From the NCBI RefSeq assembly GCF_000403395.2, contig NZ_KE159657.1, forward strand, positions 798,762 through 862,761: 64,000 nt of DNA. Direction: 5' to 3'. The notes beneath the pieces are model-generated. The model saw only the letters and a program-made list of their open reading frames with translations. It was not told where the DNA came from and did not search any database. The stretch is from Anaerotruncus sp. G3(2012). GTDB taxonomy: Bacteria > Bacillota > Clostridia > Oscillospirales > Ruminococcaceae. Shown here piece after piece: positions 1 through 64,000 of the stretch; the first letter of the stretch is position 1; each line of letters opens with the position of its first letter. Made by a program: the position numbers and the translations under genes.

Positions 1-362
1 CCGCCCCCTGTGCGGGCACAGCAGCCGGGCACAGCCCCCGGATGGGAAGCACCGTCCAGCCCGCCCCCTGTGCGGGCACAGCAGCCGGGCACAGCTCCCG
101 GGTGGAAAATGTCGCCCAGCCCACCGCCTATGCGGGAACAGCAGCCGGGCACAGTCCCTGGGTGGGAAGCACCGCCTAGTCCGCCACCTGGATGGGAACA
201 ACAGCCGGGCACAGTCCCCGGGTGGGAAGCACCGCCTAGTCCGCCACCTGGATGGGAAGCACCGCCCAGTCCGCCGTCTGGATGGGAACAACAGCAGTCG
301 GACACAGCTCCCGGGTGGGAAGTACCGCCCAGTCCGCCGCCTGGATGGGAACAGCAACCAGG
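1..362 (+). repeat. Tandem ~60-bp repeats encoding Pro-Gly-Trp motifs
   Basis: Six or so direct repeats with a 60-bp period, some units cut to about half length (around 241-270 and 331-360). Each codes for a block of PPP, a charged/Gln pair, QQPGT, then PGWE and SPPP. The first two units are nearly identical, later ones diverge at a few codons, and the array continues past the left edge. Such arrays expand and contract easily, so length should vary between strains. Confidence 0.9.
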
Positions 363-666
363 AAAGATGCCTACCAATCCGGAACCGTCCAAGACCACAG
401 ATAGATTTACATGGCAGGAGACTCCCGTGATAGAGCAGGAGAAAAAAACCCCTCCTGAACTGAAGTGGGAGCAGTCGAAAGAAAGCCAGTGGCGCGGGCA
501 GGATACACTCTCCAGATGGGAAGAGGGGAACCATCCTCGAAGGCCGGAGCCTCCGCCGATGGAGCCAAAAGCGCCGCATATCGCTTTGAAACTGCTTTTA
601 ATTGTGGGAGTGCTTTTGTTGGCCGGAGCGGTTGCAACAGGGCTGTATTTCGGGTTGATTGCATAA
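1..666 (+). CDS. Proline-rich repeat protein with C-terminal membrane anchor, 5' end missing
   Basis: Function not recognised. The reading frame is open from the first base: PPP precedes the first possible start (GTG at 10) and belongs to the same repeat, so the true start lies outside the window. About 120 residues are degenerate repeats with QQPGT and PGWE cores, followed by a charged segment (about 120-190) and one hydrophobic helix at the very C-terminus (LLLIVGVLLLAGAVATGLYF) with only a few residues after it. This suggests a protein anchored by its C-terminus with a flexible Pro-rich arm on the cytoplasmic side; a zinc-ribbon or other domain may sit upstream. No link to mnmA, which starts 83 bases later, is evident. 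Confidence 0.7.
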   Translation, partial: PPPVRAQQPGTAPGWEAPSSPPPVRAQQPGTAPGWKMSPSPPPMREQQPGTVPGWEAPPSPPPGWEQQPGTVPGWEAPPSPPPGWEAPPSPPSGWEQQQSDTAPGWEVPPSPPPGWEQQPGKMPTNPEPSKTTDRFTWQETPVIEQEKKTPPELKWEQSKESQWRGQDTLSRWEEGNHPRRPEPPPMEPKAPHIALKLLLIVGVLLLAGAVATGLYFGLIA

Positions 667-749
667 AGAATTGAGAACACGACAGACAGGCGGAGCCACG
701 GGAGAGCGATGGCTTTGCCTGTTGTATTTCCAGAAGGAAAAGGAGAACT

Positions 750-1790
750 ATGCAGAAAAGGGTACTGGTTGCGATGAGCGGCGGTGTGGACAGTTCGGTT
801 GCCGCACTGCTCCTACAAAGGCAGGGTTACGAGGTTGCGGGTGCGACGTTTGAACTGTTTGACGGATGCTCTGAGGACAACACCGGAGACGCCAGACGGG
901 TCTGTGAACGGCTTGGCATCCCGCACTTTGTGTTTGACTATCGGGAACGCTTTTCAAAAGGCGTACTCGATTACTTTATACACGGCTATCAGAACGGAGA
1001 AACCCCGAATCCCTGCATCGCCTGCAACAAGACGATCAAGTTCGGAGCGTTTTCAGAAGATGCGGAGCGGCTCGGCTTTGATTTTATTTCGACCGGTCAT
1101 TATGCGGGCGTCCGGTTCGACAGACAGAGTGGTCAGTTTTGGCTTTTGCGGAGCCAGCAGGAGAGAAAGGACCAGTCCTACGTGCTCTACCATCTATCGC
1201 AGGAGCAGCTTTCGCGGCTTCTGCTCCCGATCGACCGTTACAGCAAGGCGGAAGTACGTGAGATCGCGGCTCAAGCTGGACTTCCTGTCTTTTCCAAATC
1301 GGACAGCCAGGACATCTGCTTTGTGCCGGATGGGGATTATGCTGGTTTCATCACCCGCTATACGGGAGAGATTCCGCAGGAAGGGGATTATTTGGACGAT
1401 AATGGGACGGTGATTGGACGGCATAAAGGGGTTCTGTATTACACGATCGGGCAACGCAGAGGGCTGGGGATCGCGCTGGGAGTGAAACGGACAGTCAGCC
1501 ATCTGGATCCGGTGTCGAACACGGTGACCCTTTCAGATGACAGCGCTGTTTACACGGACCGACTTTTTGCAGACGATCTGCGGATGACAGACGATTCCAC
1601 CCCGGAACGACCGTTTCCCTGTACAGCCAAAATTCGCTATGCCCACAGGCCAGCCTCAGCGACCGTCCATCCATTGGGGAATGGGTCTGTGCAGGTGCAG
1701 TTTGCACAGCCACAGAGGGCGGTCACCAAAGGACAGGCGGTTGTCTTTTATGAGGGTGACCGGGTACTCGGAGGGGCGACGATCCGCTAG
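750..1790 (+). CDS. mnmA: tRNA-specific 2-thiouridylase MnmA
   Basis: Catalyses the ATP-dependent 2-thiolation of the wobble uridine in Lys, Glu and Gln tRNAs. The N-terminal PP-loop is intact (SGGVDSS, residues 10-16). The nucleophilic cysteine is in NPCIACNK (C92) and the second catalytic cysteine in QDICFVPDGDY (about residue 188). The C-terminal domain carries GQRRGLGIA. At 346 residues it is slightly shorter than the usual 360-370. The start ATG follows AAGGAAAAGGAG. The gene converges on larC with only nine bases between the two stop codons and no hairpin there, so its transcript probably runs into antisense of larC. Confidence 0.96.
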   Translation: MQKRVLVAMSGGVDSSVAALLLQRQGYEVAGATFELFDGCSEDNTGDARRVCERLGIPHFVFDYRERFSKGVLDYFIHGYQNGETPNPCIACNKTIKFGAFSEDAERLGFDFISTGHYAGVRFDRQSGQFWLLRSQQERKDQSYVLYHLSQEQLSRLLLPIDRYSKAEVREIAAQAGLPVFSKSDSQDICFVPDGDYAGFITRYTGEIPQEGDYLDDNGTVIGRHKGVLYYTIGQRRGLGIALGVKRTVSHLDPVSNTVTLSDDSAVYTDRLFADDLRMTDDSTPERPFPCTAKIRYAHRPASATVHPLGNGSVQVQFAQPQRAVTKGQAVVFYEGDRVLGGATIR

Positions 1791-1799
1791 ATCGAAACC

Positions 1800-3188
1800 T
1801 CAAATTTCATGATGCAGAGCAGATTCTACTAAGCGGCAGACTTCGGCCATCGTCAGGCCCTGTTCTGCCGCAATCTTTTTTAGATCCTCGAATTCCGGTT
1901 TTGTGCGGCGGACTCCATAACCGGATGCAGTTTTTACCCGAACTGGGCCAAAAGCGGTCTCCACCGTGGAGATTTGATATTCGAGCGTTTCACGCTTGCA
2001 AAGGCGGCTGCGCACACCGAGTGTGGTTGTGTGCAGCAACATCAGATGGGTGAATTTTTCCTGCTCCTGGGGCGTACAGAGGCAGGTCAGCAGATAGGCA
2101 GGGCGGTTCTTTTTCATGTAAATTGGGGTGGTAAACACGTCCAGTGCACCATTTTCCAATAGGAGGTCTGCTGCAAATCCGAGCGCTTCCGATGTGATAT
2201 CATCAAGGTTGCAGCAGAGTTCAACAATCTCTTCCTGGGCATGGCCGGTTTCGCCCAGAAACGCCCGGAGGCAGTTGGCGGCTTCAAAAGTTTTATGTCC
2301 CATTCCGTAACCAATCCCAGAAGCTGACATCTGTGGCATTTCGCCGAACCGAGAGGCAAAATGCCGGAGCAGGGCCGCACCAGTAGGGGTGCAAAGCTCC
2401 CCAGGTATCCGCCCACCGTAGATTGGGGCCCCTTGCAGGATATGGGCGGTGGCAGGCGCTGGAACAGGGAGAACGCCGTGTGCACAGCGGACCGTTCCAC
2501 AGCCGACATGGATAGGGGAGACGACCACCTCATCTGCGCCGATCAAGTGAAACAGCAGACAACATCCAACGACGTCCGCAACCGCGTCTAGGGAACCGAC
2601 CTCGTGAAAATGAATCTGGTCGATCGGGGCACCGTGAGCATGGGATTCTGCGTCACCGATCAGGCGATAGACTGCCGCAGCATCTTTTTTGACGGTTTGC
2701 GGCAGATCGAGCTGCTCGATCCGTTCACAGATGTCCGCATAGCTGTAGTGGTGATGCGAGTGATTGTGGTCATGCAGATGGCTGTAGTTGTGCGGGTGAT
2801 CGTGGTCGTGCGGGTGATCGTGGTCGTGCGGGTGATCGTGGTCGTGCGGGTGGCTGTGGTCGTGCGGGTGGCTGTGGTCGTGCGGGTGGCTGTGATCGTG
2901 CGGGTGGCTGTGATCGTGGTGGTCGTGCGAGTGATCGTGGTCGTGCGGGTGATCGTGGTCGTGCAGGTGGTCGTTGGCTGGTTCCTCCTGTCCACGCACC
3001 AGAATTCGCATTTGTGTGCCGTTAATCCCGCATTTTTGCGCAGGTATGGCTTCTACAGTGATTTCCGGAAGTCCCAGATGGTTGATCTGCTGCAAAAACG
3101 CCTGCTTGTTTGGACAGATTTCAAACAAGGCAGCCATCAGCATGTCGCCAGCAGCCCCCATATTGCATTCCAGATAGAGTGTTTTCAT
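1800..3188 (-). CDS. larC: Nickel pincer cofactor biosynthesis protein LarC, His-rich
   Basis: LarC is the CTP-dependent nickel insertase that completes the nickel-pincer nucleotide cofactor of lactate racemase and related LarA enzymes. The start MKTLYLECNMGAAGDMLMAAL and the later GCGTVRCAHGVLPVPAPAT are family hallmarks. Residues about 73-147 are an almost pure His/Asp/Pro/Ser stretch, a likely nickel store, which raises the length to 462 from roughly 400. In Lactiplantibacillus plantarum LarC is made from two frames by frameshifting; here it is one uninterrupted frame. It overlaps the end of larB by four bases (ATGA), so translation is probably coupled. It is last in the larE-larB-larC operon; no larA is present in the window. 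Confidence 0.95.
   Translation of the reverse strand: MKTLYLECNMGAAGDMLMAALFEICPNKQAFLQQINHLGLPEITVEAIPAQKCGINGTQMRILVRGQEEPANDHLHDHDHPHDHDHSHDHHDHSHPHDHSHPHDHSHPHDHSHPHDHDHPHDHDHPHDHDHPHNYSHLHDHNHSHHHYSYADICERIEQLDLPQTVKKDAAAVYRLIGDAESHAHGAPIDQIHFHEVGSLDAVADVVGCCLLFHLIGADEVVVSPIHVGCGTVRCAHGVLPVPAPATAHILQGAPIYGGRIPGELCTPTGAALLRHFASRFGEMPQMSASGIGYGMGHKTFEAANCLRAFLGETGHAQEEIVELCCNLDDITSEALGFAADLLLENGALDVFTTPIYMKKNRPAYLLTCLCTPQEQEKFTHLMLLHTTTLGVRSRLCKRETLEYQISTVETAFGPVRVKTASGYGVRRTKPEFEDLKKIAAEQGLTMAEVCRLVESALHHEI
2755..2990 (-). repeat. 18-bp tandem repeats in larC coding for the His/Asp stretch
   Basis: About a dozen 18-bp units (period GTGATCGTGGTCGTGCGG on the plus strand, with GGCTGTGGT variants) encode alternating His-Asp-His-Pro and His-Ser-His-Pro hexapeptides of LarC. 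Near-identical neighbouring units point to recent slippage or unequal exchange, so the number of histidines should differ among strains. All units are multiples of three and keep the frame. Confidence 0.9.
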
Positions 3189-3946
3189 TTGTTTTCTCCT
3201 CCCATGTGGTTTATCATGCTGGCGAGATAGCCCGCACCGAATCCGTTGTCGATGTTCACGACACTTACCCCGCTTGCACAGGAATTGAGCATCGAAAGCA
3301 GGGCAGAAAGCCCGCCAAAATTCGCGCCGTAACCGATGCTGGTGGGTACGGCAATCACTGGACAGTCGACCAGCCCTCCGAGCACGCTGGCGAGCGCCCC
3401 TTCCATCCCAGCGACCGCGACAATCACCCGGGCTTCCATGATGGCGTCCAGATGCGCCAGCATCCGATGCAGGCCGGCGACACCGACATCGTAGAGCCGT
3501 TCTACCCGGTTGCCGAGAGCCTCGGCGGTGAGTGCAGCTTCCTCTGCGACCGGGAGATCGCTGGTTCCTCCTGTCGCCACGACAATCGTCCCTGATGCGG
3601 TGACCTCCCCTTTCTGGCCGATGATTCCGATGCGGGAAACCGGGTCATAGGTAAGGGGAAACTGTTCTGCGAGGATTCTGGCTTTCTCATCCGAAAGACG
3701 GGTAATCAGGATATTTTCGTTGCCGCGCCGCCGCATTGCGGAAGCGATGCCAAGAATCTGTTCGGCGGTTTTTCCGCTCCCAAAGATCACTTCCGGAATC
3801 CCCTGGCGGATTGCCCGGTGGTGGTCTACTTTTGCATATCCCAAATCTTCGAATGGGCTGACTTTCAACTCCAGGACCGCCTGCTCGGGGGAGACTGTAC
3901 CCTCCTGCACCCGGCGCAGAAGTTCCAATAGTTTTTCCTGTGCCAT
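3185..3946 (-). CDS. larB: Nickel pincer cofactor biosynthesis protein LarB
   Basis: PurE-like enzyme that carboxylates nicotinic acid adenine dinucleotide at C5 and cleaves its phosphoanhydride, the first step of nickel-pincer nucleotide synthesis. Start ATG at 3946 (MAQEKLLELLRRV) is set by AGGAGG six bases upstream; longer frames lack family similarity. The 253-residue product has the PurE-type core (GGTSDLPVAEEAALTAEALG, then PTSIGYGANFGGLSALLSML). The cysteine in MLNSCASG is, by family knowledge, the residue that binds the substrate covalently. It lies between larE (136 bases upstream) and larC (four-base overlap). Confidence 0.95.
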   Translation of the reverse strand: MAQEKLLELLRRVQEGTVSPEQAVLELKVSPFEDLGYAKVDHHRAIRQGIPEVIFGSGKTAEQILGIASAMRRRGNENILITRLSDEKARILAEQFPLTYDPVSRIGIIGQKGEVTASGTIVVATGGTSDLPVAEEAALTAEALGNRVERLYDVGVAGLHRMLAHLDAIMEARVIVAVAGMEGALASVLGGLVDCPVIAVPTSIGYGANFGGLSALLSMLNSCASGVSVVNIDNGFGAGYLASMINHMGGENK

Positions 3947-4082
3947 AATTCCTCCTGTGCTCTGTTGGCAATTGGTGTGTTGCCAAACGATTTCATATGT
4001 TCGCAGAATCTTTCCAGGACGTGGCCCGCAAAAGCTGCCGGGAAAGACGGAATAACCGTTTTTCTCCCCTTTCAAACAATCC

Positions 4083-4829
4083 CTAATCTCTGGGAGCCAG
4101 ATTGAGCAGAACCCTTTTAAAATAAGGGGAAAGAGCGGTGCGAATCTCCTGGTGCAGCTGCACTGCTCTGATAAATTGGGGGTGAGGCAGCTCCAGGCAG
4201 GCACTGCCGTTTTCGGTCCGTACCCGCAAATCTGAAAAGCCGAGGGAGGACAAGATCTGCTCCGACCGCTCTACGTGCTCAAGCTGTTCTGCCGTAATCG
4301 AGGTGCCGGTGGGGATGCGGGTGGCAAGGCAGGCATATGCAGGCTTGTCCCATGTAAACAGCCCAGCTTCCTTGGAAAGGCTTCGGATGTCAGCTTTGGT
4401 AAGTCCGCATTCCCGCAGGGGAGAGCGCACTTCCAGTTCCTCGAGTGCCCGCATACCGGGGCGGTCATCTGTACGGTCAGAGGCGTTGGTGCCGTCCAGA
4501 AGCAGGGGGTAGCCATCCATACGCGCGCGCTCCCAAAGAGCGGTGAAAAGGGCAGTTTTGCAGTGATAGCACCGCAAGGGGCCATTTTCCACTACCAATG
4601 GATGCTGCAAAATATCGCAGGGCAGGACAGTGAGTGGGATACCGAGCTGTTCGGTGAACCGTTGGGCGTCCTGAAGTTCAAATTCCGGTTGGAATTGGGA
4701 CTGAACAAAGTATGCGCGAAGATCGCAGTGCATCTGCTTCGCCGCATAGAGCAGATAGGCAGAGTCAACGCCACCCGAAAAGGCGAGGGCAGCTTTGGGA
4801 TGGAACAGAAAAAAGGTTTGCAGATTCAG
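4083..4829 (-). CDS. larE: LarE sulfur transferase, CTG start
   Basis: ATP-dependent sulfur insertase that turns the two carboxylates made by LarB into thiocarboxylates. The first ATG in frame (4733) would drop the PP-loop. The frame is open back to a stop at 4875 and contains SGGVDS (residues 18-23) only if translation begins at CTG 4829, which sits seven bases after a perfect AAAGGAGG; no ATG, GTG or TTG exists between the stop and 4733. The 248-residue length then fits the family. Cysteines C87 and C90 (RCYHCK) plus C167 (ACLATR) match LarE proteins that carry a [4Fe-4S] cluster, unlike the single-cysteine sacrificial type; this is inference from family knowledge. It is the first gene of the lar operon. 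Confidence 0.9.
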   Translation of the reverse strand: MNLQTFFLFHPKAALAFSGGVDSAYLLYAAKQMHCDLRAYFVQSQFQPEFELQDAQRFTEQLGIPLTVLPCDILQHPLVVENGPLRCYHCKTALFTALWERARMDGYPLLLDGTNASDRTDDRPGMRALEELEVRSPLRECGLTKADIRSLSKEAGLFTWDKPAYACLATRIPTGTSITAEQLEHVERSEQILSSLGFSDLRVRTENGSACLELPHPQFIRAVQLHQEIRTALSPYFKRVLLNLAPRD

Positions 4830-4836
4830 AGAAAGT

Positions 4837-4924
4837 CCTCCTTTACGATAAAAAGGCCCACCAAAGGTGAGCCTTCAGGCTGTTTCAGCAGGCGGCTTCT
4901 GCCGCATCCGTACGCTTCAGCGTT
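4837..4924 (-). promoter_or_regulatory. Hairpin leader with intrinsic terminator before larE (candidate attenuator)
   Basis: Between the promoter and larE lies a roughly 95-base leader. In transcript order it can form ACGC-UGAA-GCGU (4923-4912), GCGGC-AGAA-GCCGC (4905-4892), GCUG-AAA-CAGC (4889-4879), and a ten-pair hairpin AAGGCUCACC-UUU-GGUGGGCCUU (4875-4853) followed by a U run. An alternative AGCC-UGAA-GGCU (4881-4870) would break both the third hairpin and the terminator. The Shine-Dalgarno follows six bases after the U run. No other gene lies between this promoter and the terminator, so the terminator must be read through for any lar expression. I do not recognise it as a known riboswitch class. 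Confidence 0.65.
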
Positions 4925-4930
4925 TTTTCT

Positions 4931-4959
4931 ATAGTACAATACGCAGGCGGGGTTGTCAA
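4931..4959 (-). promoter_or_regulatory. Sigma-A promoter of the larEBC operon
   Basis: Reading the minus strand, TTGACA (4959-4954), a 17-base spacer and TACTAT (4936-4931). Transcription would start near 4924, about 95 bases before the CTG start codon. Confidence 0.85.
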
Positions 4960-5035
4960 TAGAACCCCATGGCTTCCTTGAAAAGATTGCATAACATTTG
5001 GTTTGACGCTATGCCGGCTTCGGAGTGAATAAGGG

Positions 5036-5075
5036 AAAAAAGCGGCTTGAACCGTACAGGTTCAAGCCGCTTTTT
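5036..5075 (-). terminator. Bidirectional intrinsic terminator after the Cys-rich gene
   Basis: Seventeen-pair stem AAAAAGCGGCTTGAACC with loop GTACA; T runs on both strands. It ends the cysteine-rich gene on the minus strand and insulates the lar promoter. Confidence 0.92.
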
Positions 5076-5095
5076 GATATGTTTTGTTCCGGACA

Positions 5096-5428
5096 TTACC
5101 GAGCGCAATAGAGGTCCTGGCAGCAGAGCCAGCGTGGATGGGCAAAATCTGGCCAGAATCTGTTTCTGCAATCGGCAGGGTACATGCCGCAGAAGCCGTT
5201 CTGGTCGCGGCAGATGCGCATTTCCCGGGAATCAGGGCAGTTTTCCTCGACCGGATACCATTCGCAGTCTTTCCCGGTGCAGCCGCTGACCGGCTGGATT
5301 TTGCAGTCGTTTTTGACTGTTGGCCGCTTTTTCTCGCAGCAGCAACAGCAACAGTTACAACAACCGCAGCAGTTGCAGCAACCACAGCAATTACAGCAGC
5401 ATCCTCCATTGTTGTAGCAGAAAGCCAT
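5096..5428 (-). CDS. Cysteine-rich small protein (28 Cys in 110 residues)
   Basis: Function not recognised. The N-terminal 31 residues consist almost only of CC pairs separated by N or G (CCNCCGCCNCCGCC), ending in six consecutive cysteines, then EKKRP. The C-terminal half has regularly spaced single cysteines (NDCKI, SGCTGKDCEW, ENCPDS, RICRD, GFCGM, ADCRN, LCCQD, YCAR) and aromatic residues. No signal peptide. A metal-binding or disulfide-crosslinked (for example spore-coat-like) role is possible but unproven. AAGGTG precedes ATG 5428; an overlapping ATG four bases upstream opens another frame. A strong terminator follows, which supports a real single-gene unit. Confidence 0.65.
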   Translation of the reverse strand: MAFCYNNGGCCCNCCGCCNCCGCCNCCCCCCEKKRPTVKNDCKIQPVSGCTGKDCEWYPVEENCPDSREMRICRDQNGFCGMYPADCRNRFWPDFAHPRWLCCQDLYCAR

Positions 5429-5636
5429 TCATAATCACACCTTTTGTATAAAATAAAATGCAGCAGTTGGGCGGCAGTTCATCTGGCACCTGCGCCATAC
5501 TTTCTGATATGGGAGAGCAGGGATCAGAAGCTGACGATGGATGGTACAGAACAGGTGCTTATGCCGCTCTTTCCCATAGTATGCAGGCTTTGCAGTTCTT
5601 GCGATTGTCCGGGAAATATCTTCCTGTCCACCCGCT
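5429..5636. other. Intergenic region between the Cys-rich gene and spoIIGA
   Basis: No convincing gene. Short open frames exist on both strands but lack ribosome-binding sites and look like random coding. The promoter of the Cys-rich gene must lie here; I see no clear consensus for it. The right end adjoins the Spo0A-type promoter of spoIIGA. Confidence 0.5.
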
Positions 5637-5671
5637 TTCGACAGAATCAAGACTTGTCCGCTCCCTATAAT
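5637..5671 (+). promoter_or_regulatory. Spo0A-activated type promoter of spoIIGA-sigE
   Basis: A perfect Spo0A box in inverted orientation (TTCGACA, 5637-5643) stands 22 bases upstream of a perfect -10 TATAAT (5666-5671), with no -35 at the standard 17-base distance. The Bacillus subtilis spoIIG promoter, which needs Spo0A-P, has the same unusual 22-base layout. The transcript then has two hairpins, CGGGTTTG/CAAACCCG and GCCGGA/TCCGGC, before the spoIIGA ribosome-binding site. Confidence 0.75.
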
Positions 5672-5752
5672 AGAGTCAGCAGATAAAAAAGAAGCGGGTT
5701 TGTTTCAAACCCGGATGCCGGAAAACGATCGTCCGGCTTGAGGGGGCGTCTT

Positions 5753-6580
5753 ATGGAAGTCTATGCAGATGTTCTGGTAGTGGTGAATTATGTCATCAAC
5801 CTGCTGGTGCTGATGGCAGCTGCAAAGCTGGCGGGGGTGGTCACCCGCCGTGGGAGGCTCGGTCTGGGCGCTCTGACGGGTGCGCTGGGGGCATTGGTTA
5901 TCTTTTTGCCCTATATCGGCTGGTGGTTTCAGGCAGGTTACAAACTGCTGCTTTCCTGTGTGATGGTATTGGCGGCATTTGGCTGGCAGAATCGGCGAAG
6001 ATTTTTAAAACTTCTGCTGGCCGTCGCCGTTTCTGCGGTCGGGATGGGGGGGCTTCTGTTTCTGCTTTCGTTTCTGGCAGAGCCGGTTGGGATGTTTTTT
6101 TACAATGGCGTCGTTTACTTCGATCTTCCGATGCTGCTTCTGGTCGGCTGCTGTACAGGGGCATATCTGGTGCTCTGGCTGGTTGACCGGCTGTTTTTCA
6201 GCCGGTCTGCCCCGAAGCATCTCTATGACCTTGTAATCACCTCCGAAGGGAAACAGATTTCGCTCAAAGGACTTGCGGATACCGGCAGCAACCTGAAGGA
6301 GCCATTTTCGGGTGCACCGGTGATCGTCTGCGACCGGGGACTTGCAGAGCGCATCCGCCCGCAGGAGCAGACCCGTTTCCGGATTATTCCCTGTGTGACC
6401 GTGACAGGGGACGGTGCGCTGGAGGCATTCCGTCCGGACGAGGTCCGAATCAGTGGAGAGGGGGCACAGATACAGACTTCCGATGTATACATAGCAGTGA
6501 GCAGGCAGCCGATTGGCGGGGAATATCAAGCTGTGATGAATCCCTGTCTGGTCGGCGAATCCCTGAGCAGGTCCATATAG
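5753..6580 (+). CDS. spoIIGA: Sporulation sigma-E factor-processing peptidase SpoIIGA
   Basis: Membrane aspartic protease that removes the pro-sequence of sigma-E in the mother cell after asymmetric septation. About five membrane helices fill residues 1-148, followed by a cytoplasmic protease domain with the catalytic motif LADTGSNL (D176). The start is ATG 5753, preceded by GAGGGGG; an in-frame upstream ATG (5738) lacks such a site. At 275 residues it is somewhat shorter than the 309-residue B. subtilis protein. It stands 53 bases ahead of its substrate gene sigE, the usual pairing. Confidence 0.93.
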   Translation: MEVYADVLVVVNYVINLLVLMAAAKLAGVVTRRGRLGLGALTGALGALVIFLPYIGWWFQAGYKLLLSCVMVLAAFGWQNRRRFLKLLLAVAVSAVGMGGLLFLLSFLAEPVGMFFYNGVVYFDLPMLLLVGCCTGAYLVLWLVDRLFFSRSAPKHLYDLVITSEGKQISLKGLADTGSNLKEPFSGAPVIVCDRGLAERIRPQEQTRFRIIPCVTVTGDGALEAFRPDEVRISGEGAQIQTSDVYIAVSRQPIGGEYQAVMNPCLVGESLSRSI

Positions 6581-6633
6581 AAGCGCTCCGTGAATGTTAA
6601 GTAATTTTGATTGAGAAGGGAAAGGGTGTAGCA

Positions 6634-7359
6634 ATGATGAAAATGGCAATGCGGAATAAGAGGGTCGCCCTCTGGTGGGAACGCCTGCTTGGCAGACTGG
6701 GATTACTGCGGGGAATTTACTATATCAACGGACCGGAGACACTGCCTGCCCCGCTTTCCAGGGAAGAGGAGAAGGAGGTATTTCTGCGTCTGGAGCGGAA
6801 CGATGAGGCTGCACGCGAAATTCTGACCGTACATAACCTGCGGTTGGTGGTTTACATCGCGAAAAAATTTGAATCGACAGGGATCAATGTGGAAGATTTG
6901 ATTTCGATTGGGACGATCGGTTTGATTAAGGCGGTCAATACCTTCCGCCCACAGAAGAACATCAAGCTGGCGACCTATGCATCCCGCTGTATCGAAAATG
7001 AAATTCTGATGCACCTTCGGAAGAATCAGTCGCACAAAAACGAGGTTTCGATTGATGAACCGCTGAATATCGACTGGGATGGAAATGAGCTGCTGCTTTC
7101 GGACATTCTTGGAACCGATCCAGACAGCATCAACCGTCCGATTGAAGACGAAGCGGAAAAAAATCTGCTGCTCAACGCGATCAGCCATCTCGGGGAGCGG
7201 GAACGTACGATTATGTATCTGCGGTTTGGGCTGATGGGGCAGGAGGAAAAGACCCAGAAGGAGGTAGCAGACATCATCGGGATCTCACAGTCGTATATTT
7301 CGCGTCTGGAAAAGCGGATCATCAAAAAGTTGAAAAAAGAGCTGGAGAAAATCATCTAA
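6634..7359 (+). CDS. sigE: RNA polymerase sporulation sigma factor SigE (pro-sigma-E)
   Basis: Mother-cell sigma factor made as an inactive precursor. The start ATG 6634 follows AAGGGAAAGGGTG. The N-terminal segment ending in [14 protein letters not shown] resembles the B. subtilis pro-sequence and processing site. Region 2 ([28 protein letters not shown]) and region 4 ([20 protein letters not shown]) are complete; 241 residues against 239 in B. subtilis. In many Firmicutes sigG follows directly; here the next gene is a response regulator more than 400 bases away. Confidence 0.95.
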
Positions 7360-7475
7360 TACCAGTGGGCTGCTGTCTTAAAGCTTTGCATGCCATTTGG
7401 GGATAGAGTTCCAGAATAACCCAGGTATTCCAACCGTTTCTGTTGCGTATTCTCACACCTTTATGGAGACGCCAC

Positions 7476-7504
7476 TTGACAATGAGATTGCTGTCTGTTA
7501 TAAT
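7476..7504 (+). promoter_or_regulatory. Consensus sigma-A promoter upstream of the response regulator
   Basis: TTGACA (7476-7481), 17-base spacer, TATAAT (7499-7504): both hexamers are perfect. It implies a leader of roughly 265 bases before the response regulator. Confidence 0.85.
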
Positions 7505-7776
7505 TTAGAAAAAACATTTTTTTGTTTTTGAGGGCAGAAAAAAACAGTGTTTAAATGGCCTCACAAGGAAGGTTTGTCAGGTTATATAAAATTCAGAGTA
7601 ATTTGTTTTCAATGGCGGCACACAAAATTGGTCGATAGTGATATTGTGTCAGTTCGACCTCAACTGTCGACACCCAAAAATCTACACTTTTTGGATGGGG
7701 CGGATACTTCATCAGGAAAAGTGTAGGTTTCTCTATGTATAGAGGAAGGATAGAAAGGCATCGTAGGGGGAGCGCT
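7505..7776 (+). promoter_or_regulatory. Long leader of the response regulator: hairpin and Spo0A-like boxes
   Basis: No gene is apparent. A stem CTACACTTTT (7682-7691) with AAAAGTGTAG (7717-7726) encloses a 25-base loop in which GATG and CATC can pair. Just upstream are GGTCGAT, TTCGACC (7653-7659) and the palindrome TGTCGACA (7665-7672), all close to the Spo0A box TGTCGAA. I do not recognise a riboswitch class. Confidence 0.4.
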
Positions 7777-8256
7777 ATGTATAAAATAATGATTGTGGAT
7801 GACGATCCAACCAGCTTGGCGATCGGCAAAGCGCTTCTGAGCGGTGAATATGAGGTGCTGACGATGAAATCGGGCTTGCAGGCGCTGGGCTATCTGAAAG
7901 AGTACGACAGCCCTGATCTGATCCTGATGGATATGGTTATGCCGACCAAAAGCGGGCAGGATGTGTTGAAGATTCTCCAACAGGACCCGAAATTGTGCAA
8001 TATTCCTGTGATTTTTCTTACAAGCATGGAAGGGCGCAACTTTGAATTGGAGTGTCTCCAGCTTGGCGCAGTGGATTATCTCCAGAAGCCGGTAAATGCG
8101 GAGCTGATGAAGATTAAGGTGCGCCGTTATATCCAGGTGGTAGAAATCAAGCGTCAGAATGAGTTCCTGAAAAGGAAGCTGTTCGAACTGAAAACACGGG
8201 TCAACAAGATATTCGATGTCGCGTTAGCTGCGTTGGACGATAAGAAAGATCAATAG
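7777..8256 (+). CDS. Single-domain response regulator with coiled-coil tail
   Basis: Receiver domain in residues 1-120: acidic pocket DDD (8-10), phosphoacceptor in LILMDMVMP (D54), Thr in FLTS and Lys in LQKPV. After it comes only a charged helical tail (about 121-159; RQNEFLKRKLFELKTRVNK), so there is no DNA-binding or enzymatic output domain. It could act by protein contacts, as SpoIIE/PP2C- or phosphorelay-type single-domain regulators do. GGGGGAG precedes ATG 7777; an upstream in-frame ATG at 7735 lacks a good site. It is monocistronic and no histidine kinase is adjacent. Confidence 0.88.
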   Translation: MYKIMIVDDDPTSLAIGKALLSGEYEVLTMKSGLQALGYLKEYDSPDLILMDMVMPTKSGQDVLKILQQDPKLCNIPVIFLTSMEGRNFELECLQLGAVDYLQKPVNAELMKIKVRRYIQVVEIKRQNEFLKRKLFELKTRVNKIFDVALAALDDKKDQ

Positions 8257-8264
8257 AAGTCAGG

Positions 8265-8300
8265 AATCCCTCTGTTGTTTGGCCATCAGAGGGATTTTTT
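8265..8300 (+). terminator. Intrinsic terminator after the response regulator
   Basis: Stem AATCCCTCTG with CAGAGGGATT, 12-base loop, followed by a T run. Confidence 0.92.
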
Positions 8301-8331
8301 GTGCAAAACAGGATTTTTTTGGTCAGATTGA

Positions 8332-8360
8332 TTGACTTTGAGACAGGAAAAGGATATCAT
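8332..8360 (+). promoter_or_regulatory. Sigma-A promoter of the phosphohexomutase gene
   Basis: TTGACT (8332-8337), 17-base spacer, TATCAT (8355-8360); about 40 bases of leader. Confidence 0.75.
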
Positions 8361-8408
8361 AAGAATAGCAATTTGCCTAAATTTCCGGAATTATTGGAGG
8401 GGTAGTTT

Positions 8409-10118
8409 ATGAACCATAACGATCTGTATCAACGCTGGCTGGGAACCAACCTTGAGGATGCTGACCTATCTGTAGAGCTGGAATCTATCAAAGGGCAGGA
8501 GGAAGAAATTTTTGAGCGGTTTTACAGAGACCTGGCTTTTGGAACCGCTGGACTGCGCGGTATTATCGGCGCAGGGACCAACCGGATGAACATTTACACC
8601 ATCCGGCGTGCGACTCAGGGTCTCGCCAACTATCTGAACCAGAAATTTGAACACGCGACAGTTGCAATCTCGTACGACAGCCGGATCAAGTCCGACCTGT
8701 TCTCGAAAGAGGCGGCAGGGGTGCTCGCGGCAAATGGGATCAAGGTACATATCTACCAGGAACTGATGCCGGTCCCGACCCTTTCGTTTGCAACCCGTGA
8801 GCTGCATTGCGAGGCGGGGATTATGGTTACAGCCTCCCACAATCCCGCAAAATACAACGGTTACAAGGTTTATGGAAGCGACGGCGGACAGCTTACTGAA
8901 GTTGCAGCGGATGCGGTGCTTGCAGAAATCAATGCGCTTGACTATTTCGATGGGATCAAACGAGTCGCCTTCGAGCAGGGACTTGCGGATGGAAGTATTT
9001 CCTATATCACCGACGAACTGATTGACAGTTTCATTCAGGCGACGCTGGCTCAGCAGGTCAATCCGGGCGTCTGTGCACAGGCGGGCCTGAAGCTGGTCTA
9101 TTCGCCGCTTAACGGCTCGGGCAATAAGCCGGTTCGCCGGGTGCTCAAGAAGATCGGCGTGGCGGATGTTACCGTCGTCCCCGAGCAGGAGATGCCGGAT
9201 GGTAACTTCCCGACCTGCCCGTTCCCCAATCCCGAGATTAAGGAGGCACTGCAAAAGGGCCTGGAGCTCTCCGAAAAGATCGGCGCCGATCTGCTTCTCG
9301 CAACCGATCCTGACTGCGATCGGGTGGGTATCGCAGTAAAGGCAGCGGACGGCTACCATCTGCTGACCGGAAACCACGTCGGAGCACTTCTGTTTGACTA
9401 TATCTGTCAGAACCGGATGGCAAACGGTACCATGCCGAAAGACCCGTTTGCAGTGACCACCATCGTTTCTACCAAGCTGACCAACGCGATTGGTAAAATG
9501 TATGGGGTTGAGGTTAAAAATGTCCTGACCGGCTTCAAGTACATCGGCGAGCAGATCGCGATTGCGGAAGCGGCGGGACATCCCGAGCGGTTCGTATTCG
9601 GCTTTGAGGAGAGTTATGGGTATCTCGCGGGCACCCATGTCCGAGACAAGGATGCGGTTGTCGGCTCGATGCTGATTGTCGAGATGGCCTCCTGGTACAA
9701 GCAGAAGGGGATGACCCTGATTGATGCGCTCAATGCGATCTATGAGAAATGCGGACGGTATGTTGAAAGTGTCGCGAATTTCCAGTTTGAGGGTGCACAG
9801 GGCATGAAGAAGATGGATGAGATCATGTCCACCATGCGCGGCAATCCGCCCAAGGAAATCGCTGGCTCGCCGGTATCCGAGGTGCTCGATTACCAACTCT
9901 CGACCGCAACCAGTGCGGCGGGCGTCAGCACGATTGATCTGCCCAAATCCAATGTGCTGGAGTACCGACTGGAAAACGGCTGCACTGCGATTGTCCGTCC
10001 GTCCGGCACCGAACCGAAGATCAAGCTCTACCTGTCGCTTGTTGGCAGCGGAGAAGCGGAGATCGGCGCCCGCTCGGAAGCGATTGGCAGCTCGATGAAA
10101 CAGCTTTTGGGGGTCTGA
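8409..10118 (+). CDS. pgcA: Phospho-sugar mutase (phosphoglucomutase/phosphomannomutase)
   Basis: Interconverts glucose 1- and 6-phosphate (or the mannose equivalents), feeding UDP-sugar synthesis together with the galU-like gene near 63 kb. All four alpha-D-phosphohexomutase signatures are present: TASHNP active-site serine (about residue 143), metal-binding DPDCDRVG, substrate-specificity FGFEESYGYLAG, and C-terminal phosphate-binding RPSGTEPKIKLY. At 569 residues it fits the long PgcA class rather than the 450-residue GlmM class. GGAGGGG precedes ATG 8409. The sugar preference cannot be read from the sequence. Confidence 0.93.
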   Translation: MNHNDLYQRWLGTNLEDADLSVELESIKGQEEEIFERFYRDLAFGTAGLRGIIGAGTNRMNIYTIRRATQGLANYLNQKFEHATVAISYDSRIKSDLFSKEAAGVLAANGIKVHIYQELMPVPTLSFATRELHCEAGIMVTASHNPAKYNGYKVYGSDGGQLTEVAADAVLAEINALDYFDGIKRVAFEQGLADGSISYITDELIDSFIQATLAQQVNPGVCAQAGLKLVYSPLNGSGNKPVRRVLKKIGVADVTVVPEQEMPDGNFPTCPFPNPEIKEALQKGLELSEKIGADLLLATDPDCDRVGIAVKAADGYHLLTGNHVGALLFDYICQNRMANGTMPKDPFAVTTIVSTKLTNAIGKMYGVEVKNVLTGFKYIGEQIAIAEAAGHPERFVFGFEESYGYLAGTHVRDKDAVVGSMLIVEMASWYKQKGMTLIDALNAIYEKCGRYVESVANFQFEGAQGMKKMDEIMSTMRGNPPKEIAGSPVSEVLDYQLSTATSAAGVSTIDLPKSNVLEYRLENGCTAIVRPSGTEPKIKLYLSLVGSGEAEIGARSEAIGSSMKQLLGV

Positions 10119-10162
10119 TCCGGCAGAGTTTGGCAGAAAAAGCGGAAATCTGAAAAAAAGAC

Positions 10163-10191
10163 TTGCTTTCGGGATATACTTGTGGTAATAT
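10163..10191 (+). promoter_or_regulatory. Sigma-A promoter of rpmE
   Basis: TTGCTT (10163-10168), 17-base spacer, TAATAT (10186-10191). Confidence 0.6.
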
Positions 10192-10246
10192 TCATATGTT
10201 ACATTTATGACATCCAATATAGATGTCAGAGAGAGGTGAAACAATC

Positions 10247-10450
10247 ATGAAACAGGGCATTCATCCGAACTACAAGGAGACTACGATTACCTGCGCCTGC
10301 GGCGAAGTGATCCATACCCGTTCGACTAAGGAGAATATCCGCGTCGAAATCTGCTCCAAGTGCCATCCGTTCTTCACCGGCCGTCAGAAGCTGGTTGATA
10401 CCGGCGGGCGTGTTGACAGATTCAAAAAGCGTTTTGGCATGGATAAGTAA
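10247..10450 (+). CDS. rpmE: 50S ribosomal protein L31, zinc type
   Basis: Protein of the large subunit at the subunit interface. The start MKQGIHPNY and the [17 protein letters not shown] tail are typical. Cysteines in TCACGE and CSKCHPF form the zinc site, so this is the zinc-containing C+ paralogue. AGAGGTG precedes ATG 10247. It is 67 residues, full length, with its own promoter and terminator. Confidence 0.97.
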
Positions 10451-10467
10451 TTTCTGCGGATCAACTG

Positions 10468-10497
10468 CGCAGCCGTAGCCACTACGGCTGCGTTTTT
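10468..10497 (+). terminator. Intrinsic terminator after rpmE
   Basis: Eleven-pair stem CGCAGCCGTAG/CTACGGCTGCG, three-base loop, then TTTTT. Confidence 0.95.
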
Positions 10498-10540
10498 GCG
10501 TCAAAATTTACATAGTTGAAAAGAGGAAAGGGGCCTGTAT

Positions 10541-10717
10541 ATGGATCGGAAAATGACAACTTTAATCGGTCTGGTCTGCCTGCTGGCAGGGGTTATCGTC
10601 GGCTTTTTGCTCGCACCGGTCAAGAAGGGAATCTACTGCGGCAACAACAATGGAAATTCTTACGGCGGCTGGGGATACGACGATGAAGAAGAGGACGAGG
10701 ACGCACTCCCGTTTTGA
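10541..10717 (+). CDS. Small membrane protein with acidic tail, 58 residues
   Basis: Not recognised as a named family; it resembles YtxH-like small proteins only in layout. ATG 10541 follows AGAGGAAAGGGG. One N-terminal membrane helix (LIGLVCLLAGVIVGFLLAP, about 8-26) is followed by KK, a Gly/Asn-rich linker (YCGNNNGNSYGGWGY) and a strongly acidic end (DDEEEDEDALPF). The stop TGA shares bases with the TTG start of the next gene, so the two are very likely translated together. Function unknown; the helix and Lys pair indicate insertion with the acidic tail inside. Confidence 0.75.
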   Translation: MDRKMTTLIGLVCLLAGVIVGFLLAPVKKGIYCGNNNGNSYGGWGYDDEEEDEDALPF

Positions 10718-11592
10718 GGGTTCTCAATTATACGGTCCCTCCGGAGTATGATGGGCGAAAGCTGCTGCATTTTCTGCGGGGAGGGGCGGGATGCTCCTAT
10801 TCGCTCGTCCGGTCGCTCAAGACCTGCCCAGGCGGGATTCTCCGCAACGGGCAGCAGGTCCGCACGATTGACCGGGTGCACACTGGGGATCAGATAAAAA
10901 TTACCCTGCACGATACGCCAAAGCCGCTGGAGCAGTGCAGCCTGCCGGTGGCTATCCTCTACGAGGATGACGACCTGATCGTCTACAACAAGCCATCCGG
11001 GATGGCGTGCCACCCAGTGCGCAGCCTCCAGCAGGGGACGCTTGCCAATGTGTTTGCGCACCACTGCGCGGAACAGGGCATCGCGCAGACCTGCCATATC
11101 CTCAACCGGTTAGATCGGGATACGACCGGCGCAGTGCTGATCGCCCGCAATGCGTTTGCAGCTGCGGCACTGACCGGACGGGTGGAAAAGTGCTATATTG
11201 CGGTGGCCTCCGGGACTCCGGACCCTGTCTCCGGGATCATCGACCTGCCGATTGGCCAGCCCGACCGCTCCGATCCGCATCGGATGGTGTTGCCGGACGG
11301 GCAGCGCGCGGTGACAGAATATACCGTTATCGCACGCGGGGAAGGGTGCAGCGTGGTACGCTGCCGGTTACAGACCGGGCGTACACACCAGATCCGGGTG
11401 CATCTGTCGCAGATTGGATGCCCGCTGCTTGGCGACCTGCTTTATGGAGGGCCGCAGGAATGGATTGTACGTCAGGCTCTGCATTGCGCAAGCCTCTCAT
11501 TTGCCCATCCGGTGGGCGGGAATCCGCTTGTGGTTGACGCGCCTTTCCCTCAAGATATGCAAAACTTATTGGATCGCTGTGAGAAATCATAG
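10714..11592 (+). CDS. RluA-family pseudouridine synthase
   Basis: Isomerises uridine to pseudouridine in rRNA or tRNA. The N-terminal 85 residues resemble an S4-type RNA-binding domain; the catalytic motif is HILNRLDRDTTGAVL with the nucleophilic Asp in RLDRDTTG; LQTGRTHQIRVHL follows. 292 residues, normal for the RluD/YlyB branch. Start TTG 10714 overlaps the preceding stop (TTGA) and relies on purine-rich GAGGACGAGG upstream; no later ATG would keep the S4 domain. Which uridine it modifies is not visible. Confidence 0.9.
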   Translation: MRVLNYTVPPEYDGRKLLHFLRGGAGCSYSLVRSLKTCPGGILRNGQQVRTIDRVHTGDQIKITLHDTPKPLEQCSLPVAILYEDDDLIVYNKPSGMACHPVRSLQQGTLANVFAHHCAEQGIAQTCHILNRLDRDTTGAVLIARNAFAAAALTGRVEKCYIAVASGTPDPVSGIIDLPIGQPDRSDPHRMVLPDGQRAVTEYTVIARGEGCSVVRCRLQTGRTHQIRVHLSQIGCPLLGDLLYGGPQEWIVRQALHCASLSFAHPVGGNPLVVDAPFPQDMQNLLDRCEKS

Positions 11593-11641
11593 TGAAGATG
11601 CATAAAAAATCTGCATTTTGAATATTTTTTCATAAAAAAGC

Positions 11642-11669
11642 TTGATTTTCTCCGAAATACATGTATAAT
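11642..11669 (+). promoter_or_regulatory. Sigma-A promoter of the amino acid transporter
   Basis: TTGATT (11642-11647), 16-base spacer, TATAAT (11664-11669), with ATG ahead of the -10. Confidence 0.8.
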
Positions 11670-11731
11670 AATGTCATCACATGCAAACAACATTCTGAAA
11701 ATGTATAGAATGGTTAGGGAGGAAATTCGAA

Positions 11732-12598
11732 ATGAAAAAGATTTTGGCAGGCATTCTTGCAATGACCATGGCGGCCTCGCTCGCAGCCTGTGGCGGCAGC
11801 AGCGCACCTTCTTCTTCGGCGGCTCCTGCATCTTCCGCAGCACCGTCCTCCTCGGCCGAGGCATCGGCCCCCGCCGAGAGCAGCTCGTCCGAAGCGTCGG
11901 ACAGCACCCCGAACATCGACCGGATCAAATCCGCTGGGAAACTGGTGATGATGACCAATGCTTCGTTCCCTCCGTTCGAGTATATCGGGGACGATGGGAA
12001 GCCGGCCGGGGTTGATGTGGATGTCGCACAGGCGATCGCAGATGATCTGGGGGTTGAGCTGGAGATTCTCGACATGAACTTCGATCTTCTGATCGACTCG
12101 CTGAAAACCGACAAGGGCGACATTGCGGCAGCAGGTATGACCATCAAGCCGGAACGTGCGGAACAGGTCGACTTCTCGATCGAATATGTAAAATCTGCGC
12201 AGTATGTCATTGTCAAAGCGGGCAGCGGCGTCACTGCTGATGCGCTTGATGGCCTGACCATTGCGGTGCAGGAACTGACCACTGGTGATTTTTATGCGAC
12301 CGATGAGGTTGCGGCAAAGGAAGTCCTGCGGTTCAAGAGCGGCATTGACGCTGGTGCGGCGCTGTCGGCAGGCAAGTGCGACGCGGTTATCATCGACAAG
12401 CTGCCCGCCGAGTCGATTGCTGCCAACAGCAACGGTGCACTGGAGGTTCTGCCGGACTCCCTGACCGAAGAGAGCTATGCGATTGCGGTCAAGAAAGAGT
12501 GCCCGGATCTGTTGGATGCGGTGAACAAGGTGCTGGAGCAGATGGTCGCCAATGGAGAAATCGATGAGCTGGTCACAAAGCATATGACCGCAGCGTAA
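11732..12598 (+). CDS. Polar amino acid ABC transporter, substrate-binding lipoprotein
   Basis: Extracellular solute-binding protein of family 3. Lipoprotein signal with lipobox SLAACGG (Cys about 21), then a Ser/Ala-rich linker (about 22-55), then the two-lobed binding domain beginning MMTNASFPPFEYIGDDGKPAGVD. AGGAGG precedes ATG 11732. The first gene of a binding protein-permease-ATPase set; a terminator follows, so the permease and ATPase are mainly driven by their own promoter and the binding protein can be made in excess. The amino acid bound cannot be told from sequence. Confidence 0.93.
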   Translation: MKKILAGILAMTMAASLAACGGSSAPSSSAAPASSAAPSSSAEASAPAESSSSEASDSTPNIDRIKSAGKLVMMTNASFPPFEYIGDDGKPAGVDVDVAQAIADDLGVELEILDMNFDLLIDSLKTDKGDIAAAGMTIKPERAEQVDFSIEYVKSAQYVIVKAGSGVTADALDGLTIAVQELTTGDFYATDEVAAKEVLRFKSGIDAGAALSAGKCDAVIIDKLPAESIAANSNGALEVLPDSLTEESYAIAVKKECPDLLDAVNKVLEQMVANGEIDELVTKHMTAA

Positions 12599-12614
12599 TC
12601 AGAATGCTGGATAC

Positions 12615-12654
12615 GACAGGCGGGGGTATTTCCGATACCTCCGCCCTGTTTTTT
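12615..12654 (+). terminator. Intrinsic terminator between binding protein and permease
   Basis: ACAGG plus CGGGGGTAT pair with ATACCTCCG plus CCTGT around one bulged base, followed by TTTTTT. Confidence 0.85.
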
Positions 12655-12696
12655 CTCTGAAGTTTACCGATTCACCCGCAATCGGGAGCGTTTTCC

Positions 12697-12724
12697 TTGC
12701 ATTTAATCAATATTCATGTATAAT
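12697..12724 (+). promoter_or_regulatory. Sigma-A promoter of the permease-ATPase pair
   Basis: TTGCAT (12697-12702), 16-base spacer, TATAAT (12719-12724). The sequence around the -10 (TTCATGTATAATTATGAT) closely resembles that of the binding-protein promoter (TACATGTATAATAATG), suggesting joint control. Confidence 0.8.
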
Positions 12725-12804
12725 TATGATGATACGGTTTGGAAGCGGTGCACAGAGGGGACACAGAGTCCCTTCCTTCGGACATGGAAAGGCTGGAGAA
12801 AGTG

Positions 12805-13503
12805 ATGGCGGAATTTTTACAGACGCACTACTATAATCTGTATGTCGCGCTGATTGAGGCAGACAGATGGAAACAATACCTGGAAGGACTGGGGCGCACG
12901 CTGCTGATCGCTGCATGTGCAACTGTGATGGGTATTCTGATCGGGCTGGTCGTAGCAGTCATCAAGGTTTCGGCGGTGAACAACCGTAAATTATGGCCGC
13001 TCGAGGCGATCTGCAATCTCTATCTGACGGTAATCCGCGGCACGCCAGTGGTGGTGCAGCTCCTGATTCTGTATACTGCGGTCTTTACCTCCATGACCAA
13101 CGGCACCCCGGTTGCAATCGTGGGATTTGGCCTGAATTCGGGTGCTTATGTTGCAGAAATTTTCCGCTCCGGCATCCTTTCGATCAGCCGCGGGCAGACC
13201 GAAGCGGGGCGTTCACTCGGCTTGACCTCCTGGATGACGATGCGTCTGATTGTTCTTCCGCAGGCGATCAAAAACATTCTGCCTGCCCTCTTCAACGAGT
13301 TCATTACTCTGCTGAAAGAAACTTCGGTTGCCGGCTATATCGCGGTACGTGACCTGACTAAGGTGGCGGACGGGATCAAAGGCCGGGCGTTTGTTGGGGA
13401 GCCGCTTTTCATTGCGGCGGTCATCTATCTGGTACTGGTGGTTGGCATGACCCAGATTCAGAAACAACTCGAAAGGAGGCTGGCGAAAGGTGATCGACGT
13501 TAA
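12805..13503 (+). CDS. Polar amino acid ABC transporter permease
   Basis: Inner-membrane subunit of the HisM/GlnP family with about five helices. The start region [20 protein letters not shown] and the coupling-helix (EAA) motif around [22 protein letters not shown] are typical, as is [13 protein letters not shown] 12805 follows GGAGAAAG; in-frame ATG 12784 and GTG 12802 are alternatives without better sites. 232 residues, family-typical. It overlaps the ATPase gene by 14 bases. Confidence 0.94.
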
Positions 13504-14212
13504 AAACCTGAAAAAATCCTTTCATGGGCACTGCGTCCTTCAGGGGATTGACGAGAAGATTGAAAAAGGCGAAAAGGTGGTTGTCATCGGGCCATCTGGC
13601 TCCGGGAAATCGACCTTTCTGCGCTGCCTGAACCGGCTCGAGGAACCGACCAGCGGGGAGATCTGGTTTGATGGCGTCAACATTGTGGATAAAAAATGTG
13701 ACATCAATAAGCTGCGCCAGAAGATGGGAATGGTGTTTCAGCAGTTCAACTTATTTGCGCATTTGAGCGTGCGCGAAAACATCACCCTTGCACCGGTTAA
13801 GCTGGGGCTGATGACACAGGCGGAGGCGGATCAAAAAGCGATGCAGCTTCTGAGCCGGATTGGACTGGCGGAAAAAGCCAATTCCTATCCGAACCAGCTT
13901 TCGGGAGGCCAGCAGCAGCGGATCGCGATTGTACGGGCGTTGGCGATGAACCCAGAGGTCATGCTGTTTGATGAGCCGACCTCCGCGCTCGACCCGGAGA
14001 TGGTTGGCGAGGTATTGGAGCTGATGAAGCAGCTTGCGTCTGAGGGAATGACCATGGTCGTCGTCACCCATGAGATGGGATTTGCGCGTGAGGTGGGAAC
14101 CCGTGTTCTGTTTATGGATGGGGGACAGATCCTCGAGCAGAACCCTCCGGATGTCTTTTTTGGCAATCCACAGAATCCGCGCCTCAAGGATTTTCTTTCA
14201 AAAGTGCTTTGA
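13490..14212 (+). CDS. Polar amino acid ABC transporter ATP-binding protein
   Basis: Walker [11 protein letters not shown]-loop [10 protein letters not shown], signature LSGGQQQR, Walker [14 protein letters not shown] and switch His in [10 protein letters not shown] are all intact. 240 residues, as in GlnQ/HisP. Start GTG 13490 is inside the permease gene and uses AAAGGAGG ten bases upstream, which suggests translational coupling. A terminator follows at once. Confidence 0.96.
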
Positions 14213-14222
14213 GGAAGAACAG

Positions 14223-14250
14223 GGAGCCTTTTTTGATAAAAAGGCTCCTT
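14223..14250 (+). terminator. Intrinsic terminator after the ATPase gene
   Basis: Stem GGAGCCTTTTT/AAAAAGGCTCC with loop TGAT; the T run is in the ascending arm, so it would work best on the opposite strand as well. Confidence 0.65.
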
Positions 14251-14474
14251 CCTACATTTTAGAATCTTTTGGGGACGCTGTATTCTGTGGAGTGCGGTCA
14301 AATATGGAAGCCTTTGGAAACCGCATCCTTCCCAATGGCCGGCGAACCTTTCAGAGTGTAGCCGCTGAAGGCGGATTTTGAATCAAACAAAGAAAATCGA
14401 GTAAAATTTGGGGACATGGAATATGTCCCTCAAGCCTGTTAAAAACCAGAATACAGGGACTGGATGGTGATTGG

Positions 14475-15242
14475 ATGAATGTATTGTTTTTCGGGGATGT
14501 TGTGGGGCAGGCGGGATGTGAGCGTCTGCGCCGGGAACTTCCGCGTCTGAAACAGGTCTGCCAGGCGGGGGTGGTGGTTGCGAATGGAGAAAATTCAGCA
14601 GAGGGAAACGGGATTCTTCCGCATAGTGCACGCCATCTGTTCGACAGCGGCGTTGATATCATTACGACCGGAAACCACAGCCTGCGCCGGCGGGAGATAT
14701 ACGATCTGCTGGAGGAGCAGACCGGCGTGCTTCGTCCGGCAAACTACCACCCTTCCGCGCCTGGTTCAGGGGTGTTCCTCTACGATCATCCCGCTTTTTC
14801 CCTCTGTGTTATCAATCTGCAGGGAAGGGTTTATATGGAACCGGTGCACCAAAGTCCGTTTGATGCAGTCGATCTCCTTTTGAAGCAGATCGACTGCCCA
14901 AATATTCTGGTAGATTTTCATGCGGAAGCGACCGCCGAAAAGCTGGCAATGGGATACTATCTGGATGGCCGCGTTTCAGCGGTAGTTGGCACCCATACGC
15001 ATGTTCAGACCGCAGATGAGCGCCTGCTTCCAAACGGGACTGCCTACATCACAGATGCAGGGATGTGCGGCGGGCGAGATTCGATCCTGGGGGTTGAACG
15101 GGAACGCGCGATTGAAAAACTCCGCACCGGCCTGCCCAAGCGGTTTGCCAACGACCCTGACCGGATCGAGCTGCATGGAGTCCTGCTGCGGTTTGGGAAG
15201 GCAGGGAAGGTTGAGTCAATCGAACGAATTGTGGTGCAATAG
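14475..15242 (+). CDS. ymdB: YmdB-family metallophosphoesterase
   Basis: TIGR00282/YmdB family 2',3'-cyclic nucleotide phosphodiesterase, in B. subtilis needed for biofilm and late adaptive responses. Binuclear metal motifs are present: FFGDVVG (1st Asp), ANGENSAEG, TTGNHSL, DFHAEATAEK and GTHTHVQTAD. 255 residues, full length. No strong Shine-Dalgarno is visible before ATG 14475, and I see no clear promoter in the 260 bases upstream, which hold a seven-pair hairpin (GGGACAT/ATGTCCC near 14412-14430). It may partly be read from upstream. Confidence 0.92.
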   Translation: MNVLFFGDVVGQAGCERLRRELPRLKQVCQAGVVVANGENSAEGNGILPHSARHLFDSGVDIITTGNHSLRRREIYDLLEEQTGVLRPANYHPSAPGSGVFLYDHPAFSLCVINLQGRVYMEPVHQSPFDAVDLLLKQIDCPNILVDFHAEATAEKLAMGYYLDGRVSAVVGTHTHVQTADERLLPNGTAYITDAGMCGGRDSILGVERERAIEKLRTGLPKRFANDPDRIELHGVLLRFGKAGKVESIERIVVQ

Positions 15243-15351
15243 CCGTAAAGCAGCGGCCGCATCGTGACACCAAGTTGCTTGGAGATGGCGGGATATAGCC
15301 AGTGCTTTCGCTATGATCACGAGATTTTACGGGATACTTTCCAAATCTTCA

Positions 15352-15380
15352 TTGAAAATGGAACCTTTATCGGGTATAAT
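15352..15380 (+). promoter_or_regulatory. Sigma-A promoter of the peptide-binding protein gene
   Basis: TTGAAA (15352-15357), 17-base spacer, TATAAT (15375-15380). Confidence 0.8.
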
Positions 15381-15507
15381 AGATTCTGGCAGGTAAACCG
15401 CTATTCGGTTTATTCACAGGTCCATGGACCCCAATATTGCTGTATAGATGGCTTATATGTTCCGTCTATGGGTGGGCTGCCCGATTTTGAACCAGATGGA
15501 GAACCAG

Positions 15508-17046
15508 ATGAAACAAAGATATTATGCGCTTCTGTTGGCGGTTGCAGTCGCAGTTTCCGGTTGTGCGGTCTCCGAACCTGAACCAGAGGATATTTCTCCG
15601 GAGCAGATACCGGTGCCTGCTCCAGTTACTTCGCAGCCGGAGCAGGTGCAGCCGGTCAGTGAACTGCGGTTGGCGTACAGCGCTTCGGACTCGCTCAACC
15701 CATATAAGATGAAGACCGAACTGAACCGCCAGCTGATCCCTCTGCTTTATGACAGCCTGACACGGATCGACCCTTCCTACCGGCCTGAAAACCGGCTTGC
15801 GGAGTCAGTGACCTATAATGGGAATATTTGTACTGTCAAGCTGCGAAGGAACATCCTTTTTTCGGATGGATCACTGTTGCAGGGGGCAGATGTGGTCTAT
15901 TCGTTCCGTACGGCGGTCGCTTCAGGGCAGAGCATTGCAATGCGTTTGCAGAATGTCGAGCGATGTGAGGTCGATCAAGAAGGGAACGTCATATTTACCC
16001 TTTCTCAACCGGACGCAGATTTTGCTGCGCTGCTTTCTTTTCCAATCATCAAGGAAGGGCATGCGGATGCCGACTTCCCGACCGGAATCAGCCGGTACTA
16101 TGTTTCCGGGACTTGGGGAAATACCGGTGTTATGCTTTCGGCGAACCCGCTTTATTATGGTGAGAAAGGCTCGATTGAAACAATCCGGTTGGTTTCCTCC
16201 ACCGATCCGTCCGCACTGGCTTTCTCGTTGAAATCAGGGGAGATCGACCTGCATTACTCTGACTTGAGCGGCTCAGAGACAAACAATCTGTCCACTTCCG
16301 GGCGTGTGGTGTCACAAAACCGTATGGTATTTCTTGGAATAAACGGCAGGCAGCAGGGGGTGCTGGCCGAGCCGGCGTTCCGGCGTGCGCTTGATTTGGC
16401 GCTGAACCGGGACGAGCTGGTCTCAACTGCTTATATGTCCTGCGCTGAAGTTTCCCGCTATCCGTTTCATCCATCGTTCTACCGGCTCGGAGCCCTCAAC
16501 CGTTCAGCGCCCCGCCAGCTTACACAGGCAGATGCCCTGCTTGACCGGCTGGGGCTGACACAGACGGATGAATATGGTTATCGGCTCGGCATTTTAGGGG
16601 AACCAATTCGGCTGCGCCTGTTGACCAACAGCGAGAACGCGGCCCGCACCGCTGCTGCAACCCTGATTGTCGAACAGCTTTCCCAGATCGGAATTCGTGT
16701 AGAGGTGGTCTCACAGTCGTTTTCCCAGTACGAGGAGAGCCTCGCCCGAGGCGGCTATGACCTGTATTTGGGAGAGGTCCGCCTGTTTGAGAATATGGAT
16801 ATTTCGCCGCTGATGAGCGGAGGGGCACTTGCTTATTCGGTGGGGTACAGCGAACAGCTTGAGACACTTTACGCTGCCTATAAGGGGACAGGGGAAGGGT
16901 TGGAAGCCTTTTGTGAGGCATTTGAGGCCGAATGCCTGTTTTTGCCATTGCTCTACCGTCAAGGACAAATTTCGTTTAATCGGGAATTTCAGGCAGAAAT
17001 GATTGCAACAGAGCAGGATTTATTTTATAATATAGTTGAATGGTAG
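15508..17046 (+). CDS. Family 5 (oligopeptide/nickel-type) solute-binding lipoprotein
   Basis: SBP_bac_5 family. Signal sequence MKQRYYALLLAVAVAVSGC with lipobox VSGC, a Glu/Pro-rich linker to about residue 55, then the binding domain (LRLAYSASDSLNPYK; FSDGSLLQGADVVYSF; RRALDLALNRDEL). Start ATG 15508 has TGGAG seven bases upstream; upstream ATGs in frame (15448, 15496) would spoil the signal peptide. 512 residues, normal. No permease or ATPase genes are adjacent, so it is an orphan component; ligand unknown. Confidence 0.88.
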   Translation: MKQRYYALLLAVAVAVSGCAVSEPEPEDISPEQIPVPAPVTSQPEQVQPVSELRLAYSASDSLNPYKMKTELNRQLIPLLYDSLTRIDPSYRPENRLAESVTYNGNICTVKLRRNILFSDGSLLQGADVVYSFRTAVASGQSIAMRLQNVERCEVDQEGNVIFTLSQPDADFAALLSFPIIKEGHADADFPTGISRYYVSGTWGNTGVMLSANPLYYGEKGSIETIRLVSSTDPSALAFSLKSGEIDLHYSDLSGSETNNLSTSGRVVSQNRMVFLGINGRQQGVLAEPAFRRALDLALNRDELVSTAYMSCAEVSRYPFHPSFYRLGALNRSAPRQLTQADALLDRLGLTQTDEYGYRLGILGEPIRLRLLTNSENAARTAAATLIVEQLSQIGIRVEVVSQSFSQYEESLARGGYDLYLGEVRLFENMDISPLMSGGALAYSVGYSEQLETLYAAYKGTGEGLEAFCEAFEAECLFLPLLYRQGQISFNREFQAEMIATEQDLFYNIVEW

Positions 17047-17166
17047 TTTTATACGGGTATTTGGATGATTGCCTGAAAAATCGTCCTGTTTTCAAACTGC
17101 TATAGAACCAAGCACTTCCAGCAAAATTGTTTGATTAGAAACGGAAAGAAAAGGGGGACTCAAGAT

Positions 17167-17523
17167 TTGGTCAGCATAGAAAATCAGTATGGAAAAATAG
17201 AAATTTCCCAGGAGTATTTCTCTAACCTGGTAGGCAAGGCGGCTTCCGAGTGTTTTGGAGTGGCTGGGATGGTCGGTACTGCGGCGCAGGGACTTCGCTC
17301 GGCAATCGCTGGCAGACAGACGCAGGATACCGGTGTCCGTGTGCGCGCTTCGGGCGGCGGCCTGGTGATTGATCTGCACATCACCGTTGTTTATGGGGTG
17401 AACATTTCTGCGATTGTCAAAAGCATTGTCAATAAGGTGCGTTATACCGTCGAACAGGCAACCAATCTGGACGTGTCAAAAGTCAATGTTTTTGTCGACG
17501 CGATGAAGACCGAGGGCGTCTGA
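17167..17523 (+). CDS. Asp23/Gls24 family envelope stress protein (YloU-like)
   Basis: Small Asp23-domain protein of 118 residues: begins VSIENQYGKIEISQEYFSNL and contains VVYGVNISAIVKSIVNKVRY. TTG 17167 is chosen as start because AAGGGGGA lies nine bases upstream; a TTG at 17131 has no such site. It stands 48 bases before the DAK-domain gene, the same order as B. subtilis yloU-yloV. Members of the family cluster at the membrane or support the fatty-acid kinase neighbour; the precise role is unclear. Confidence 0.9.
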   Translation: MVSIENQYGKIEISQEYFSNLVGKAASECFGVAGMVGTAAQGLRSAIAGRQTQDTGVRVRASGGGLVIDLHITVVYGVNISAIVKSIVNKVRYTVEQATNLDVSKVNVFVDAMKTEGV

Positions 17524-17571
17524 TGCATCCTTTCTGAACCGATAATACTGGATATATGGGGGTCAAACATT

Positions 17572-19233
17572 GTGATTACAGGACAGATGCTCAGGGACGC
17601 GTTTATCTCGGGAGCAAACCACATCACGAACAAACGGCAGGCAGTAGATGCATTGAACGTTTTCCCGGTGCCGGACGGCGATACCGGAACCAATATGTCG
17701 ATGACCGCGTCGGCGGCAAAACGGGAGCTGATCCGGCTCCCGGACGGATCGGATGTCTCCAAGGCGGCGGATGTCTGCGCATCTGCGCTCCTGCGGGGAG
17801 CGCGCGGGAATTCCGGCGTGATCCTTTCGCTGCTTTTCCGTGGATTTTCCCGCGGGCTGAAAGATCAGAAGCAGGCGGATGCGGAGCATCTCGTGGCGGC
17901 TCTCGAAAAGGGCGTGGAGGCAGCTTATAAGGCGGTAATGAAGCCGACCGAAGGGACGATTCTCACGGTTGCCCGTCTGGCGGCCGTTGCGGCGCGGGAG
18001 GTACTCACCGACGAGGTTACCCCCGCCGAGATCTGGAGGGTAGTGGTTTCTGCGGCACAGGAAGCGCTGGACCAAACCCCCGAGCTGCTGCCGGTTCTCA
18101 AAAAGGCAGGCGTGGTCGATGCGGGCGGACAGGGCCTGCTGGTGATCTTCCAGGGGATGGCGTCGGTATTCGACGGCAACGGGATCATAGAGCTTGCCGA
18201 AGAGAGCGCGAAAAACGACTCGGATTCGATACACCCGGATAAAAACGCAGCAGGGGAGTACGAAGGAGAAATCACCTTCACCTATTGCACCGAGTTTATC
18301 ATTTTGAAAAAGGAGCGGACAGTAGACCCGCAGCCGCTGCGCACCTATCTTGAGACGATTGGTGACTGCGTTGTAGTGGTTGACGATGATGAGATCATCA
18401 AGACCCATGTGCATACCGACAATCCGGGCCTTGCCCTTCAGAAAGCGCTTGAAAATGGACAGCTCACCAATATGAAGATTGAAAATATGCGGGAGCAGTT
18501 TGAAAACCAGAAGAAAAAGATCGTGGAACCGGTTTCAGACCAGGGGTTCCGGTATGCGGTGGTCGATCCCTCACGGGAATATGGGTTTGTTGCAGTTGCG
18601 GCAGGCAAGGGGATGCACCAGCTTTTCGAGGACCTCGGAGCGGATAACATCGTCTCGGGCGGTCAGACGATGAATCCGTCGACCGACGACATCCTTTCGG
18701 CGGTGCACGCGACCCCGGCAAAAACAGTGTTCGTGCTGCCCAACAACAAGAACATCATTATGGCAGCGGAGCAGGCGACCAAGCTCGCGGATCGGAATGT
18801 GGTGGTGCTGCAGACCCGGACGATCCCGCAGGGATTGGCGGCAATGCTCGCGTTCGATGCAGATGCAGATGTCAAGTCCAACCAGCTCACCATGCAGAAA
18901 GCGTATGAACGGGTTGGGACCGGGCAGATTACCTTTGCAGCTCGGGACAGTGATTTTGATGGGCATAAAATCAAGGAAGGCGAACTGCTTGCATTGGAAA
19001 ACGGGAAGCTGGCTTTCACCGAGCACGACCTGACCAAGGCGGTTGTCCGTCTGACCAAGTCTTTGGTGCGCCGGGACAGCAGCTTTGTGACCCTGTTATT
19101 TGGCGAAGACGTGATTGAAGAGGAAGCCGAGGCAGTCTACCGCGCGGTAAGCGCGAAGATGCCGGAGGATGTGGAGGTTGCGCTCATCAATGGCGGACAG
19201 CCGGTTTACTACTTTGTGATTTCGGTCGAATAA
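17572..19233 (+). CDS. DAK2/DegV-like two-domain protein, FakA/YloV family
   Basis: Fatty acid kinase catalytic-subunit family: works with a DegV-type lipid carrier (FakB) to phosphorylate exogenous fatty acids. The N-terminal DhaL-type nucleotide domain has the metal motif PVPDGDTGTNMSMT (about 30-43) and RGARGNSGVILS; a central segment and a C-terminal DegV-like domain follow (FVLPNNKNIIMAAEQA). 553 residues, usual length. GTG 17572 follows GGGGG. No fakB gene is in the window. Confidence 0.92.
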   Translation: MITGQMLRDAFISGANHITNKRQAVDALNVFPVPDGDTGTNMSMTASAAKRELIRLPDGSDVSKAADVCASALLRGARGNSGVILSLLFRGFSRGLKDQKQADAEHLVAALEKGVEAAYKAVMKPTEGTILTVARLAAVAAREVLTDEVTPAEIWRVVVSAAQEALDQTPELLPVLKKAGVVDAGGQGLLVIFQGMASVFDGNGIIELAEESAKNDSDSIHPDKNAAGEYEGEITFTYCTEFIILKKERTVDPQPLRTYLETIGDCVVVVDDDEIIKTHVHTDNPGLALQKALENGQLTNMKIENMREQFENQKKKIVEPVSDQGFRYAVVDPSREYGFVAVAAGKGMHQLFEDLGADNIVSGGQTMNPSTDDILSAVHATPAKTVFVLPNNKNIIMAAEQATKLADRNVVVLQTRTIPQGLAAMLAFDADADVKSNQLTMQKAYERVGTGQITFAARDSDFDGHKIKEGELLALENGKLAFTEHDLTKAVVRLTKSLVRRDSSFVTLLFGEDVIEEEAEAVYRAVSAKMPEDVEVALINGGQPVYYFVISVE

Positions 19234-19268
19234 AAAATCCCCCGCTGCAACACAGCGGGGGATTTTTA
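19234..19268. terminator. Bidirectional terminator between convergent fakA-like gene and pncB
   Basis: Fifteen-pair stem AAAAATCCCCCGCTG, loop CAACA; T runs on both strands. Confidence 0.96.
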
Positions 19269-19270
19269 AA

Positions 19271-20722
19271 TCAGTCAGCGCTGATTTTTTCCAGCAGGTC
19301 GTTTCGTTCTTTCCATAGCTTGTCGGAAAGGTCCACATAGTAGCGGTGCGGGTGCTCGAACCGTTTGACCTCATCCCAAAGAGTCTCCATCTGAGCGGCG
19401 CAATACTGCTTAATCTGTTCCAGCGTGGGCGAATGATAGATACATTTACCGCGCTCGAACACCTGCACCAACAGGCACTCGGCTCGGAAATTGCTGATCG
19501 TCTTTTTCTTCCAGGTTGCAACCGGGTCAAAGATGGTAACCGGGCGGGTATCGTCCACGGTTTCATCGTGCATGGTGACATAGTCGGCGATTGCGCGCCC
19601 GGTATCCCGGTTATAGAACCGGTAGAGATTTTTGAAACAAGGGGTGGTGATCTTCTCGATGCTCTCGCTCACCTTGATCTTTGGAACGAGGGTCCCGTTC
19701 TGCTCGACCGCAACCAGCTTATAGACCCCCCCAAACACAGGATCGGATTTGCTGGTAATCAGGTTTTCGCCTACGCCAAACAGGTCAAGCTGCGCACCCT
19801 GAACCAGAAGGTCACGGATCAGATATTCGTCGAGCGAGTTGGATGCCATGATCTTGCAGTCTGGATACCCTGCATCATCTAGCATTTTCCGGGCCTTTTT
19901 CGACAGATAGGCAATGTCTCCGCTGTCGATCCGGATCGCTTTGGGCCGAAATCCCAGCGGCTTGAGCACCTCGTTGGCTACCCGGATGGTATTGGGGACG
20001 CCGGATTTCAGTACATTATAGGTATCGACCAGAAAAACGCTGTTGTCCGGGTAGAGCTCGGCATAATTTTTAAAGGCTTCATATTCGCTGTCGAACACCT
20101 GAACCCAGCTATGTGCCATCGTGCCGACTGCTGGGATTCCATACTCACGGTCGGCAATGACGCAGGCGGTCGAGGAGCATCCGCCAATGTAGGTTGCGCG
20201 CGCGCCAAGAATCGCTGCATCGTAGCTCTGCGCCCGGCGTGAGCCAAATTCGGAGACCGGCCGACCGGCCGCTGCGCGCGCAATGCGGTTCGCTTTGGTA
20301 GCCACCAGGGATTGATGGTTGATGGTGAGCAGGACCATCGTTTCGACGAGCTGTGCCTGAATGATCGGGCCGCGCACGATCACAACCGGCTCATATGGGA
20401 AGATCGGCGTACCCTCCCGCATCGACCAGATGTCGCACTGGAACGAAAAATGCTTCAGATAGTCAAGAAACGCTTCGCTGAACTGACCTTTCGACCGAAG
20501 ATAGTCAATATCATCTGACGTGAAGCTGAGATTTTGCAGGTATTCAATCAGCTGCTCCAGCCCTGCGAAAATCGCAAAGCCGCCATCATCCGGAATCCGG
20601 CGGAAGAACATATCGAATACGGCCTCCCGATCCTGAAATCCGTGTTGGAAATAACCGTTTGACATGGTAATTTCATAAAAATCGGTAAGCATGGTCAGAT
20701 TTCGTTTCATGTCGATGGACAT
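19271..20722 (-). CDS. pncB: Nicotinate phosphoribosyltransferase
   Basis: First step of NAD salvage from nicotinic acid: makes nicotinate mononucleotide from nicotinate, PRPP and ATP. Hallmarks: MLTDFYEITMSNGYF at the N-terminus, EFGSRRAQSYDAA, GTMAHSWVQ with the phosphorylated His, and RIDSGDIAYLS. 483 residues, typical of the Firmicutes form. The start ATG 20722 has GGAAG eight bases upstream. It also supplies the nicotinate-derived dinucleotide pool from which the lar enzymes build their cofactor, although the loci are not linked. Confidence 0.95.
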   Translation of the reverse strand: MSIDMKRNLTMLTDFYEITMSNGYFQHGFQDREAVFDMFFRRIPDDGGFAIFAGLEQLIEYLQNLSFTSDDIDYLRSKGQFSEAFLDYLKHFSFQCDIWSMREGTPIFPYEPVVIVRGPIIQAQLVETMVLLTINHQSLVATKANRIARAAAGRPVSEFGSRRAQSYDAAILGARATYIGGCSSTACVIADREYGIPAVGTMAHSWVQVFDSEYEAFKNYAELYPDNSVFLVDTYNVLKSGVPNTIRVANEVLKPLGFRPKAIRIDSGDIAYLSKKARKMLDDAGYPDCKIMASNSLDEYLIRDLLVQGAQLDLFGVGENLITSKSDPVFGGVYKLVAVEQNGTLVPKIKVSESIEKITTPCFKNLYRFYNRDTGRAIADYVTMHDETVDDTRPVTIFDPVATWKKKTISNFRAECLLVQVFERGKCIYHSPTLEQIKQYCAAQMETLWDEVKRFEHPHRYYVDLSDKLWKERNDLLEKISAD

Positions 20723-20889
20723 TGTTCACACTTCCTTACATGTTTTGGCGATATATCAATATCCGCCTGTTATTCTTGGGAAACGGATTGCTTCTTTCGG
20801 CGCTGCGTTCTTTTGCGCAGACTTTTAAAGACAGTTTACACCTTTTTTCTGAAAATGGCAACAAATTTATGCGAGTTTCCGGCTCCTAC

Positions 20890-20918
20890 TTGGAATTGCT
20901 GCGGGAGTGTGTTATACT
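20890..20918 (+). promoter_or_regulatory. Sigma-A promoter of the glycosyltransferase operon
   Basis: TTGGAA (20890-20895), 17-base spacer, TATACT (20913-20918), about 35 bases before ATG 20957. Confidence 0.75.
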
Positions 20919-20956
20919 ATATATTGATTGACTTTACCTGTTCGGGAGTAGAACGT

Positions 20957-22243
20957 ATGAAAATTGCATTGTTTACCGAAACCTATCTTCCCCATATCAA
21001 TGGGGTTGTCACCCATGTAAAATCTTTAAAGGACGGCCTTGAGCAGCTTGGGCATGAGGTGCTGGTCGTAACGGCGGATGCCGACGCCCATCGGCATTAT
21101 ATCGCGGACGGGGTGCTTCATTGCCCGGCCCACACCTCCGAACGCTTTTACGGTTATGGGGTTGCCATGCCGCTCTCAACCACCCGTCTCAAGATGGTCA
21201 GCCGGTTTCAGCCGGATGTGATCCATGTCCACAATGAATTTGGAATCGGGCTTTCCGGGATCATGATTGCACGCGTGCTGCGGATCGCACTGGTTTATAC
21301 CCTGCATACGATGTATGACGAATACATCTATTATGTTGCGCCGCAACCCCTTGCACCAATGGCGACCAGGCTCTCACACAAGTATACAAAGCTGTTTGCA
21401 AAATCTGCACAGGCTCTGACCGGTCCCTCGAAAAAATGTGAGGAGTATTTCCGCAAAGAGGGGGTCTATAAAACGGTGAACGTGATCCCCAATCCGGTTG
21501 ATCTTGAGGCATTTAATCCCGAAAAGATCGACCCGGTTAAAAAAGAGGCATTCCGGGAGCGGTTCGGATATACCGAACAGATGATGATCGGCATCTTTGT
21601 GGGGCGGCTGGGGCGCGAAAAAAGTGTTGATCTTCTGCTGCACCACTGGAAGGAAACCATCCAGCCAGAGGAGCAGATTCGGCTTTTGATCGTTGGGGAC
21701 GGGCCGTGTAAGGAGGAACTGGAGGCACTCAGCAGGGATCTCGGAATTTCCGATATGGTTACCTTTGCGGGAAAAATTCTGCATGATGAGATTCCCCCAT
21801 ACTTTGCAGCCTGTGATTTCTATATCACAGCGTCCACCTCGGACACCAACTCGATCTCAATGCTCGAAGGGATGGCAACCGGCCTCCCGGTGCTACAGAT
21901 CACCGACCCGCTCAATGAAGGGCAGGTGCGGGATGGCGTAAACGGGTTTATATTCAGCTCTGCACAGGAGATGGCTGAGAAGATCCGCCTGCTGCGTGGA
22001 ATGACAGAGGAGCAGCTTTCCAGCCTGCGCGCATCTGCACGCCGTTCGGTCGAGAAAAGCGGTGCGCTTGACCTCGCCAATTATGTCATCAAGGTCTATC
22101 GCAATGCCCTGCGGGAGCGTACCCGCAAGAACCATCCCTTCCGGCTCTACAGCCGAGCACTTCGCAAAAAAAGGAAAAAACTCCGGCTCAACCGGCCGAG
22201 ATTTAAGATACACCGGAAAGGAGACTCCGAATCCCATGTCTAA
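20957..22243 (+). CDS. GT4 glycosyltransferase, diacylglycerol glucosyltransferase-like
   Basis: Retaining glycosyltransferase with the GT-B fold. The opening MKIALFTETYLPHINGVVTH is that of 1,2-diacylglycerol 3-glucosyltransferases; the donor site has FVGRLGREKSVDLLL, then ITASTSDTNSISMLEGMATG with the usual acidic residues. The last 40 residues are very basic (RERTRKNHPF, LRKKRKKLRLNRPRFK) and may bind anionic lipid at the membrane. ATG 20957 is preceded by GGGAG. 428 residues. Its stop overlaps the start of the FAD-protein gene by eight bases. Confidence 0.88.
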   Translation: MKIALFTETYLPHINGVVTHVKSLKDGLEQLGHEVLVVTADADAHRHYIADGVLHCPAHTSERFYGYGVAMPLSTTRLKMVSRFQPDVIHVHNEFGIGLSGIMIARVLRIALVYTLHTMYDEYIYYVAPQPLAPMATRLSHKYTKLFAKSAQALTGPSKKCEEYFRKEGVYKTVNVIPNPVDLEAFNPEKIDPVKKEAFRERFGYTEQMMIGIFVGRLGREKSVDLLLHHWKETIQPEEQIRLLIVGDGPCKEELEALSRDLGISDMVTFAGKILHDEIPPYFAACDFYITASTSDTNSISMLEGMATGLPVLQITDPLNEGQVRDGVNGFIFSSAQEMAEKIRLLRGMTEEQLSSLRASARRSVEKSGALDLANYVIKVYRNALRERTRKNHPFRLYSRALRKKRKKLRLNRPRFKIHRKGDSESHV

Positions 22244-23612
22244 ACAGTATGATGTAGCCATCATTGGTGGTGGGATCAGCGGTTTGATGGCCGCCTACCG
22301 CCTCACCGAGCGCAACCCCGCCCTTTCGGTCGTCCTGTTTGAGAAGGGGCATCCACTAGAGCGCCGTGTCTGCCCGATTGTCGCAAAGAAGGTGTCCACC
22401 TGCATCAAATGCAAATCCTGCGCCATTATGGAGGGCCTTGCAGGTGCGGGTGCATTTTCGGATGGAAAATATGTCATCAGCACTGAATATGGCGGCTGGC
22501 TGACCGAATTTCTGCCGGATGCAACGGTGATCGACTATATTGAGCAGGCGGACAGCATCCTGGTCAGCTTTGGGGCGACCACCGAACGGTTCATGCCCAA
22601 TAATGAACTGAAAAAACGCTGCCTGGAGTTTGACCTTCACATGAGCCAGGCGCAGCTCAAGCACCTGGGGACCGACTCCAACTTTGATACAATGGTGCAT
22701 CTGGTCAATTCTCTGCGGGATAAGGTGTCCCTGCTGACCGGCACCTGTGTCACCAATGTAGACAAGAACTCCCACACAATCGAGTTTTCCAATCAGGATG
22801 GGGAGCAGACCTGTACTGCCGACAGGATTATTTTTGCGGTTGGACGGGCCGGCAGCCTGTTCTTCTCCGACTGGTGCGAACGGAACCAGATACCGCTTTC
22901 CAATAATCAGGTAGATGTTGGCGTGCGGGTCGAGCTTCCTGCAATGGTCTGGGAGGACTTCGCCAAAAAAATCTATGAACCGAAAATCCGGTACCGTTCC
23001 AAACAGTACGGTGACATCATCCGTATGTTCTGTTTCAACGACCGCGGACTGGTTGTTACCGAAAACACCAATGGGGTACTTACCGTCAATGGGCACAGCT
23101 ATCGGGATGAGTCCCGGAAAACCCAGAATTCCAACTTTGCGCTCCTCTCAACCACCAATTTTACCCAGCCATTCCGCGAGCCGATCGAATATGCGCGTCA
23201 TGTTGCGTCTCTTGCCAACCTCATCAGCGGCGGCAGCGTGCTGGTACAGCGGCTGGGGGATCTCGAAAACGGGCGGCGGACCGATGAAAAGCGGCTGCGG
23301 CAGGGGAGTGTCCGTCCAACTTTGAGTGCCGTTCCAGGTGATTTGAGCCTTTGTATTCCGAAACGGCAGCTTGACAACATTGTGGAAGCTCTGCATGCAC
23401 TCGATCAGATCGCTCCGGGAACAGCCAACTATGATACGCTGCTTTATGGCATCGAATGTAAATATTACTCTGCGCGCCCGAAAGCGACCGAATTTGAAAT
23501 TGATGGCTGCAAGGGTATTTATGCTGTTGGGGATGGTGCAGGTTTTACGCGTTCCCTCTCTCAGGCGGCTGCAAATGGGCTTTATGTCGCGGACCTCTTA
23601 ACCCGTACGTGA
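22236..23612 (+). CDS. FAD-dependent dehydrogenase, COG2509-type
   Basis: Rossmann FAD-binding motif AIIGGGISGLMAAYRL at residues 7-22, a Cys cluster CIKCKSCAIMEG, then GAGAFSDGKY, and the C-terminal FAD contact GIYAVGDGAGFTRSL. This pattern marks the uncharacterised FAD-dependent dehydrogenase family COG2509 (458 residues here). AAAGGAG lies 13 bases before ATG 22236. It is co-translated with the glycosyltransferase by overlap, which hints at a lipid- or quinone-related substrate, but none is known. Confidence 0.87.
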   Translation: MSKQYDVAIIGGGISGLMAAYRLTERNPALSVVLFEKGHPLERRVCPIVAKKVSTCIKCKSCAIMEGLAGAGAFSDGKYVISTEYGGWLTEFLPDATVIDYIEQADSILVSFGATTERFMPNNELKKRCLEFDLHMSQAQLKHLGTDSNFDTMVHLVNSLRDKVSLLTGTCVTNVDKNSHTIEFSNQDGEQTCTADRIIFAVGRAGSLFFSDWCERNQIPLSNNQVDVGVRVELPAMVWEDFAKKIYEPKIRYRSKQYGDIIRMFCFNDRGLVVTENTNGVLTVNGHSYRDESRKTQNSNFALLSTTNFTQPFREPIEYARHVASLANLISGGSVLVQRLGDLENGRRTDEKRLRQGSVRPTLSAVPGDLSLCIPKRQLDNIVEALHALDQIAPGTANYDTLLYGIECKYYSARPKATEFEIDGCKGIYAVGDGAGFTRSLSQAAANGLYVADLLTRT

Positions 23613-23649
23613 GAGGTCTGAAAAACCGTCTCATCTTTGGAAGGATGGC

Positions 23650-23678
23650 CCCCACCAGTTTGCTGGTGGGGTTTTCTT
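23650..23678 (+). terminator. Intrinsic terminator after the FAD-protein gene
   Basis: Nine-pair stem CCCCACCAG/CTGGTGGGG, loop TTTG, then TTTTCTT. Confidence 0.94.
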
Positions 23679-23845
23679 ATTATGTAAAGGACGGGATGGT
23701 TTCCCATCCTTACAGGGTTGGCTGCCCGCGCAGGATGCGCGTTTTCAAACGGTTGGCAGAACCCTGCCGAAGATAGTATGTGCAGTCAGCCGGAGGCCAT
23801 ACAGGAAAATATATCCAATCCGCTGTTTCTTGAGAAAATTCAAAA

Positions 23846-23884
23846 TGTCGAAAAATTGAAATTCAGGTCGAATTTTGCTATAAT
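23846..23884 (+). promoter_or_regulatory. Sigma-A promoter with perfect Spo0A box
   Basis: TTGAAA (23856-23861), 17-base spacer, TATAAT (23879-23884). A perfect Spo0A box TGTCGAA (23846-23852) ends three bases before the -35, and a second partial match (GGTCGAA, 23866-23872) lies in the spacer. The rest of the 300-base gap before it holds no gene. Confidence 0.7.
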
Positions 23885-23914
23885 GGACTGAGAAAGACAG
23901 CGGAGGGATTACAG

Positions 23915-25462
23915 ATGAAACGATGGGTTCTGGGGATTTGCTTCCTATTGGCCTGCGTCCTTTGTGGATTTGAAGTATACGCATCTTCCAGCCCTTATAT
24001 TGATACATGTGATTCTGTGTCAGGCGATGCGGTCAAAACCTACAGCGGTTTTGGAGCGCAGATTTCAAACTTTTCTGACTTCTCGGGCTGGTCCGCCTGT
24101 CCGGATCAGACGGTGCTGCCCATGCGGGAGCAGGCGCAACAGGCATCGGCGATTTATCAGGTGCGGGGAAGTGAGACAGTCCAGGTGAGCGTCTACGTCA
24201 AAAATGGTTCGTTTGCGATGCCAACCTCTTATGGAGGAAAATATGGAGCCTATATTCTGGGGGAGTCGGAGCGAGGCGCACTCTCGGATGCAATACGCTG
24301 CCATTATGATGCTGTGCAGGATCGGATATTTCTGGTGGACGGCGGAAAAGCATATCTTCTGCGGGCAGCTCCGATCGGCCTGTATTTTTCGGAAACAGAT
24401 CAAGAGGGATTGCATCTTCCCAATCCATTTTATGGGGTAAACATCGCATATTCACCAGATGGCAATAATTTTTTTGATCTATCACAGGTGCGGCTGACCT
24501 CTTATCGGAAACAGGCCAACGGATTCTACTACCACGAGACCTATACCGCAGAGATTCCAGCGGGTGCGTCCTATGTCAGGATTCAGCTCCAGAAACATCG
24601 GGCGGTCCCGGGGTTTGATATGCCGGATGCACCTGTGGAGCAGAATCTGTTCCTGCTTTCGGAAGTCGCATTTTATGGGCAGTCTCTAGAGGTTGGGCCG
24701 GAGATGCCGGCTCCGCCATCCTCTTCAGAGGAGGAGCCGTCCGGGTCGGAGTCGTCCTCATCCAAGGATGATGCGGCTTCTTCGGAGCCCCCGCCCGTTT
24801 CCTCCGAAGGACCATCCTCTTCTTCGGAGACTTCTACGCCGGAGGAACCGCCCTCTTCCTCGGAACCGTCCGACCCAGAGAAACCGCCTTCTTCGGAGCC
24901 ATCCATCCCAGAGGAACCACCCTCTTCCTCGGAACCGTCTGTACCAGAGAATCCACCCTCCTCTTCGGAAGGTCCATCTATTCCGGATTCGCCGTCCTCT
25001 TCGGAACCAGGAGATATCTCCTCCGGTCCATCGGAGCAGCCCAATCCTTCCAGTTCGGAACCGCAGCAGAGCGCGGAGGAACCAATCCTCGGACCGGACC
25101 CTGAGCGCAGACCGCGTCCTCACCGCCGCAGGAGCCGTAATACAGAGGAACCAGAGGATGAATCGCCGTTGATTATGTGGGGGTCGACGGACAACAATTT
25201 GCCGCCTGCCCCTGTGATTATGATGCAGCAGCCGCAGGTTCAGCCTCCAATATCTGCGCAGGAGCAGGATCAAACCGAACCACAGGATGGAGAATCTACA
25301 CAACCAATATCCTCCAGTCCGCAGGTTATCGTCCGTACGATGGGATCACAGGTGGATACAGACCGGAAAAAGGAACTTCCGGCGGTTTCGACTGGGGCGG
25401 CAGCAGCGGGAATGGCTGCGATGTTTCTGCTTGGAAAACGATGGAAATCATCTCAGAAATAA
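23915..25462 (+). CDS. Secreted Ser/Pro/Glu-rich surface protein with C-terminal membrane helix
   Basis: Not a recognised family. Signal peptide 1-24 (VLGICFLLACVLCGFEVYA). Residues about 25-265 form a globular domain with many aromatic residues and no motif I know. About 266-390 is a low-complexity stalk built of SSSEP, PEEPPSSSEPS and similar units, followed by basic RPRPHRRRSRN, a Gln/Pro segment, and one hydrophobic helix (TGAAAAGMAAMFLLG) ending in KRWKSSQK. This is the layout of a membrane-anchored protein whose stalk crosses the cell wall; no LPXTG. AGCGGAGGG precedes ATG 23915. A Spo0A box at its promoter suggests sporulation or transition-phase control. Confidence 0.8.
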   Translation: MKRWVLGICFLLACVLCGFEVYASSSPYIDTCDSVSGDAVKTYSGFGAQISNFSDFSGWSACPDQTVLPMREQAQQASAIYQVRGSETVQVSVYVKNGSFAMPTSYGGKYGAYILGESERGALSDAIRCHYDAVQDRIFLVDGGKAYLLRAAPIGLYFSETDQEGLHLPNPFYGVNIAYSPDGNNFFDLSQVRLTSYRKQANGFYYHETYTAEIPAGASYVRIQLQKHRAVPGFDMPDAPVEQNLFLLSEVAFYGQSLEVGPEMPAPPSSSEEEPSGSESSSSKDDAASSEPPPVSSEGPSSSSETSTPEEPPSSSEPSDPEKPPSSEPSIPEEPPSSSEPSVPENPPSSSEGPSIPDSPSSSEPGDISSGPSEQPNPSSSEPQQSAEEPILGPDPERRPRPHRRRSRNTEEPEDESPLIMWGSTDNNLPPAPVIMMQQPQVQPPISAQEQDQTEPQDGESTQPISSSPQVIVRTMGSQVDTDRKKELPAVSTGAAAAGMAAMFLLGKRWKSSQK

Positions 25463-25624
25463 GAGATCCGAATAACGGGAAAAGCTGGGGATCGCGGGGG
25501 AAGGGTCTTGATCGAAACAGAGTATGGGCTTTCTATAAGAAACAGGCGTCTGTAAGGGTAAAGGCGAAGGTTTTTTCCCAGTAGTCTGCAAAAAGGCAGA
25601 TACCGCTTGTTGCAGAAGAAAAAT

Positions 25625-25810
25625 ATGGCTCACACCAATCATGAACTTGAAAGCAAGGGAATAAAACGGCTTTCCCAATACTTCGCTTATAAAAATCCGA
25701 CAAATTTCTTTACAAACGAGCTGTCAGCGTCTATAATAAGGTCTAACGAACAAACCGCTTTGCGGTTTATAATCGAAGCACTTGAAAAGAGTCCTGCCGA
25801 TTCTTTTTAA
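25625..25810 (+). CDS. Doubtful small frame of 61 residues
   Basis: The frame MAHTNHELESKGIKRLSQYF to EALEKSPADSF has plausible amino acid composition but lower GC than its neighbours, no ribosome-binding site and no recognised relatives. A good sigma-A-like promoter (TTTACA-17-TATAAT, 25709-25737) lies inside it, which argues that the segment is a control region. It could also be a remnant of a transferred gene. Confidence 0.2.
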   Translation: MAHTNHELESKGIKRLSQYFAYKNPTNFFTNELSASIIRSNEQTALRFIIEALEKSPADSF

Positions 25811-26081
25811 GCCTGTGGCGGTATCGCTGCAGAGAACTGCCGTAAAGCAGCCTTGTGCTTCAGTTTACGTAGTCATATCGAGCATGCAAAGCGTGCTCGT
25901 GGGATTTCCGGCCGCTTAAAGGCAGACAATGCCTGTTTTTAAGTGTTTTGGTCATATCTGCGGGCTTTATGGCCCGTAATGATTATGAATGCTTGGCAGA
26001 GTGCTTCCGTGCCATGCGGACGTTTTGCGGCGAGCAGGCTGGGGAGGCCGAAATCCCGATGACGATAGGGAGGAAAATACG
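25709..26081 (+). promoter_or_regulatory. Promoter and ~340-base structured leader of the acyl-CoA synthetase gene
   Basis: TTTACA (25709-25714), 17-base spacer, TATAAT (25732-25737). The leader then holds GAGCATGC-AAA-GCGTGCTC (25880-25898), a two-part stem CTTAAA-GGCA-GACAA-TGCC-TTTAAG (25915-25943) and a GGGC/GCCC hairpin (near 25960-25973) before AGGGAGG. No open frame in this leader looks real. No known riboswitch consensus was recognised. Confidence 0.5.
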
Positions 26082-27752
26082 GTGAGTGAATTAGTATCTA
26101 TCACGGTTGGCGGGCTGCTGGAACAGGTAGCCCGCCAGTATCCGGACGATCAGGCGATCAAATATATTGACCGCCCGTTCGATATGACATGGAAAGAGTT
26201 TGATGATGAGGTCAACCGGATCGCTAAGGGATTCCTTGCGATGGGGCTTGGACATGGAGATCATATCGCAATTTGGGCGACGAATGTGCCCGAATGGCTG
26301 CTGGCTCTGTTTGCTTCGGCAAAGATCGGGGCAGTACTGGTGACGGTAAACACCAACTATAAGGTGTTCGAGCTGGAATATCTGCTGCGGCAGTCCGACT
26401 CCAAAGCGCTGGTACTGATTGATGGGCTGAAGGATGCCAATTATGTTGAAATCATCAATGAACTCTGCCCGAAGCTCCGGGACACCAGACCGGGGGAGTG
26501 CAGCAATCCGATGCTGCCGTTTCTGAAATATGTGATCTATGCAGGCAAGGAGGAAACGCCTGCCGGCATGGTTGGCTGGAATACCATTGCGGAGCAGGGA
26601 AAATCGGTTTCGGAGGAACAGTTCCGTGAGGTGTTCAGCCAGGTGGACCCCCATGATGTGACCAATATGCAGTATACCTCGGGAACCACCGGCTTCCCGA
26701 AGGGGGTCATGCTGACCCATTACAACATCGTGAACAACGGGAAGTGCATCGGGGACTGCATGAAGTTCACCCACGAGGATAAGCTCTGTATCTGTGTGCC
26801 GTTTTTTCACTGCTTTGGGTTGGTGCTGGCGGTTATGGCGAGCCTGACCCATGCAACTGCAATGGTGCCGGTTGAGACCTACCGCCCCACCGAGGTGATG
26901 AAGGCGATCCAAAATGAGAACTGTACCGCTGTACATGGGGTCCCCACCATGTTTATCGCGATGCTGGAACACCCGACCTTCCATGATTACAAATTCCCGC
27001 GCCTGCGTACCGGGATCATGGCGGGTTCCCCCTGCCCGATCAAGGTGATGCAGCTGGTGGTTGACAAGATGGGGATGAAGGAAATCACGATCACCTATGG
27101 ACAGACCGAGGCATCCCCTGCAACCACGATGACTACCACGGACGACAGTCTGGAACTGCGGGTCACGACGGTGGGCAAGGCGATGCCGTTTGTCGAAACC
27201 AAGATCGTCGATCCTGAAACGGGCGAAACCCTCCCGCCCAATACACCGGGCGAATTCTGTGCGCGTGGTTACAATATCATGAAGGGCTATTATAAGATGG
27301 AAGAGGCTACCCGCCAGGCGATCGATGAGGATGGCTGGCTGCACAGCGGTGATCTCGCGATGGTTGATGAAAACGGTTATTACAAGATTACCGGCCGGAT
27401 TAAGGATATGATTATCCGTGGCGGAGAAAACATCTACCCGAAGGAGATCGAGGAATTCCTGTATACCCATCCGTTTGTGCGTGATGTGCAGGTGATCGGC
27501 GTCCCAAGCCAGCAGTATGGGGAAGAGGTCTGTGCCTGTGTTATCCCGCGCGCATGGGAGGATGGGCTGACCGGCAAGGATATTCAGGACGCAGTGCGTG
27601 AAAATATGGCGCGGCATAAGGTGCCGAAATATGTGCTCTTCATGGAGAGTTTCCCGATGACCGCCAGCGGCAAGATTCAAAAGTATAAGCTGCGGGAGAT
27701 GGCGGTTGAAAAGCTCCACCTGGAGAGCGATGCGGCGATTGAGACCGCATAA
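26082..27752 (+). CDS. AMP-forming acyl-CoA synthetase
   Basis: Activates a carboxylic acid to its CoA thioester through an acyl-adenylate. Motifs: P-loop YTSGTTGFPKGVML (about 200), ITYGQTEASP, hinge and Asp in HSGDLAMVDENGYYKITGR, and catalytic Lys in TASGKIQKYKLRE. The whole resembles medium/long-chain fatty acyl-CoA ligases (FadD/FadK-like); 556 residues. GTG 26082 follows AGGGAGG. It leads a probable operon: 28 bases to the PASTA pseudokinase gene, then 65 bases to the TIM-barrel gene. Chain-length preference unknown. Confidence 0.92.
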   Translation: MSELVSITVGGLLEQVARQYPDDQAIKYIDRPFDMTWKEFDDEVNRIAKGFLAMGLGHGDHIAIWATNVPEWLLALFASAKIGAVLVTVNTNYKVFELEYLLRQSDSKALVLIDGLKDANYVEIINELCPKLRDTRPGECSNPMLPFLKYVIYAGKEETPAGMVGWNTIAEQGKSVSEEQFREVFSQVDPHDVTNMQYTSGTTGFPKGVMLTHYNIVNNGKCIGDCMKFTHEDKLCICVPFFHCFGLVLAVMASLTHATAMVPVETYRPTEVMKAIQNENCTAVHGVPTMFIAMLEHPTFHDYKFPRLRTGIMAGSPCPIKVMQLVVDKMGMKEITITYGQTEASPATTMTTTDDSLELRVTTVGKAMPFVETKIVDPETGETLPPNTPGEFCARGYNIMKGYYKMEEATRQAIDEDGWLHSGDLAMVDENGYYKITGRIKDMIIRGGENIYPKEIEEFLYTHPFVRDVQVIGVPSQQYGEEVCACVIPRAWEDGLTGKDIQDAVRENMARHKVPKYVLFMESFPMTASGKIQKYKLREMAVEKLHLESDAAIETA

Positions 27753-27780
27753 ACCTTTGAATTAGGAGTGTTTTACATAG

Positions 27781-29760
27781 ATGGCAGCCAATGAGTATAG
27801 GCTATGTATGGGCTGTATGTCTCCGAACTTTGACGGCGGCGTTTGCAGCGTCTGTGGATACGATCAGAATACGCCGGGAGACCCGCGGTACTTGCAGCCC
27901 TGTACCACCCTTGCAGGACGTTATGTGGTAGGCAGGCTGGTCGCCAGCGACCCGGAGGGCGCTTGGTATGTTGGATACGATTGTGACGAGGAACTTCGGG
28001 TTTGGATCCGGGAGTATGTCCCCTCGAACATCACCCGGCGTCAGACTGACGGCGAGGTACAGCCGCTTCCGAGTTCGGAGGCGCAGTACAAAGCGTTGAT
28101 GGCAGATTTTGAGGATCTCTGCCGCGCGATTGCCGCGCTTCCTCCAACCGAGAAGATCCTTCCGGTTACCGGGGTTGTCCCTGCCAACAATACCGTTTAT
28201 GCGGTTTACCGTTATATCAAAACCATCTCGCTCGAATCGTTTTTGCAGCGCAGTGGCGGGCATTTGAGCTGGCGCCACACCAAAAAGCTGCTGATGCCTT
28301 TGTTCCACACGGTTACCAGTGCGCATCGGGCGGGATTGATCCATCGCGGTCTGTCCCCGCGCACCATCCACCTTGACCAGTCGGGGGCACTTTGGTTGAG
28401 CTGCTTTTCGATTGCCGCCGCCCGCACCAATAAAAGTGAGATTTCCGCGCAGCTGTTCACCGGTTATGCTGCGCCGGAGCAGTACTCGCTGAACAGCTGG
28501 CAGGGGACATGGACCGATGTTTATGCGCTCGGTGCCTTGGCATACTGGGCAGTCACTGGGCAGAACCCGCCTTCTGCGCAGGATCGTGTCTATGGGGACG
28601 ACCTGCTCGAGGAGGGGCAGTGCCCGGATATGCCCGAGAGCGCTGTACGGGCGATCAATCGAGCGCTGGCGGTTGAGCTGGAGGACCGTACCCAGACAGC
28701 GGAAGCATTTATCGCTGACCTTCTTGCAAACGAGGGGTCCAACACCGCTGTCTATACTGCCCCCTCCAAGCGTTCAGCACCTGACGCACAGCGGGTTGAG
28801 GAGGAACGCCACCGCGCTGAGATTTTACAGGCGGCGGCCAACCGCCGCCGGGAAGAGCGCCTTTCACCGGCGCAGGAACTGGACTACGAAGAGGGCATCG
28901 ACCTGATGGCAGTCCGGGAGGCGCCGCGTCCGGACCCTGCCGCTTCGGTTTTGCAGTCGATGCCCCATGCCAGACAGGAGCTGGAACCGCGCCGGCAGCA
29001 GCGCCCTGCACAAAATATGGGAAAACGCCGCAAGCGTAAGCAGAAACGGTCCCATCCGTTCCTTTCGTGGTTTTTGACCCTGCTGCTCGCGACCGGTGCA
29101 CTCGCAGGAGGATTCTATTGGATTGCGAGCAATTACCTGAACGACCTGCTCAACCCGTCCTCTCGGCCGAAGCAGTCAAGCAGTTCCGAAGTCTCGTCAG
29201 GAGAGAGCTTCTCAGATGACGACCTGCTGGAGGAAGGCAAGGTTCCCCCGCTGGTGGGCAAGGTCGCCAGCTCGGTGAAGAACAACAAGGAACTGAGCCG
29301 CCGGTATGAGATTGATTATGTAGAAAAATACAATGATAAGTATGAGGAAGGCGTGATCTTTGACCAGCAGCCGCTGGAAGGAACAGAGCTGGAGGAAGGC
29401 GGAAAGCTGACTTTGTTTGTTTCCCAGGGAGCGGAGCGGATTGAGATGCCGGAAGTTGTGGGCAAGGAGATCGAGGAAGCGACCGGACTTCTGGATGGGC
29501 TGGGAATCAAATACAATCTGATCCCGGTACAGAACAGTACTTATGAGCCGGATGTGATTGTCCGCGCCGACCGGGAGCCTGGGACCATGTTGGACAAGAA
29601 CCGGGATACTGTGATGCTTTATATCAGGGAATCATCGGATAAGAACGATGATGACGATGACGAGGATGACCGGGAAGAGGACGACCGCAGTTCTTCAAGC
29701 AGCAAAGGGACAGTTTCCCGCGGAAAGGGCGGCATCAAGATTGTCGACCGGGTGGACTGA
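27781..29760 (+). CDS. Zinc-ribbon/pseudokinase/PASTA membrane protein
   Basis: Order of parts: zinc ribbon (C9, C12, C22, C25), Ser/Thr kinase-like domain (about 43-315), basic linker, membrane helix (about 427-449, after KRRKRKQKRSH), two PASTA-like domains outside (about 485-620), acidic Asp/Ser tail. Catalytic residues are lost: the VAIK lysine is Arg (VWIR77E), HRD is HRG (188-190), the metal Asn is Thr, and DFG is CFS. Structural motifs remain (GYAAPEQY; WTDVYALGALAYW). It is therefore probably a pseudokinase that senses muropeptides or beta-lactams through PASTA and signals by binding. True PASTA kinases (PrkC/IreK) lack the zinc ribbon. ATG 27781 follows TTAGGAG; 659 residues. The acyl-CoA synthetase gene is 28 bases upstream. 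Confidence 0.9.
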   Translation: MAANEYRLCMGCMSPNFDGGVCSVCGYDQNTPGDPRYLQPCTTLAGRYVVGRLVASDPEGAWYVGYDCDEELRVWIREYVPSNITRRQTDGEVQPLPSSEAQYKALMADFEDLCRAIAALPPTEKILPVTGVVPANNTVYAVYRYIKTISLESFLQRSGGHLSWRHTKKLLMPLFHTVTSAHRAGLIHRGLSPRTIHLDQSGALWLSCFSIAAARTNKSEISAQLFTGYAAPEQYSLNSWQGTWTDVYALGALAYWAVTGQNPPSAQDRVYGDDLLEEGQCPDMPESAVRAINRALAVELEDRTQTAEAFIADLLANEGSNTAVYTAPSKRSAPDAQRVEEERHRAEILQAAANRRREERLSPAQELDYEEGIDLMAVREAPRPDPAASVLQSMPHARQELEPRRQQRPAQNMGKRRKRKQKRSHPFLSWFLTLLLATGALAGGFYWIASNYLNDLLNPSSRPKQSSSSEVSSGESFSDDDLLEEGKVPPLVGKVASSVKNNKELSRRYEIDYVEKYNDKYEEGVIFDQQPLEGTELEEGGKLTLFVSQGAERIEMPEVVGKEIEEATGLLDGLGIKYNLIPVQNSTYEPDVIVRADREPGTMLDKNRDTVMLYIRESSDKNDDDDDEDDREEDDRSSSSSKGTVSRGKGGIKIVDRVD

Positions 29761-29825
29761 ACCGAAGCAGAGCAGAAAAACCAAAATGGAAACCGCCGGA
29801 TTGCCGGCAGAAGAGGTGGAATTCG

Positions 29826-30641
29826 ATGAAAATTGCATTTTCAACACTGGGATGCCCCGGATGGTCGTGGAATGAAATTTTTGCGACAGCCAAGGATATG
29901 GGGCTGGATGGAATCGAAATCCGCGGTGTGGGCAACGAGATGTTCGCACCGAAGATCAAAGCACTGGATGAAGCGCATATCGGACGCACCAGAGAACGTC
30001 TGGAGAAAGCAGGGATGACCATTCCGATGCTGACTTCCGGGGCGTGTCTCGGGCTGATTGGGGAGGTTGACAGCTATCTGGAGGAGGCAAAAGCCTATAT
30101 TGACTGCGCCTCCCGGATCGGCACGCCGTTTGTGCGTGTGGTGGTGACCACCAACCCCGCCCCTACCGATGAAGAGGATTTACTCCAGGCCAAAGCGCTC
30201 TATGACCAGCTTTGCAATTATGCGAAGGGGAAGAATGTCTGCGTTTTGATCGAAACAGCGGGAATGCTGGCGGATAGCCGGGCGATGAAATCGTTTATGC
30301 GCGGGGTAGACCCCGAATCGGGCGGGGTTCTCTGGGACCTGCACCATCCCTACCGCTATTTCCATGAGGCCCCGGCAGAAACCTATGCGCTGATCGGCCC
30401 GTGGGTGAAGTATATGCATGTCAAAGACTCGGTGGTCCAGGACAAGAAGATTGTTTACCGGATGATGGGATACGGGGATGTACCGGTGTTCGATGCGCTC
30501 AAACTGCTCGACGACAACGGTTACACAGGGTTTATCTCGCTTGAGTGGGTGAAACGTTGGAACCCTGATCTCCAAGAGCCGGGAATCGTATTCGCACACT
30601 TTATCAACTATATGAACTTCCTGAAGGGACAGCTCAAGTAA
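29826..30641 (+). CDS. Sugar phosphate isomerase/epimerase family TIM-barrel protein
   Basis: AP-endonuclease-2-like TIM barrel of the xylose isomerase-like superfamily (271 residues). Motifs: GCPGWSWNEIFATAKDMGLDGIEIRG at the first strands (shown in part), CVLIETAG (metal Glu), GVLWDLHHPYR, MHVKDS and FISLEWVKRW, with His, Asp and Glu ligands in the usual places. AGAGGTG precedes ATG 29826. Such proteins act on inositol-type sugars or keto-sugars; substrate cannot be assigned. Last gene of the acyl-CoA synthetase-pseudokinase operon, followed by a terminator. Confidence 0.87.
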   Translation: MKIAFSTLGCPGWSWNEIFATAKDMGLDGIEIRGVGNEMFAPKIKALDEAHIGRTRERLEKAGMTIPMLTSGACLGLIGEVDSYLEEAKAYIDCASRIGTPFVRVVVTTNPAPTDEEDLLQAKALYDQLCNYAKGKNVCVLIETAGMLADSRAMKSFMRGVDPESGGVLWDLHHPYRYFHEAPAETYALIGPWVKYMHVKDSVVQDKKIVYRMMGYGDVPVFDALKLLDDNGYTGFISLEWVKRWNPDLQEPGIVFAHFINYMNFLKGQLK

Positions 30642-30647
30642 AAATTT

Positions 30648-30685
30648 ACAGCCGCAGCAGAGGATGTCTGTTGCGGCTGTTTCCT
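30648..30685 (+). terminator. Intrinsic terminator after the TIM-barrel gene
   Basis: Stem ACAGCCGCA/TGCGGCTGT with a 15-base loop, then TTTCC. Its 3' part overlaps a possible promoter TTGCGG-17-TAAAAT (30671-30699) for the hydrolase gene. Confidence 0.8.
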
Positions 30686-30713
30686 GTATATTTTAAAATG
30701 GAGGAAGGCTTTT

Positions 30714-31415
30714 ATGGAAAAGAAAGCGTTACAGATCAACGGGATTCCGTCTGTTTTATGGGGGAACCCGTCGGAAAAAGGATTTATTGCAGTGCATGGA
30801 AATCAATCCCATAAGATGGACCGGCCGATCGAACTGCTGGCAGAAAACGCCTGTGCACGTGGGTATCAGGTTGTGAGCTTCGACCTACCCGAACATGGGG
30901 ACCGTAAGCAGGAATCCACCCTCTGCAAGGTACAGAACTGCGTGGAAGAATTGAGGGAAATTCTGCAGTATGCAGAGAAAAATTGGAAGCAGATCCGCCT
31001 GTTTGCCAACAGTATGGGGGCGTATTTCAGCCTTCTGGCATACGCCGGGGCGGCTCTGGATGGGGCATGGTTTCTCTCGCCGGTTGTGGATATGCAGCGG
31101 ATCATCCAAAATATGATGGGGTGGTTCCACGTAACCGAACAACAGCTCCAGGAACAGCAGACAGTTGCTACACCGATCGGGCAGACTTTGTATTGGGATT
31201 ACTATGTTTATGTGCAGACACACCCGGTCTGTGAATGGGGGATACCCACCCATATTTTGTATGGCAGTCGGGATGAGCTGTGCGAAGCGGATACCATCTC
31301 CAAGTTTGTCAGGCAGTTTTCCTGCCAGTTAGAGACAGTGCCGGAGGCCGAACACTATTTCCATACCCCAGAACAGCTGCAAGCACTGAACAGATGGATG
31401 CAGAAAACTTTTTAA
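30714..31415 (+). CDS. Alpha/beta hydrolase
   Basis: Small serine hydrolase of 233 residues: FIAVHGNQSHK (oxyanion strand), VVSFDLPEHGDRK, nucleophile elbow LFANSMGAY (Ser in NSMGA instead of the classic GxSxG), acidic residue in YGSRDELCE and His in PEAEHYFHTPEQL. GGAGGAAGG precedes ATG 30714. It is monocistronic, between two terminators, convergent with the radical SAM gene. Probable esterase or peptidase; substrate unknown. Confidence 0.85.
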   Translation: MEKKALQINGIPSVLWGNPSEKGFIAVHGNQSHKMDRPIELLAENACARGYQVVSFDLPEHGDRKQESTLCKVQNCVEELREILQYAEKNWKQIRLFANSMGAYFSLLAYAGAALDGAWFLSPVVDMQRIIQNMMGWFHVTEQQLQEQQTVATPIGQTLYWDYYVYVQTHPVCEWGIPTHILYGSRDELCEADTISKFVRQFSCQLETVPEAEHYFHTPEQLQALNRWMQKTF

Positions 31416-31423
31416 AGAAAGTC

Positions 31424-31450
31424 AGCCGGAACCATAAAATGGTTCCGGCT
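31424..31450. terminator. Terminator hairpin between convergent hydrolase and radical SAM genes
   Basis: Twelve-pair stem AGCCGGAACCAT/ATGGTTCCGGCT with an AAA loop; only short T stretches follow on either strand. Confidence 0.75.
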
Positions 31451-31472
31451 GCTCTATATGGGAAGAAAACGC

Positions 31473-32342
31473 TCAGAATCCAAGCTCGACCGCCGAACGG
31501 AACCGGCGTTTTCCGGCGAGCGCCTTGTCGAGCTGGGCAATCATCGAAACGCGGTCAGCATTCAGCGTCCCTGCCAGCGGCAGATAGTTGGATGCATGAT
31601 TGGAGCGGAACACGCTGCCCTCACTGTCGATATGCTCGAGCAGCAGACGGGTTTCGCGCGCAAGGGCGGGTGGGTCCATCAGGGTCAGCTCGCCGTTTTG
31701 CACCCATTCCTGAAGCGGGGTGCCCGAGTAGACCCGCAGAGTCAGCAGACCGATATAATCTGGTTTCATCGCCGAGAGTGCATGTGCGGTATCGACTGCA
31801 TGCTGTTCCCAGCGCTCCGCGCCCCCCAGGCCATTGATGACTGTCACCGAGAGGGCGAGACCGGCATCCTTTATCTTGCGGCCTGCTTCTACAATCTCGG
31901 CAGCGGTTTCTCCCTTGTTCATCAGGGCCAAAATTTCCTCATTGCCTGATTCCAGCCCCAGATAGGCGATCCCAAGCCCGGCCTGATGCAGTTCAGCGAG
32001 CTGTTCCGGAGTCTTGCTCTTGATGCTCCGGGGAGAACTGTAGATGCCGACCCGCTCGCACTCCGGGATCTCCTCACGGATTTTTTTGAGGATTTTCAGC
32101 AGATGTTCCTGTGGCAGGATCAGCGCATCGCCGTCCGCGAGAAAGACACGCCCGATCTGGGGATAGGATGCCCGCGCGATATCGAAATCCTCAAGCACCT
32201 CCTCAAGGGGACGGACGCGGAACTGTTTTTCCTTATACATGTTGCAGAACGCACACTTATTGTGAGAGCATCCGATGGTTGCCTGTACGATCAGGCTATA
32301 GGCTTCACTGGGAGGGCGAAAAACACGGCCAGTATAACGCAT
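31473..32342 (-). CDS. Radical SAM protein
   Basis: The iron-sulfur motif is GCSHNKCAFCNMY near residue 25, with four rather than three residues between the first two cysteines, as in the Elp3-like group of short radical SAM proteins that share IGCSHNKC. SAM contacts are suggested by LADGDALIL and YLGLESGNEE. 289 residues; no second Cys cluster or C-terminal SPASM. AAGGAG precedes ATG 32342. The ABC-transporter gene block ends 13 bases upstream, so the gene may be transcribed with it. Reaction unknown. Confidence 0.85.
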   Translation of the reverse strand: MRYTGRVFRPPSEAYSLIVQATIGCSHNKCAFCNMYKEKQFRVRPLEEVLEDFDIARASYPQIGRVFLADGDALILPQEHLLKILKKIREEIPECERVGIYSSPRSIKSKTPEQLAELHQAGLGIAYLGLESGNEEILALMNKGETAAEIVEAGRKIKDAGLALSVTVINGLGGAERWEQHAVDTAHALSAMKPDYIGLLTLRVYSGTPLQEWVQNGELTLMDPPALARETRLLLEHIDSEGSVFRSNHASNYLPLAGTLNADRVSMIAQLDKALAGKRRFRSAVELGF

Positions 32343-32355
32343 AGATTTTCTCTCC

Positions 32356-32952
32356 TTATTTTTCAGATAGGATAGGTGGGTCCGGCATCCGGAAGAGACG
32401 CCCCTGCATCCGTTCGGTCCCTCTGGGGTTGTGGCTGACCAGAAAAACCGTCTTGCCAGCGGTTTTCCGCAGCAGGTACGCGGCGGTTAGCCGTTCGGTT
32501 TCCGGGTCCAGACCTTTGAATGGTTCGTCGAGAAAGAGCAGATCAAAATCTGCGAGCAGCGCGCGTACGATTGCAACCCGGCGCTTCATCCCACCGCTCA
32601 ATTCCCTGACAGGCTGCTCCAGACACCCTTCTAGCCCCACTTCCGCAAAAGACTGTTCGATTTGGGGGCGGGAGAACCGGTTGGCACAGACCAGGCGGAT
32701 GTTAGACACTGCGCTGAGGTTTTCGCAGAGACGGTCTTCCTGAAATACTGCGCTGATCCGTTTTCCCTGAACGCCGCAAATAGAACCGTTGTCAGGAGGC
32801 TCCAGACCCATCATCAGGCGGAGAAGAGTGGTTTTCCCACATCCGGACTTGCCCATGATGCAGATGGTTTCTCCCTCCGGAAAGGAAGCGGAGAACCGGC
32901 AAAGCACCTGTTTTTCCCCATATGTTTTGGAAAGCTGGTTAATCTCTATCAT
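32356..32952 (-). CDS. ABC transporter ATP-binding protein, NitT/TauT type
   Basis: Compact ATPase of 198 residues (typical members have 240-260): Walker A GKSGCGKTTLL, Q-loop AVFQEDRLCEN, signature ELSGGMKRRVA, Walker B LLFLDEPFKGLDPET, His-switch LVSHNPRGT. The C-terminal extension is absent but every catalytic element is present. It follows the permease by four bases. The FQEDRL sequence is common in sulfonate, nitrate and pyrimidine-precursor importers; the ligand is not known. Confidence 0.92.
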   Translation of the reverse strand: MIEINQLSKTYGEKQVLCRFSASFPEGETICIMGKSGCGKTTLLRLMMGLEPPDNGSICGVQGKRISAVFQEDRLCENLSAVSNIRLVCANRFSRPQIEQSFAEVGLEGCLEQPVRELSGGMKRRVAIVRALLADFDLLFLDEPFKGLDPETERLTAAYLLRKTAGKTVFLVSHNPRGTERMQGRLFRMPDPPILSEK

Positions 32953-32956
32953 CAGG

Positions 32957-33721
32957 TCACATCCTTTCGATGGTCTGGAGAAGGAGGTGAAGCCCGAACA
33001 GGAACAATCGCTCGAACAGGAGGCTTACCAGAAGGATTACAACCGTCCATGCGAACAGGTCGGGGGTATCAAGGTAGATTTTGGCCTGATAGAGGTGTTC
33101 ACCGATCGAGCCTTTGGGAATCCCGATCACCTCGGCAGCAGCGCCCGCTTTCCAGCAAAGCCCCAGCGAAACGGTAACAGCAGAACGCAGATAGGGAAGT
33201 ACCTGAGAAAGATAGATGTACCGTACACGGCGCAGCGGCGGCACGCCGAACAGTTCTGCCATCTCGAGCAACTGTGGATCGGTACTTCTGATTCCTTCGA
33301 GCAGGTTGGTATAGACGATCGGCAGTACCATCAGAAATGAGATAAAGACCGACAGGTTGCGGGAAGGGATCCAGATTAGGCAGAGGATGACAAACGAGGC
33401 GACTGGCACCGACTTAACCGTCAGCAGGAGCGGTTCGAGCAGGTCACGTATCGGGCCGCAGAAGGAGGCGGCAGCGGCGAGCAGACAGCCGGCTGACAGC
33501 GCAAGCAGGAACCCGGAGACAATCCGGACGAAGGAGAACAGGATCGCACGCCAGAACGACGCTTCCTGCATGAGTTCTCCCAGCCGGATCAAAACCGCAA
33601 AAGGGGAGGCGAGCAGGATTTCCTGCCCCACAGCCCAGCTTGCGGCCTGCCAGACCATCAGCCAGAGAGCCACCGCCCAAAGGCGGATCGGGCGTTTACC
33701 GGCTGTAGTAGAACGCATCAT
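32957..33721 (-). CDS. ABC transporter permease, NitT/TauT type
   Basis: Six predicted helices in 254 residues; coupling motif in LEMAELFGVPPLRRVRYIYLS, then GLCWKAGAAAEVIGIPKGSIG, as in SsuC/TauC permeases. ATG 33721 (tandem ATGATG) lies inside the 3' end of the binding-protein gene, which it overlaps by 26 bases, with GGGAGG 11 bases upstream. Middle gene of a binding protein-permease-ATPase operon. Confidence 0.93.
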   Translation of the reverse strand: MMRSTTAGKRPIRLWAVALWLMVWQAASWAVGQEILLASPFAVLIRLGELMQEASFWRAILFSFVRIVSGFLLALSAGCLLAAAASFCGPIRDLLEPLLLTVKSVPVASFVILCLIWIPSRNLSVFISFLMVLPIVYTNLLEGIRSTDPQLLEMAELFGVPPLRRVRYIYLSQVLPYLRSAVTVSLGLCWKAGAAAEVIGIPKGSIGEHLYQAKIYLDTPDLFAWTVVILLVSLLFERLFLFGLHLLLQTIERM

Positions 33722-34784
33722 CCGGGAGGGCGCCTCCCACCGCTTTGGGGTTCTGTTCCATCAACACACCGAGATAACCGCCAAGCATCGACTGCATCTC
33801 AGCCCCCTCAATGCAGGTGATGTTGCAGTAAGGCAGGGCTTTTTTTGCGACCGCGGCAGGCACGATGTCCTGTTTTTCAATCAGCGCAGCGGCTTCTTCA
33901 ACATTTGCATTGACATAATCGGTTGAGGATTTATACTCGTCAAGGAATGCAGCAACCGCCTCCGGGTTCTGGTCGGCGAACTCCTTGCGGATGACAACCA
34001 CGCCGGTAATCAGCGCGCTTTTTTCCTCTGCATCCTCCTGCACTTTTTCCCATTCTTCAGTCAGGTCGAGCGCGATGCGGATATTCTCATTTTTGGCCTG
34101 TGCGGTGGTAGCAAATGGCTGGGGCAGCAGGGCGATTCCATTTTCAGTCTGGGCGATCGCGGCAACACATTCGGAGTGCTCTGATTTATACTCGATCGTC
34201 ACATCCTTTTCAGGGTCAATGCCATTTGCGGAAAGGAGATAGTCGAGCGCGTATTCCGGGGTTGCGCCTTTGCCGCTTGCGTAGATGGTTTTCCCTTTCA
34301 GGTCAGCGACCGACTGCACCGAATCCCCCGTCTCAACGATATAGAGTACGCCGAGCGTGTTGACTGCCAGCACCTGTACTGCGCCGTCTGTACTATTATA
34401 AAGCACAGACGCAAGGTTGGCGGGGACAGCAGCGATGTCGTATGCACCCTGCACGATTTTTGGGGTGACCTCATCAATCGCAGCCAAGATCGTAAAGCTG
34501 TATTCGTTCGCGGTATCACCTGCTTCGGCATCCTCCATCAGCTTAACCATGCCCATTGCGGTCGGGCCTTTGAGCGCACCGATTCGGATGGATGTTTTTT
34601 CCGCAGGGGAGACGGGCGGTTCAGAAGAAGCCGCCGGCGCGTTCTCGCTCGCGGCAGGCTCACTTGACGCGGGTGCAGACTCGGATGGCGCAGAAGAAGA
34701 GGGGGCGGCCTTCCCACCCGAACAGCCGGGAAGGGCGCCGCAAAGAAGCGCTGCAGACAGCAGAACCAGGAGTATTTTTTTCAT
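33696..34784 (-). CDS. ABC transporter substrate-binding lipoprotein, NitT/TauT type
   Basis: Lipoprotein: MKKILLVLLSAALLCGALPGC with lipobox LPGC, then a Ser/Ala/Pro/Glu linker to about residue 65. The binding domain starts RIGALKGPTAMGMVKLM and contains YDIAAVPANLASVLYN and KTIYASGKGATPEYAL, the pattern of NMT1/ThiY and SsuA-like proteins (362 residues). AAAGGATGATG precedes ATG 34784. First gene of the operon; no clear riboswitch or promoter consensus could be fixed in the 200 bases upstream. Substrate not assignable. Confidence 0.92.
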   Translation of the reverse strand: MKKILLVLLSAALLCGALPGCSGGKAAPSSSAPSESAPASSEPAASENAPAASSEPPVSPAEKTSIRIGALKGPTAMGMVKLMEDAEAGDTANEYSFTILAAIDEVTPKIVQGAYDIAAVPANLASVLYNSTDGAVQVLAVNTLGVLYIVETGDSVQSVADLKGKTIYASGKGATPEYALDYLLSANGIDPEKDVTIEYKSEHSECVAAIAQTENGIALLPQPFATTAQAKNENIRIALDLTEEWEKVQEDAEEKSALITGVVVIRKEFADQNPEAVAAFLDEYKSSTDYVNANVEEAAALIEKQDIVPAAVAKKALPYCNITCIEGAEMQSMLGGYLGVLMEQNPKAVGGALPDDAFYYSR

Positions 34785-34996
34785 GTTACATCATCCTTTC
34801 AACAGTATCCTTTTGTTACATTGCTCCGAAATTGGCGTCAAAATTCACTGATGTCATCTGCATTCTGGTATAAAAATGCATAGATATGCAGCCATATAGC
34901 ACTGCTTCTGGCGGCTTCCTGCGGCCAAAAGGCTGCGGACTCCAAAATATTCTTCTGAAGCATTTCGATTATAACAGGAATCCAGACAAAAGGGAA

Positions 34997-35024
34997 CCCC
35001 CGTCTGTGAAAAAACAGACGGGGG
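34997..35024 (-). terminator. Hairpin after the coiled-coil protein gene
   Basis: Eleven-pair stem CCCCCGTCTGT/ACAGACGGGGG, loop GAAAAA on the plus strand. On the minus strand only a broken T stretch (GTTCCCTTTTG) follows. Confidence 0.7.
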
Positions 35025-35052
35025 AAACGTCCAACCATTTTAAATCTGTAGA

Positions 35053-37785
35053 TTACCAGGCACCGGTGCTGGGATTGACCTTGATGAAGTTCGGAGGGGT
35101 GGTCGGTTTATCTGTATTCCCGGGTTTGCTGGGTTTGGATGGTTTTACCGGGTCTTCTTTCGGGAGATTTGCGCGGCCTTCCGAGATGATATAGGTGCCG
35201 AGTGAGCGGGTGCGCAGGCTGATTACCTGATCGCCGTCTTCATTTTTTCCGGCGGTGAAGGTGCTTGACCGGTCGACCAGCTCCCCGTCAACAAGTTCGT
35301 AGACATAAAGGTCGGTAAGTGGGACGGTCAGTCTGCCATCCTCATCCACAAATGGGTTATAGATCTCAAGGGTAGCGCGGGAGGTTGCGGGCAGCTTGGG
35401 GTTTCCGACAAAGTCAAACATGAATGCATCAAGGTCAACGCTGCCGAAGTATTTGTCATAACTGCGGTTCCAACGGGTCGAGAGGGCGGGGCAGTAGAAA
35501 TCCGAATCGCTGTCCGCCAGGAACTTGACCCGCGCGATTGCGCCGTCGTTGTTCTCCCATGTGACAGTGTTCCATGCGTTCTTGACCGGCTTTATCACGA
35601 TCCCCTTATCTCCGGCATTGAAAGTTGCATCGTCATCATCGTCGATGTTCTCATTCTGAATCCAGAAGGTGAAATAGGTGGTCATCGTTTCGCCGCTCTT
35701 GAAGTTGGGCTTCACATCGGTTTCAGCCTTCTGGTTGGCATTGTAGAATTCCAGCTTTTCTTCGGTGTCTTTCACCGCAGCATTCAATGCTTTTTCCGCA
35801 TTGTCCAGCTCTTTTTTTGCAGCATCCTGTTTGGATTTCGCATCATTCAGCGCTTTCAGCAGCTGCGCAGTGGTTGCCTTTGCGTTATTCCAGGTTTGCT
35901 CTGCCTGTTTCATCTGTTTTTCCAGATCATCGGCCTGCGCCTGATCCCGGGCCTGTTTTTTGTCCGCGACATTCTGGTTTGCGGCATTTAAAGCGGTCTG
36001 GGCATTGTTCTTCGCGGTTTCCAGTGCGGGGAGCTCGGCGTTGGCCGCGTTATAACTCGCCAGTGCAGCTTTCATCGGTTCGTCGCTCGGCGGGGAGATA
36101 CGTGTCTGGTTGGCCTGCACCTGATTCAACACTGTTTGTTTCTGGTTCACGATCTCCTGTTTGGTTGTGACATCTGTCTGTATGGTGTTTACGTTTGCCT
36201 GTGCGGCGGTCACATTCGCTTGCAGATCTGCGATATTGGCTGCATAAGTGGTGGCCTTGAGTGTGGTAATCGTGGTGTATACAGAATTCCAGTTATTGGT
36301 ATTATCTGCATTGGTGACACAGAGTGGAATATGGGAGTTGGGATTTGCATTGTTGGGGTCGATCAGGGTGTTATACGCCTGAATTGCAGTGTTTGCTAGC
36401 GCAATTGCATCCTTCAGAGCCTGCACCTTTGCGGGGTCGGGAGTTGGGATAGCGGGGGTAGTAGGAGCGGTATTCTTTGGAGGTTCTGGGGTTGGCTCCT
36501 GCTGTTTCGGCGGTTCGGTTTCCTCTGGCGGCTCTGGATCGTCCTGCTCTTCTGGTTCTTGCAGCTCATCGGACGGTTCTTGCGGCTCATCGGACGGTTC
36601 CTGTTTCTCCTCATCAAGTGCATTGTCCAGGTCAGTCTCGAGCGGTGCATCATCAAAAGGTTCATCGTTCATCCGCAGCAGGGAAGCGGTAACAGCAGTT
36701 GGAGCTATCGAATTTGTGACAGCCTGTGCAGCGGCCTGGACCCCATTTGCTGCGACAAACACCGCATCAAAGCTGGTTCCGATCTTGAGCGCAGTGTTTG
36801 CGGCATTCAGTTTGTTTTGGGCATTTGTCAGCTCGCTCTGCGCGGTGGACAGGGCATTCTGCGCGGCTACCAGTTCATCCTTGGCGTTCTGGATCGCATC
36901 CTCACTGGAGGCGGCTTTCAGATAGTCGGCATACTGTTTGTCGTACGCAGCTTTTGCGGCATCATAAGCGGATTTCAGCGTTTTGACCTGTTCTGCTTTT
37001 TGATTATAGTTTGCGACAGCCTGATTGTAGGCGGCTTGGGCAGCAGCCTGCTCTTTGACTGCCTGCTGATATGCGGCTTCTGCATCTGCCAATGACCCGC
37101 GGCCGCGCTGGCTGTTTTCATGGGCAGCTTTTGCAGCATCATAAGCTTTTTTTGCTTCCGCTTCTTTCTTCACAGCTTCGTCATACTTGGCCTGCGCCTG
37201 TTTGACCGTTTCAGAAGTGGCATCGTAGGCAGATTTTTTGGCATTGTAGGTTTCACGCGCTTTTTTTTCGGCTTCGACCGCTTTTTCATAGGCGGCTTTC
37301 GCGTTTTGCAGAGAACTGGTTGAGAGACGGCTGGTCTCGACCTGGAGCAGCGGGAATTCCCGGCCTGCCAGTGCTTCCTCATAGTTGACGACCACAAGGT
37401 CCTGCATGGCGCGGAACTGGGCTTCCATCTCTATTTTATATTCGTCTGCGGTGAAGTTATCCTTGATCGAGAACTTGATACAGGTGTACCGCGCGCCGTT
37501 AAACACCTTTTCAATCAGGTCCGCGTCGCTGACGTATTTTCCGTTGGTCTTCTTTTTCAGCCGGAACCGGACGGTGTTCTTTTTGGTGAGGATGTTGTAT
37601 CCGTCATCCGATTTTCCGATGATATAGTAATAGTCGCTTCCTGGCCGGATGGTGTCATACCGGTCGGCGGCAAGGTTGCCATCTGCATCTACAATCTGTC
37701 CAACGATGTTTTTGGCCGCAAAGGCAGAAACCTGCAGGGTGAGGATGCAGGAAATTGCCAAAAACAGGGAAATTAGTTTTTTCAT
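35053..37785 (-). CDS. Large secreted alanine-rich coiled-coil protein ending in NPSTGAW
   Basis: Family not recognised. Signal peptide 1-23 (LISLFLAISCILTLQVSAFA). Residues about 24-145 form an N-terminal domain. About 150-340 and 530-690 are heptad-like coiled coil rich in Ala, Lys and Gln, with recurring AYDAAKAAYEKA-type units. Between them is an acidic Pro/Glu stretch (EEQDDPEPPEETEPPKQQEP). A C-terminal domain of about 160 residues (MTTYFTFWIQNENIDDDDDA; TRSLGTYIISEGR) leads into a Pro/Lys tail ending NPSTGAW. No membrane helix follows that motif. AAGGAGG precedes ATG 37785. Such a long rod suggests an adhesin, surface-layer component or cell-wall spanning fibre. Confidence 0.8.
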   Translation of the reverse strand: MKKLISLFLAISCILTLQVSAFAAKNIVGQIVDADGNLAADRYDTIRPGSDYYYIIGKSDDGYNILTKKNTVRFRLKKKTNGKYVSDADLIEKVFNGARYTCIKFSIKDNFTADEYKIEMEAQFRAMQDLVVVNYEEALAGREFPLLQVETSRLSTSSLQNAKAAYEKAVEAEKKARETYNAKKSAYDATSETVKQAQAKYDEAVKKEAEAKKAYDAAKAAHENSQRGRGSLADAEAAYQQAVKEQAAAQAAYNQAVANYNQKAEQVKTLKSAYDAAKAAYDKQYADYLKAASSEDAIQNAKDELVAAQNALSTAQSELTNAQNKLNAANTALKIGTSFDAVFVAANGVQAAAQAVTNSIAPTAVTASLLRMNDEPFDDAPLETDLDNALDEEKQEPSDEPQEPSDELQEPEEQDDPEPPEETEPPKQQEPTPEPPKNTAPTTPAIPTPDPAKVQALKDAIALANTAIQAYNTLIDPNNANPNSHIPLCVTNADNTNNWNSVYTTITTLKATTYAANIADLQANVTAAQANVNTIQTDVTTKQEIVNQKQTVLNQVQANQTRISPPSDEPMKAALASYNAANAELPALETAKNNAQTALNAANQNVADKKQARDQAQADDLEKQMKQAEQTWNNAKATTAQLLKALNDAKSKQDAAKKELDNAEKALNAAVKDTEEKLEFYNANQKAETDVKPNFKSGETMTTYFTFWIQNENIDDDDDATFNAGDKGIVIKPVKNAWNTVTWENNDGAIARVKFLADSDSDFYCPALSTRWNRSYDKYFGSVDLDAFMFDFVGNPKLPATSRATLEIYNPFVDEDGRLTVPLTDLYVYELVDGELVDRSSTFTAGKNEDGDQVISLRTRSLGTYIISEGRANLPKEDPVKPSKPSKPGNTDKPTTPPNFIKVNPSTGAW

Positions 37786-38087
37786 TTGTTACGCCTCCTT
37801 CGAATCAGGTGGTAAATGATCCTTTGGTCATTTAGTGCCGCTAATCCGGGAAATGACTGCACAGGATTCCAGATTTTTTCTTTGTGGAGAAAGCTTTCTA
37901 ACTATAAAACCGAAATAGAACCAATTTGGGGACAGTGGATATTTATGCAAAATTCGACCGGCAAAGGGTTGATTTTGGCCCCTGTTTGCGGTATGATAGA
38001 TTGGCTGGGTTTAATAGATAAACGCGCTAAAGCGGAATTGGCAGAGTGCTTTTGAAAAAGTCCGGCAGGAAATGGAGTGAAGCGACA
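37786..38087 (+). promoter_or_regulatory. Intergenic region with promoter of the first paaK gene
   Basis: TTGATT (37969-37974), 17-base spacer, TATGAT (37992-37997) faces the ligase gene. The promoter for the divergent coiled-coil gene must also be here but I cannot place it. No gene is seen. Confidence 0.65.
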
Positions 38088-39395
38088 ATGATTTTCAACA
38101 GGGAAGCGGAAACGATGTCACGCAAAGAGATCGAAGCTGTCCAGCTCGAGCGGCTGAAACGGATTGTGCGATACTGCTATGACAACGTAAAGCTTTACCA
38201 CGACCGGTTCGATTCGATCGGGCTGGACCCGGATAAAATCAAAACCCTGTCCGATATCCAATACATACCCCCCACGACCAAGGACGACCTGCGGGACAAC
38301 TACCCGTTCGGGCTGTTTGCCGTCCCACGAAGCAAGGTGGTGCGCATCCACGCATCCTCCGGTACGACCGGAAAGCCGACTGTCGTTGGCTATACCCGCA
38401 ACGATCTCAATATGTGGTCGGAGATCATGGCACGTATCATCTCGGCAGCAGGGGTGACCGAGGAGGACATGGCGCAGATCTGCTTCGGGTACGGGCTTTT
38501 TACCGGTGCGCTTGGCCTGCACTACGGGCTGGAACGGGTCGGGGCGGCTGTGGTTCCCTCCTCATCGGGCAACAGCGAAAAGCAGATTATGCTGATGAAG
38601 GATTTTGGCACCACCACTCTGATCGCCACTCCCACCTATGCACTTTATCTAGGGGAACTGGCGCATGAGCTGGGATACAGGCGGGAGGACCTGAAACTGC
38701 GGATTGGGCTGTTCGGCTCGGAGGGCTGTACGACCGAAATGAGCGCCAAGATCGAGGACCGGCTGGGTCTGTTTGCAACCGACAACTACGGGATGTCTGA
38801 GCTGATTGGGCCGGGTGTCTCGGGGGAATGCGAGCTGCGATGCGGCCTGCATATCGCGGAGGATCATTTCCTTGCCGAAATCGTTGACCCGGATACCCTT
38901 GAAGCAAAAGCGGAAGGGGAGTCCGGTGAGCTGATCGTCACCACCCTGACCAAAGAGGCAATGCCGCTGCTGCGGTACCGCACCCGCGATCTGACCCGGA
39001 TGAACAAAGAACCGTGTGCCTGCGGGCGTACGATGGCGCGGATGGACAAGGTGATGGGCCGAAGCGACGATATGCTCAAAATCAAGGGGGTCAATGTGTT
39101 CCCATCTCAGATCGAGAGTGTGCTCATGCCGGTTGAACAGATCAGCCCGCATTATATGTTGTACGTCCGGCACGAGGGGTATACAGATACCCTTGAGGTA
39201 AAGGTCGAGTTGGTTGATGCGAGCCTGCTGGCCAGCTATCGGGACCTGGAAAACCTGACCGCGGCGATCCGTCACAGACTGCGCACCGTATTGGGGATCG
39301 ACGCGAAGGTTTCGCTGGTCGAACCCAAGAGCATCGAGCGGTTTGCGGGCAAGGCCAAACGTGTGGTGGACCTGAGACATAGTCAGAATGCTTAA
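38088..39395 (+). CDS. paaK: Phenylacetate-CoA ligase (first copy)
   Basis: AMP-forming ligase producing aryl-acetyl-CoA from phenylacetate or indoleacetate, or working in reverse with ATP gain. Motifs: ASSGTTGKPTVVGYT (P-loop), FGSEGCTTEM, NYGMSELIGPGVSGEC, LLRYRTRDLTR, CACGRTMARMDKVMGRSDDMLKIKG, and C-terminal KVSLVEPKSIERFAGKAKRV. ATG 38088 follows GGAGTG; 435 residues. Followed by iorA after 148 bases with no terminator, so probably co-transcribed. It differs clearly from the second copy at 42-43 kb, so the two may prefer different aryl acids. Confidence 0.93.
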   Translation: MIFNREAETMSRKEIEAVQLERLKRIVRYCYDNVKLYHDRFDSIGLDPDKIKTLSDIQYIPPTTKDDLRDNYPFGLFAVPRSKVVRIHASSGTTGKPTVVGYTRNDLNMWSEIMARIISAAGVTEEDMAQICFGYGLFTGALGLHYGLERVGAAVVPSSSGNSEKQIMLMKDFGTTTLIATPTYALYLGELAHELGYRREDLKLRIGLFGSEGCTTEMSAKIEDRLGLFATDNYGMSELIGPGVSGECELRCGLHIAEDHFLAEIVDPDTLEAKAEGESGELIVTTLTKEAMPLLRYRTRDLTRMNKEPCACGRTMARMDKVMGRSDDMLKIKGVNVFPSQIESVLMPVEQISPHYMLYVRHEGYTDTLEVKVELVDASLLASYRDLENLTAAIRHRLRTVLGIDAKVSLVEPKSIERFAGKAKRVVDLRHSQNA

Positions 39396-39543
39396 AAATC
39401 AGGACTTGTTTTTAAGCGGCGGGCAAAATCCGCAGGCATGTTTTGCATACATGACAACTATATGTCTCGCCGCGGGCTGGAAACGAATCGGAATATTCTT
39501 TTTCGTATTTTGATTACAATGTTTAGGAATGAGGAGAGATCGA
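39391..39543 (+). other. Spacer between paaK and iorA with a stem over the stop codon
   Basis: CTTAAAAA (39391-39398, containing the paaK stop) pairs perfectly with TTTTTAAG (39409-39416), followed by a GCGG/CCGC hairpin. No T run follows, so it does not look like a terminator; it may stabilise or process the message. A similar CTTAAA/TTTAAG stem lies in the leader at 25915-25943. Confidence 0.4.
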
Positions 39544-41289
39544 GTGAAACAGTTGATGTTGGGCAATCAGGCGGTTGCCAGAGGGCTTTATGAAGCAGGA
39601 TGCCGGGTAGCTTCAAGCTATCCGGGAACCCCTTCGACCGAGATCACCGAGCAGGTCAGCCTCTACGAGGAGGTTTACGCCGAGTGGGCGCCGAATGAGA
39701 AGGTTGCGATGGAGGTTGCGCTTGGTGCGTCGATCGGCGGTGCACGCTCGTTCTGCGCGATGAAGCATGTCGGGCTGAACGTGGCGGCGGACCCGCTGTT
39801 TACGGCAGCTTATACCGGCGTCAATGCGGGCATGGTGATCTGTGTCGCTGATGATCAGGGGATGCATTCCTCCCAGAATGAACAGGACTCCCGTCATTAT
39901 GCGGCTTCCGCCAAGGTACCAATGGTGGAGCCTGCCGACTCACAGGAGTGCATCGACTTTGTAAAGGCAGCTTATGAGATTTCCGAGCAGTTCGACACCC
40001 CAGTCATTCTGCGTACCTGTACCCGTGTGGCGCACTCGCAGAGCATTGTCGAGACAGGGGAACGCACCGAACTGCCGCTCCGGCTGTACACAAAGGACCC
40101 TAAAAAATATGTAATGATGCCGGCCAATGCGGTCGGACGGCATGTATTTGTCGAGGAACGGATGCAGAAGCTCGCTGAATTTGCCGAGACAAGCGGGCTG
40201 AACCGGGTCGAGATGGGAGACCCGAAGATTGGCATTGTGACTGCCGGCATCTGTTATCAGTATGTCAAAGAGGCGTTCCCGCAGGCGAGTGTCCTCAAGC
40301 TCGGGATGGTCCATCCGATGCCGGTCAGGATGATCCGGGAGTTTGCCAAGCAGGTTGAAATGCTCTATGTGGTCGAGGAGCTTGACCCGGTTATCGAGAC
40401 CCATTGCAGGGTCAACGGCATCCGTGTGGATGGCGGGAAAAACCTGTTCGGCCTGCTAGGGGAACTTTCCCAGCGCAAGGTTGCGCAGGCACTCGGGAAG
40501 GAATGCCCGGAGCCGGTTTTGTTTGGAGAGCAGGTACCGGTGCGTCCGCCGGTGCTCTGCCCTGGATGCCCGCACCGCGGCCTCTTTTATGTTCTAAGCA
40601 AGCTCAAGGTTATGGTCAGCGGCGACATTGGCTGCTATACGCTCGGCGCCCTGCCGCCGCTCGGTGCGCTTGATACTACCATCTGCATGGGCGCTTCGAT
40701 TTCGGGCCTACACGGATTCAACCAGGCGCGGGGTGGGGATTCCGCGCAGAAATCGGTGGCGGTAATCGGTGACAGCACATTTATCCATTCGGGGATCACT
40801 GGGTTGATTGACATTACCTACAACCGCGGCCATTCGACCGTCCTGGTGCTTGACAATTCGATCACCGGCATGACCGGCCATCAGCAGAACCCGACCACTG
40901 GCCTGACCCTGAAAAACCAGCCGGCCCCGCAGGTGAGCATCGAAAAAATCTGCGAGGCGGCAGGCGTGAAACGGGTACGGGTAGTCGACCCGAACGAGCT
41001 GGCTGCGTTGGAAGCGATACTGAAAGAAGAACTGACAGCGGAGGAACCGTCGGTCATTATTACCCGGCGTCCGTGTGCCCTGCTCAAACAGGTCAAACAC
41101 AATCCACCGCTTCGAGTCGATCCGGAGCGCTGCAAATCCTGCAAAATGTGTATGAAGATCGGTTGTCCGGCCATCCATATGGAGGGCGGCAATGCAGTGA
41201 TCGACGATACCCTCTGTGTCGGCTGCGACCTCTGCCAGAGGATGTGCAGCTTTGGCGCGATCAAAACTTCCGAGGAGGTGCAGGGCTGA
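39544..41289 (+). CDS. iorA: Indolepyruvate:ferredoxin oxidoreductase, alpha subunit
   Basis: With IorB, oxidatively decarboxylates aryl-pyruvates (from Trp, Phe, Tyr) to aryl-acetyl-CoA, reducing ferredoxin. N-terminal pyruvate-binding domain (YPGTPSTEITEQVSLYEEV), TPP site in SGDIGCYTLGALPPLGALDT and GDSTFIHSGI, and two C-terminal [4Fe-4S] motifs, CKSCKMCMKIGCP and CVGCDLCQRMC. 581 residues, slightly shorter than some archaeal forms. GTG 39544 follows GAGGAGAG. It overlaps iorB by one base (TGATG). Confidence 0.96.
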   Translation: MKQLMLGNQAVARGLYEAGCRVASSYPGTPSTEITEQVSLYEEVYAEWAPNEKVAMEVALGASIGGARSFCAMKHVGLNVAADPLFTAAYTGVNAGMVICVADDQGMHSSQNEQDSRHYAASAKVPMVEPADSQECIDFVKAAYEISEQFDTPVILRTCTRVAHSQSIVETGERTELPLRLYTKDPKKYVMMPANAVGRHVFVEERMQKLAEFAETSGLNRVEMGDPKIGIVTAGICYQYVKEAFPQASVLKLGMVHPMPVRMIREFAKQVEMLYVVEELDPVIETHCRVNGIRVDGGKNLFGLLGELSQRKVAQALGKECPEPVLFGEQVPVRPPVLCPGCPHRGLFYVLSKLKVMVSGDIGCYTLGALPPLGALDTTICMGASISGLHGFNQARGGDSAQKSVAVIGDSTFIHSGITGLIDITYNRGHSTVLVLDNSITGMTGHQQNPTTGLTLKNQPAPQVSIEKICEAAGVKRVRVVDPNELAALEAILKEELTAEEPSVIITRRPCALLKQVKHNPPLRVDPERCKSCKMCMKIGCPAIHMEGGNAVIDDTLCVGCDLCQRMCSFGAIKTSEEVQG

Positions 41290-41864
41290 TGGGACAGGTA
41301 AAGAGCATTATGATCGTTGGGGTCGGCGGACAGGGTTCGCTTCTGGCCTCCAAGCTGATGGGAAATGTGCTGATGGCGCAGGGATTCGACGTCAAAGTTT
41401 CGGAAGTGCATGGGATGGCACAGCGGGGCGGTTCGGTTGTTACCTATGTGAAGTACGGTGAGAAGGTCTACTCCCCAGTGATCGAGATGGGGGAAGCGGA
41501 TGTGATCGTCGCGTTTGAGAAACTCGAAGCGGCGCGCTGGCTGCCCTACCTCAAGCAGGGTGGGAAGCTGATCGTCAACGACCAGCAGATTTCTCCGATG
41601 CCGGTCATTACAGGCGCGATGGCGTATCCGGAGGAGATTCTTGAGAAGCTCCGGGAAAAACAGGTCGATGTGACAGCGCTCGACGCGCTTTCGCTTGCGC
41701 ATCAGGCGGGCAGCGCCAAGGCGGTCAATGTTGTGCTGATCGGGGTGCTCTCCTCGATGCTGGAATTCCCGGACGAGGTCTGGCAGGAGACGATCGAAAA
41801 GACTGTCCCGGCAAAGTTCCTCGAGCTGAACCGCCGGGCGTTCGCGCTTGGGCGCGGTCATTGA
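41289..41864 (+). CDS. iorB: Indolepyruvate:ferredoxin oxidoreductase, beta subunit
   Basis: Gamma-type catalytic-support subunit: IMIVGVGGQGSLLASKLMG at the N-terminus and SEVHGMAQRGGSVVTYVKYG are diagnostic. 191 residues, family length. The ATG shares its A with the iorA stop, so translation is coupled. Ferredoxin is the expected partner; no ferredoxin gene is nearby. Confidence 0.95.
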   Translation: MGQVKSIMIVGVGGQGSLLASKLMGNVLMAQGFDVKVSEVHGMAQRGGSVVTYVKYGEKVYSPVIEMGEADVIVAFEKLEAARWLPYLKQGGKLIVNDQQISPMPVITGAMAYPEEILEKLREKQVDVTALDALSLAHQAGSAKAVNVVLIGVLSSMLEFPDEVWQETIEKTVPAKFLELNRRAFALGRGH

Positions 41865-42034
41865 CCTATTTTAAGGAAAAAGCCGTATTCACAACCGATT
41901 GACGCTGCTTGGACATGCCGTTTAAAGGGCTGTCTGCGTTTTTTCTGTTTTGCAGAGCGGATCGGCGATGGGGAATACAGGCTTTCAGAAACCGCCTGGA
42001 CAAAGAACGGGCGTACAGGAAAGGACTGGTTCTA

Positions 42035-43336
42035 TTGTCAAACTATTATCAGCCTGAGATCGAACGCGCATCCCGCGAACAGATCAAAGCGTGGCAGGAT
42101 GAGCGGCTGGTAGAGACGGTCAACCATGTTTACAAGAATGTTCCATACTATCGTCAGAAGATGGAGGAAAAAAAGCTGACCCCCGCCGACATCAAATCCA
42201 CGGATGACCTTTATAAGCTGCCGTTCCTGACCAAGGGCGACCTGCGGGACGCTTACCCATATGGCCTTTTGGCGGTTCCGCTTGAGGACGCGGTGCGCAT
42301 CCAGTCGACCAGCGGTACCACCGGAAAACGGGTGGTCGCGTTCTATACCCAGGCGGACATCGACCTCTGGGAGGACTGCTGTGCCAGGGCGATTGTGGCG
42401 GCAGGCGGGAGTAAAAAAGATGTCGTGCAGGTTGCGTATGGTTACGGGCTGTTTACTGGAGGCCCCGGGCTGAATGGTGGATCGCATAAAGTCGGCTGCT
42501 TGACCCTGCCGATGTCCTCCGGCAACACCCAGCGTCAGATCCAGTTTATCCAGGATCTTCAGGCGACCATCCTCTGCTGTACGCCTTCCTATGCCGCGTT
42601 TATCGGTGAGTCGTTTGCAGAAATGGGGATTCGTCCAGATGAGATCAGCCTGAAAGCAGGCATTTTCGGCGCGGAGGCATGGAGCGAGGAGATGCGCCGG
42701 GACATTGAGAAAAAGCTGGGGATACGGGCGTATGATATCTATGGCCTGACCGAGATTTCCGGGCCGGGTGTTTCGTTCGAGTGTGAGGCGCAGACCGGTA
42801 TGCATGTCAATGAGGATCATTTCATTGCGGAGATCATCAACCCGGAGACTGGAGAAGTCCTGCCGGAGGGGGAGAAAGGCGAGCTGGTGTTCACCAGCAT
42901 CACCAAAAAGGCATTCCCGCTGCTGCGGTACCGCACCCGCGACATTTGCGTGCTGAACCGCGAGCCTTGCCCCTGTGGCCGCACCCATGTCAAGATGAGC
43001 AAGCCGATGGGACGCAGTGACGACATGATGATTATTCGCGGGGTTAATGTGTTCCCGTCCCAGATCGAAACGGTACTGCTCAATCACGGGTATCCGGCAA
43101 ACTACCAGATCATTGTCGACCGGGTGAAGAATACCGATACCCTTGATGTGCAGGTCGAGATGACACAGGAGATGTTCGACGATACGGTGAAGGGCATTTC
43201 CGCACGAGAGAAGGAGCTGGTCGAAGGTCTGAAAGCGATGCTCGGCCTTTCTGCAAAGGTCCATCTGGTTTCTCCAAAGACGATCGCGCGCAGCGAAGGA
43301 AAAGCGGTCCGCGTTATCGACAAACGCAAGATTTAG
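42035..43336 (+). CDS. paaK: Phenylacetate-CoA ligase (second copy)
   Basis: Second AMP-forming aryl-acetate ligase, 433 residues. Motifs: QSTSGTTGKRVVAFYT, IFGAEAWSEEM, IYGLTEISGPGVSFEC, LLRYRTRDICVLN, CPCGRTHVKMSKPMGRSDDM and LVSPKTIARSEGKAVRV. Start is TTG 42035 because AGGAAAGGA lies nine bases upstream and the similarity begins at SNYYQPEIERASREQ; in-frame codons further upstream have no family resemblance. Together with iorAB it allows oxidation of aryl-pyruvate and recovery of ATP when the aryl-acetyl-CoA is released as acid, as proposed for archaeal ACD-type ligases (inference). Confidence 0.92.
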   Translation: MSNYYQPEIERASREQIKAWQDERLVETVNHVYKNVPYYRQKMEEKKLTPADIKSTDDLYKLPFLTKGDLRDAYPYGLLAVPLEDAVRIQSTSGTTGKRVVAFYTQADIDLWEDCCARAIVAAGGSKKDVVQVAYGYGLFTGGPGLNGGSHKVGCLTLPMSSGNTQRQIQFIQDLQATILCCTPSYAAFIGESFAEMGIRPDEISLKAGIFGAEAWSEEMRRDIEKKLGIRAYDIYGLTEISGPGVSFECEAQTGMHVNEDHFIAEIINPETGEVLPEGEKGELVFTSITKKAFPLLRYRTRDICVLNREPCPCGRTHVKMSKPMGRSDDMMIIRGVNVFPSQIETVLLNHGYPANYQIIVDRVKNTDTLDVQVEMTQEMFDDTVKGISAREKELVEGLKAMLGLSAKVHLVSPKTIARSEGKAVRVIDKRKI

Positions 43337-43348
43337 TGGTATCATAGT

Positions 43349-43474
43349 TGCAGAGGCAAAATCGTTTTTCCGGTTTGTGCCTGCCGTTGAGCAGGGCTGT
43401 GCAGCTTTGCGGCACACTGCCGGAAGGAACGCTACAGCCCGGATGGAGCTGTAGCTCCCTGTCCATAGACAGGG
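43349..43474 (+). promoter_or_regulatory. Chain of hairpins upstream of the ACT-domain gene
   Basis: Four consecutive stems: a bulged GGCAAAATCG/CGGTTTGTGCC (about 43356-43382), GCAG-TGTGC/GCACA-CTGC (about 43391-43420), a perfect GCTACAGC/GCTGTAGC (43431-43455) and CCCTGTC-CATA-GACAGGG (43457-43474). No T run, no open frame. It could be a regulatory leader or processing element; not matched to a known class. Confidence 0.45.
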
Positions 43475-43508
43475 AAATAAAAGCCATATGGCAGAATGGG
43501 TGTTACGA

Positions 43509-43934
43509 ATGGTTATCAAACAGCTGTCCGTTTTTGTAGAAAACCAGCTGGGCCGTTTGGCGGAGATCAGCGAGGTGCTCCGCCAGAAGGAAATCAATAT
43601 CCGGGCGCTTTCGATCGCCGATACCACCAATTTCGGGATCCTGCGCATGATTGTCAACCATCCCGCACGCGCTGAATCTGCGCTCAGGGAACAGGGTTTC
43701 ACCGTCTCGCAGACCGATGTGATCGCTGTCGGCGTCACCGATGAGCCGGGCGGGCTTGTGACTGCCCTGAAAGCGCTTGCTGATGCCAAGATTACAGTGG
43801 AATATATGTATGCGTTTGTCAGTAAGGCGGAAAAAACCGCGTATGTTGTTCTGCGGGTTGAGGACAACGCAGTCGCAGAAAAAGTGCTTTGTGAACATGG
43901 AGTGCCGATTCTCAGCGGAGAGGAAATCTACTGA
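43509..43934 (+). CDS. Tandem ACT-domain protein
   Basis: Two ACT domains in 141 residues: first QLSVFVENQLGRLAEISEVL, second around GVTDEPGGLVTALKALADA. No enzymatic domain. ATG 43509 is preceded by GGGTG; an in-frame ATG at 43488 is possible. ACT proteins of this size commonly accompany phenylacetate-CoA ligase genes in anaerobes and probably bind an aromatic amino acid to regulate the pathway (inference from family and neighbourhood). Confidence 0.9.
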   Translation: MVIKQLSVFVENQLGRLAEISEVLRQKEINIRALSIADTTNFGILRMIVNHPARAESALREQGFTVSQTDVIAVGVTDEPGGLVTALKALADAKITVEYMYAFVSKAEKTAYVVLRVEDNAVAEKVLCEHGVPILSGEEIY

Positions 43935-44238
43935 ACGGTGATGGGGCGGAAAAGTCGGATGCAGCAAGGAGAATGCACCAAAACGTCAGGCTGTTCTCAG
44001 CAGGTCTGGCGGACAGTTGCTGCTTTCGCTATGGGTGCATCTACTGGGGCCTATGCCGCACCGAGCAGCTTAAATTCTCTTTTGACAGTTTCAGCTGATA
44101 GACAGAGCTGGTATAACTATGCTATGTATATGTCGGCGCTATGGATATCGAACTGACGGATGTCAAAGGGACAATGACAATTACGATAACATACAGATAA
44201 AAAACGGTGGGCGGCGGAGATTCCGCCGCTCGCTTTTT
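43935..44238 (+). promoter_or_regulatory. Folded leader ending in a terminator just before the YbaK-like gene
   Basis: No real gene is seen in this 320-base gap. ATGCACC (43974-43980) can pair with GGTGCAT (44033-44039), enclosing CAGCA-GTC-TGGCG-GAC-TGCTG. At the end GCGGCGGA-GAT-TCCGCCGC (44211-44229) is followed by TTTTT (44234-44238) and directly by the AAAGGAA ribosome site. Either the terminator closes the upstream operon and YbaK depends on read-through, or the leader is an attenuator. A TATAAC hexamer occurs near 44110 but has no good -35. Confidence 0.45.
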
Positions 44239-44255
44239 GCGAAAGGAACAGAAAA

Positions 44256-44732
44256 ATGGCGATTGAAAAGGTGAAGGCATATTTCGAAGCGCTCGGACGC
44301 GGGCAGGATGTGCTGGAGTTTGAAACTTCAAGTGCGACGGTCGAGCTTGCGGCGCAGGCGGTTGGCGTGGTCCCAGCGCGGATTGCAAAGACCCTGTCGT
44401 TTAAGCAGGGAGAGGGCTGTGTGCTGATTGTCGCAGCAGGGGATGCGCGGATCGACAACCGTAAGTTTAAGGATGCCTTCGGGATGAAAGCAAAGATGCT
44501 GACTCCAGAGGAGGTGCTCGAAATGACCGGGCACGCGGTCGGCGGAGTGTGTCCGTTCGCGGTCGAAAACCCGCAGGTAGAGACGGTGCTCGACTGCTCA
44601 CTTAAACGGTTTGAGTCGGTCTATCCTGCCTGTGGGAGCAGCAATTCGGCGATCGAGCTGACCTGTGAAGAGCTTTTTTCCTATGCGAAAGCGACCCGAT
44701 GGGTAGATGTTTGCAAAGACTGGGCAGAATAA
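44256..44732 (+). CDS. YbaK/EbsC-family aminoacyl-tRNA deacylase-like protein
   Basis: Single YbaK/ProX domain (158 residues) related to the editing domain of prolyl-tRNA synthetase; members hydrolyse mischarged tRNA such as Cys-tRNA(Pro). Motifs: ARIAKTLSFKQG with the conserved Lys, IDNRKFKDAFG, and GHAVGGVCPFAV. GAAAGGAAC precedes ATG 44256. Exact substrate is not visible. Convergent with the amidase gene across a strong terminator. Confidence 0.9.
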   Translation: MAIEKVKAYFEALGRGQDVLEFETSSATVELAAQAVGVVPARIAKTLSFKQGEGCVLIVAAGDARIDNRKFKDAFGMKAKMLTPEEVLEMTGHAVGGVCPFAVENPQVETVLDCSLKRFESVYPACGSSNSAIELTCEELFSYAKATRWVDVCKDWAE

Positions 44733-44744
44733 GGCAGGAAACGC

Positions 44745-44783
44745 AAACAGCCGTCCACAGAACTTCTGTGGACGGCTGTTTTT
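44745..44783. terminator. Bidirectional terminator between YbaK-like and amidase genes
   Basis: Near-perfect inverted repeat AAACAGCCGTCCACAGAA / TTCTGTGGACGGCTGTTT with T runs on both strands. Confidence 0.96.
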
Positions 44784-44788
44784 ATCCG

Positions 44789-47596
44789 TTATTGGAAATA
44801 TTGCAGCACCGCATCGGCAACGCCATTCGCATACTGGAACATTCCGAAATCACTTGCAATCCGGTCAAATTCAGCAGGGCTGCAAATGTACCCGGATTCG
44901 ACCAGAACTGCGGGGCAGGAGGTCAGCATGGTGACCCGGTACCATGACCAGTTGACAAACCGGAGCTTGCGCCCAGTGACCGAGGCAAGGTTCGCGCCGA
45001 TGTTTTCAGCGAACACTTGCGACTGGCCGTTGTAGTAGTAGACCTCAATCCCTTCCACTTTATTGGAATCCACCTGTTCTGAGAGGGAGTTGTGGTGACT
45101 GGAGATGAACATATCTGCATCTACCTGTTCGGCCATTGACATCCGCTCATTAAGTGTCATGGTCTCGTTGCGCTGGGTCAGATGGACAGTTGCCCCCAAC
45201 GCTTCCAGACGGCTTTGCAGGGCACAGGAGTCCGCATAATTCAGGGTGTTTTCCCACGGGCCCGCGTTATAGGGAACCGAAGCAGCGCCAGGATCGGTTC
45301 CGCCATGTCCGGGATCAAGCAGGATGGTGACGCCTGCAAGCGGTGTGCCAGTATTGCGCTGGAGGCGGGGCTTCTGCTTGAGGTAAATTACTGTATTTTC
45401 ACCGTCAAACTGTACATTCCAACCGGTCAGTTCGCAGCCCGGATTGAGTTGGAAGGTCAGGGTTACTGTACTGCCGTCCTCCGCAATGGAGGATTTGATG
45501 GAGGAACAAAGGGTACTGTTGAGCACCGAAGTGTCCATCTGTTCGAAACCGGAAAGGTTGTAAAGGGTAACGCGGACGCTCCCGTCTGCCATTTCACCAG
45601 TGAAAGCCGGGCGTTTGGTGCCGGTAATCACGAGCTGTTCACCCTTTTCGACCTGCCGCAACAGGATTGAAGAAACCTCGCTGACCGCCGTTTCTTTACC
45701 TTCCAGAATTTCTACGGTGGATTTGAGCGCATATCCGCCCGAGGAAAGGAGGTAATACCCGCCGCCATTGTTCTCAACGATTGTGTCCACGCAGCCCCCT
45801 TTCAGTACAGTGGTATATTCCCCGTCGTCCTTCCCGTTGCTGCTGATGGGCACAAACGAACTGTTGATCCGCGCGACCGGTTCGGCACCCGCTCCTGCCA
45901 CATAGACCTCCCCCGCGCTCTGCTGGGAACTGTTCATCCCATTATAGCTGAGGGAATAGGTGACAGGCCCAATCCGTTTGACCTGTCCGGCAACGGCGAG
46001 CGAAGAGAGATCAAGGGTCTGCTGGTAGGTGACCGCCACCCCATCCTCAGCGGAGGAGACTGGTTCCAGTTCGGTCGTCAGGCCGCCGACACGGGCGGTT
46101 ACCTTCCCGCCCGCAGGCGCAGTGCAGGAGAGCTTCAGCCCTCTGCCCGCAAGTACCGCTTCCGGATTCGCGGGATAGACCGAGCTTTTTGTAATCGTGC
46201 TGATGATATCCGGAGCCTGCGCAGGCTCCTTGCGGATGATCTGTACCGTCCGCTCGGTGCCGTTCTGGCTGAACGTATAGTTATTTGTACCAACTTCCAC
46301 ATCTACCAGAACACCCCAAAGCCCATTTTCGTTTGGACGGTCGATCTCCTTACCGTTGTAGAGGACAGGGAGATCAGGGTTCGAAGTGCCAGTGATAAAG
46401 TAATTTTTCCATGTAGTATATGCGGTATCCGACAGAGTGATGGATTCTGCCGGCCGGGTGACTTGGAACGTCCGACTGTAGGAGAGGTCTGGCATAGATT
46501 CGGATGGCTGCTGCCGGAACGATGAGGCAAGCGAGTAAGCTGCCATCCTTCGTTCGGTATGGAGCGAACCATAGTTACTGATGACCGACCCGCCTGCGCC
46601 AAACTGCCGCTCAAAGTAGAAGCTGTTGTCGATCGAGTGGGTGAAGATGGTCTCATCCGAGGCGATATGAAGCGGATAATAGGGGATCGAAGCATTTTCG
46701 CAGAGCTGCTCCCAGCCGGAAAGCTCGGTTTGCAGCAGTTTGACGCCATCGGCAGTATCCGCATCGCTGACCATCGAGGTCACCACAAAATCGAGATCCC
46801 CCGCCTGCACCGGTGCGGACACAAAGTCACGCTCATTCGAAAGCAGGTTGCTGTTTACCACAATGCCCAGCCGCTGTGCCCCCTTCTGTCGGATGCTGTC
46901 ATGGGAATCGGACAGGATTTTTGACAGGCTTTCCGCATAGGAGGGGGAGTCGAGCGCCTTGGAATCCACTCCTGCGAAGACAACGCCGGCCACATCGTAA
47001 CGTCCGGTCAGCTCTTTGACAACTGCCGGAAGCAGGGACTGCACCTTTTGTGCGTCCGGATCGAGCAGGCCGTTGGCAATCAGATCACTGTCGACCGGAC
47101 TCGCTGACGCCCGGCCTTCAGCGGCAACCCCAAACGCATCTACCACCGCATAAACCTGTATGTTGTATGTTTTTGAGATGTTGGTCAGATAGCGCAAAGG
47201 ATCAAAAAAGGTGAATCCGCCCTGTTTGCCGGTCCAGAAGGAACTCGAAGGCAGGATTTCCGACTGATAAAATGCGTCACATTCGGGGACTGCTTCAAAA
47301 AAGATCGCATTATAGCCGTAAGTATTGGCAAATGCGGCGATTTCGTCCAGTTCCGCCTGCATCTCTTTGGCAGGGAGCCCGGGTGCACTGGGAAAATCGG
47401 CGTTGCCTTGCGTCCGGACAGTCATGGCGCGCAGGGTTTCCGGGGTAGCGGGGATTCCCTCCGGGAATTCCCGCTTTATAATTTCGCCGTGGAACAGGTC
47501 GGATGCGGAGAGTACGGTAAAAGTCACCGCGAGAATCGCAAGCGAAGCCAGCAGGGTGCGGATTACCGTACCCCGTTGGTTGGAATAGTATTTCAT
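44789..47596 (-). CDS. GHL10-like domain fused to N-acetylmuramoyl-L-alanine amidase
   Basis: 935 residues. One N-terminal membrane helix (LLASLAILAVTFTVLSA). Residues about 60-400 resemble the GHL10 glycosyl-hydrolase-like family: YNAIFFEAVPECDAFYQSEILPS and FDPLRYLTNISKTYNIQVYAVVD (in part). A middle region looks like beta-sandwich modules. The C-terminal 190 residues are an Amidase_3 domain: ILLDPGHGGTDPGA (zinc His), WENTLN (zinc Glu), FISSHHNS and VESGY (catalytic Glu). It probably cleaves the stem peptide from MurNAc outside the membrane. The TTCTGCC region upstream shows no strong Shine-Dalgarno. Single-gene unit, closed by the bidirectional terminator. Confidence 0.88.
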   Translation of the reverse strand: MKYYSNQRGTVIRTLLASLAILAVTFTVLSASDLFHGEIIKREFPEGIPATPETLRAMTVRTQGNADFPSAPGLPAKEMQAELDEIAAFANTYGYNAIFFEAVPECDAFYQSEILPSSSFWTGKQGGFTFFDPLRYLTNISKTYNIQVYAVVDAFGVAAEGRASASPVDSDLIANGLLDPDAQKVQSLLPAVVKELTGRYDVAGVVFAGVDSKALDSPSYAESLSKILSDSHDSIRQKGAQRLGIVVNSNLLSNERDFVSAPVQAGDLDFVVTSMVSDADTADGVKLLQTELSGWEQLCENASIPYYPLHIASDETIFTHSIDNSFYFERQFGAGGSVISNYGSLHTERRMAAYSLASSFRQQPSESMPDLSYSRTFQVTRPAESITLSDTAYTTWKNYFITGTSNPDLPVLYNGKEIDRPNENGLWGVLVDVEVGTNNYTFSQNGTERTVQIIRKEPAQAPDIISTITKSSVYPANPEAVLAGRGLKLSCTAPAGGKVTARVGGLTTELEPVSSAEDGVAVTYQQTLDLSSLAVAGQVKRIGPVTYSLSYNGMNSSQQSAGEVYVAGAGAEPVARINSSFVPISSNGKDDGEYTTVLKGGCVDTIVENNGGGYYLLSSGGYALKSTVEILEGKETAVSEVSSILLRQVEKGEQLVITGTKRPAFTGEMADGSVRVTLYNLSGFEQMDTSVLNSTLCSSIKSSIAEDGSTVTLTFQLNPGCELTGWNVQFDGENTVIYLKQKPRLQRNTGTPLAGVTILLDPGHGGTDPGAASVPYNAGPWENTLNYADSCALQSRLEALGATVHLTQRNETMTLNERMSMAEQVDADMFISSHHNSLSEQVDSNKVEGIEVYYYNGQSQVFAENIGANLASVTGRKLRFVNWSWYRVTMLTSCPAVLVESGYICSPAEFDRIASDFGMFQYANGVADAVLQYFQ

Positions 47597-47664
47597 GGCA
47601 GAAGAACTCCCTTGTCAGATAGGATAAGGTTTACTGAATATTCTGCTTTCCGGACAGCCCCGAT

Positions 47665-47883
47665 TCAAAGCTCAAAGTCCGAGTGGTCAAACTGCGGCAG
47701 TGCGCGGGGGCGTTTCGGAACCCGTTTGAGCGGTGCGTATAAATATCTTTTACAGGAATCATGCGGTTCAGTCACCCCTTTTTTTTCACAGAGAACCGAC
47801 CGGCCATTCTGGGAGACAAACCCGAATTTACAGTAGGCACAGGAAGGGGGAATTTGATCGGAAAAGAGTTTGGATTTAAACAT
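47665..47883 (-). CDS. Small conserved cysteine protein, 72 residues
   Basis: Unnamed family common in Clostridia: PPSCAYCKFG, then VLCEKKGVTEPHDSCKRYLYAPLKRVPKRP. The four cysteines in CxxC, C and C spacing suggest a zinc or disulfide site. GGAGGTG lies before ATG 47883. The C-terminus is basic then acidic (FDHSDFEL). It is 47 bases downstream of the YlbJ-like gene and may share its transcript. Function unknown. Confidence 0.8.
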   Translation of the reverse strand: MFKSKLFSDQIPPSCAYCKFGFVSQNGRSVLCEKKGVTEPHDSCKRYLYAPLKRVPKRPRALPQFDHSDFEL

Positions 47884-47930
47884 GTCGCACCTCCATACTG
47901 TTTCAGTATACAGGAATCGACAAAAAATTT

Positions 47931-49043
47931 CTATGCGTAATTATTAACATTTCCAGTGTTTTTTCGATTTGGAAGCAGCAGAATAGAGCACATCGCGATC
48001 AGGCAGGCGGAGGAAATGAACATATTGGGCGCAGCGTGTGGGATCGGGGTTCCCTGTATAATTGCGGCGGCAAGTTCCTCGGGAGGGAGCAGGCCCCAGA
48101 ACAGCCAAGACAAGAGAGCTGTCAGGCTTCCGTGTACCAGCCGGGAAAGATAGAACGGCCGCAGACAGAACCGAGGCAGATCGGGAAAGCAGGCCTTTAC
48201 CTGGAGCAGGATGCTGAGAGAGGAGAACGAGACTAGAAATCCGCAGAGCGCAAATCCGGCGCGGGTATGCAGGGAGGCGGCGAGCGTGCAACCGCTTGTT
48301 ACTTCGAGCAGTCCTGTGATCCATGCGGAAAAGAACGATGCACCGAGGGAGGGGAAGAATGCCCCCAGCATCCGGGCGACTGCTTGCAGGATGCCAAGCG
48401 CGTTTAACAGGGCGATGATCGCGGAGAACGCCACCACAAACGCACAGATACCGAGAATGCCCGCGCTTGCCCCCTGCACCGCATGGACAAACCCATTGGA
48501 GTTTGAGCGATCTGCTGTTAATGTCATCGGGTGGGTGCGTCGAAGTGTGCAACAGGCAAACCGGCCTACCACCAGTGCAGAACAGACCTGCGCAATCAGC
48601 AGAAAGGCTCCTGCTCTTCGGCTGCCGAACATTCCTGCACCGACTGCCGAGATTAAAAAGGAGGGACCGGCGTTAACGCACAAGCAGAGTGCAGCTGCTG
48701 CGGTATCGCGGTCGATCTCCCGGCGTTCAAGCATGGACGCGAGCATCCGCGCACCGACCGGATATCCCCCGACAAAGCTCATGAGAAAGACCGCCCCGAG
48801 CGAATCGGGAAGCCCGATCAGCCATCCGGCGGGGCGGGCGATCCACCGGCTTAAAACGGTACCCACACGGCTGGCGGAAATCAATCCCGCAAGGATCATG
48901 AAAGGGAAGAGCGAGGGGATCACCACAGCGGCACAGCGGGCCAGCCCCTCCCGCACACCGTCGGAAACCTCCTGCGTTTTCCAAAGCAGCCCGGCTGCTG
49001 TCATCATAGCGAGCGGTGCCCAGAACCATCGAATCTGTTTCAT
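47931..49043 (-). CDS. ylbJ: YlbJ-like sporulation integral membrane protein (Gate domain)
   Basis: About eight to ten hydrophobic helices in 370 residues, with nucleoside-recognition (Gate) motifs VVIPSLFPFMILAGLIS and GGYPVGARMLASMLE, CVNAGPSFLISAVGAG. This is the pattern of YlbJ, a spore-forming specific membrane protein. Start ATG 49043 has GAGGG five bases upstream; the ATG 18 bases earlier has none. It is divergent from yqfC with only 84 bases between the starts, so the two probably share control in the mother cell (inference). Confidence 0.85.
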   Translation of the reverse strand: MKQIRWFWAPLAMMTAAGLLWKTQEVSDGVREGLARCAAVVIPSLFPFMILAGLISASRVGTVLSRWIARPAGWLIGLPDSLGAVFLMSFVGGYPVGARMLASMLERREIDRDTAAAALCLCVNAGPSFLISAVGAGMFGSRRAGAFLLIAQVCSALVVGRFACCTLRRTHPMTLTADRSNSNGFVHAVQGASAGILGICAFVVAFSAIIALLNALGILQAVARMLGAFFPSLGASFFSAWITGLLEVTSGCTLAASLHTRAGFALCGFLVSFSSLSILLQVKACFPDLPRFCLRPFYLSRLVHGSLTALLSWLFWGLLPPEELAAAIIQGTPIPHAAPNMFISSACLIAMCSILLLPNRKNTGNVNNYA

Positions 49044-49057
49044 AGAATCCCTCTTTT

Positions 49058-49086
49058 TCATAAATCGAATTGCCTTTTCATACCTA
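49058..49086 (+). promoter_or_regulatory. Possible sigma-E promoter of yqfC-yqfD
   Basis: TCATAAAT (49058-49065), 13-base spacer, CATACCTA (49079-49086), close to the sigma-E consensus of -35 near TCATATT and -10 CATACAAT. yqfC and yqfD belong to the sigma-E regulon in B. subtilis, and sigE lies in this window. Confidence 0.5.
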
Positions 49087-49127
49087 TGCTAGGGAGCAAA
49101 CTGAAAATGCGGAAGGAGGCTTTTCCC

Positions 49128-49421
49128 ATGTGGAAAAAAAGACGCAGGCAGGAGGAAAAATGTTCGATCCGGGAACGGCTCTCTCGGACGTTTGAACTGC
49201 CTTTCAATGTACTGGAAGGGCTTCCGGAGATCGAATTGCTTGGAAACCGGGAAGCAGTGATCGAGCACTGTCAGGGAGTGCTTGAGTATGACGACAAAGT
49301 AGTGCGGATCAATGCAGGGAAACTGGTGGTACGGATCACCGGCAGGAATCTGATGCTCAAATATATGACCGGCGACGGCGTGATGGTAGAGGGGTATTTT
49401 ACCTCAATCGCATTTTTGTAA
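49128..49421 (+). CDS. yqfC: Sporulation protein YqfC
   Basis: 97-residue YabP/YqfC family protein; middle LEGLPEIELLGNREAVIEHC and C-terminal VRITGRNLMLKYMTGDGVMV are typical. ATG 49128 is chosen because AAGGAGG lies eight bases upstream. Immediately precedes yqfD, its usual partner; the pair is linked with the SpoIIIA-SpoIIQ channel system by homology to YabP and SpoIV-type proteins, exact role unsettled. Confidence 0.92.
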   Translation: MWKKRRRQEEKCSIRERLSRTFELPFNVLEGLPEIELLGNREAVIEHCQGVLEYDDKVVRINAGKLVVRITGRNLMLKYMTGDGVMVEGYFTSIAFL

Positions 49422-49455
49422 TGAGGGCGGCGCGCCGCCAAAGGGGTGTAAGAGT

Positions 49456-50679
49456 TTGTTTATCATCTTTTTTCTGCGCTGGCTGCGTGGACACATCCGA
49501 TTCTCCGCCCGGTCCGGCTCGATCGAACGGTTTATCAATCTGTGTGCTTACCACCATATTCCCTCATGGGAATGCAGACGGTCGGATGGGGCGTTCTCCG
49601 GCTGCACGACGGTAAGCGGCTATCGGAGAATGCATCGTCTTGCTCGGAAGGCAGGGGTAGTCACCCGAGTTACTGAGCGGTATGGACTTCCATTTTTGAT
49701 CCATCGCTACCGGAAACGGCTGGGTATCCTGATCGGTGTGCTGTTCTTCGCACTCTTCCTGACGGTCATGCAGCAGTTTATTTGGGTAATCCGGGTCGAG
49801 GGAAACGAGCAGATTGATTCCCGGATCCTCACCAACGCGCTCGCCGATCTTGGCGTACACAGAGGGTCGTTCAAGGGCAGGATCGACGCCGGGGTTCTGA
49901 GGGAGGAACTGGTAATCCGGGTGGATGGGCTTGCATGGGCAGCGCTCAATATCCGCGGTACGACAGCGACCCTGCTGGTGCGGGAGCGGGTGCGCCCTCC
50001 CGAAAAGATCGACACCGATGTTCCGGCAAATGTGGTCGCAGCGCGGGATGGACAGATCAAACGGTTGGAGGTCACCGATGGACGCTCCCTTTTGCGGGTA
50101 GGCGATACAGTGCGCGAAGGGGAGATCATCGTCAGCGGGGTGAACGAGGACCGCTGGGGAATGACCCATCTGGTGCGGGCAAACGCCCGCGTGATCGCGC
50201 ATATCCCGGAATCGCTGAAGATCGAAGTGCCGCTGGTGCAGGAGGAATATGTCCTGACCGGCGAGATCAAAAAGCGGCGATATCTCGAACTGTTCGGTGT
50301 TCGGCTCCCACTCTTCCTCTATTGCGGGCTGGAGGGGGACTATAAGCTCGAACGCATCACCCGTTCTCCAAAGCTGTTTGGGCTGGAACTGCCATTTCTC
50401 ATCACGCGGGAGAACTATCTGTTCTATGAAACACGGTTGGAGGAGATCTCTCCGGAATCTGCCCTACGGATCGCGGAACGAGCGCTGCGCAGACAGGAAA
50501 CAGAAAACTGGGGGGATACAATCCTTTCGGCAGACCGGTCCGCCGAAGTGGTGGACGGTGTGCTCTGCCTGACCGGCAGATACCTGATCGAACAGGATAT
50601 TGCGCGCCAGGTAGAAATACCTGTTTTTGACAAACAAGAACAGAAAAAGACATCTCACAAGCGAGAGGGCGGTTATTAA
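49456..50679 (+). CDS. yqfD: Sporulation protein YqfD
   Basis: 407-residue sporulation membrane protein. N-terminal cytoplasmic part with basic residues, one helix (LGILIGVLFFALFLTVM, about 90-106), then a POTRA-like start (WVIRVEGNEQIDSRILTNAL) and extracytoplasmic beta-rich region. TTG 49456 follows AAGGGGTG. Directly behind yqfC; expressed with it. The end is basic (KKTSHKREGGY). Confidence 0.92.
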   Translation: MFIIFFLRWLRGHIRFSARSGSIERFINLCAYHHIPSWECRRSDGAFSGCTTVSGYRRMHRLARKAGVVTRVTERYGLPFLIHRYRKRLGILIGVLFFALFLTVMQQFIWVIRVEGNEQIDSRILTNALADLGVHRGSFKGRIDAGVLREELVIRVDGLAWAALNIRGTTATLLVRERVRPPEKIDTDVPANVVAARDGQIKRLEVTDGRSLLRVGDTVREGEIIVSGVNEDRWGMTHLVRANARVIAHIPESLKIEVPLVQEEYVLTGEIKKRRYLELFGVRLPLFLYCGLEGDYKLERITRSPKLFGLELPFLITRENYLFYETRLEEISPESALRIAERALRRQETENWGDTILSADRSAEVVDGVLCLTGRYLIEQDIARQVEIPVFDKQEQKKTSHKREGGY

Positions 50680-50776
50680 AACAGAATTTTTTGATGGGTT
50701 GTGCAGAAATTTTGTAGAATTCCTGTGTATAGTGGAAGAATTTCACAAAATATTCACAAAAATATGTGAAAAATGC

Positions 50777-50805
50777 TTGTTAAACGAGATGGGTTTTGCT
50801 ATACT
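50777..50805 (+). promoter_or_regulatory. Sigma-A promoter of phoH operon
   Basis: TTGTTA (50777-50782), 17-base spacer, TATACT (50800-50805). Upstream is an AT-rich stretch with TTCACA/TGTGAA inverted repeats. Confidence 0.75.
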
Positions 50806-50843
50806 AAAGAAGACGCTGAAAGAAAAAGGACGGATGTTCAGTT

Positions 50844-51821
50844 ATGATCGAACAACTGGTAAATATCGACCGGATGGAACATGCTCTCGCACTATTTGGG
50901 AGTTTTGATGAAAATGTGCGTCTGATCGAACAGGAATATAAGGTAACCGTTACCTGCCGAGGCTCTGAAATCAAGGTATTCGGAGATGAGGAGGGGGTAT
51001 CCCTCGCGGTACGAACGATTACGGGGTTGCTCTCCCTGATCAACAAGGGGGAAGCGATCACCGAACAGAATGTCCGTTATGTCATGGCGATGGTCAGCGA
51101 GGGCACCGAAGATCAGGTATCAACCCTGTCGGACGATGTGATCTGCATCACTGCTTCCGGCAAACCGGTCAAGGCAAAGACGCTCGGACAGAAAAAATAT
51201 ATCCATTCGATCCGGGACAACACGATCAGCATCGGGGTGGGTCCGGCAGGTACTGGAAAAACCTATCTCGCGGTTGCAATGGCGGTGCGGGCATTCCGCG
51301 CACATGAGGTCAACCGGATTATTCTGACTCGTCCGGCGGTCGAGGCTGGGGAGAAACTTGGCTTTCTCCCTGGTGACCTCCAGAATAAGGTGGACCCTTA
51401 TCTGCGTCCACTTTATGATGCACTGTTCGACATGCTGGGCAGCGAGAATTTTGCGAAATATGTCGAGCGGCAGAACATCGAGGTGGCGCCGCTTGCCTAT
51501 ATGCGTGGGCGCACTCTGGACGACAGTTTTATCATTTTGGACGAAGCACAGAACACCACGCCAGAACAGATGAAGATGTTCCTGACCCGGTTGGGCTTCA
51601 ACTCGAAAGCAATTATCACCGGAGATGTGACCCAGATCGACCTGCCTGACGCCCGCCGATCGGGACTTGTCGAGGCGGTGAAGGTGCTGAAAAATGTGGA
51701 GGATATCGGGATTACCCAGTTCAATGAGAAGGACGTGGTGCGCCATCGGTTGGTGCAGGCGATCATCAAAGCATACGAAAGGTATTACAACAGCAATCAT
51801 CAGGAGGGCAGAAGCAGATGA
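50844..51821 (+). CDS. phoH: PhoH family ATPase (YbeZ type)
   Basis: 325 residues. Walker A GPAGTGKTYLAVAMAV, RPAVEAGEKLGFLPGDL, Walker B SFIILDEAQNTTPEQMKMFL, and TGDVTQIDLP are complete. The N-terminal 100 residues include a KH-like part. PhoH-type ATPases next to ybeY act in rRNA/ribosome quality control. ATG 50844 has only a distant AAAAGGACGG. The stop overlaps the ybeY start (ATGA). Confidence 0.95.
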   Translation: MIEQLVNIDRMEHALALFGSFDENVRLIEQEYKVTVTCRGSEIKVFGDEEGVSLAVRTITGLLSLINKGEAITEQNVRYVMAMVSEGTEDQVSTLSDDVICITASGKPVKAKTLGQKKYIHSIRDNTISIGVGPAGTGKTYLAVAMAVRAFRAHEVNRIILTRPAVEAGEKLGFLPGDLQNKVDPYLRPLYDALFDMLGSENFAKYVERQNIEVAPLAYMRGRTLDDSFIILDEAQNTTPEQMKMFLTRLGFNSKAIITGDVTQIDLPDARRSGLVEAVKVLKNVEDIGITQFNEKDVVRHRLVQAIIKAYERYYNSNHQEGRSR

Positions 51822-52327
51822 CGGGAAGTGTGAAGGTAATGATCTCCAACCGGCAGAAGTTGGTCAAAATTCCGAGCGGTATACGGCTGCTGATCCGCCG
51901 ATGCTGCCATGCTGTTCTGCTGGCTGAAAAATTCTCAGACGATGCGGAGGTCAGCGTGAGCTTTGTGACTAACGAGCAGATCCGGCAGCTCAATGCCGAG
52001 TTCCGCGGCAAGGATATGCCAACCGATGTGCTTTCGTTTCCGCTGGGGGAAAATGGAAACTACGACCGCAATTTTGAAACCGGTGCGCTTCAGCTGGGAG
52101 ATGTGGTGATTTCAGTGGAAAAGGCAGTCGAACAGGCCAGGCTCTATGGGCATACGCTCCAGCGCGAAATCGGGTTTCTGACCGTCCATTCGATACTTCA
52201 CCTGCTTGGATACGATCACGAATCCGGAGGGCTGGAGCAGGTGCGGATGCGGGAAAAGGAAGAAAGCATTCTGACGAGCCTTGGATTGGAGCGGGATACC
52301 AGTTATGTCGTATCGGACAGGCGGTAA
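51818..52327 (+). CDS. ybeY: Endoribonuclease YbeY
   Basis: Zinc endoribonuclease for 16S rRNA 3' maturation and ribosome quality control. Zinc motif HSILHLLGYDHE (H3xH5xH pattern) and RGKDMPTDVLSFPLGE are diagnostic. 169 residues. ATG overlaps the phoH stop by four bases and its own 3' end overlaps dgkA by 23, so three genes are translationally chained. Confidence 0.96.
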   Translation: MTGSVKVMISNRQKLVKIPSGIRLLIRRCCHAVLLAEKFSDDAEVSVSFVTNEQIRQLNAEFRGKDMPTDVLSFPLGENGNYDRNFETGALQLGDVVISVEKAVEQARLYGHTLQREIGFLTVHSILHLLGYDHESGGLEQVRMREKEESILTSLGLERDTSYVVSDRR

Positions 52328-52781
52328 ATGCGCTCGTCTCCTCCGCAGCTTCGGCTATGCAGCGGAGGGAATTCGTGCCTGTGTCGGAAGAGAGCGCAAC
52401 CTTCGAATTCACCTGACAGCAGCGGGATATGCGTTTTGGCTTGGTTGGGCGCTCAAACTGGACCGGATGCGGTTTGCGCTTTTGTTCCTGACTGTGGGTG
52501 CTGTCATCTCGCTCGAACTGGTTAATTCGGCGATCGAGTCGCTGGTTGATTTGGCTTCTCCAAACCCTCATCCGCTCGCCAAAGCTGCAAAGGATATGGC
52601 AGCTGGGGCGGTCGCAGTATCTGCTTTTGCAGCGGTTCTGGTGGGAATCTCGCTTTTCTGGATTCCGGACAGGCTGGCTGCGCTTGGGTTGCGGATATTG
52701 ACCAGCCCGCTCTATTTTGTCCTGGCAGTAGCCGCTCTGCTGCTGTCCGGTTGGTTTATCTTTAGTACCCCCGAAAAATAA
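52305..52781 (+). CDS. dgkA: Undecaprenol/diacylglycerol kinase
   Basis: Small membrane kinase of 158 residues with the catalytic ELVNSAIESLVDLASP motif. N-terminal amphipathic segment (LLRSFGYAAEGIRACVGRERNLRIHL) and three helices, plus one extra C-terminal helix (LTSPLYFVLAVAALLLSGWF) beyond the usual 120-130 residues; a phosphatase-like extra domain is absent. In Firmicutes it phosphorylates undecaprenol for wall synthesis. ATG 52305 lies inside ybeY. Confidence 0.93.
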   Translation: MSYRTGGKCARLLRSFGYAAEGIRACVGRERNLRIHLTAAGYAFWLGWALKLDRMRFALLFLTVGAVISLELVNSAIESLVDLASPNPHPLAKAAKDMAAGAVAVSAFAAVLVGISLFWIPDRLAALGLRILTSPLYFVLAVAALLLSGWFIFSTPEK

Positions 52782-52809
52782 ACCTTTACCCATTTGAAGG
52801 AGTGACTTC

Positions 52810-53703
52810 ATGCAAGAGACAAAAACAGCGTTTGTTGCCATTGTGGGCAGGCCGAATGTTGGAAAATCGAGCCTGCTCAACGCCCTGATCGGTGAAAAGG
52901 TAGCAATCGTTTCGAATAAGCCGCAGACAACCCGTACACGGATCACTGGTGTGCTGACCCGGGAAAATACCCAATTTGTGTTTATTGATACGCCTGGGCT
53001 GCACAAGCCGCGCACCAAGCTGTCGGAATATATGGTTAAACAGGTGAATGAAAGCGTGGCAGATGTGGATGTCGCGGTTCTGGTGGTTGAGCCGGCCGGC
53101 GAGATTCAGAAAGCCGAACAGGAACTGATAGCGTCCTTTCAGGCGCAGCGGATTCCGGCTATTCTTGCGATCAACAAGATCGACACACTTGACCTGCGTG
53201 AAAAACTGATGCCTCGGATTCTGGCCTTTTCCCAGGCATATCCATTTGAGGCTGTGGTTCCGATCTCCGCGCTGAAAGGGGATGGGGTGGACGCGGTTCT
53301 GGACGAGCTGGAAAAATTCGCAGCACCGTCCCCGTTCTTTTTTGATGAGGATACCCTGACCGATCAGCCCGAGCGGGTGATCGTTGCCGAGATTGTACGG
53401 GAAAAGCTGCTTAAAAACATGTATGACGAGATTCCCCATGGTGTGGCAGTGACTGTTGAGCGGATGCACGAGCGTGAGGAACAACAGCTCATTGATATTG
53501 AAGTACAGATTTATTGTGAGAAGGAAAGTCACAAGGGGATGATTATCGGCAAAGGCGGCGGAATGCTGAAGCGGGTAGCGAGTCAGGCTCGGGAGGACAT
53601 CGAGCATTTCCTCCGCTGCAAGGTGAATCTGAAATGTTGGGTCAAGGTCCGGGAGGACTGGCGCAACCGGGAAAATGTGATCCGCTCATTCGGATTCAAC
53701 TGA
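52810..53703 (+). CDS. era: GTPase Era
   Basis: Ribosome-assembly GTPase that binds 16S rRNA near its 3' end. G1 GRPNVGKSSLLN, switch KPQTTRTRITG, G3 DTPGLHKP, G4 NKID, and a C-terminal KH domain with GMIIGKGGGMLKRV. 297 residues. GAAGGAG precedes ATG 52810. Part of the ybeY-dgkA-era block. Confidence 0.98.
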   Translation: MQETKTAFVAIVGRPNVGKSSLLNALIGEKVAIVSNKPQTTRTRITGVLTRENTQFVFIDTPGLHKPRTKLSEYMVKQVNESVADVDVAVLVVEPAGEIQKAEQELIASFQAQRIPAILAINKIDTLDLREKLMPRILAFSQAYPFEAVVPISALKGDGVDAVLDELEKFAAPSPFFFDEDTLTDQPERVIVAEIVREKLLKNMYDEIPHGVAVTVERMHEREEQQLIDIEVQIYCEKESHKGMIIGKGGGMLKRVASQAREDIEHFLRCKVNLKCWVKVREDWRNRENVIRSFGFN

Positions 53704-53808
53704 GTTTGTCAACCTAAAAATTGATGGAAATTGTGAGAACGATTCCCTCTGATAACTGAAGAAAAACAGCGAACACTACTTCCATAGAGTCTGATGGAGG
53801 TGGTTGTG

Positions 53809-53997
53809 GTGCAGCCAAATGAGCAGCAGGCATACGATGCCTTTTTGCATACCGGCAGGGTAGCCGATTATTTGAACTATCTGGATGTCAAGCAGCAGGG
53901 GCAGGGGAGACCGGTGCTGGGCGATGTTCGGACGGCAACAGGTGAGAACAGTGCATATCACGACCGATGGGATCGTACTGCGGGAGCGGGCGGTTGA
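53809..53997 (+). CDS. YqzL-like small protein
   Basis: The segment QQAYDAFLHTGRVADYLNYLDVK matches in outline the short YqzL protein (aromatic, F, TG, YL.Y) that sits between era and recO in Bacillus. GGAGGTG lies before two GTG codons; GTG 53809 has the better seven-base spacing (GTG 53806 and ATG 53794 also in frame). The last 19 codons overlap recO and their sequence (RTAGAGG) looks unconstrained. Function unknown. Call rests on position plus weak similarity. Confidence 0.55.
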   Translation: MQPNEQQAYDAFLHTGRVADYLNYLDVKQQGQGRPVLGDVRTATGENSAYHDRWDRTAGAGG

Positions 53998-54703
53998 AGA
54001 ATATGACAGTGTGCTGACGCTCTTAACCAAGGAGCGCGGCGTCATTACGGCCTATGCACGAGGGGCGAAAAAGCCGCGTGGGGTTCTGCGAGTCCCAGGT
54101 GAGCTGTTAAGCTACTCGTGTTTTGTGCTGTTTGAGAACAAGGGAAAGTACAGCGTTGATAAAGCGGATTTAAACAGCCTGTTTATGGGGGTGCGTGGGG
54201 ATGTGGAGAAGCTTTCTCTGGCCTCTTATTTCTGCCAGCTCACTGCAGAGCTGGCACCCCATGAGGAGCCAGCTCTCGATTATCTGCGGCTGCTGCTCAA
54301 CTCACTCTATCTGCTCGACCGGGGGAAGAGGAGCTGCGGGTTCGTTAAGGCAGTCTACGAGCTGCGTCTGATGACGATGGCAGGCTATATGCCGAATCTG
54401 GTTGCCTGCACAGGCTGTGGATGCTTCGAGTCGGATGTGGTTTATTTCCTCCCGCAAAGTGCGTCGATCGCTTGTGGGGCGTGTATCCAGAATTACCCTG
54501 AAAACCAGATTCGGGTTCCCCTTTCGAGGACGGTACTCGCTGCAATGCGGCATATTCTTTACGCGGAGTCTGAAAAGTTATTTTCCTTTACAGCTCCGAA
54601 AGAGCAGCTTATGGATCTGAACGAGATCACCCAACATTATGTCATGACACAGATTGAAAAACGCCTTGAAACGCTGGATTTTTATCTTTCTATGCAGATT
54701 TAA
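53942..54703 (+). CDS. recO: DNA repair protein RecO
   Basis: RecF-pathway mediator that loads RecA and anneals ssDNA. N-terminal OB fold (TTDGIVLRERAVEEYDSVLT, LTKERGVITAYARGAKKPRG) and a zinc motif CTGCGCFESD with later CGAC. About 253 residues. The start is uncertain: GTG 53942 is taken because similarity begins at RTVHITTDG; ATG 53924 with GGGGAG further upstream and GTG 53951 are alternatives. Overlaps the YqzL-like gene by about 56 bases. Confidence 0.92.
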   Translation: MRTVHITTDGIVLRERAVEEYDSVLTLLTKERGVITAYARGAKKPRGVLRVPGELLSYSCFVLFENKGKYSVDKADLNSLFMGVRGDVEKLSLASYFCQLTAELAPHEEPALDYLRLLLNSLYLLDRGKRSCGFVKAVYELRLMTMAGYMPNLVACTGCGCFESDVVYFLPQSASIACGACIQNYPENQIRVPLSRTVLAAMRHILYAESEKLFSFTAPKEQLMDLNEITQHYVMTQIEKRLETLDFYLSMQI

Positions 54704-54759
54704 ACAACACATGGATACATAAGGCGTTGAGATGGCCTGCATGAGCAGGGGAGGAGTTT

Positions 54760-57141
54760 ATGAATAAATATTGTAAAGCATTAGAACTTGACAAGGTGCT
54801 TTTGCGTCTTTCGAAGCACTGCTGCTGTGCGGACAGCCGGGCAATGGCGCTTGCGGTCGAACCTGCAGATAATCTGCGGGATGTACGTGCATTAATGCGG
54901 TTCACATCAGATGCAAATGCGCTGACCAACCGGTATTCGACCCCATCAATCGGTTCGATCGAAAACTGTTCGGGTGCACTCAAGCGTGCCTCGATCGGCG
55001 CGCAGCTTTCCCCGAGAGAACTTCTGGATGTGGCACGCGTGCTTCGTGCGATTGAGACGATCGAGCGTTGGGGACATCAGCTTGAGGGAGATCCTACCAG
55101 TCTCGACATTTTACTCGGGTCGGTGGTCGCGCTCCCTACTTTGCAGCGGAATATTTCGGCGACGATCCTCTCAGAGGACGAGATCGCCGACAATGCAAGT
55201 CCGGAGTTGTCAGAAATTCGGCGCAAGATCCGTCAATCGGGGGCAAGGGCCCGAGAAGTGCTGGATCGAATGGTGCGCTCTGCTACCTATCAGAAATTTT
55301 TGCAGGAAAACATCATTACCCAGCGCGATGGGCGGTTCGTTGTGCCGGTCAAAATCGAATATCGAAACGAGATCAAAGGTCTGGTCCATGACACTTCGGC
55401 ATCCGGCTCTACCGTTTTCATCGAGCCGATGGGAGTGGTTGAGGCGAACAATGAAATCCGTCTTCTCCAAAGCAGAGAGCAGGCGGAGATCCGGCGTATT
55501 TTGCAGGAACTGTCTGCGCAGGTCGGCGGATGTGCCGAGAGCATTAAGGGCAGCTATGAGGCAATCGTTGAACTTGACCTTTATTTTGCAAAGAGCAGGC
55601 TCGCTGACGAGATGCACGCAACCATTCCAAACCTCAATGAAAATGGGGTGGTTTTCCTGAAAAAAGCGCGGCACCCTCTGATTGAGAAAGAGAAGGTGGT
55701 GCCGATTGAACTGCGCCTTGGCGACGGGTTTGACACGCTGGTAGTCACCGGCCCCAACACAGGGGGAAAGACTGTAGCGATCAAGACATTGGGACTTCTG
55801 GTGTTGATGGCGCAGTGCGGCCTGATGTTGCCAGTGGCAGATGGAAGCTCGATCCCGGTTTTTGAAAATGTACTAGTCGACATCGGTGACGAGCAGAGCA
55901 TTGAACAGAGCCTCTCGACCTTCTCGGCGCATATGACCAATATCATCCGGATTTTGCAGGAGGCAAACGAAAAGTCTCTGGTCCTGCTGGATGAGCTGGG
56001 CGCGGGGACCGATCCGGTCGAAGGCGCGGCACTGGCGGTCGCGGTAATTGAACAGCTTCGAGCGCAGCGGTCCCGGGTAGTTGCTACCACCCATTACGCA
56101 GAGATCAAGATGTTTGCACTTAATACAGAAGGCGTCGAAAATGCGAGCTGCGAGTTTGATGTGGCCACTCTGAGACCGACCTACCGTCTGTTGACCGGAG
56201 TGCCTGGGCGCTCCAATGCCTTTGCAATCAGTGAACGGCTGGGTTTGCCGGTCGAGATCATCGAGAGCGCAAGGGCGCATATTTCAAAAGAGAATACACA
56301 GTTCGAGGATGTGGTTTCCCAGCTTGAAGCGACCCGCCAGGAACTGGAACATGAGCGGGAACTGGCACAAACCAATCGGATCGAGGCGCAGCGGACGAGT
56401 CAGGAAGCCGATGAGCTGCGCCGGACGATGCAGGCCGAGCGGGAGCGGGAACTTGAAAGGGCGCGGCAGCAGGCGCGAGGGATTGTAGAACAGGTTCATG
56501 CCCAGGCACAGGCGATGCTTGACGAACTAGACGAGCTGAAAAAGGCGAAGGATGCCGCTGCATTTGAGGAGCGGCTGGCTCAGGCGAAGGTTTCGTTCCG
56601 CGCTGATATGCGAAAATTACAGGACCTTGCGGACCCTGTGACCCGCAAAAATCCGGAGAACTATACGCCTTCCCGCCCATTGAAACGGGGGGATACAGTG
56701 CGATTGCTTTCGATGAACAGGGAAGGAACCCTGTTGTCCGCCCCGGATGGCCAGGGATACGTCACTGTACAGGCGGGCATCCTCAAGACAAAGGTGCATC
56801 AGTCGGAGGTAAGGCTGGTCGATATGGGCAAGAAACGCACAACTTTCAATAATGCAGGCATCTCAACCCGCGGCGTTTCCTCCAAATCGGTCCGCAGCGC
56901 AAAAACGGAGCTAGATCTGCGCGGCATGACCGCCGATGAAGCATTGGTCGAGCTTGACCGGTTTATCGACAGCTGTGTCCTTTCGAATGTGCCGTCGATC
57001 ACCATTATCCACGGAAAAGGCACAGGGGTGCTGCGTGCCGCGGTCCAGCAGCGGCTCAAGAGCCATAAGAATATAAAGACCTTCCGCCTGGGAGCTTACG
57101 GGGAAGGGGAATCAGGGGTTACAGTTGCAGAGCTGAAATAG
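54760..57141 (+). CDS. mutS2: Endonuclease MutS2
   Basis: 793 residues. MutS core and clamp, ATPase Walker A GPNTGGKTVAIKTLG, Walker B LVLLDELGAGTDPVEGAAL, coiled-coil arm (about 515-600), and C-terminal Smr nuclease domain LDLRGMTADEALVELDRF with HGKGTGVLR. No mismatch-recognition domain, as in all MutS2. Now seen mainly as a ribosome-collision rescue factor as well as an anti-recombination protein. GGGGAGGAG precedes ATG 54760. Confidence 0.97.
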   Translation: MNKYCKALELDKVLLRLSKHCCCADSRAMALAVEPADNLRDVRALMRFTSDANALTNRYSTPSIGSIENCSGALKRASIGAQLSPRELLDVARVLRAIETIERWGHQLEGDPTSLDILLGSVVALPTLQRNISATILSEDEIADNASPELSEIRRKIRQSGARAREVLDRMVRSATYQKFLQENIITQRDGRFVVPVKIEYRNEIKGLVHDTSASGSTVFIEPMGVVEANNEIRLLQSREQAEIRRILQELSAQVGGCAESIKGSYEAIVELDLYFAKSRLADEMHATIPNLNENGVVFLKKARHPLIEKEKVVPIELRLGDGFDTLVVTGPNTGGKTVAIKTLGLLVLMAQCGLMLPVADGSSIPVFENVLVDIGDEQSIEQSLSTFSAHMTNIIRILQEANEKSLVLLDELGAGTDPVEGAALAVAVIEQLRAQRSRVVATTHYAEIKMFALNTEGVENASCEFDVATLRPTYRLLTGVPGRSNAFAISERLGLPVEIIESARAHISKENTQFEDVVSQLEATRQELEHERELAQTNRIEAQRTSQEADELRRTMQAERERELERARQQARGIVEQVHAQAQAMLDELDELKKAKDAAAFEERLAQAKVSFRADMRKLQDLADPVTRKNPENYTPSRPLKRGDTVRLLSMNREGTLLSAPDGQGYVTVQAGILKTKVHQSEVRLVDMGKKRTTFNNAGISTRGVSSKSVRSAKTELDLRGMTADEALVELDRFIDSCVLSNVPSITIIHGKGTGVLRAAVQQRLKSHKNIKTFRLGAYGEGESGVTVAELK

Positions 57142-57142
57142 C

Positions 57143-57171
57143 TTTACAGAAACGCGAAAATGTGCTATCAT
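57143..57171 (+). promoter_or_regulatory. Sigma-A promoter of the 100-residue protein gene
   Basis: TTTACA (57143-57148), 17-base spacer, TATCAT (57166-57171), starting two bases after the mutS2 stop. Confidence 0.7.
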
Positions 57172-57295
57172 AAGAACAATGTGTTTGTATCCCCTTGACA
57201 GGATTATGATGTGAAAGGGCAAATTGCGCTTGAGCTTTCGTTTCAGACGAGTTTTTTGTTAAACAAATCAATGAAGATAGATTGCGAGGGATTTT

Positions 57296-57598
57296 ATGGA
57301 AAAAAAGATTACCCAACCCGGCGCACTGACCTTCAAAGGGCGTCCTTTGGTTCGGTGCGATAAGACCATTTATTACGGAGACATGGGGGACAAATATGTG
57401 GCGATGCTGCAAATTCTGGGGGAGTCTCCTTTTAAAGACACCATGCTTCCGAATAAAGTTTCGGTTCAAATCTGGTCGACTGATGATGAACTGCGGCCGC
57501 GGGATCGGATCATCAAAAAGACCGAGAAGAACAATCTGTACGATGCGCTGAATATCGCCTCGATCTGGCTGGAACGTCAGCTGAGCAGTAAGTCCTGA
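57296..57598 (+). CDS. Small conserved hypothetical protein, 100 residues
   Basis: Not recognised. MEKKITQPGALTFKGRPLVR, then CDKTIYYGDMGDKYVAMLQIL, then a basic middle (IIKKTEKNNLYDALNIASIWLE). No signal peptide, no helix in membrane. GCGAGGG precedes ATG 57296. With its own promoter and terminator it is a single-gene unit and well composed for a soluble protein. Confidence 0.75.
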   Translation: MEKKITQPGALTFKGRPLVRCDKTIYYGDMGDKYVAMLQILGESPFKDTMLPNKVSVQIWSTDDELRPRDRIIKKTEKNNLYDALNIASIWLERQLSSKS

Positions 57599-57616
57599 TG
57601 ATTTGTGCAGCAGATG

Positions 57617-57660
57617 AAACCATCCCCACATCCGGTGTTCTGGATGTGGGGATGGTTTTT
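57617..57660. terminator. Bidirectional terminator between the 100-residue gene and the SDR gene
   Basis: Seventeen-pair stem AAACCATCCCCACATCC with GGATGTGGGGATGGTTT; T run on the plus strand. Confidence 0.94.
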
Positions 57661-58394
57661 CAGATTACGAACCCGCCGTTAGGGCTGATGACCTGTCCGG
57701 TGATAAAATCTGCCTTTTCGGATGCAAGAAAGACGATCGCGTGGGCAGCGTCCTCCGGCGAGCCGATCCGCTCAAGCGGGGTTTCCTCCTGAAGGGCGGA
57801 GAGCGTCTCCTGATCGAGCGCGGCGTTCATCTCGGTGGAGATCACTCCGGGCGCAACACAGTTTACCGTGATGTGCGACGGCCCGACCTCTTTGGCAAGC
57901 GCCTTGGTTAGGCCGATTACCGCGGCTTTTGATGCGGAATAGTGGACTTCGCACGAAGCTCCGGTGATCCCCCAGACAGAGGAAATATTGATAATTTTTC
58001 CGCTGTGGCGGCGGATCATTTGCGGCAGGACACACTGGCAGGTATGGAACATCCCAGTCAGATTGACCGCGAGCATCCGCTCCCATTCAGCAGGGGAAAT
58101 ATCGTTGAACAGCTTCTGTTGAGCGATTCCAGCGTTATTGACCAGAACATCAATGCTGCCGAACCGCCGTTCAACAGCATTCACCATTGCTTCCACCTGG
58201 ATACGGTCAGAGACATCTGCGCAAAAGACCTCTGCATCCTGACCAAGCGATCGGATACGGGTAGCGATCTCGACCGCCCGGAGCCGGTTTGCACAGTAAT
58301 TGACCGCCATCTGGTATCCCTCCTGTGCAAAAAGCATCGCAGCCGCAGCCCCAATCCCGCGGGAGCCGCCAGTAATCAGTACCGTTTTAGACAT
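57660..58394 (-). CDS. Short-chain dehydrogenase/reductase (FabG-like)
   Basis: NAD(P)-dependent SDR of 244 residues. TGGSRGIGAAAAMLF cofactor loop, NNAG, catalytic Ser in ISSVWG, YSASK (Tyr and Lys). Closest pattern is the second FabG paralogue of Firmicutes (YmfI-like). Basic residue at the end of the second strand (ANR) suggests NADPH. GGAGG precedes ATG 58394. Not inside a fatty acid synthesis cluster, so the substrate is open. Confidence 0.88.
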   Translation of the reverse strand: MSKTVLITGGSRGIGAAAAMLFAQEGYQMAVNYCANRLRAVEIATRIRSLGQDAEVFCADVSDRIQVEAMVNAVERRFGSIDVLVNNAGIAQQKLFNDISPAEWERMLAVNLTGMFHTCQCVLPQMIRRHSGKIINISSVWGITGASCEVHYSASKAAVIGLTKALAKEVGPSHITVNCVAPGVISTEMNAALDQETLSALQEETPLERIGSPEDAAHAIVFLASEKADFITGQVISPNGGFVI

Positions 58395-58453
58395 CCGGAT
58401 TCCTCCATATCTTGTGATCGAACCATTCGCAAAAAAATCTGCTAGGGGTGAAA

Positions 58454-58486
58454 CAGACGCCCCCGTCTTTACGGCGGGGGCGTCTG
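58454..58486 (-). terminator. Terminator hairpin after ireB
   Basis: Twelve-pair GC-rich stem CAGACGCCCCCG/CGGGGGCGTCTG; a short TTT follows on the minus strand. Confidence 0.8.
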
Positions 58487-58498
58487 AATCCGCTGTTT

Positions 58499-58744
58499 CT
58501 AATCGTTAAGGTAGCTTTTAACCAAAAGCTGGAGCAGCTCGTCGCGGTCGATCTTGCGGATCAGCGCGCGTGCGTTGTTGTGAGTCGTGATATAGGTCGG
58601 ATCTTCCGACAGGATGTAACCCACGATCTGATTGATGGGGTTATAGCCCTTTTGACGCAGAGCATCATAAACGGCGGTTAGAATCTCCTTTAACTGCTGC
58701 TCCTTATCCTCATGGATTGAAAACGAAATTGTTGGCTCGTGCAT
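58499..58744 (-). CDS. ireB: IreB family regulatory phosphoprotein (UPF0297)
   Basis: 81 residues with the family signature [20 protein letters not shown] and [13 protein letters not shown]. In Enterococcus IreB is phosphorylated by the PASTA kinase IreK and restrains cephalosporin resistance. Here the usual downstream partners (ruvX, DUF1292) are absent. AGAGGTGATG precedes ATG 58744. It has its own promoter and terminator. The only PASTA protein in the window is the kinase-dead one at 28 kb. Confidence 0.94.
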
Positions 58745-58824
58745 TACATCACCTCTTTTTTGATAGTACGTCGCTCGATGCAATCAGCCTGCCGGAAACC
58801 GCTGCGCTGATTGATGACAAGTTT

Positions 58825-58853
58825 ATTTTACTACAAAGTTCGAGGAATAGCAA
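58825..58853 (-). promoter_or_regulatory. Sigma-A promoter of ireB
   Basis: Minus strand TTGCTA (58853-58848), 17-base spacer, TAAAAT (58830-58825). Confidence 0.65.
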
Positions 58854-58913
58854 GGGGATGCAAAGTTTTATATGGTTTATTTTATGCAACAACGGTTTGG
58901 ATTATACCGGATT

Positions 58914-61295
58914 TCAGCTGCGGATTTCGACACCGATTGTTTTGAGCGCCTTCAAAACCCGTTTTACCGCCGCGTCAGCCTCTTCATCGGTAAGGGTGCG
59001 GTTATCTGCACGCAGGGTCAGGCTGTATGCGACGCTCTTTTTGCCTTCCGCAACCTGTGAGCCTCGGTAGATGTCGAACAGAGAGACATGTTCCAGAATG
59101 TTGCCGACTGCACCACGGATTGCCTTTTCCAATTCGGCGACCGGCAGGGCATCCTCGCAGATTAGTGCAAGATCGCGGGTGGAAGCCGGGAACCTAGGCA
59201 GGGGAGTGTAACCCTTTTCTGGAGCAACATGCGCAAACATCACGGCCTCGCTGAGTGAAGCAAGGTAGACCCGCGTACCAATCTCGTAGTTTTCGGAGAC
59301 AGAAGGATGCACTTCACCAATCATGCCAAGGGTTGCATCACCGATCGATATCACTGCACAGCGTCCCGGATGGTAGGTGGGGTGGGTGGAACAGGCGGTA
59401 AACTCATATCCTTCGATCCCCAGCCCGTTGAGCAGGGTTTCAACAGTCCCCTTCAGCGAGAAGAAATCCTGTTCGCTCCCGTATGCACCCAAGGTGATGA
59501 ATGGAGTTTCCTCCGGCAGTTCCCGTCCCTCTCGAGGCAGATAGACAGTACCGATTTCATAGAGGGAAGCGGACTTGTTCCGGTTGTTGTAGTTGCGGGA
59601 GAGCACTTCGAGCATCGAGGGGACGGTCGTGGTACGCATGACGCTGGTATCTTCACCGAGCGGATTGCTGATGACCACGCAGTTGCGGTAGCTGCTGTCT
59701 GCGGGCAGGCCGATCTTGTCGTAATATTTCGGGCTGATGAACGAATAGGTCGAAATTTCGGACAATCCCTGCGCCCGCAGGATCGAGTGGATGCTGCGGT
59801 CAAACTTCTGCTTGTCGGTATAGCTGCCGTTTGCAACCCCGCGGATTGCAGTCGAAGGGATTTTGTCGTAGCCATAGAACCGGGCAATCTCTTCGGAGAT
59901 ATCTGCTTTATGCTCCAGATCGAGGCGGAAGGAGGGCGGGATCACGTCGCCGCCGTCAATCCGGCATTCGAGGCGGGTCAGAATTTCCTTCATCTTCTCG
60001 ACTGGCACGTCGATGCCGATGAACCGGTTGATCCATGCCGGATCGAATGGAATGCGGCGTTCTGTCCGGTCCGCATTGTCCACGTCGATCGTACCGCCGA
60101 CCACCTCTCCTGCGCCGAGCAGCTCTACCAGCTCGCAGGCCCGCTCAACCGCAGGGATGCAGGTTGCGGGATCAAGCTGCTTTTCAAACCGTCCGGAAGC
60201 TTCGGTGCGCATCCCGAGCTTTTTGGCAGTGGTGCGGACCGACGGCCCGTTGAAGCAGGCGGACTCAAAGACGATCATATTGGTATCGTCAACGATGCCG
60301 CTATACTCGCCGCCCATCACGCCCGCAACCGCGGACGGTTTTTTTGCATCGGCAATCGTGAGCATATCTGGAGTAAGTGTGCGCTCCACTCCGTCGAGTG
60401 TCACAATCGTTTCTCCCTCGGTTGCGCGGCGGACGACAATCTTCCCGCCCTCAACAAATTTATGGTCAAATGCGTGCATCGGCTGGCCGTACTCCAGCAT
60501 GACATAGTTGGTGATGTCAACAATGTTATTGATCGGGCGGACACCGGAAGCACGCAGGCGCTCGCGCATCCACCGCGGGGAAGGCTCAATTTTGATATTT
60601 TTGACCATCCGCGCGACGTAGCGCGGGCAGAGATCGGGTGCGGTGACCTCTACCGAGAGATAGTTGTGGATGTCATCCACTGTATTTTTGACAGCCGGTT
60701 TGGGCAGGTTCAGCGGGACATCGAAGGTGAGCGCCGCCTCCCGCGCAAGCCCGGTTACAGACAGGCAGTCGGGACGGTTGGATGTGATCTCAAATTCAAC
60801 ACAGGTATCATTTAAGCCGAGTGCACTCTGGATGTCCTGTCCGAGCTGGACGTCCGGTTCTTCCAGCAGGAAGATACCATCCTCGTCAGCATAGGGAAAA
60901 TCGTGCTGCGTCAGTCCGAGTTCGCCGAGCGAACAGAGCATCCCGTTGCTTTCCTCGCCGCGCAGCTTGCCCTTTCGAATGTGCTTGCCGCCCGGCAGGT
61001 CGCTGTCATCCAGTGCAACCGGCACGATATCGCCAGCCTTGACGTTGTGTGCGCCGGTGCAAATCTGGATTGGCTCCCCCGAGCCGACATCCACCTTGCA
61101 GATTACCAATTTTTCCGCATTCGGATGCGGGTCCACCGAAAGCAGTTTACCGACAACCACATTGCGGATTTCGCTGCCTTCAATCTCATAACCCTCCACC
61201 TTGGAACCGGACATGGTCATCTTCTCCGCGAATGCACGAGGGGAGACATGTCCAATATCCACATAATCCTGTAGCCATCTGATCGACAAATTCAT
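58914..61295 (-). CDS. pheT: Phenylalanyl-tRNA synthetase beta subunit
   Basis: 793 residues. N-terminal tRNA-binding (EMAP-like) domain (about 40-150; CKVDVGSGEPIQICTGAHNV in part), B3/B4 editing domain (about 210-370; PMHAFDH), B5 domain, synthetase core, and C-terminal ferredoxin-fold anticodon-binding domain (PRFPASTRDLALI). Start ATG 61295 lies 14 bases after the pheS stop; the two form the alpha2-beta2 enzyme. Confidence 0.97.
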   Translation of the reverse strand: MNLSIRWLQDYVDIGHVSPRAFAEKMTMSGSKVEGYEIEGSEIRNVVVGKLLSVDPHPNAEKLVICKVDVGSGEPIQICTGAHNVKAGDIVPVALDDSDLPGGKHIRKGKLRGEESNGMLCSLGELGLTQHDFPYADEDGIFLLEEPDVQLGQDIQSALGLNDTCVEFEITSNRPDCLSVTGLAREAALTFDVPLNLPKPAVKNTVDDIHNYLSVEVTAPDLCPRYVARMVKNIKIEPSPRWMRERLRASGVRPINNIVDITNYVMLEYGQPMHAFDHKFVEGGKIVVRRATEGETIVTLDGVERTLTPDMLTIADAKKPSAVAGVMGGEYSGIVDDTNMIVFESACFNGPSVRTTAKKLGMRTEASGRFEKQLDPATCIPAVERACELVELLGAGEVVGGTIDVDNADRTERRIPFDPAWINRFIGIDVPVEKMKEILTRLECRIDGGDVIPPSFRLDLEHKADISEEIARFYGYDKIPSTAIRGVANGSYTDKQKFDRSIHSILRAQGLSEISTYSFISPKYYDKIGLPADSSYRNCVVISNPLGEDTSVMRTTTVPSMLEVLSRNYNNRNKSASLYEIGTVYLPREGRELPEETPFITLGAYGSEQDFFSLKGTVETLLNGLGIEGYEFTACSTHPTYHPGRCAVISIGDATLGMIGEVHPSVSENYEIGTRVYLASLSEAVMFAHVAPEKGYTPLPRFPASTRDLALICEDALPVAELEKAIRGAVGNILEHVSLFDIYRGSQVAEGKKSVAYSLTLRADNRTLTDEEADAAVKRVLKALKTIGVEIRS

Positions 61296-61309
61296 GATCG
61301 TTTACCCCC

Positions 61310-62329
61310 TTAGAACTGGTTGAGGAACCGTACGTCGTTCTCGAAGAACAGGCGCATGTCGCTGATGTTGTAGCGGCGCATGACGATGCGCTCAAGCCCC
61401 ATCCCAAACGCAAATCCGCTGTACTCCTCGGGGTCGATTCCGCAGATCGAAAGCACCTTGGGATGCACCATACCACAGCCGAGAATTTCGATCCAGCCTT
61501 CGCCCTTGCAGAGACGGCATCCCTCACCCTTGCAGGCGAAGCACTGGACATCCAGCTCGGCGGACGGTTCAGTGAACGGGAAGTGGTGCGGACGGAACCG
61601 GACCACCGATTCTTCACCATACAGCCGTTTGACAAACAGTTCTAACGTACCTTTCAGATCCGCCATGGTGACCCCTTTATCGACTACCAGTCCTTCGATC
61701 TGGTGGAAGAGAGGGGAATGGGTAGCGTCGACTGCATCCGAACGGTAGACCCTTCCAGGAGCGATGATGTGGATCGGCGGTTTCTGGTTTTCCATTGTGC
61801 GGATCTGGACAGGGGAAGTCTGTGTCCGCAGAAGCACGTTGTCCGAGATATAGAAGGTGTCCTGTGTATCCCGGGCAGGGTGGTCTTTCGGAATATTCAG
61901 AGCCTCAAAGTTGTAGTAATCCAGTTCTACCTCCGGGCCTTCCGCGATCGAAAAGCCCATCCCGAGAAAGATCTCCTTAACCTCGTCCAACACCTTGGTG
62001 AGCGGATGCGGTTTGCCGATCGGGGCGGCCTTCCCGGGCATTGTGACGTCGAGTTTTTCAGCCTCCAGCTTTTTGGACTGCATCTCAGCTTTGATCGAAG
62101 CGGCTTTTTCGTCGATCAGCGCTTCGATAGAGGCGCGCACCTCGTTTGCGAAGGCACCCACTTTCGGCCGCTCTTCGGCCGAGAGCTTGCCCATCTGCTT
62201 GAGGATGGCAGTCAGTTCGCCCTTTTTTCCGAGGTATTTGACGCGAAGCTCATCGAGCAGTTTGGGGTCGCCGGCCTGTGCCAGCGCCTGTGCCGCCTGC
62301 TCCTTGATCGTTTGCAGTGCGTTTAGCAT
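61310..62329 (-). CDS. pheS: Phenylalanyl-tRNA synthetase alpha subunit
   Basis: 339 residues. N-terminal coiled coil (about 1-85), class II motif 2 region [18 protein letters not shown], a Cys4 insert [17 protein letters not shown], motif 3 [19 protein letters not shown] 62329 is fixed by GGAGGAG eight bases upstream; a longer open frame runs back through the T-box and is not coding. Governed by the T-box leader. Confidence 0.97.
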
Positions 62330-62657
62330 GGTGATTCTCCTCCTAATGATTCCTTTGAAAACTGCGGTGCAGGATTTCCGGGAAATATCGTCCGCTCCAA
62401 ATAAAAAACGGTCCGTCCCTCCAAAAGGGACGAACCGCTGAAAAGCGTCCGTGGTACCACCCATATTCCCAGCCAAGGCCGGGCACTCCTGCTGCCGGTA
62501 ACGGGGCAAACCGTCTGCCGCCTACTTCTTCCGGTTCAGCGGAGCCGCTCACGGGCGAACTTCACCTGTTTCCACTGCAGTTTGCTTTCAGCCGGTGACA
62601 AACCTCTCTGAATCAGCGGGGGACAGGCTACTTTCCCGATCTCAGCGTTGTTACTGT
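62330..62657 (-). promoter_or_regulatory. T-box riboswitch, Phe type, controlling pheS-pheT
   Basis: Class: tRNA-sensing T-box. The T-box core GGGTGGTACCACGG is at 62462-62449. Its antiterminator arm competes with a terminator stem CGGTTCGTCCCT / AGGGACGGACCG (62437-62409) followed by six T (62408-62403). Candidate specifier triplet TTC (Phe) is in GTGAAGTTCGCCCG (62559-62557 for TTC). Uncharged tRNA(Phe) should stabilise the antiterminator and raise pheST expression. Confidence 0.93.
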
Positions 62658-62662
62658 GAGGT

Positions 62663-62691
62663 ATCATAGCATATCCTGAACAAATTTGCAA
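62663..62691 (-). promoter_or_regulatory. Sigma-A promoter of the pheST T-box transcript
   Basis: Minus strand TTGCAA (62691-62686), 17-base spacer, TATGAT (62668-62663). Confidence 0.8.
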
Positions 62692-62718
62692 GGGGCTTTT
62701 TTTGATCGCCTGCCTTTG

Positions 62719-63594
62719 TTAAAGGGTGGAGGCGATTTCCTTCAGATAGGCCCGCAGGCCGGTTCCGATTTCAGGATGGGTAAGTCCTACCTCAATGGTT
62801 GCCTGCAAAATCCCGAGCTTGTTCCCCATATCATAACGCTTCCCGGTGTAGGCAATCCCCATCATATCTCCCCGTTTGGCGAGGGTGCGCATCGCGTCGG
62901 TCAGCTGGACTTCGTTGTTTCGGGAGGGGGGGGTATTCTCAATCAGCTCGAAGATGTCCGGAGTCAGAACGCACCGCCCCAGAATTGCAAAATTTGAAAT
63001 CACTTCTTCGGGGAGCGGCTTCTCGATCATGTCGAACACTTCATAGACCGCATTTTGAACCGGCTTAACTCCAAGCGTGCAGTAGCTGCGCAGCAGATCA
63101 TCGGGCACCTCTTTGATACCGACCACACTCTTTCCATAGGTTTCATGGACTGCGATCAGTTCGCCGATTGCGGGTTTTTCGGGCGGGGAGATGACGACAT
63201 CATCCCCATAAAGCACCGCAAACGACTCGTTACCGACAAATGATTTTGCACATCCAACTGCATGGCCGAGTCCCCGCGTTTCCTTCTGGCGCACATACTG
63301 GATATTGCACAGATGCGCCAGCGAAACCACCTGATCGAACAAATCCTGTTTGCCGGACGAACGGAGCTTGTCCTCCAGTTCAGGGGCATGGTCGAAATGA
63401 TCCTCAATCAGGGATTTCCCGCGGTTGGTGATGATTAGGATATCCTCGATCCCGCTGGCGACCGCTTCTTCCACGATATACTGGATCGCCGGTTTATCTA
63501 CGATGGGTAACATCTCTTTCGGGACAGCCTTGGAAGCGGGAAGCACCCGTGTGCCCAAACCGGCTGCCGGGATGACTGCTTTACGTACTTTCAT
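62719..63594 (-). CDS. galU: UTP-glucose-1-phosphate uridylyltransferase
   Basis: Makes UDP-glucose. Nucleotidyltransferase motif AVIPAAGLGTRVLPASKAVPKEMLP (in part), VDKPAIQYIVEEA, GLGHAVGCAKSFVG and the late NKLGILQATIEVGL. 291 residues. ATG 63594 follows GGAGGG. It uses the glucose 1-phosphate made by the mutase at 8-10 kb and supplies the donor for glucosyltransferases such as that at 21 kb (inference). No clear terminator follows before the T-box promoter region. Confidence 0.95.
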   Translation of the reverse strand: MKVRKAVIPAAGLGTRVLPASKAVPKEMLPIVDKPAIQYIVEEAVASGIEDILIITNRGKSLIEDHFDHAPELEDKLRSSGKQDLFDQVVSLAHLCNIQYVRQKETRGLGHAVGCAKSFVGNESFAVLYGDDVVISPPEKPAIGELIAVHETYGKSVVGIKEVPDDLLRSYCTLGVKPVQNAVYEVFDMIEKPLPEEVISNFAILGRCVLTPDIFELIENTPPSRNNEVQLTDAMRTLAKRGDMMGIAYTGKRYDMGNKLGILQATIEVGLTHPEIGTGLRAYLKEIASTL

Positions 63595-63670
63595 AGAGAA
63601 CCCTCCATAACACAAATCGTTGTCTAAAAAAGCTATTTGGTGTCTTTGGCAGAAAGCTTCCGTCTATCCA

Positions 63671-64000
63671 CTAAGCCCCTGCGATGACAGTAAGAGCGAT
63701 CAACAGACATGATCCAAAATAGGCTGCGGCTGCGCCAACGAGACAGAGAACGACTGCAACACGGCTGGTCCGTCCGCAGCGGACAAGGGAATCGGTATAG
63801 ATTTGATCGTTCACCGTGCTGCCCAAATGTTCGCGGATTTTAGCGACCTTATGGAACACATGCTGCATATAGAGTTGATTGGCGAAAAGCGCGAGCAGGA
63901 ACATAATCCCGAGCATAACCATTCGGGTGTAAGGAAGTAGGCGATAGGCCCAGAGGTGGTTGACCGGCTCGAACACCGGCATGATCCCAACAGAGATATC
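63671..64000 (-). CDS. Membrane protein, 5' end beyond the window
   Basis: Function not recognised. The frame is open to the window edge (DISVG before ATG 63982), so the gene probably begins outside. Visible residues hold two hydrophobic helices (MVMLGIMFLLALFANQLYM and VAVVLCLVGAAAAYFGSCLL) around a charged loop (HKVAKIREHLGSTVNDQI). Perhaps the C-terminal part of a DUF2628- or YckC-like small integral membrane protein; this is a guess from layout. Stop lies 76 bases before galU. Confidence 0.6.
   Translation of the reverse strand, partial: DISVGIMPVFEPVNHLWAYRLLPYTRMVMLGIMFLLALFANQLYMQHVFHKVAKIREHLGSTVNDQIYTDSLVRCGRTSRVAVVLCLVGAAAAYFGSCLLIALTVIAGA

Follow-up and report, generated by a model that had tools for sequence, protein, structure and literature searches.

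The larE, larB, and larC genes of Anaerotruncus sp. G3(2012) are preceded by an RNA element that is real, conserved, and tied to genes for the nickel-pincer cofactor and for nickel-type uptake. The element is built of repeated small hairpins with GAA-containing loops, and its layout is the one expected of an antitermination leader. By computation, we identified these hairpins, their covariation, a terminator, a mutually exclusive pairing with that terminator, a recurrent gene context, and co-occurrence with the protein family DUF3842. On balance, we favor the view that the element is the antitermination leader of a nickel and nickel-pincer-cofactor supply regulon, in which a trans-acting factor would stabilize the GAA-loop hairpins, with DUF3842 as the leading candidate. 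Throughout, "the window" is the whole 64-kb stretch of DNA analyzed, and coordinates are window positions.

Results

A Hairpin-Rich Leader Precedes larE, larB, and larC

Lar proteins synthesize the nickel-pincer nucleotide. Three lar genes lie on the minus strand of the window, each scoring above its NCBIfam cut-off:

4829-4083, minus strand: larE (TIGR00268, 243 bits, cut-off 150), with a probable CTG start
3946-3185, minus strand: larB (NF033503, 297 bits, cut-off 175)
3188-1800, minus strand: larC (TIGR00299, 212 bits, cut-off 90; NF052512, 146 bits, cut-off 50)

The start region of larE has no ATG, GTG, or TTG; a CTG (4829-4827, minus strand) lies 7 nt past the Shine-Dalgarno sequence and is kept in the nearest relative, G005. 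LarC (1800-3188, minus strand) carries a long His-Asp-rich repeat that might serve as a metal store. The next gene upstream of the leader (5099-5428, minus strand) encodes a small, very cysteine-rich protein with CCxCC repeats and no family match. Between the promoter and the Shine-Dalgarno sequence of larE-larB-larC is a leader of ~95 nt, laid out as follows; hairpins and the Shine-Dalgarno sequence were read from the sequence:

4959-4931, minus strand: promoter of the leader, TTGACA-17-TACTAT (10/12 matches in a promoter scan)
4923-4912, minus strand: P1, consensus hairpin ACGC-UGAA-GCGU
4905-4892, minus strand: P2, consensus hairpin GCGGC-AGAA-GCCGC
4889-4879, minus strand: GCUG-AAA-CAGC hairpin of non-consensus type, present in G005 too
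4881-4870, minus strand: P3, consensus hairpin AGCC-UGAA-GGCU, the proposed antiterminator
4876-4852, minus strand, U run to 4850: intrinsic terminator GAAGGCUCACC-UUU-GGUGGGCCUUU (-16.3 kcal/mol)
4843-4837, minus strand: Shine-Dalgarno sequence AAGGAGG of larE

A first-pass annotation of the window had described two mini-hairpins with UGAA loops and one with an AGAA loop, which we see at P1 and P3 and at P2, respectively. It had also proposed that the AGCC-UGAA-GGCU pairing and a full terminator are mutually exclusive, and this was borne out: the 3' arm of P3 belongs to the terminator. The U run ends just before the Shine-Dalgarno sequence, as the same annotation had stated. P3 and the GCUG-AAA-CAGC hairpin compete for bases 4881-4879. 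The promoter had been called strong; it is not significant alone because the scan expects 0.7 such sites by chance in that 1 kb.

To gauge chance, we defined a consensus hairpin as an NGAA or ANGAA loop on a stem of at least 4 bp. The leader has three in 93 nt, a number that dinucleotide shuffling never reached in 20,000 trials (mean 0.05), with the loop pattern having been set after the relatives, which are independent sequences, were viewed. No second triplet of consensus hairpins within 60 nt exists on either strand of the 64 kb. The folding energy of the window leader is unremarkable (z -1.79; 9/200 shuffles were equally low), and its terminator was not in the output of an automated terminator scan. 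The covariance model R1 scored 15.7 bits (E 0.033) on the window leader and, under strict filters, matched nothing at E 1 in the genome of the window.

No Rfam covariance model, NiCo and guanidine-II included, matched the window leader at gathering score, and a survey of 18 leader loci yielded one tRNA and nothing else; membership in a known class such as NiCo, which the first-pass annotation had named as one finding that would count against a new element, was therefore seen in neither. Sub-threshold matches (e.g., Thr_leader) fell mostly on the adjoining hairpin at 5037-5075, and a 14.6-bit lncRNA match overlaps both the larE start and the leader. The adjoining hairpin is a strong one of 17 bp with T runs on both strands, and is probably a two-way terminator. 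The only Rfam match in the window above gathering score is a T-box leader at 62423-62652 (minus strand), far from the lar leader.

GAA Loops Are Conserved on Variable Stems

The larE loci came from 61 whole genomes, 25 of which gave a match, and from the best 80 of 257 in a named collection. A census of every loop, and hence free of selection for structure, was taken over 94 distinct larE upstreams. On stems of at least 5 bp, AGAA led the tetraloops (43/330; next, 9) and AGGAA led the pentaloops (35/305; next, 7), whereas both were outside the top 12 in the control, the coding sequence of the same genes. The loop consensus is C-NGAA-G or C-ANGAA-G, with cAGAAg the commonest (54 counted), and the stems are varied: 110 CAGAAG/CAGGAAG hairpins have 37 different 4-nt stems. 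Consensus hairpins are paired, their loops mostly 13-17 nt apart.

At least two consensus hairpins precede larE at 47/92 loci versus 0/92 coding and 0/92 shuffled controls, and at least one does so at 60/92 loci versus 4/92 coding and 7/92 shuffled controls. The other 32/92 larE upstreams have no consensus hairpin; in G030 and G035 at least, the leader is found at a neighboring nickel-type gene and not at larE. In the R1 alignment of 66 sites, which was fitted to the structure, 96.5% of cells pair and 9/10 pairs vary on both sides. Sets A2 and A4 contain sequences selected for, or fitted to, structure; A2 was derived from A1 by removing 4/23 sequences as misaligned by MAFFT (L031, L038, L041b, and L057b). 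Covariation among orthologous leaders had been named beforehand as the test of the element, and it is present in the loop census, the R1 alignment, and the 92-locus counts. Weak LarE loci (L017-L025) were excluded from the census, from the loop and spacing counts, and from the exclusivity, DUF3842, and 92-locus tests. The last three tests also excluded L010 and L026, which are both larE copies from G014, and the duplicates or near-duplicates L037, L067, and L099.

A Consensus Hairpin and the Terminator Are Often Mutually Exclusive

Many leaders consist of two dual-hairpin sites, the second of which overlaps the terminator. The overlap takes two modes, in which the first hairpin of the second site gives either its 3' arm or its 5' arm as the 5' arm of the terminator. 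Under a loose rule, a terminator-like hairpin is found in 60/60 larE leaders with a consensus hairpin, and under a -15 kcal/mol rule in 54/60; this rule is weak because 52/92 coding controls (32/92 at -15 kcal/mol) pass as well. Exclusivity separates leaders from controls: a consensus hairpin is mutually exclusive with the terminator in 36/60 larE leaders (37 under the strict rule) versus 0/92 coding and 1/92 shuffled controls. A wider, hand-picked set gave a consensus hairpin in 83/115 leaders, among which 82 have a terminator, 54 have the exclusive pairing, and 29/83 have a consensus hairpin at the terminator tip, totals that are biased by 23 non-larE leaders chosen for visible hairpins.

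The Leader Is Shared with Nickel-Type and ECF Transporter Genes

The first-pass annotation held that the terminator could regulate only larEBC. We found that the element is not private to these genes, since it also stands before a nickel-type transporter gene in the same genome (L372) and before ECF and FecCD genes elsewhere. In 13/25 larE neighborhoods, a same-strand gene for a nickel/peptide-type ABC binding protein follows at a distance of 2.9-4.8 kb. Four genomes have the transporter apart from larE with a leader of its own (L192-L195); nickel_nikA is the best NCBIfam model for all four binding proteins, each of which scores below the curated cut-off, and the nickel-binding protein 4ofl is among the two closest solved structures to the L193 protein. 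Close homologs of the L193 protein (69-72% identity) occur in 4/61 relatives, the genome of the window included (L371-L374), and a distant fifth (33%) occurs in G037. In 4/4 of L371-L374, the gene is preceded by a terminator-like hairpin together with one or more consensus hairpins. Three of the four scored for the exclusive pairing; at L371, the script picked a different hairpin.

Leaders also precede a FecCD permease gene (L127), a gene for an ECF transporter S component (G004, G056, G367, G427, G262, G239, and G410), and a methyltransferase gene with a NikB-like permease gene (G453). In G004, G056, G239, and G410, the gene after the ECF gene resembles kinases weakly at best; at L298, the kinase-like gene by the ECF gene occupies 2120-3034. 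The regulon looks narrow because an R1 search of 35 genomes placed the larE leader as top match in at least 21, with few other strong matches. A second search, R2, covered 391 genomes of the class, scoring only 17 candidates per genome, and nine genomes matched. Six of the nine loci (L292-L300) are leader-like, five before the ECF gene and one before the methyltransferase and NikB-like permease genes; we attributed L295, L297, and L300, all located within open frames, to chance. Among a set of 17 candidate places, ten (L185-L191, L196, L200, and L201) lie in coding sequence and were dropped, L199 is the G082 larE leader again, and L192-L195, L197, and L198 were kept.

The theme with the best support among the regulated genes is nickel, with the transporters assigned to the nickel type by sequence similarity. 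Among the ligands that the first-pass annotation had considered sensible (nickel, lactate enantiomers, or NAD precursors), nickel finds support, as this theme, and lactate finds none here. Speaking against a simple nickel picture, LarA above the Pfam cut-off is absent in 11/13 leader-bearing larE genomes searched (G062, G065, G066, G068, G071, G073, G077, G080, G082, G084, and G086). Among 37 relatives without a LarE match, with one 19-bit match disregarded, the ECF gene is present in 10/11 with LarA versus 9/26 without LarA (p = 0.003). We hypothesize that the ECF gene serves uptake of the nickel-pincer cofactor or its nucleoside, which this pattern would fit (ECF loci L311-L340).

DUF3842 Co-occurs with the Leader

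In 15 genomes, the leader has a DUF3842 gene (PF12953) immediately before it in the same orientation: ten at larE (G061, G062, G066, G068, G069, G074, G076, G077, G080, and that of L060) and five at an ECF gene (G004, G011, G038, G056, and G367). The DUF3842 gene is beside larE and divergent in G002, G003, G006, and G010; in G065 and G078, it follows larE on the strand that larE occupies. A gene ahead of an attenuator and outside its control would be in the usual position of a regulator. In the genome of the window (G000), the DUF3842 gene is not close to lar or nik genes. G004 has a second DUF3842 copy ~2.5 kb from its LarA gene (C3:1663417-1666895).

DUF3842 is present in 33/35 leader-bearing genomes of one set and in 6/6 of another. 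Among larE genomes, 45/47 with at least two consensus hairpins have DUF3842 versus 30/44 with fewer (p = 0.0007, a value that ignores phylogeny and incomplete genomes); L078 has no DUF3842 datum in this count. At the ECF gene, at least two consensus hairpins are found in 9/16 DUF3842-bearing versus 0/9 DUF3842-less relatives (p = 0.008, again ignoring phylogeny and incomplete genomes), and at least one in 12/16 versus 2/9. The PxNxCDN of DUF3842 is lost in G000 (L250), G005 (L253), and G002 and G003 (L004 and L003), the larE leaders of which are without the pentaloop hairpin; protein and RNA might have drifted together.

An AlphaFold model of DUF3842 is confident (mean pLDDT 83.6) and of the Rossmann kind. 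Structure comparison returned generic Rossmann matches only and not a known RNA-binding fold, no solved relative was found by sequence, and a literature search found no paper naming DUF3842. RNA binding by DUF3842 would be a surprise because the fold is a generic Rossmann one, and the family may instead be a pathway protein. We regard DUF3842 as the best candidate for the trans-acting factor, in whatever role it might play.

Discussion

We suggest that the repeated GAA-loop mini-hairpins (C-NGAA-G and C-ANGAA-G), usually paired, are recognition units. By default, the nascent RNA would fold the intrinsic terminator before the Shine-Dalgarno sequence, and transcription would stop. A trans-acting factor, probably an RNA-binding protein, would hold the GAA-loop hairpins; the last held hairpin would capture an arm of the terminator, no terminator would form, and larEBC or the transporter would be expressed. 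We infer the protein binder, this sign of control, the signal, and any part played by DUF3842. Since nickel and the nickel-pincer nucleotide are what the genes under control provide, a shortage of one or the other is most likely what the factor reports.

Several known systems resemble parts of this arrangement. The guanidine-II (mini-ykkC) riboswitch is a pair of small hairpins with the conserved loop ACGR; it shares with our leaders the tandem small hairpins, conserved loops, and variable linker, but the loop here is NGAA or ANGAA, the genes are others, and no Rfam match was obtained. The BglG/LicT-type RAT antiterminator is a single bulged hairpin. There, too, the regulator gene often stands before the attenuator and a protein-stabilized antiterminator is exclusive with the terminator, whereas the present leaders have repeated small hairpins and would involve another protein family. 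The NiCo riboswitch, linked to nickel or cobalt homeostasis, is a multi-helix junction controlling efflux genes, unlike the leaders, which have no Rfam match. CsrA-type sites carry GGA in every loop; we rejected them, as the commonest leader loop, cAGAAg, lacks GGA. In keeping with the first-pass remark that no RNA element had been described on nickel-pincer cofactor genes, none was found in Rfam or in a literature search. The main texts of two RNA-discovery papers (PMC8632094 and PMC11109978) do not mention larE, larB, nikA, nickel, or ECF transporters, and AGAA and DUF3842 are each absent from the main text of one of the two.

The binder might not be a protein. Tandem GAA-loop hairpins could bind nickel, the nickel-pincer nucleotide, or nicotinate nucleotide directly, in the manner of guanidine-II, and the conserved loops, the compact dual hairpins, the overlap with the terminator, and the nickel-type genes downstream would all suit such a riboswitch. 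We consider it unlikely: inter-hairpin distance and site number vary widely, the loops lack the self-complementarity required for a kissing dimer, a riboswitch gives no reason to expect the link to DUF3842, and no Rfam riboswitch matches. What is conserved is a repeated GAA loop and not a compact aptamer, and a bound protein is therefore somewhat favored; conserved loops with variable spacing suit a loop-binding protein. Still less probable is attenuation coupled to translation of a leader peptide. The window does have a suitable frame, with an ATG at 4906, ten codons, and a stop just before the terminator, but G005 keeps the hairpins without the ATG, and conserved loops on variable stems are not what a peptide needs, leaving this reading with hardly any credence.

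If a protein holds the hairpins, the ANTAR family has to be weighed. Leaders of EutV and NasR, as set out in PMC3369931 and PMC8934654, have the same architecture, a pair of small hairpins whose loops are conserved and of which the final one is exclusive with an intrinsic terminator, and ANTAR proteins are common (43/61 relatives; 30/35 leader-bearing genomes). However, the ANTAR sites described there are hexaloops that have A as their first base and G as their fourth, whereas our leaders have loops of 4-5 nt (NGAA and ANGAA) and often two hairpin pairs. A methionine of EutV may exclude tetraloops, as suggested in PMC8934654. Moreover, searches for an ANTAR domain came up empty in the genome of the window (G000, 96% complete) and in G002, both leader-bearing, neither assembly being complete. 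Owing to the loop type and to these two genomes, we rank an ANTAR partner low and think it quite improbable.

Returning to DUF3842, a bolder proposal can be framed, which we put forward tentatively and with more doubt than belief. DUF3842 would be a new kind of RNA-binding antiterminator that senses the nickel-pincer nucleotide (or nicotinate nucleotide, or nickel) and binds tandem GAA-loop hairpins. It would thereby control a nickel and nickel-pincer-cofactor supply regulon of Clostridia, comprising larEBC, nickel uptake, and, in genomes without larE but with larA, ECF import of the cofactor or its nucleoside.

In many gut Clostridia, similar leaders stand before genes for the nickel cofactor or for nickel-type uptake. 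If our reading is right, these leaders would represent tandem-hairpin antitermination with a loop code other than that of ANTAR, and would open a way to study the sensing of nickel or the cofactor in gut Clostridia. DUF3842 would also gain a candidate function, and a route of cofactor salvage would be hinted at.
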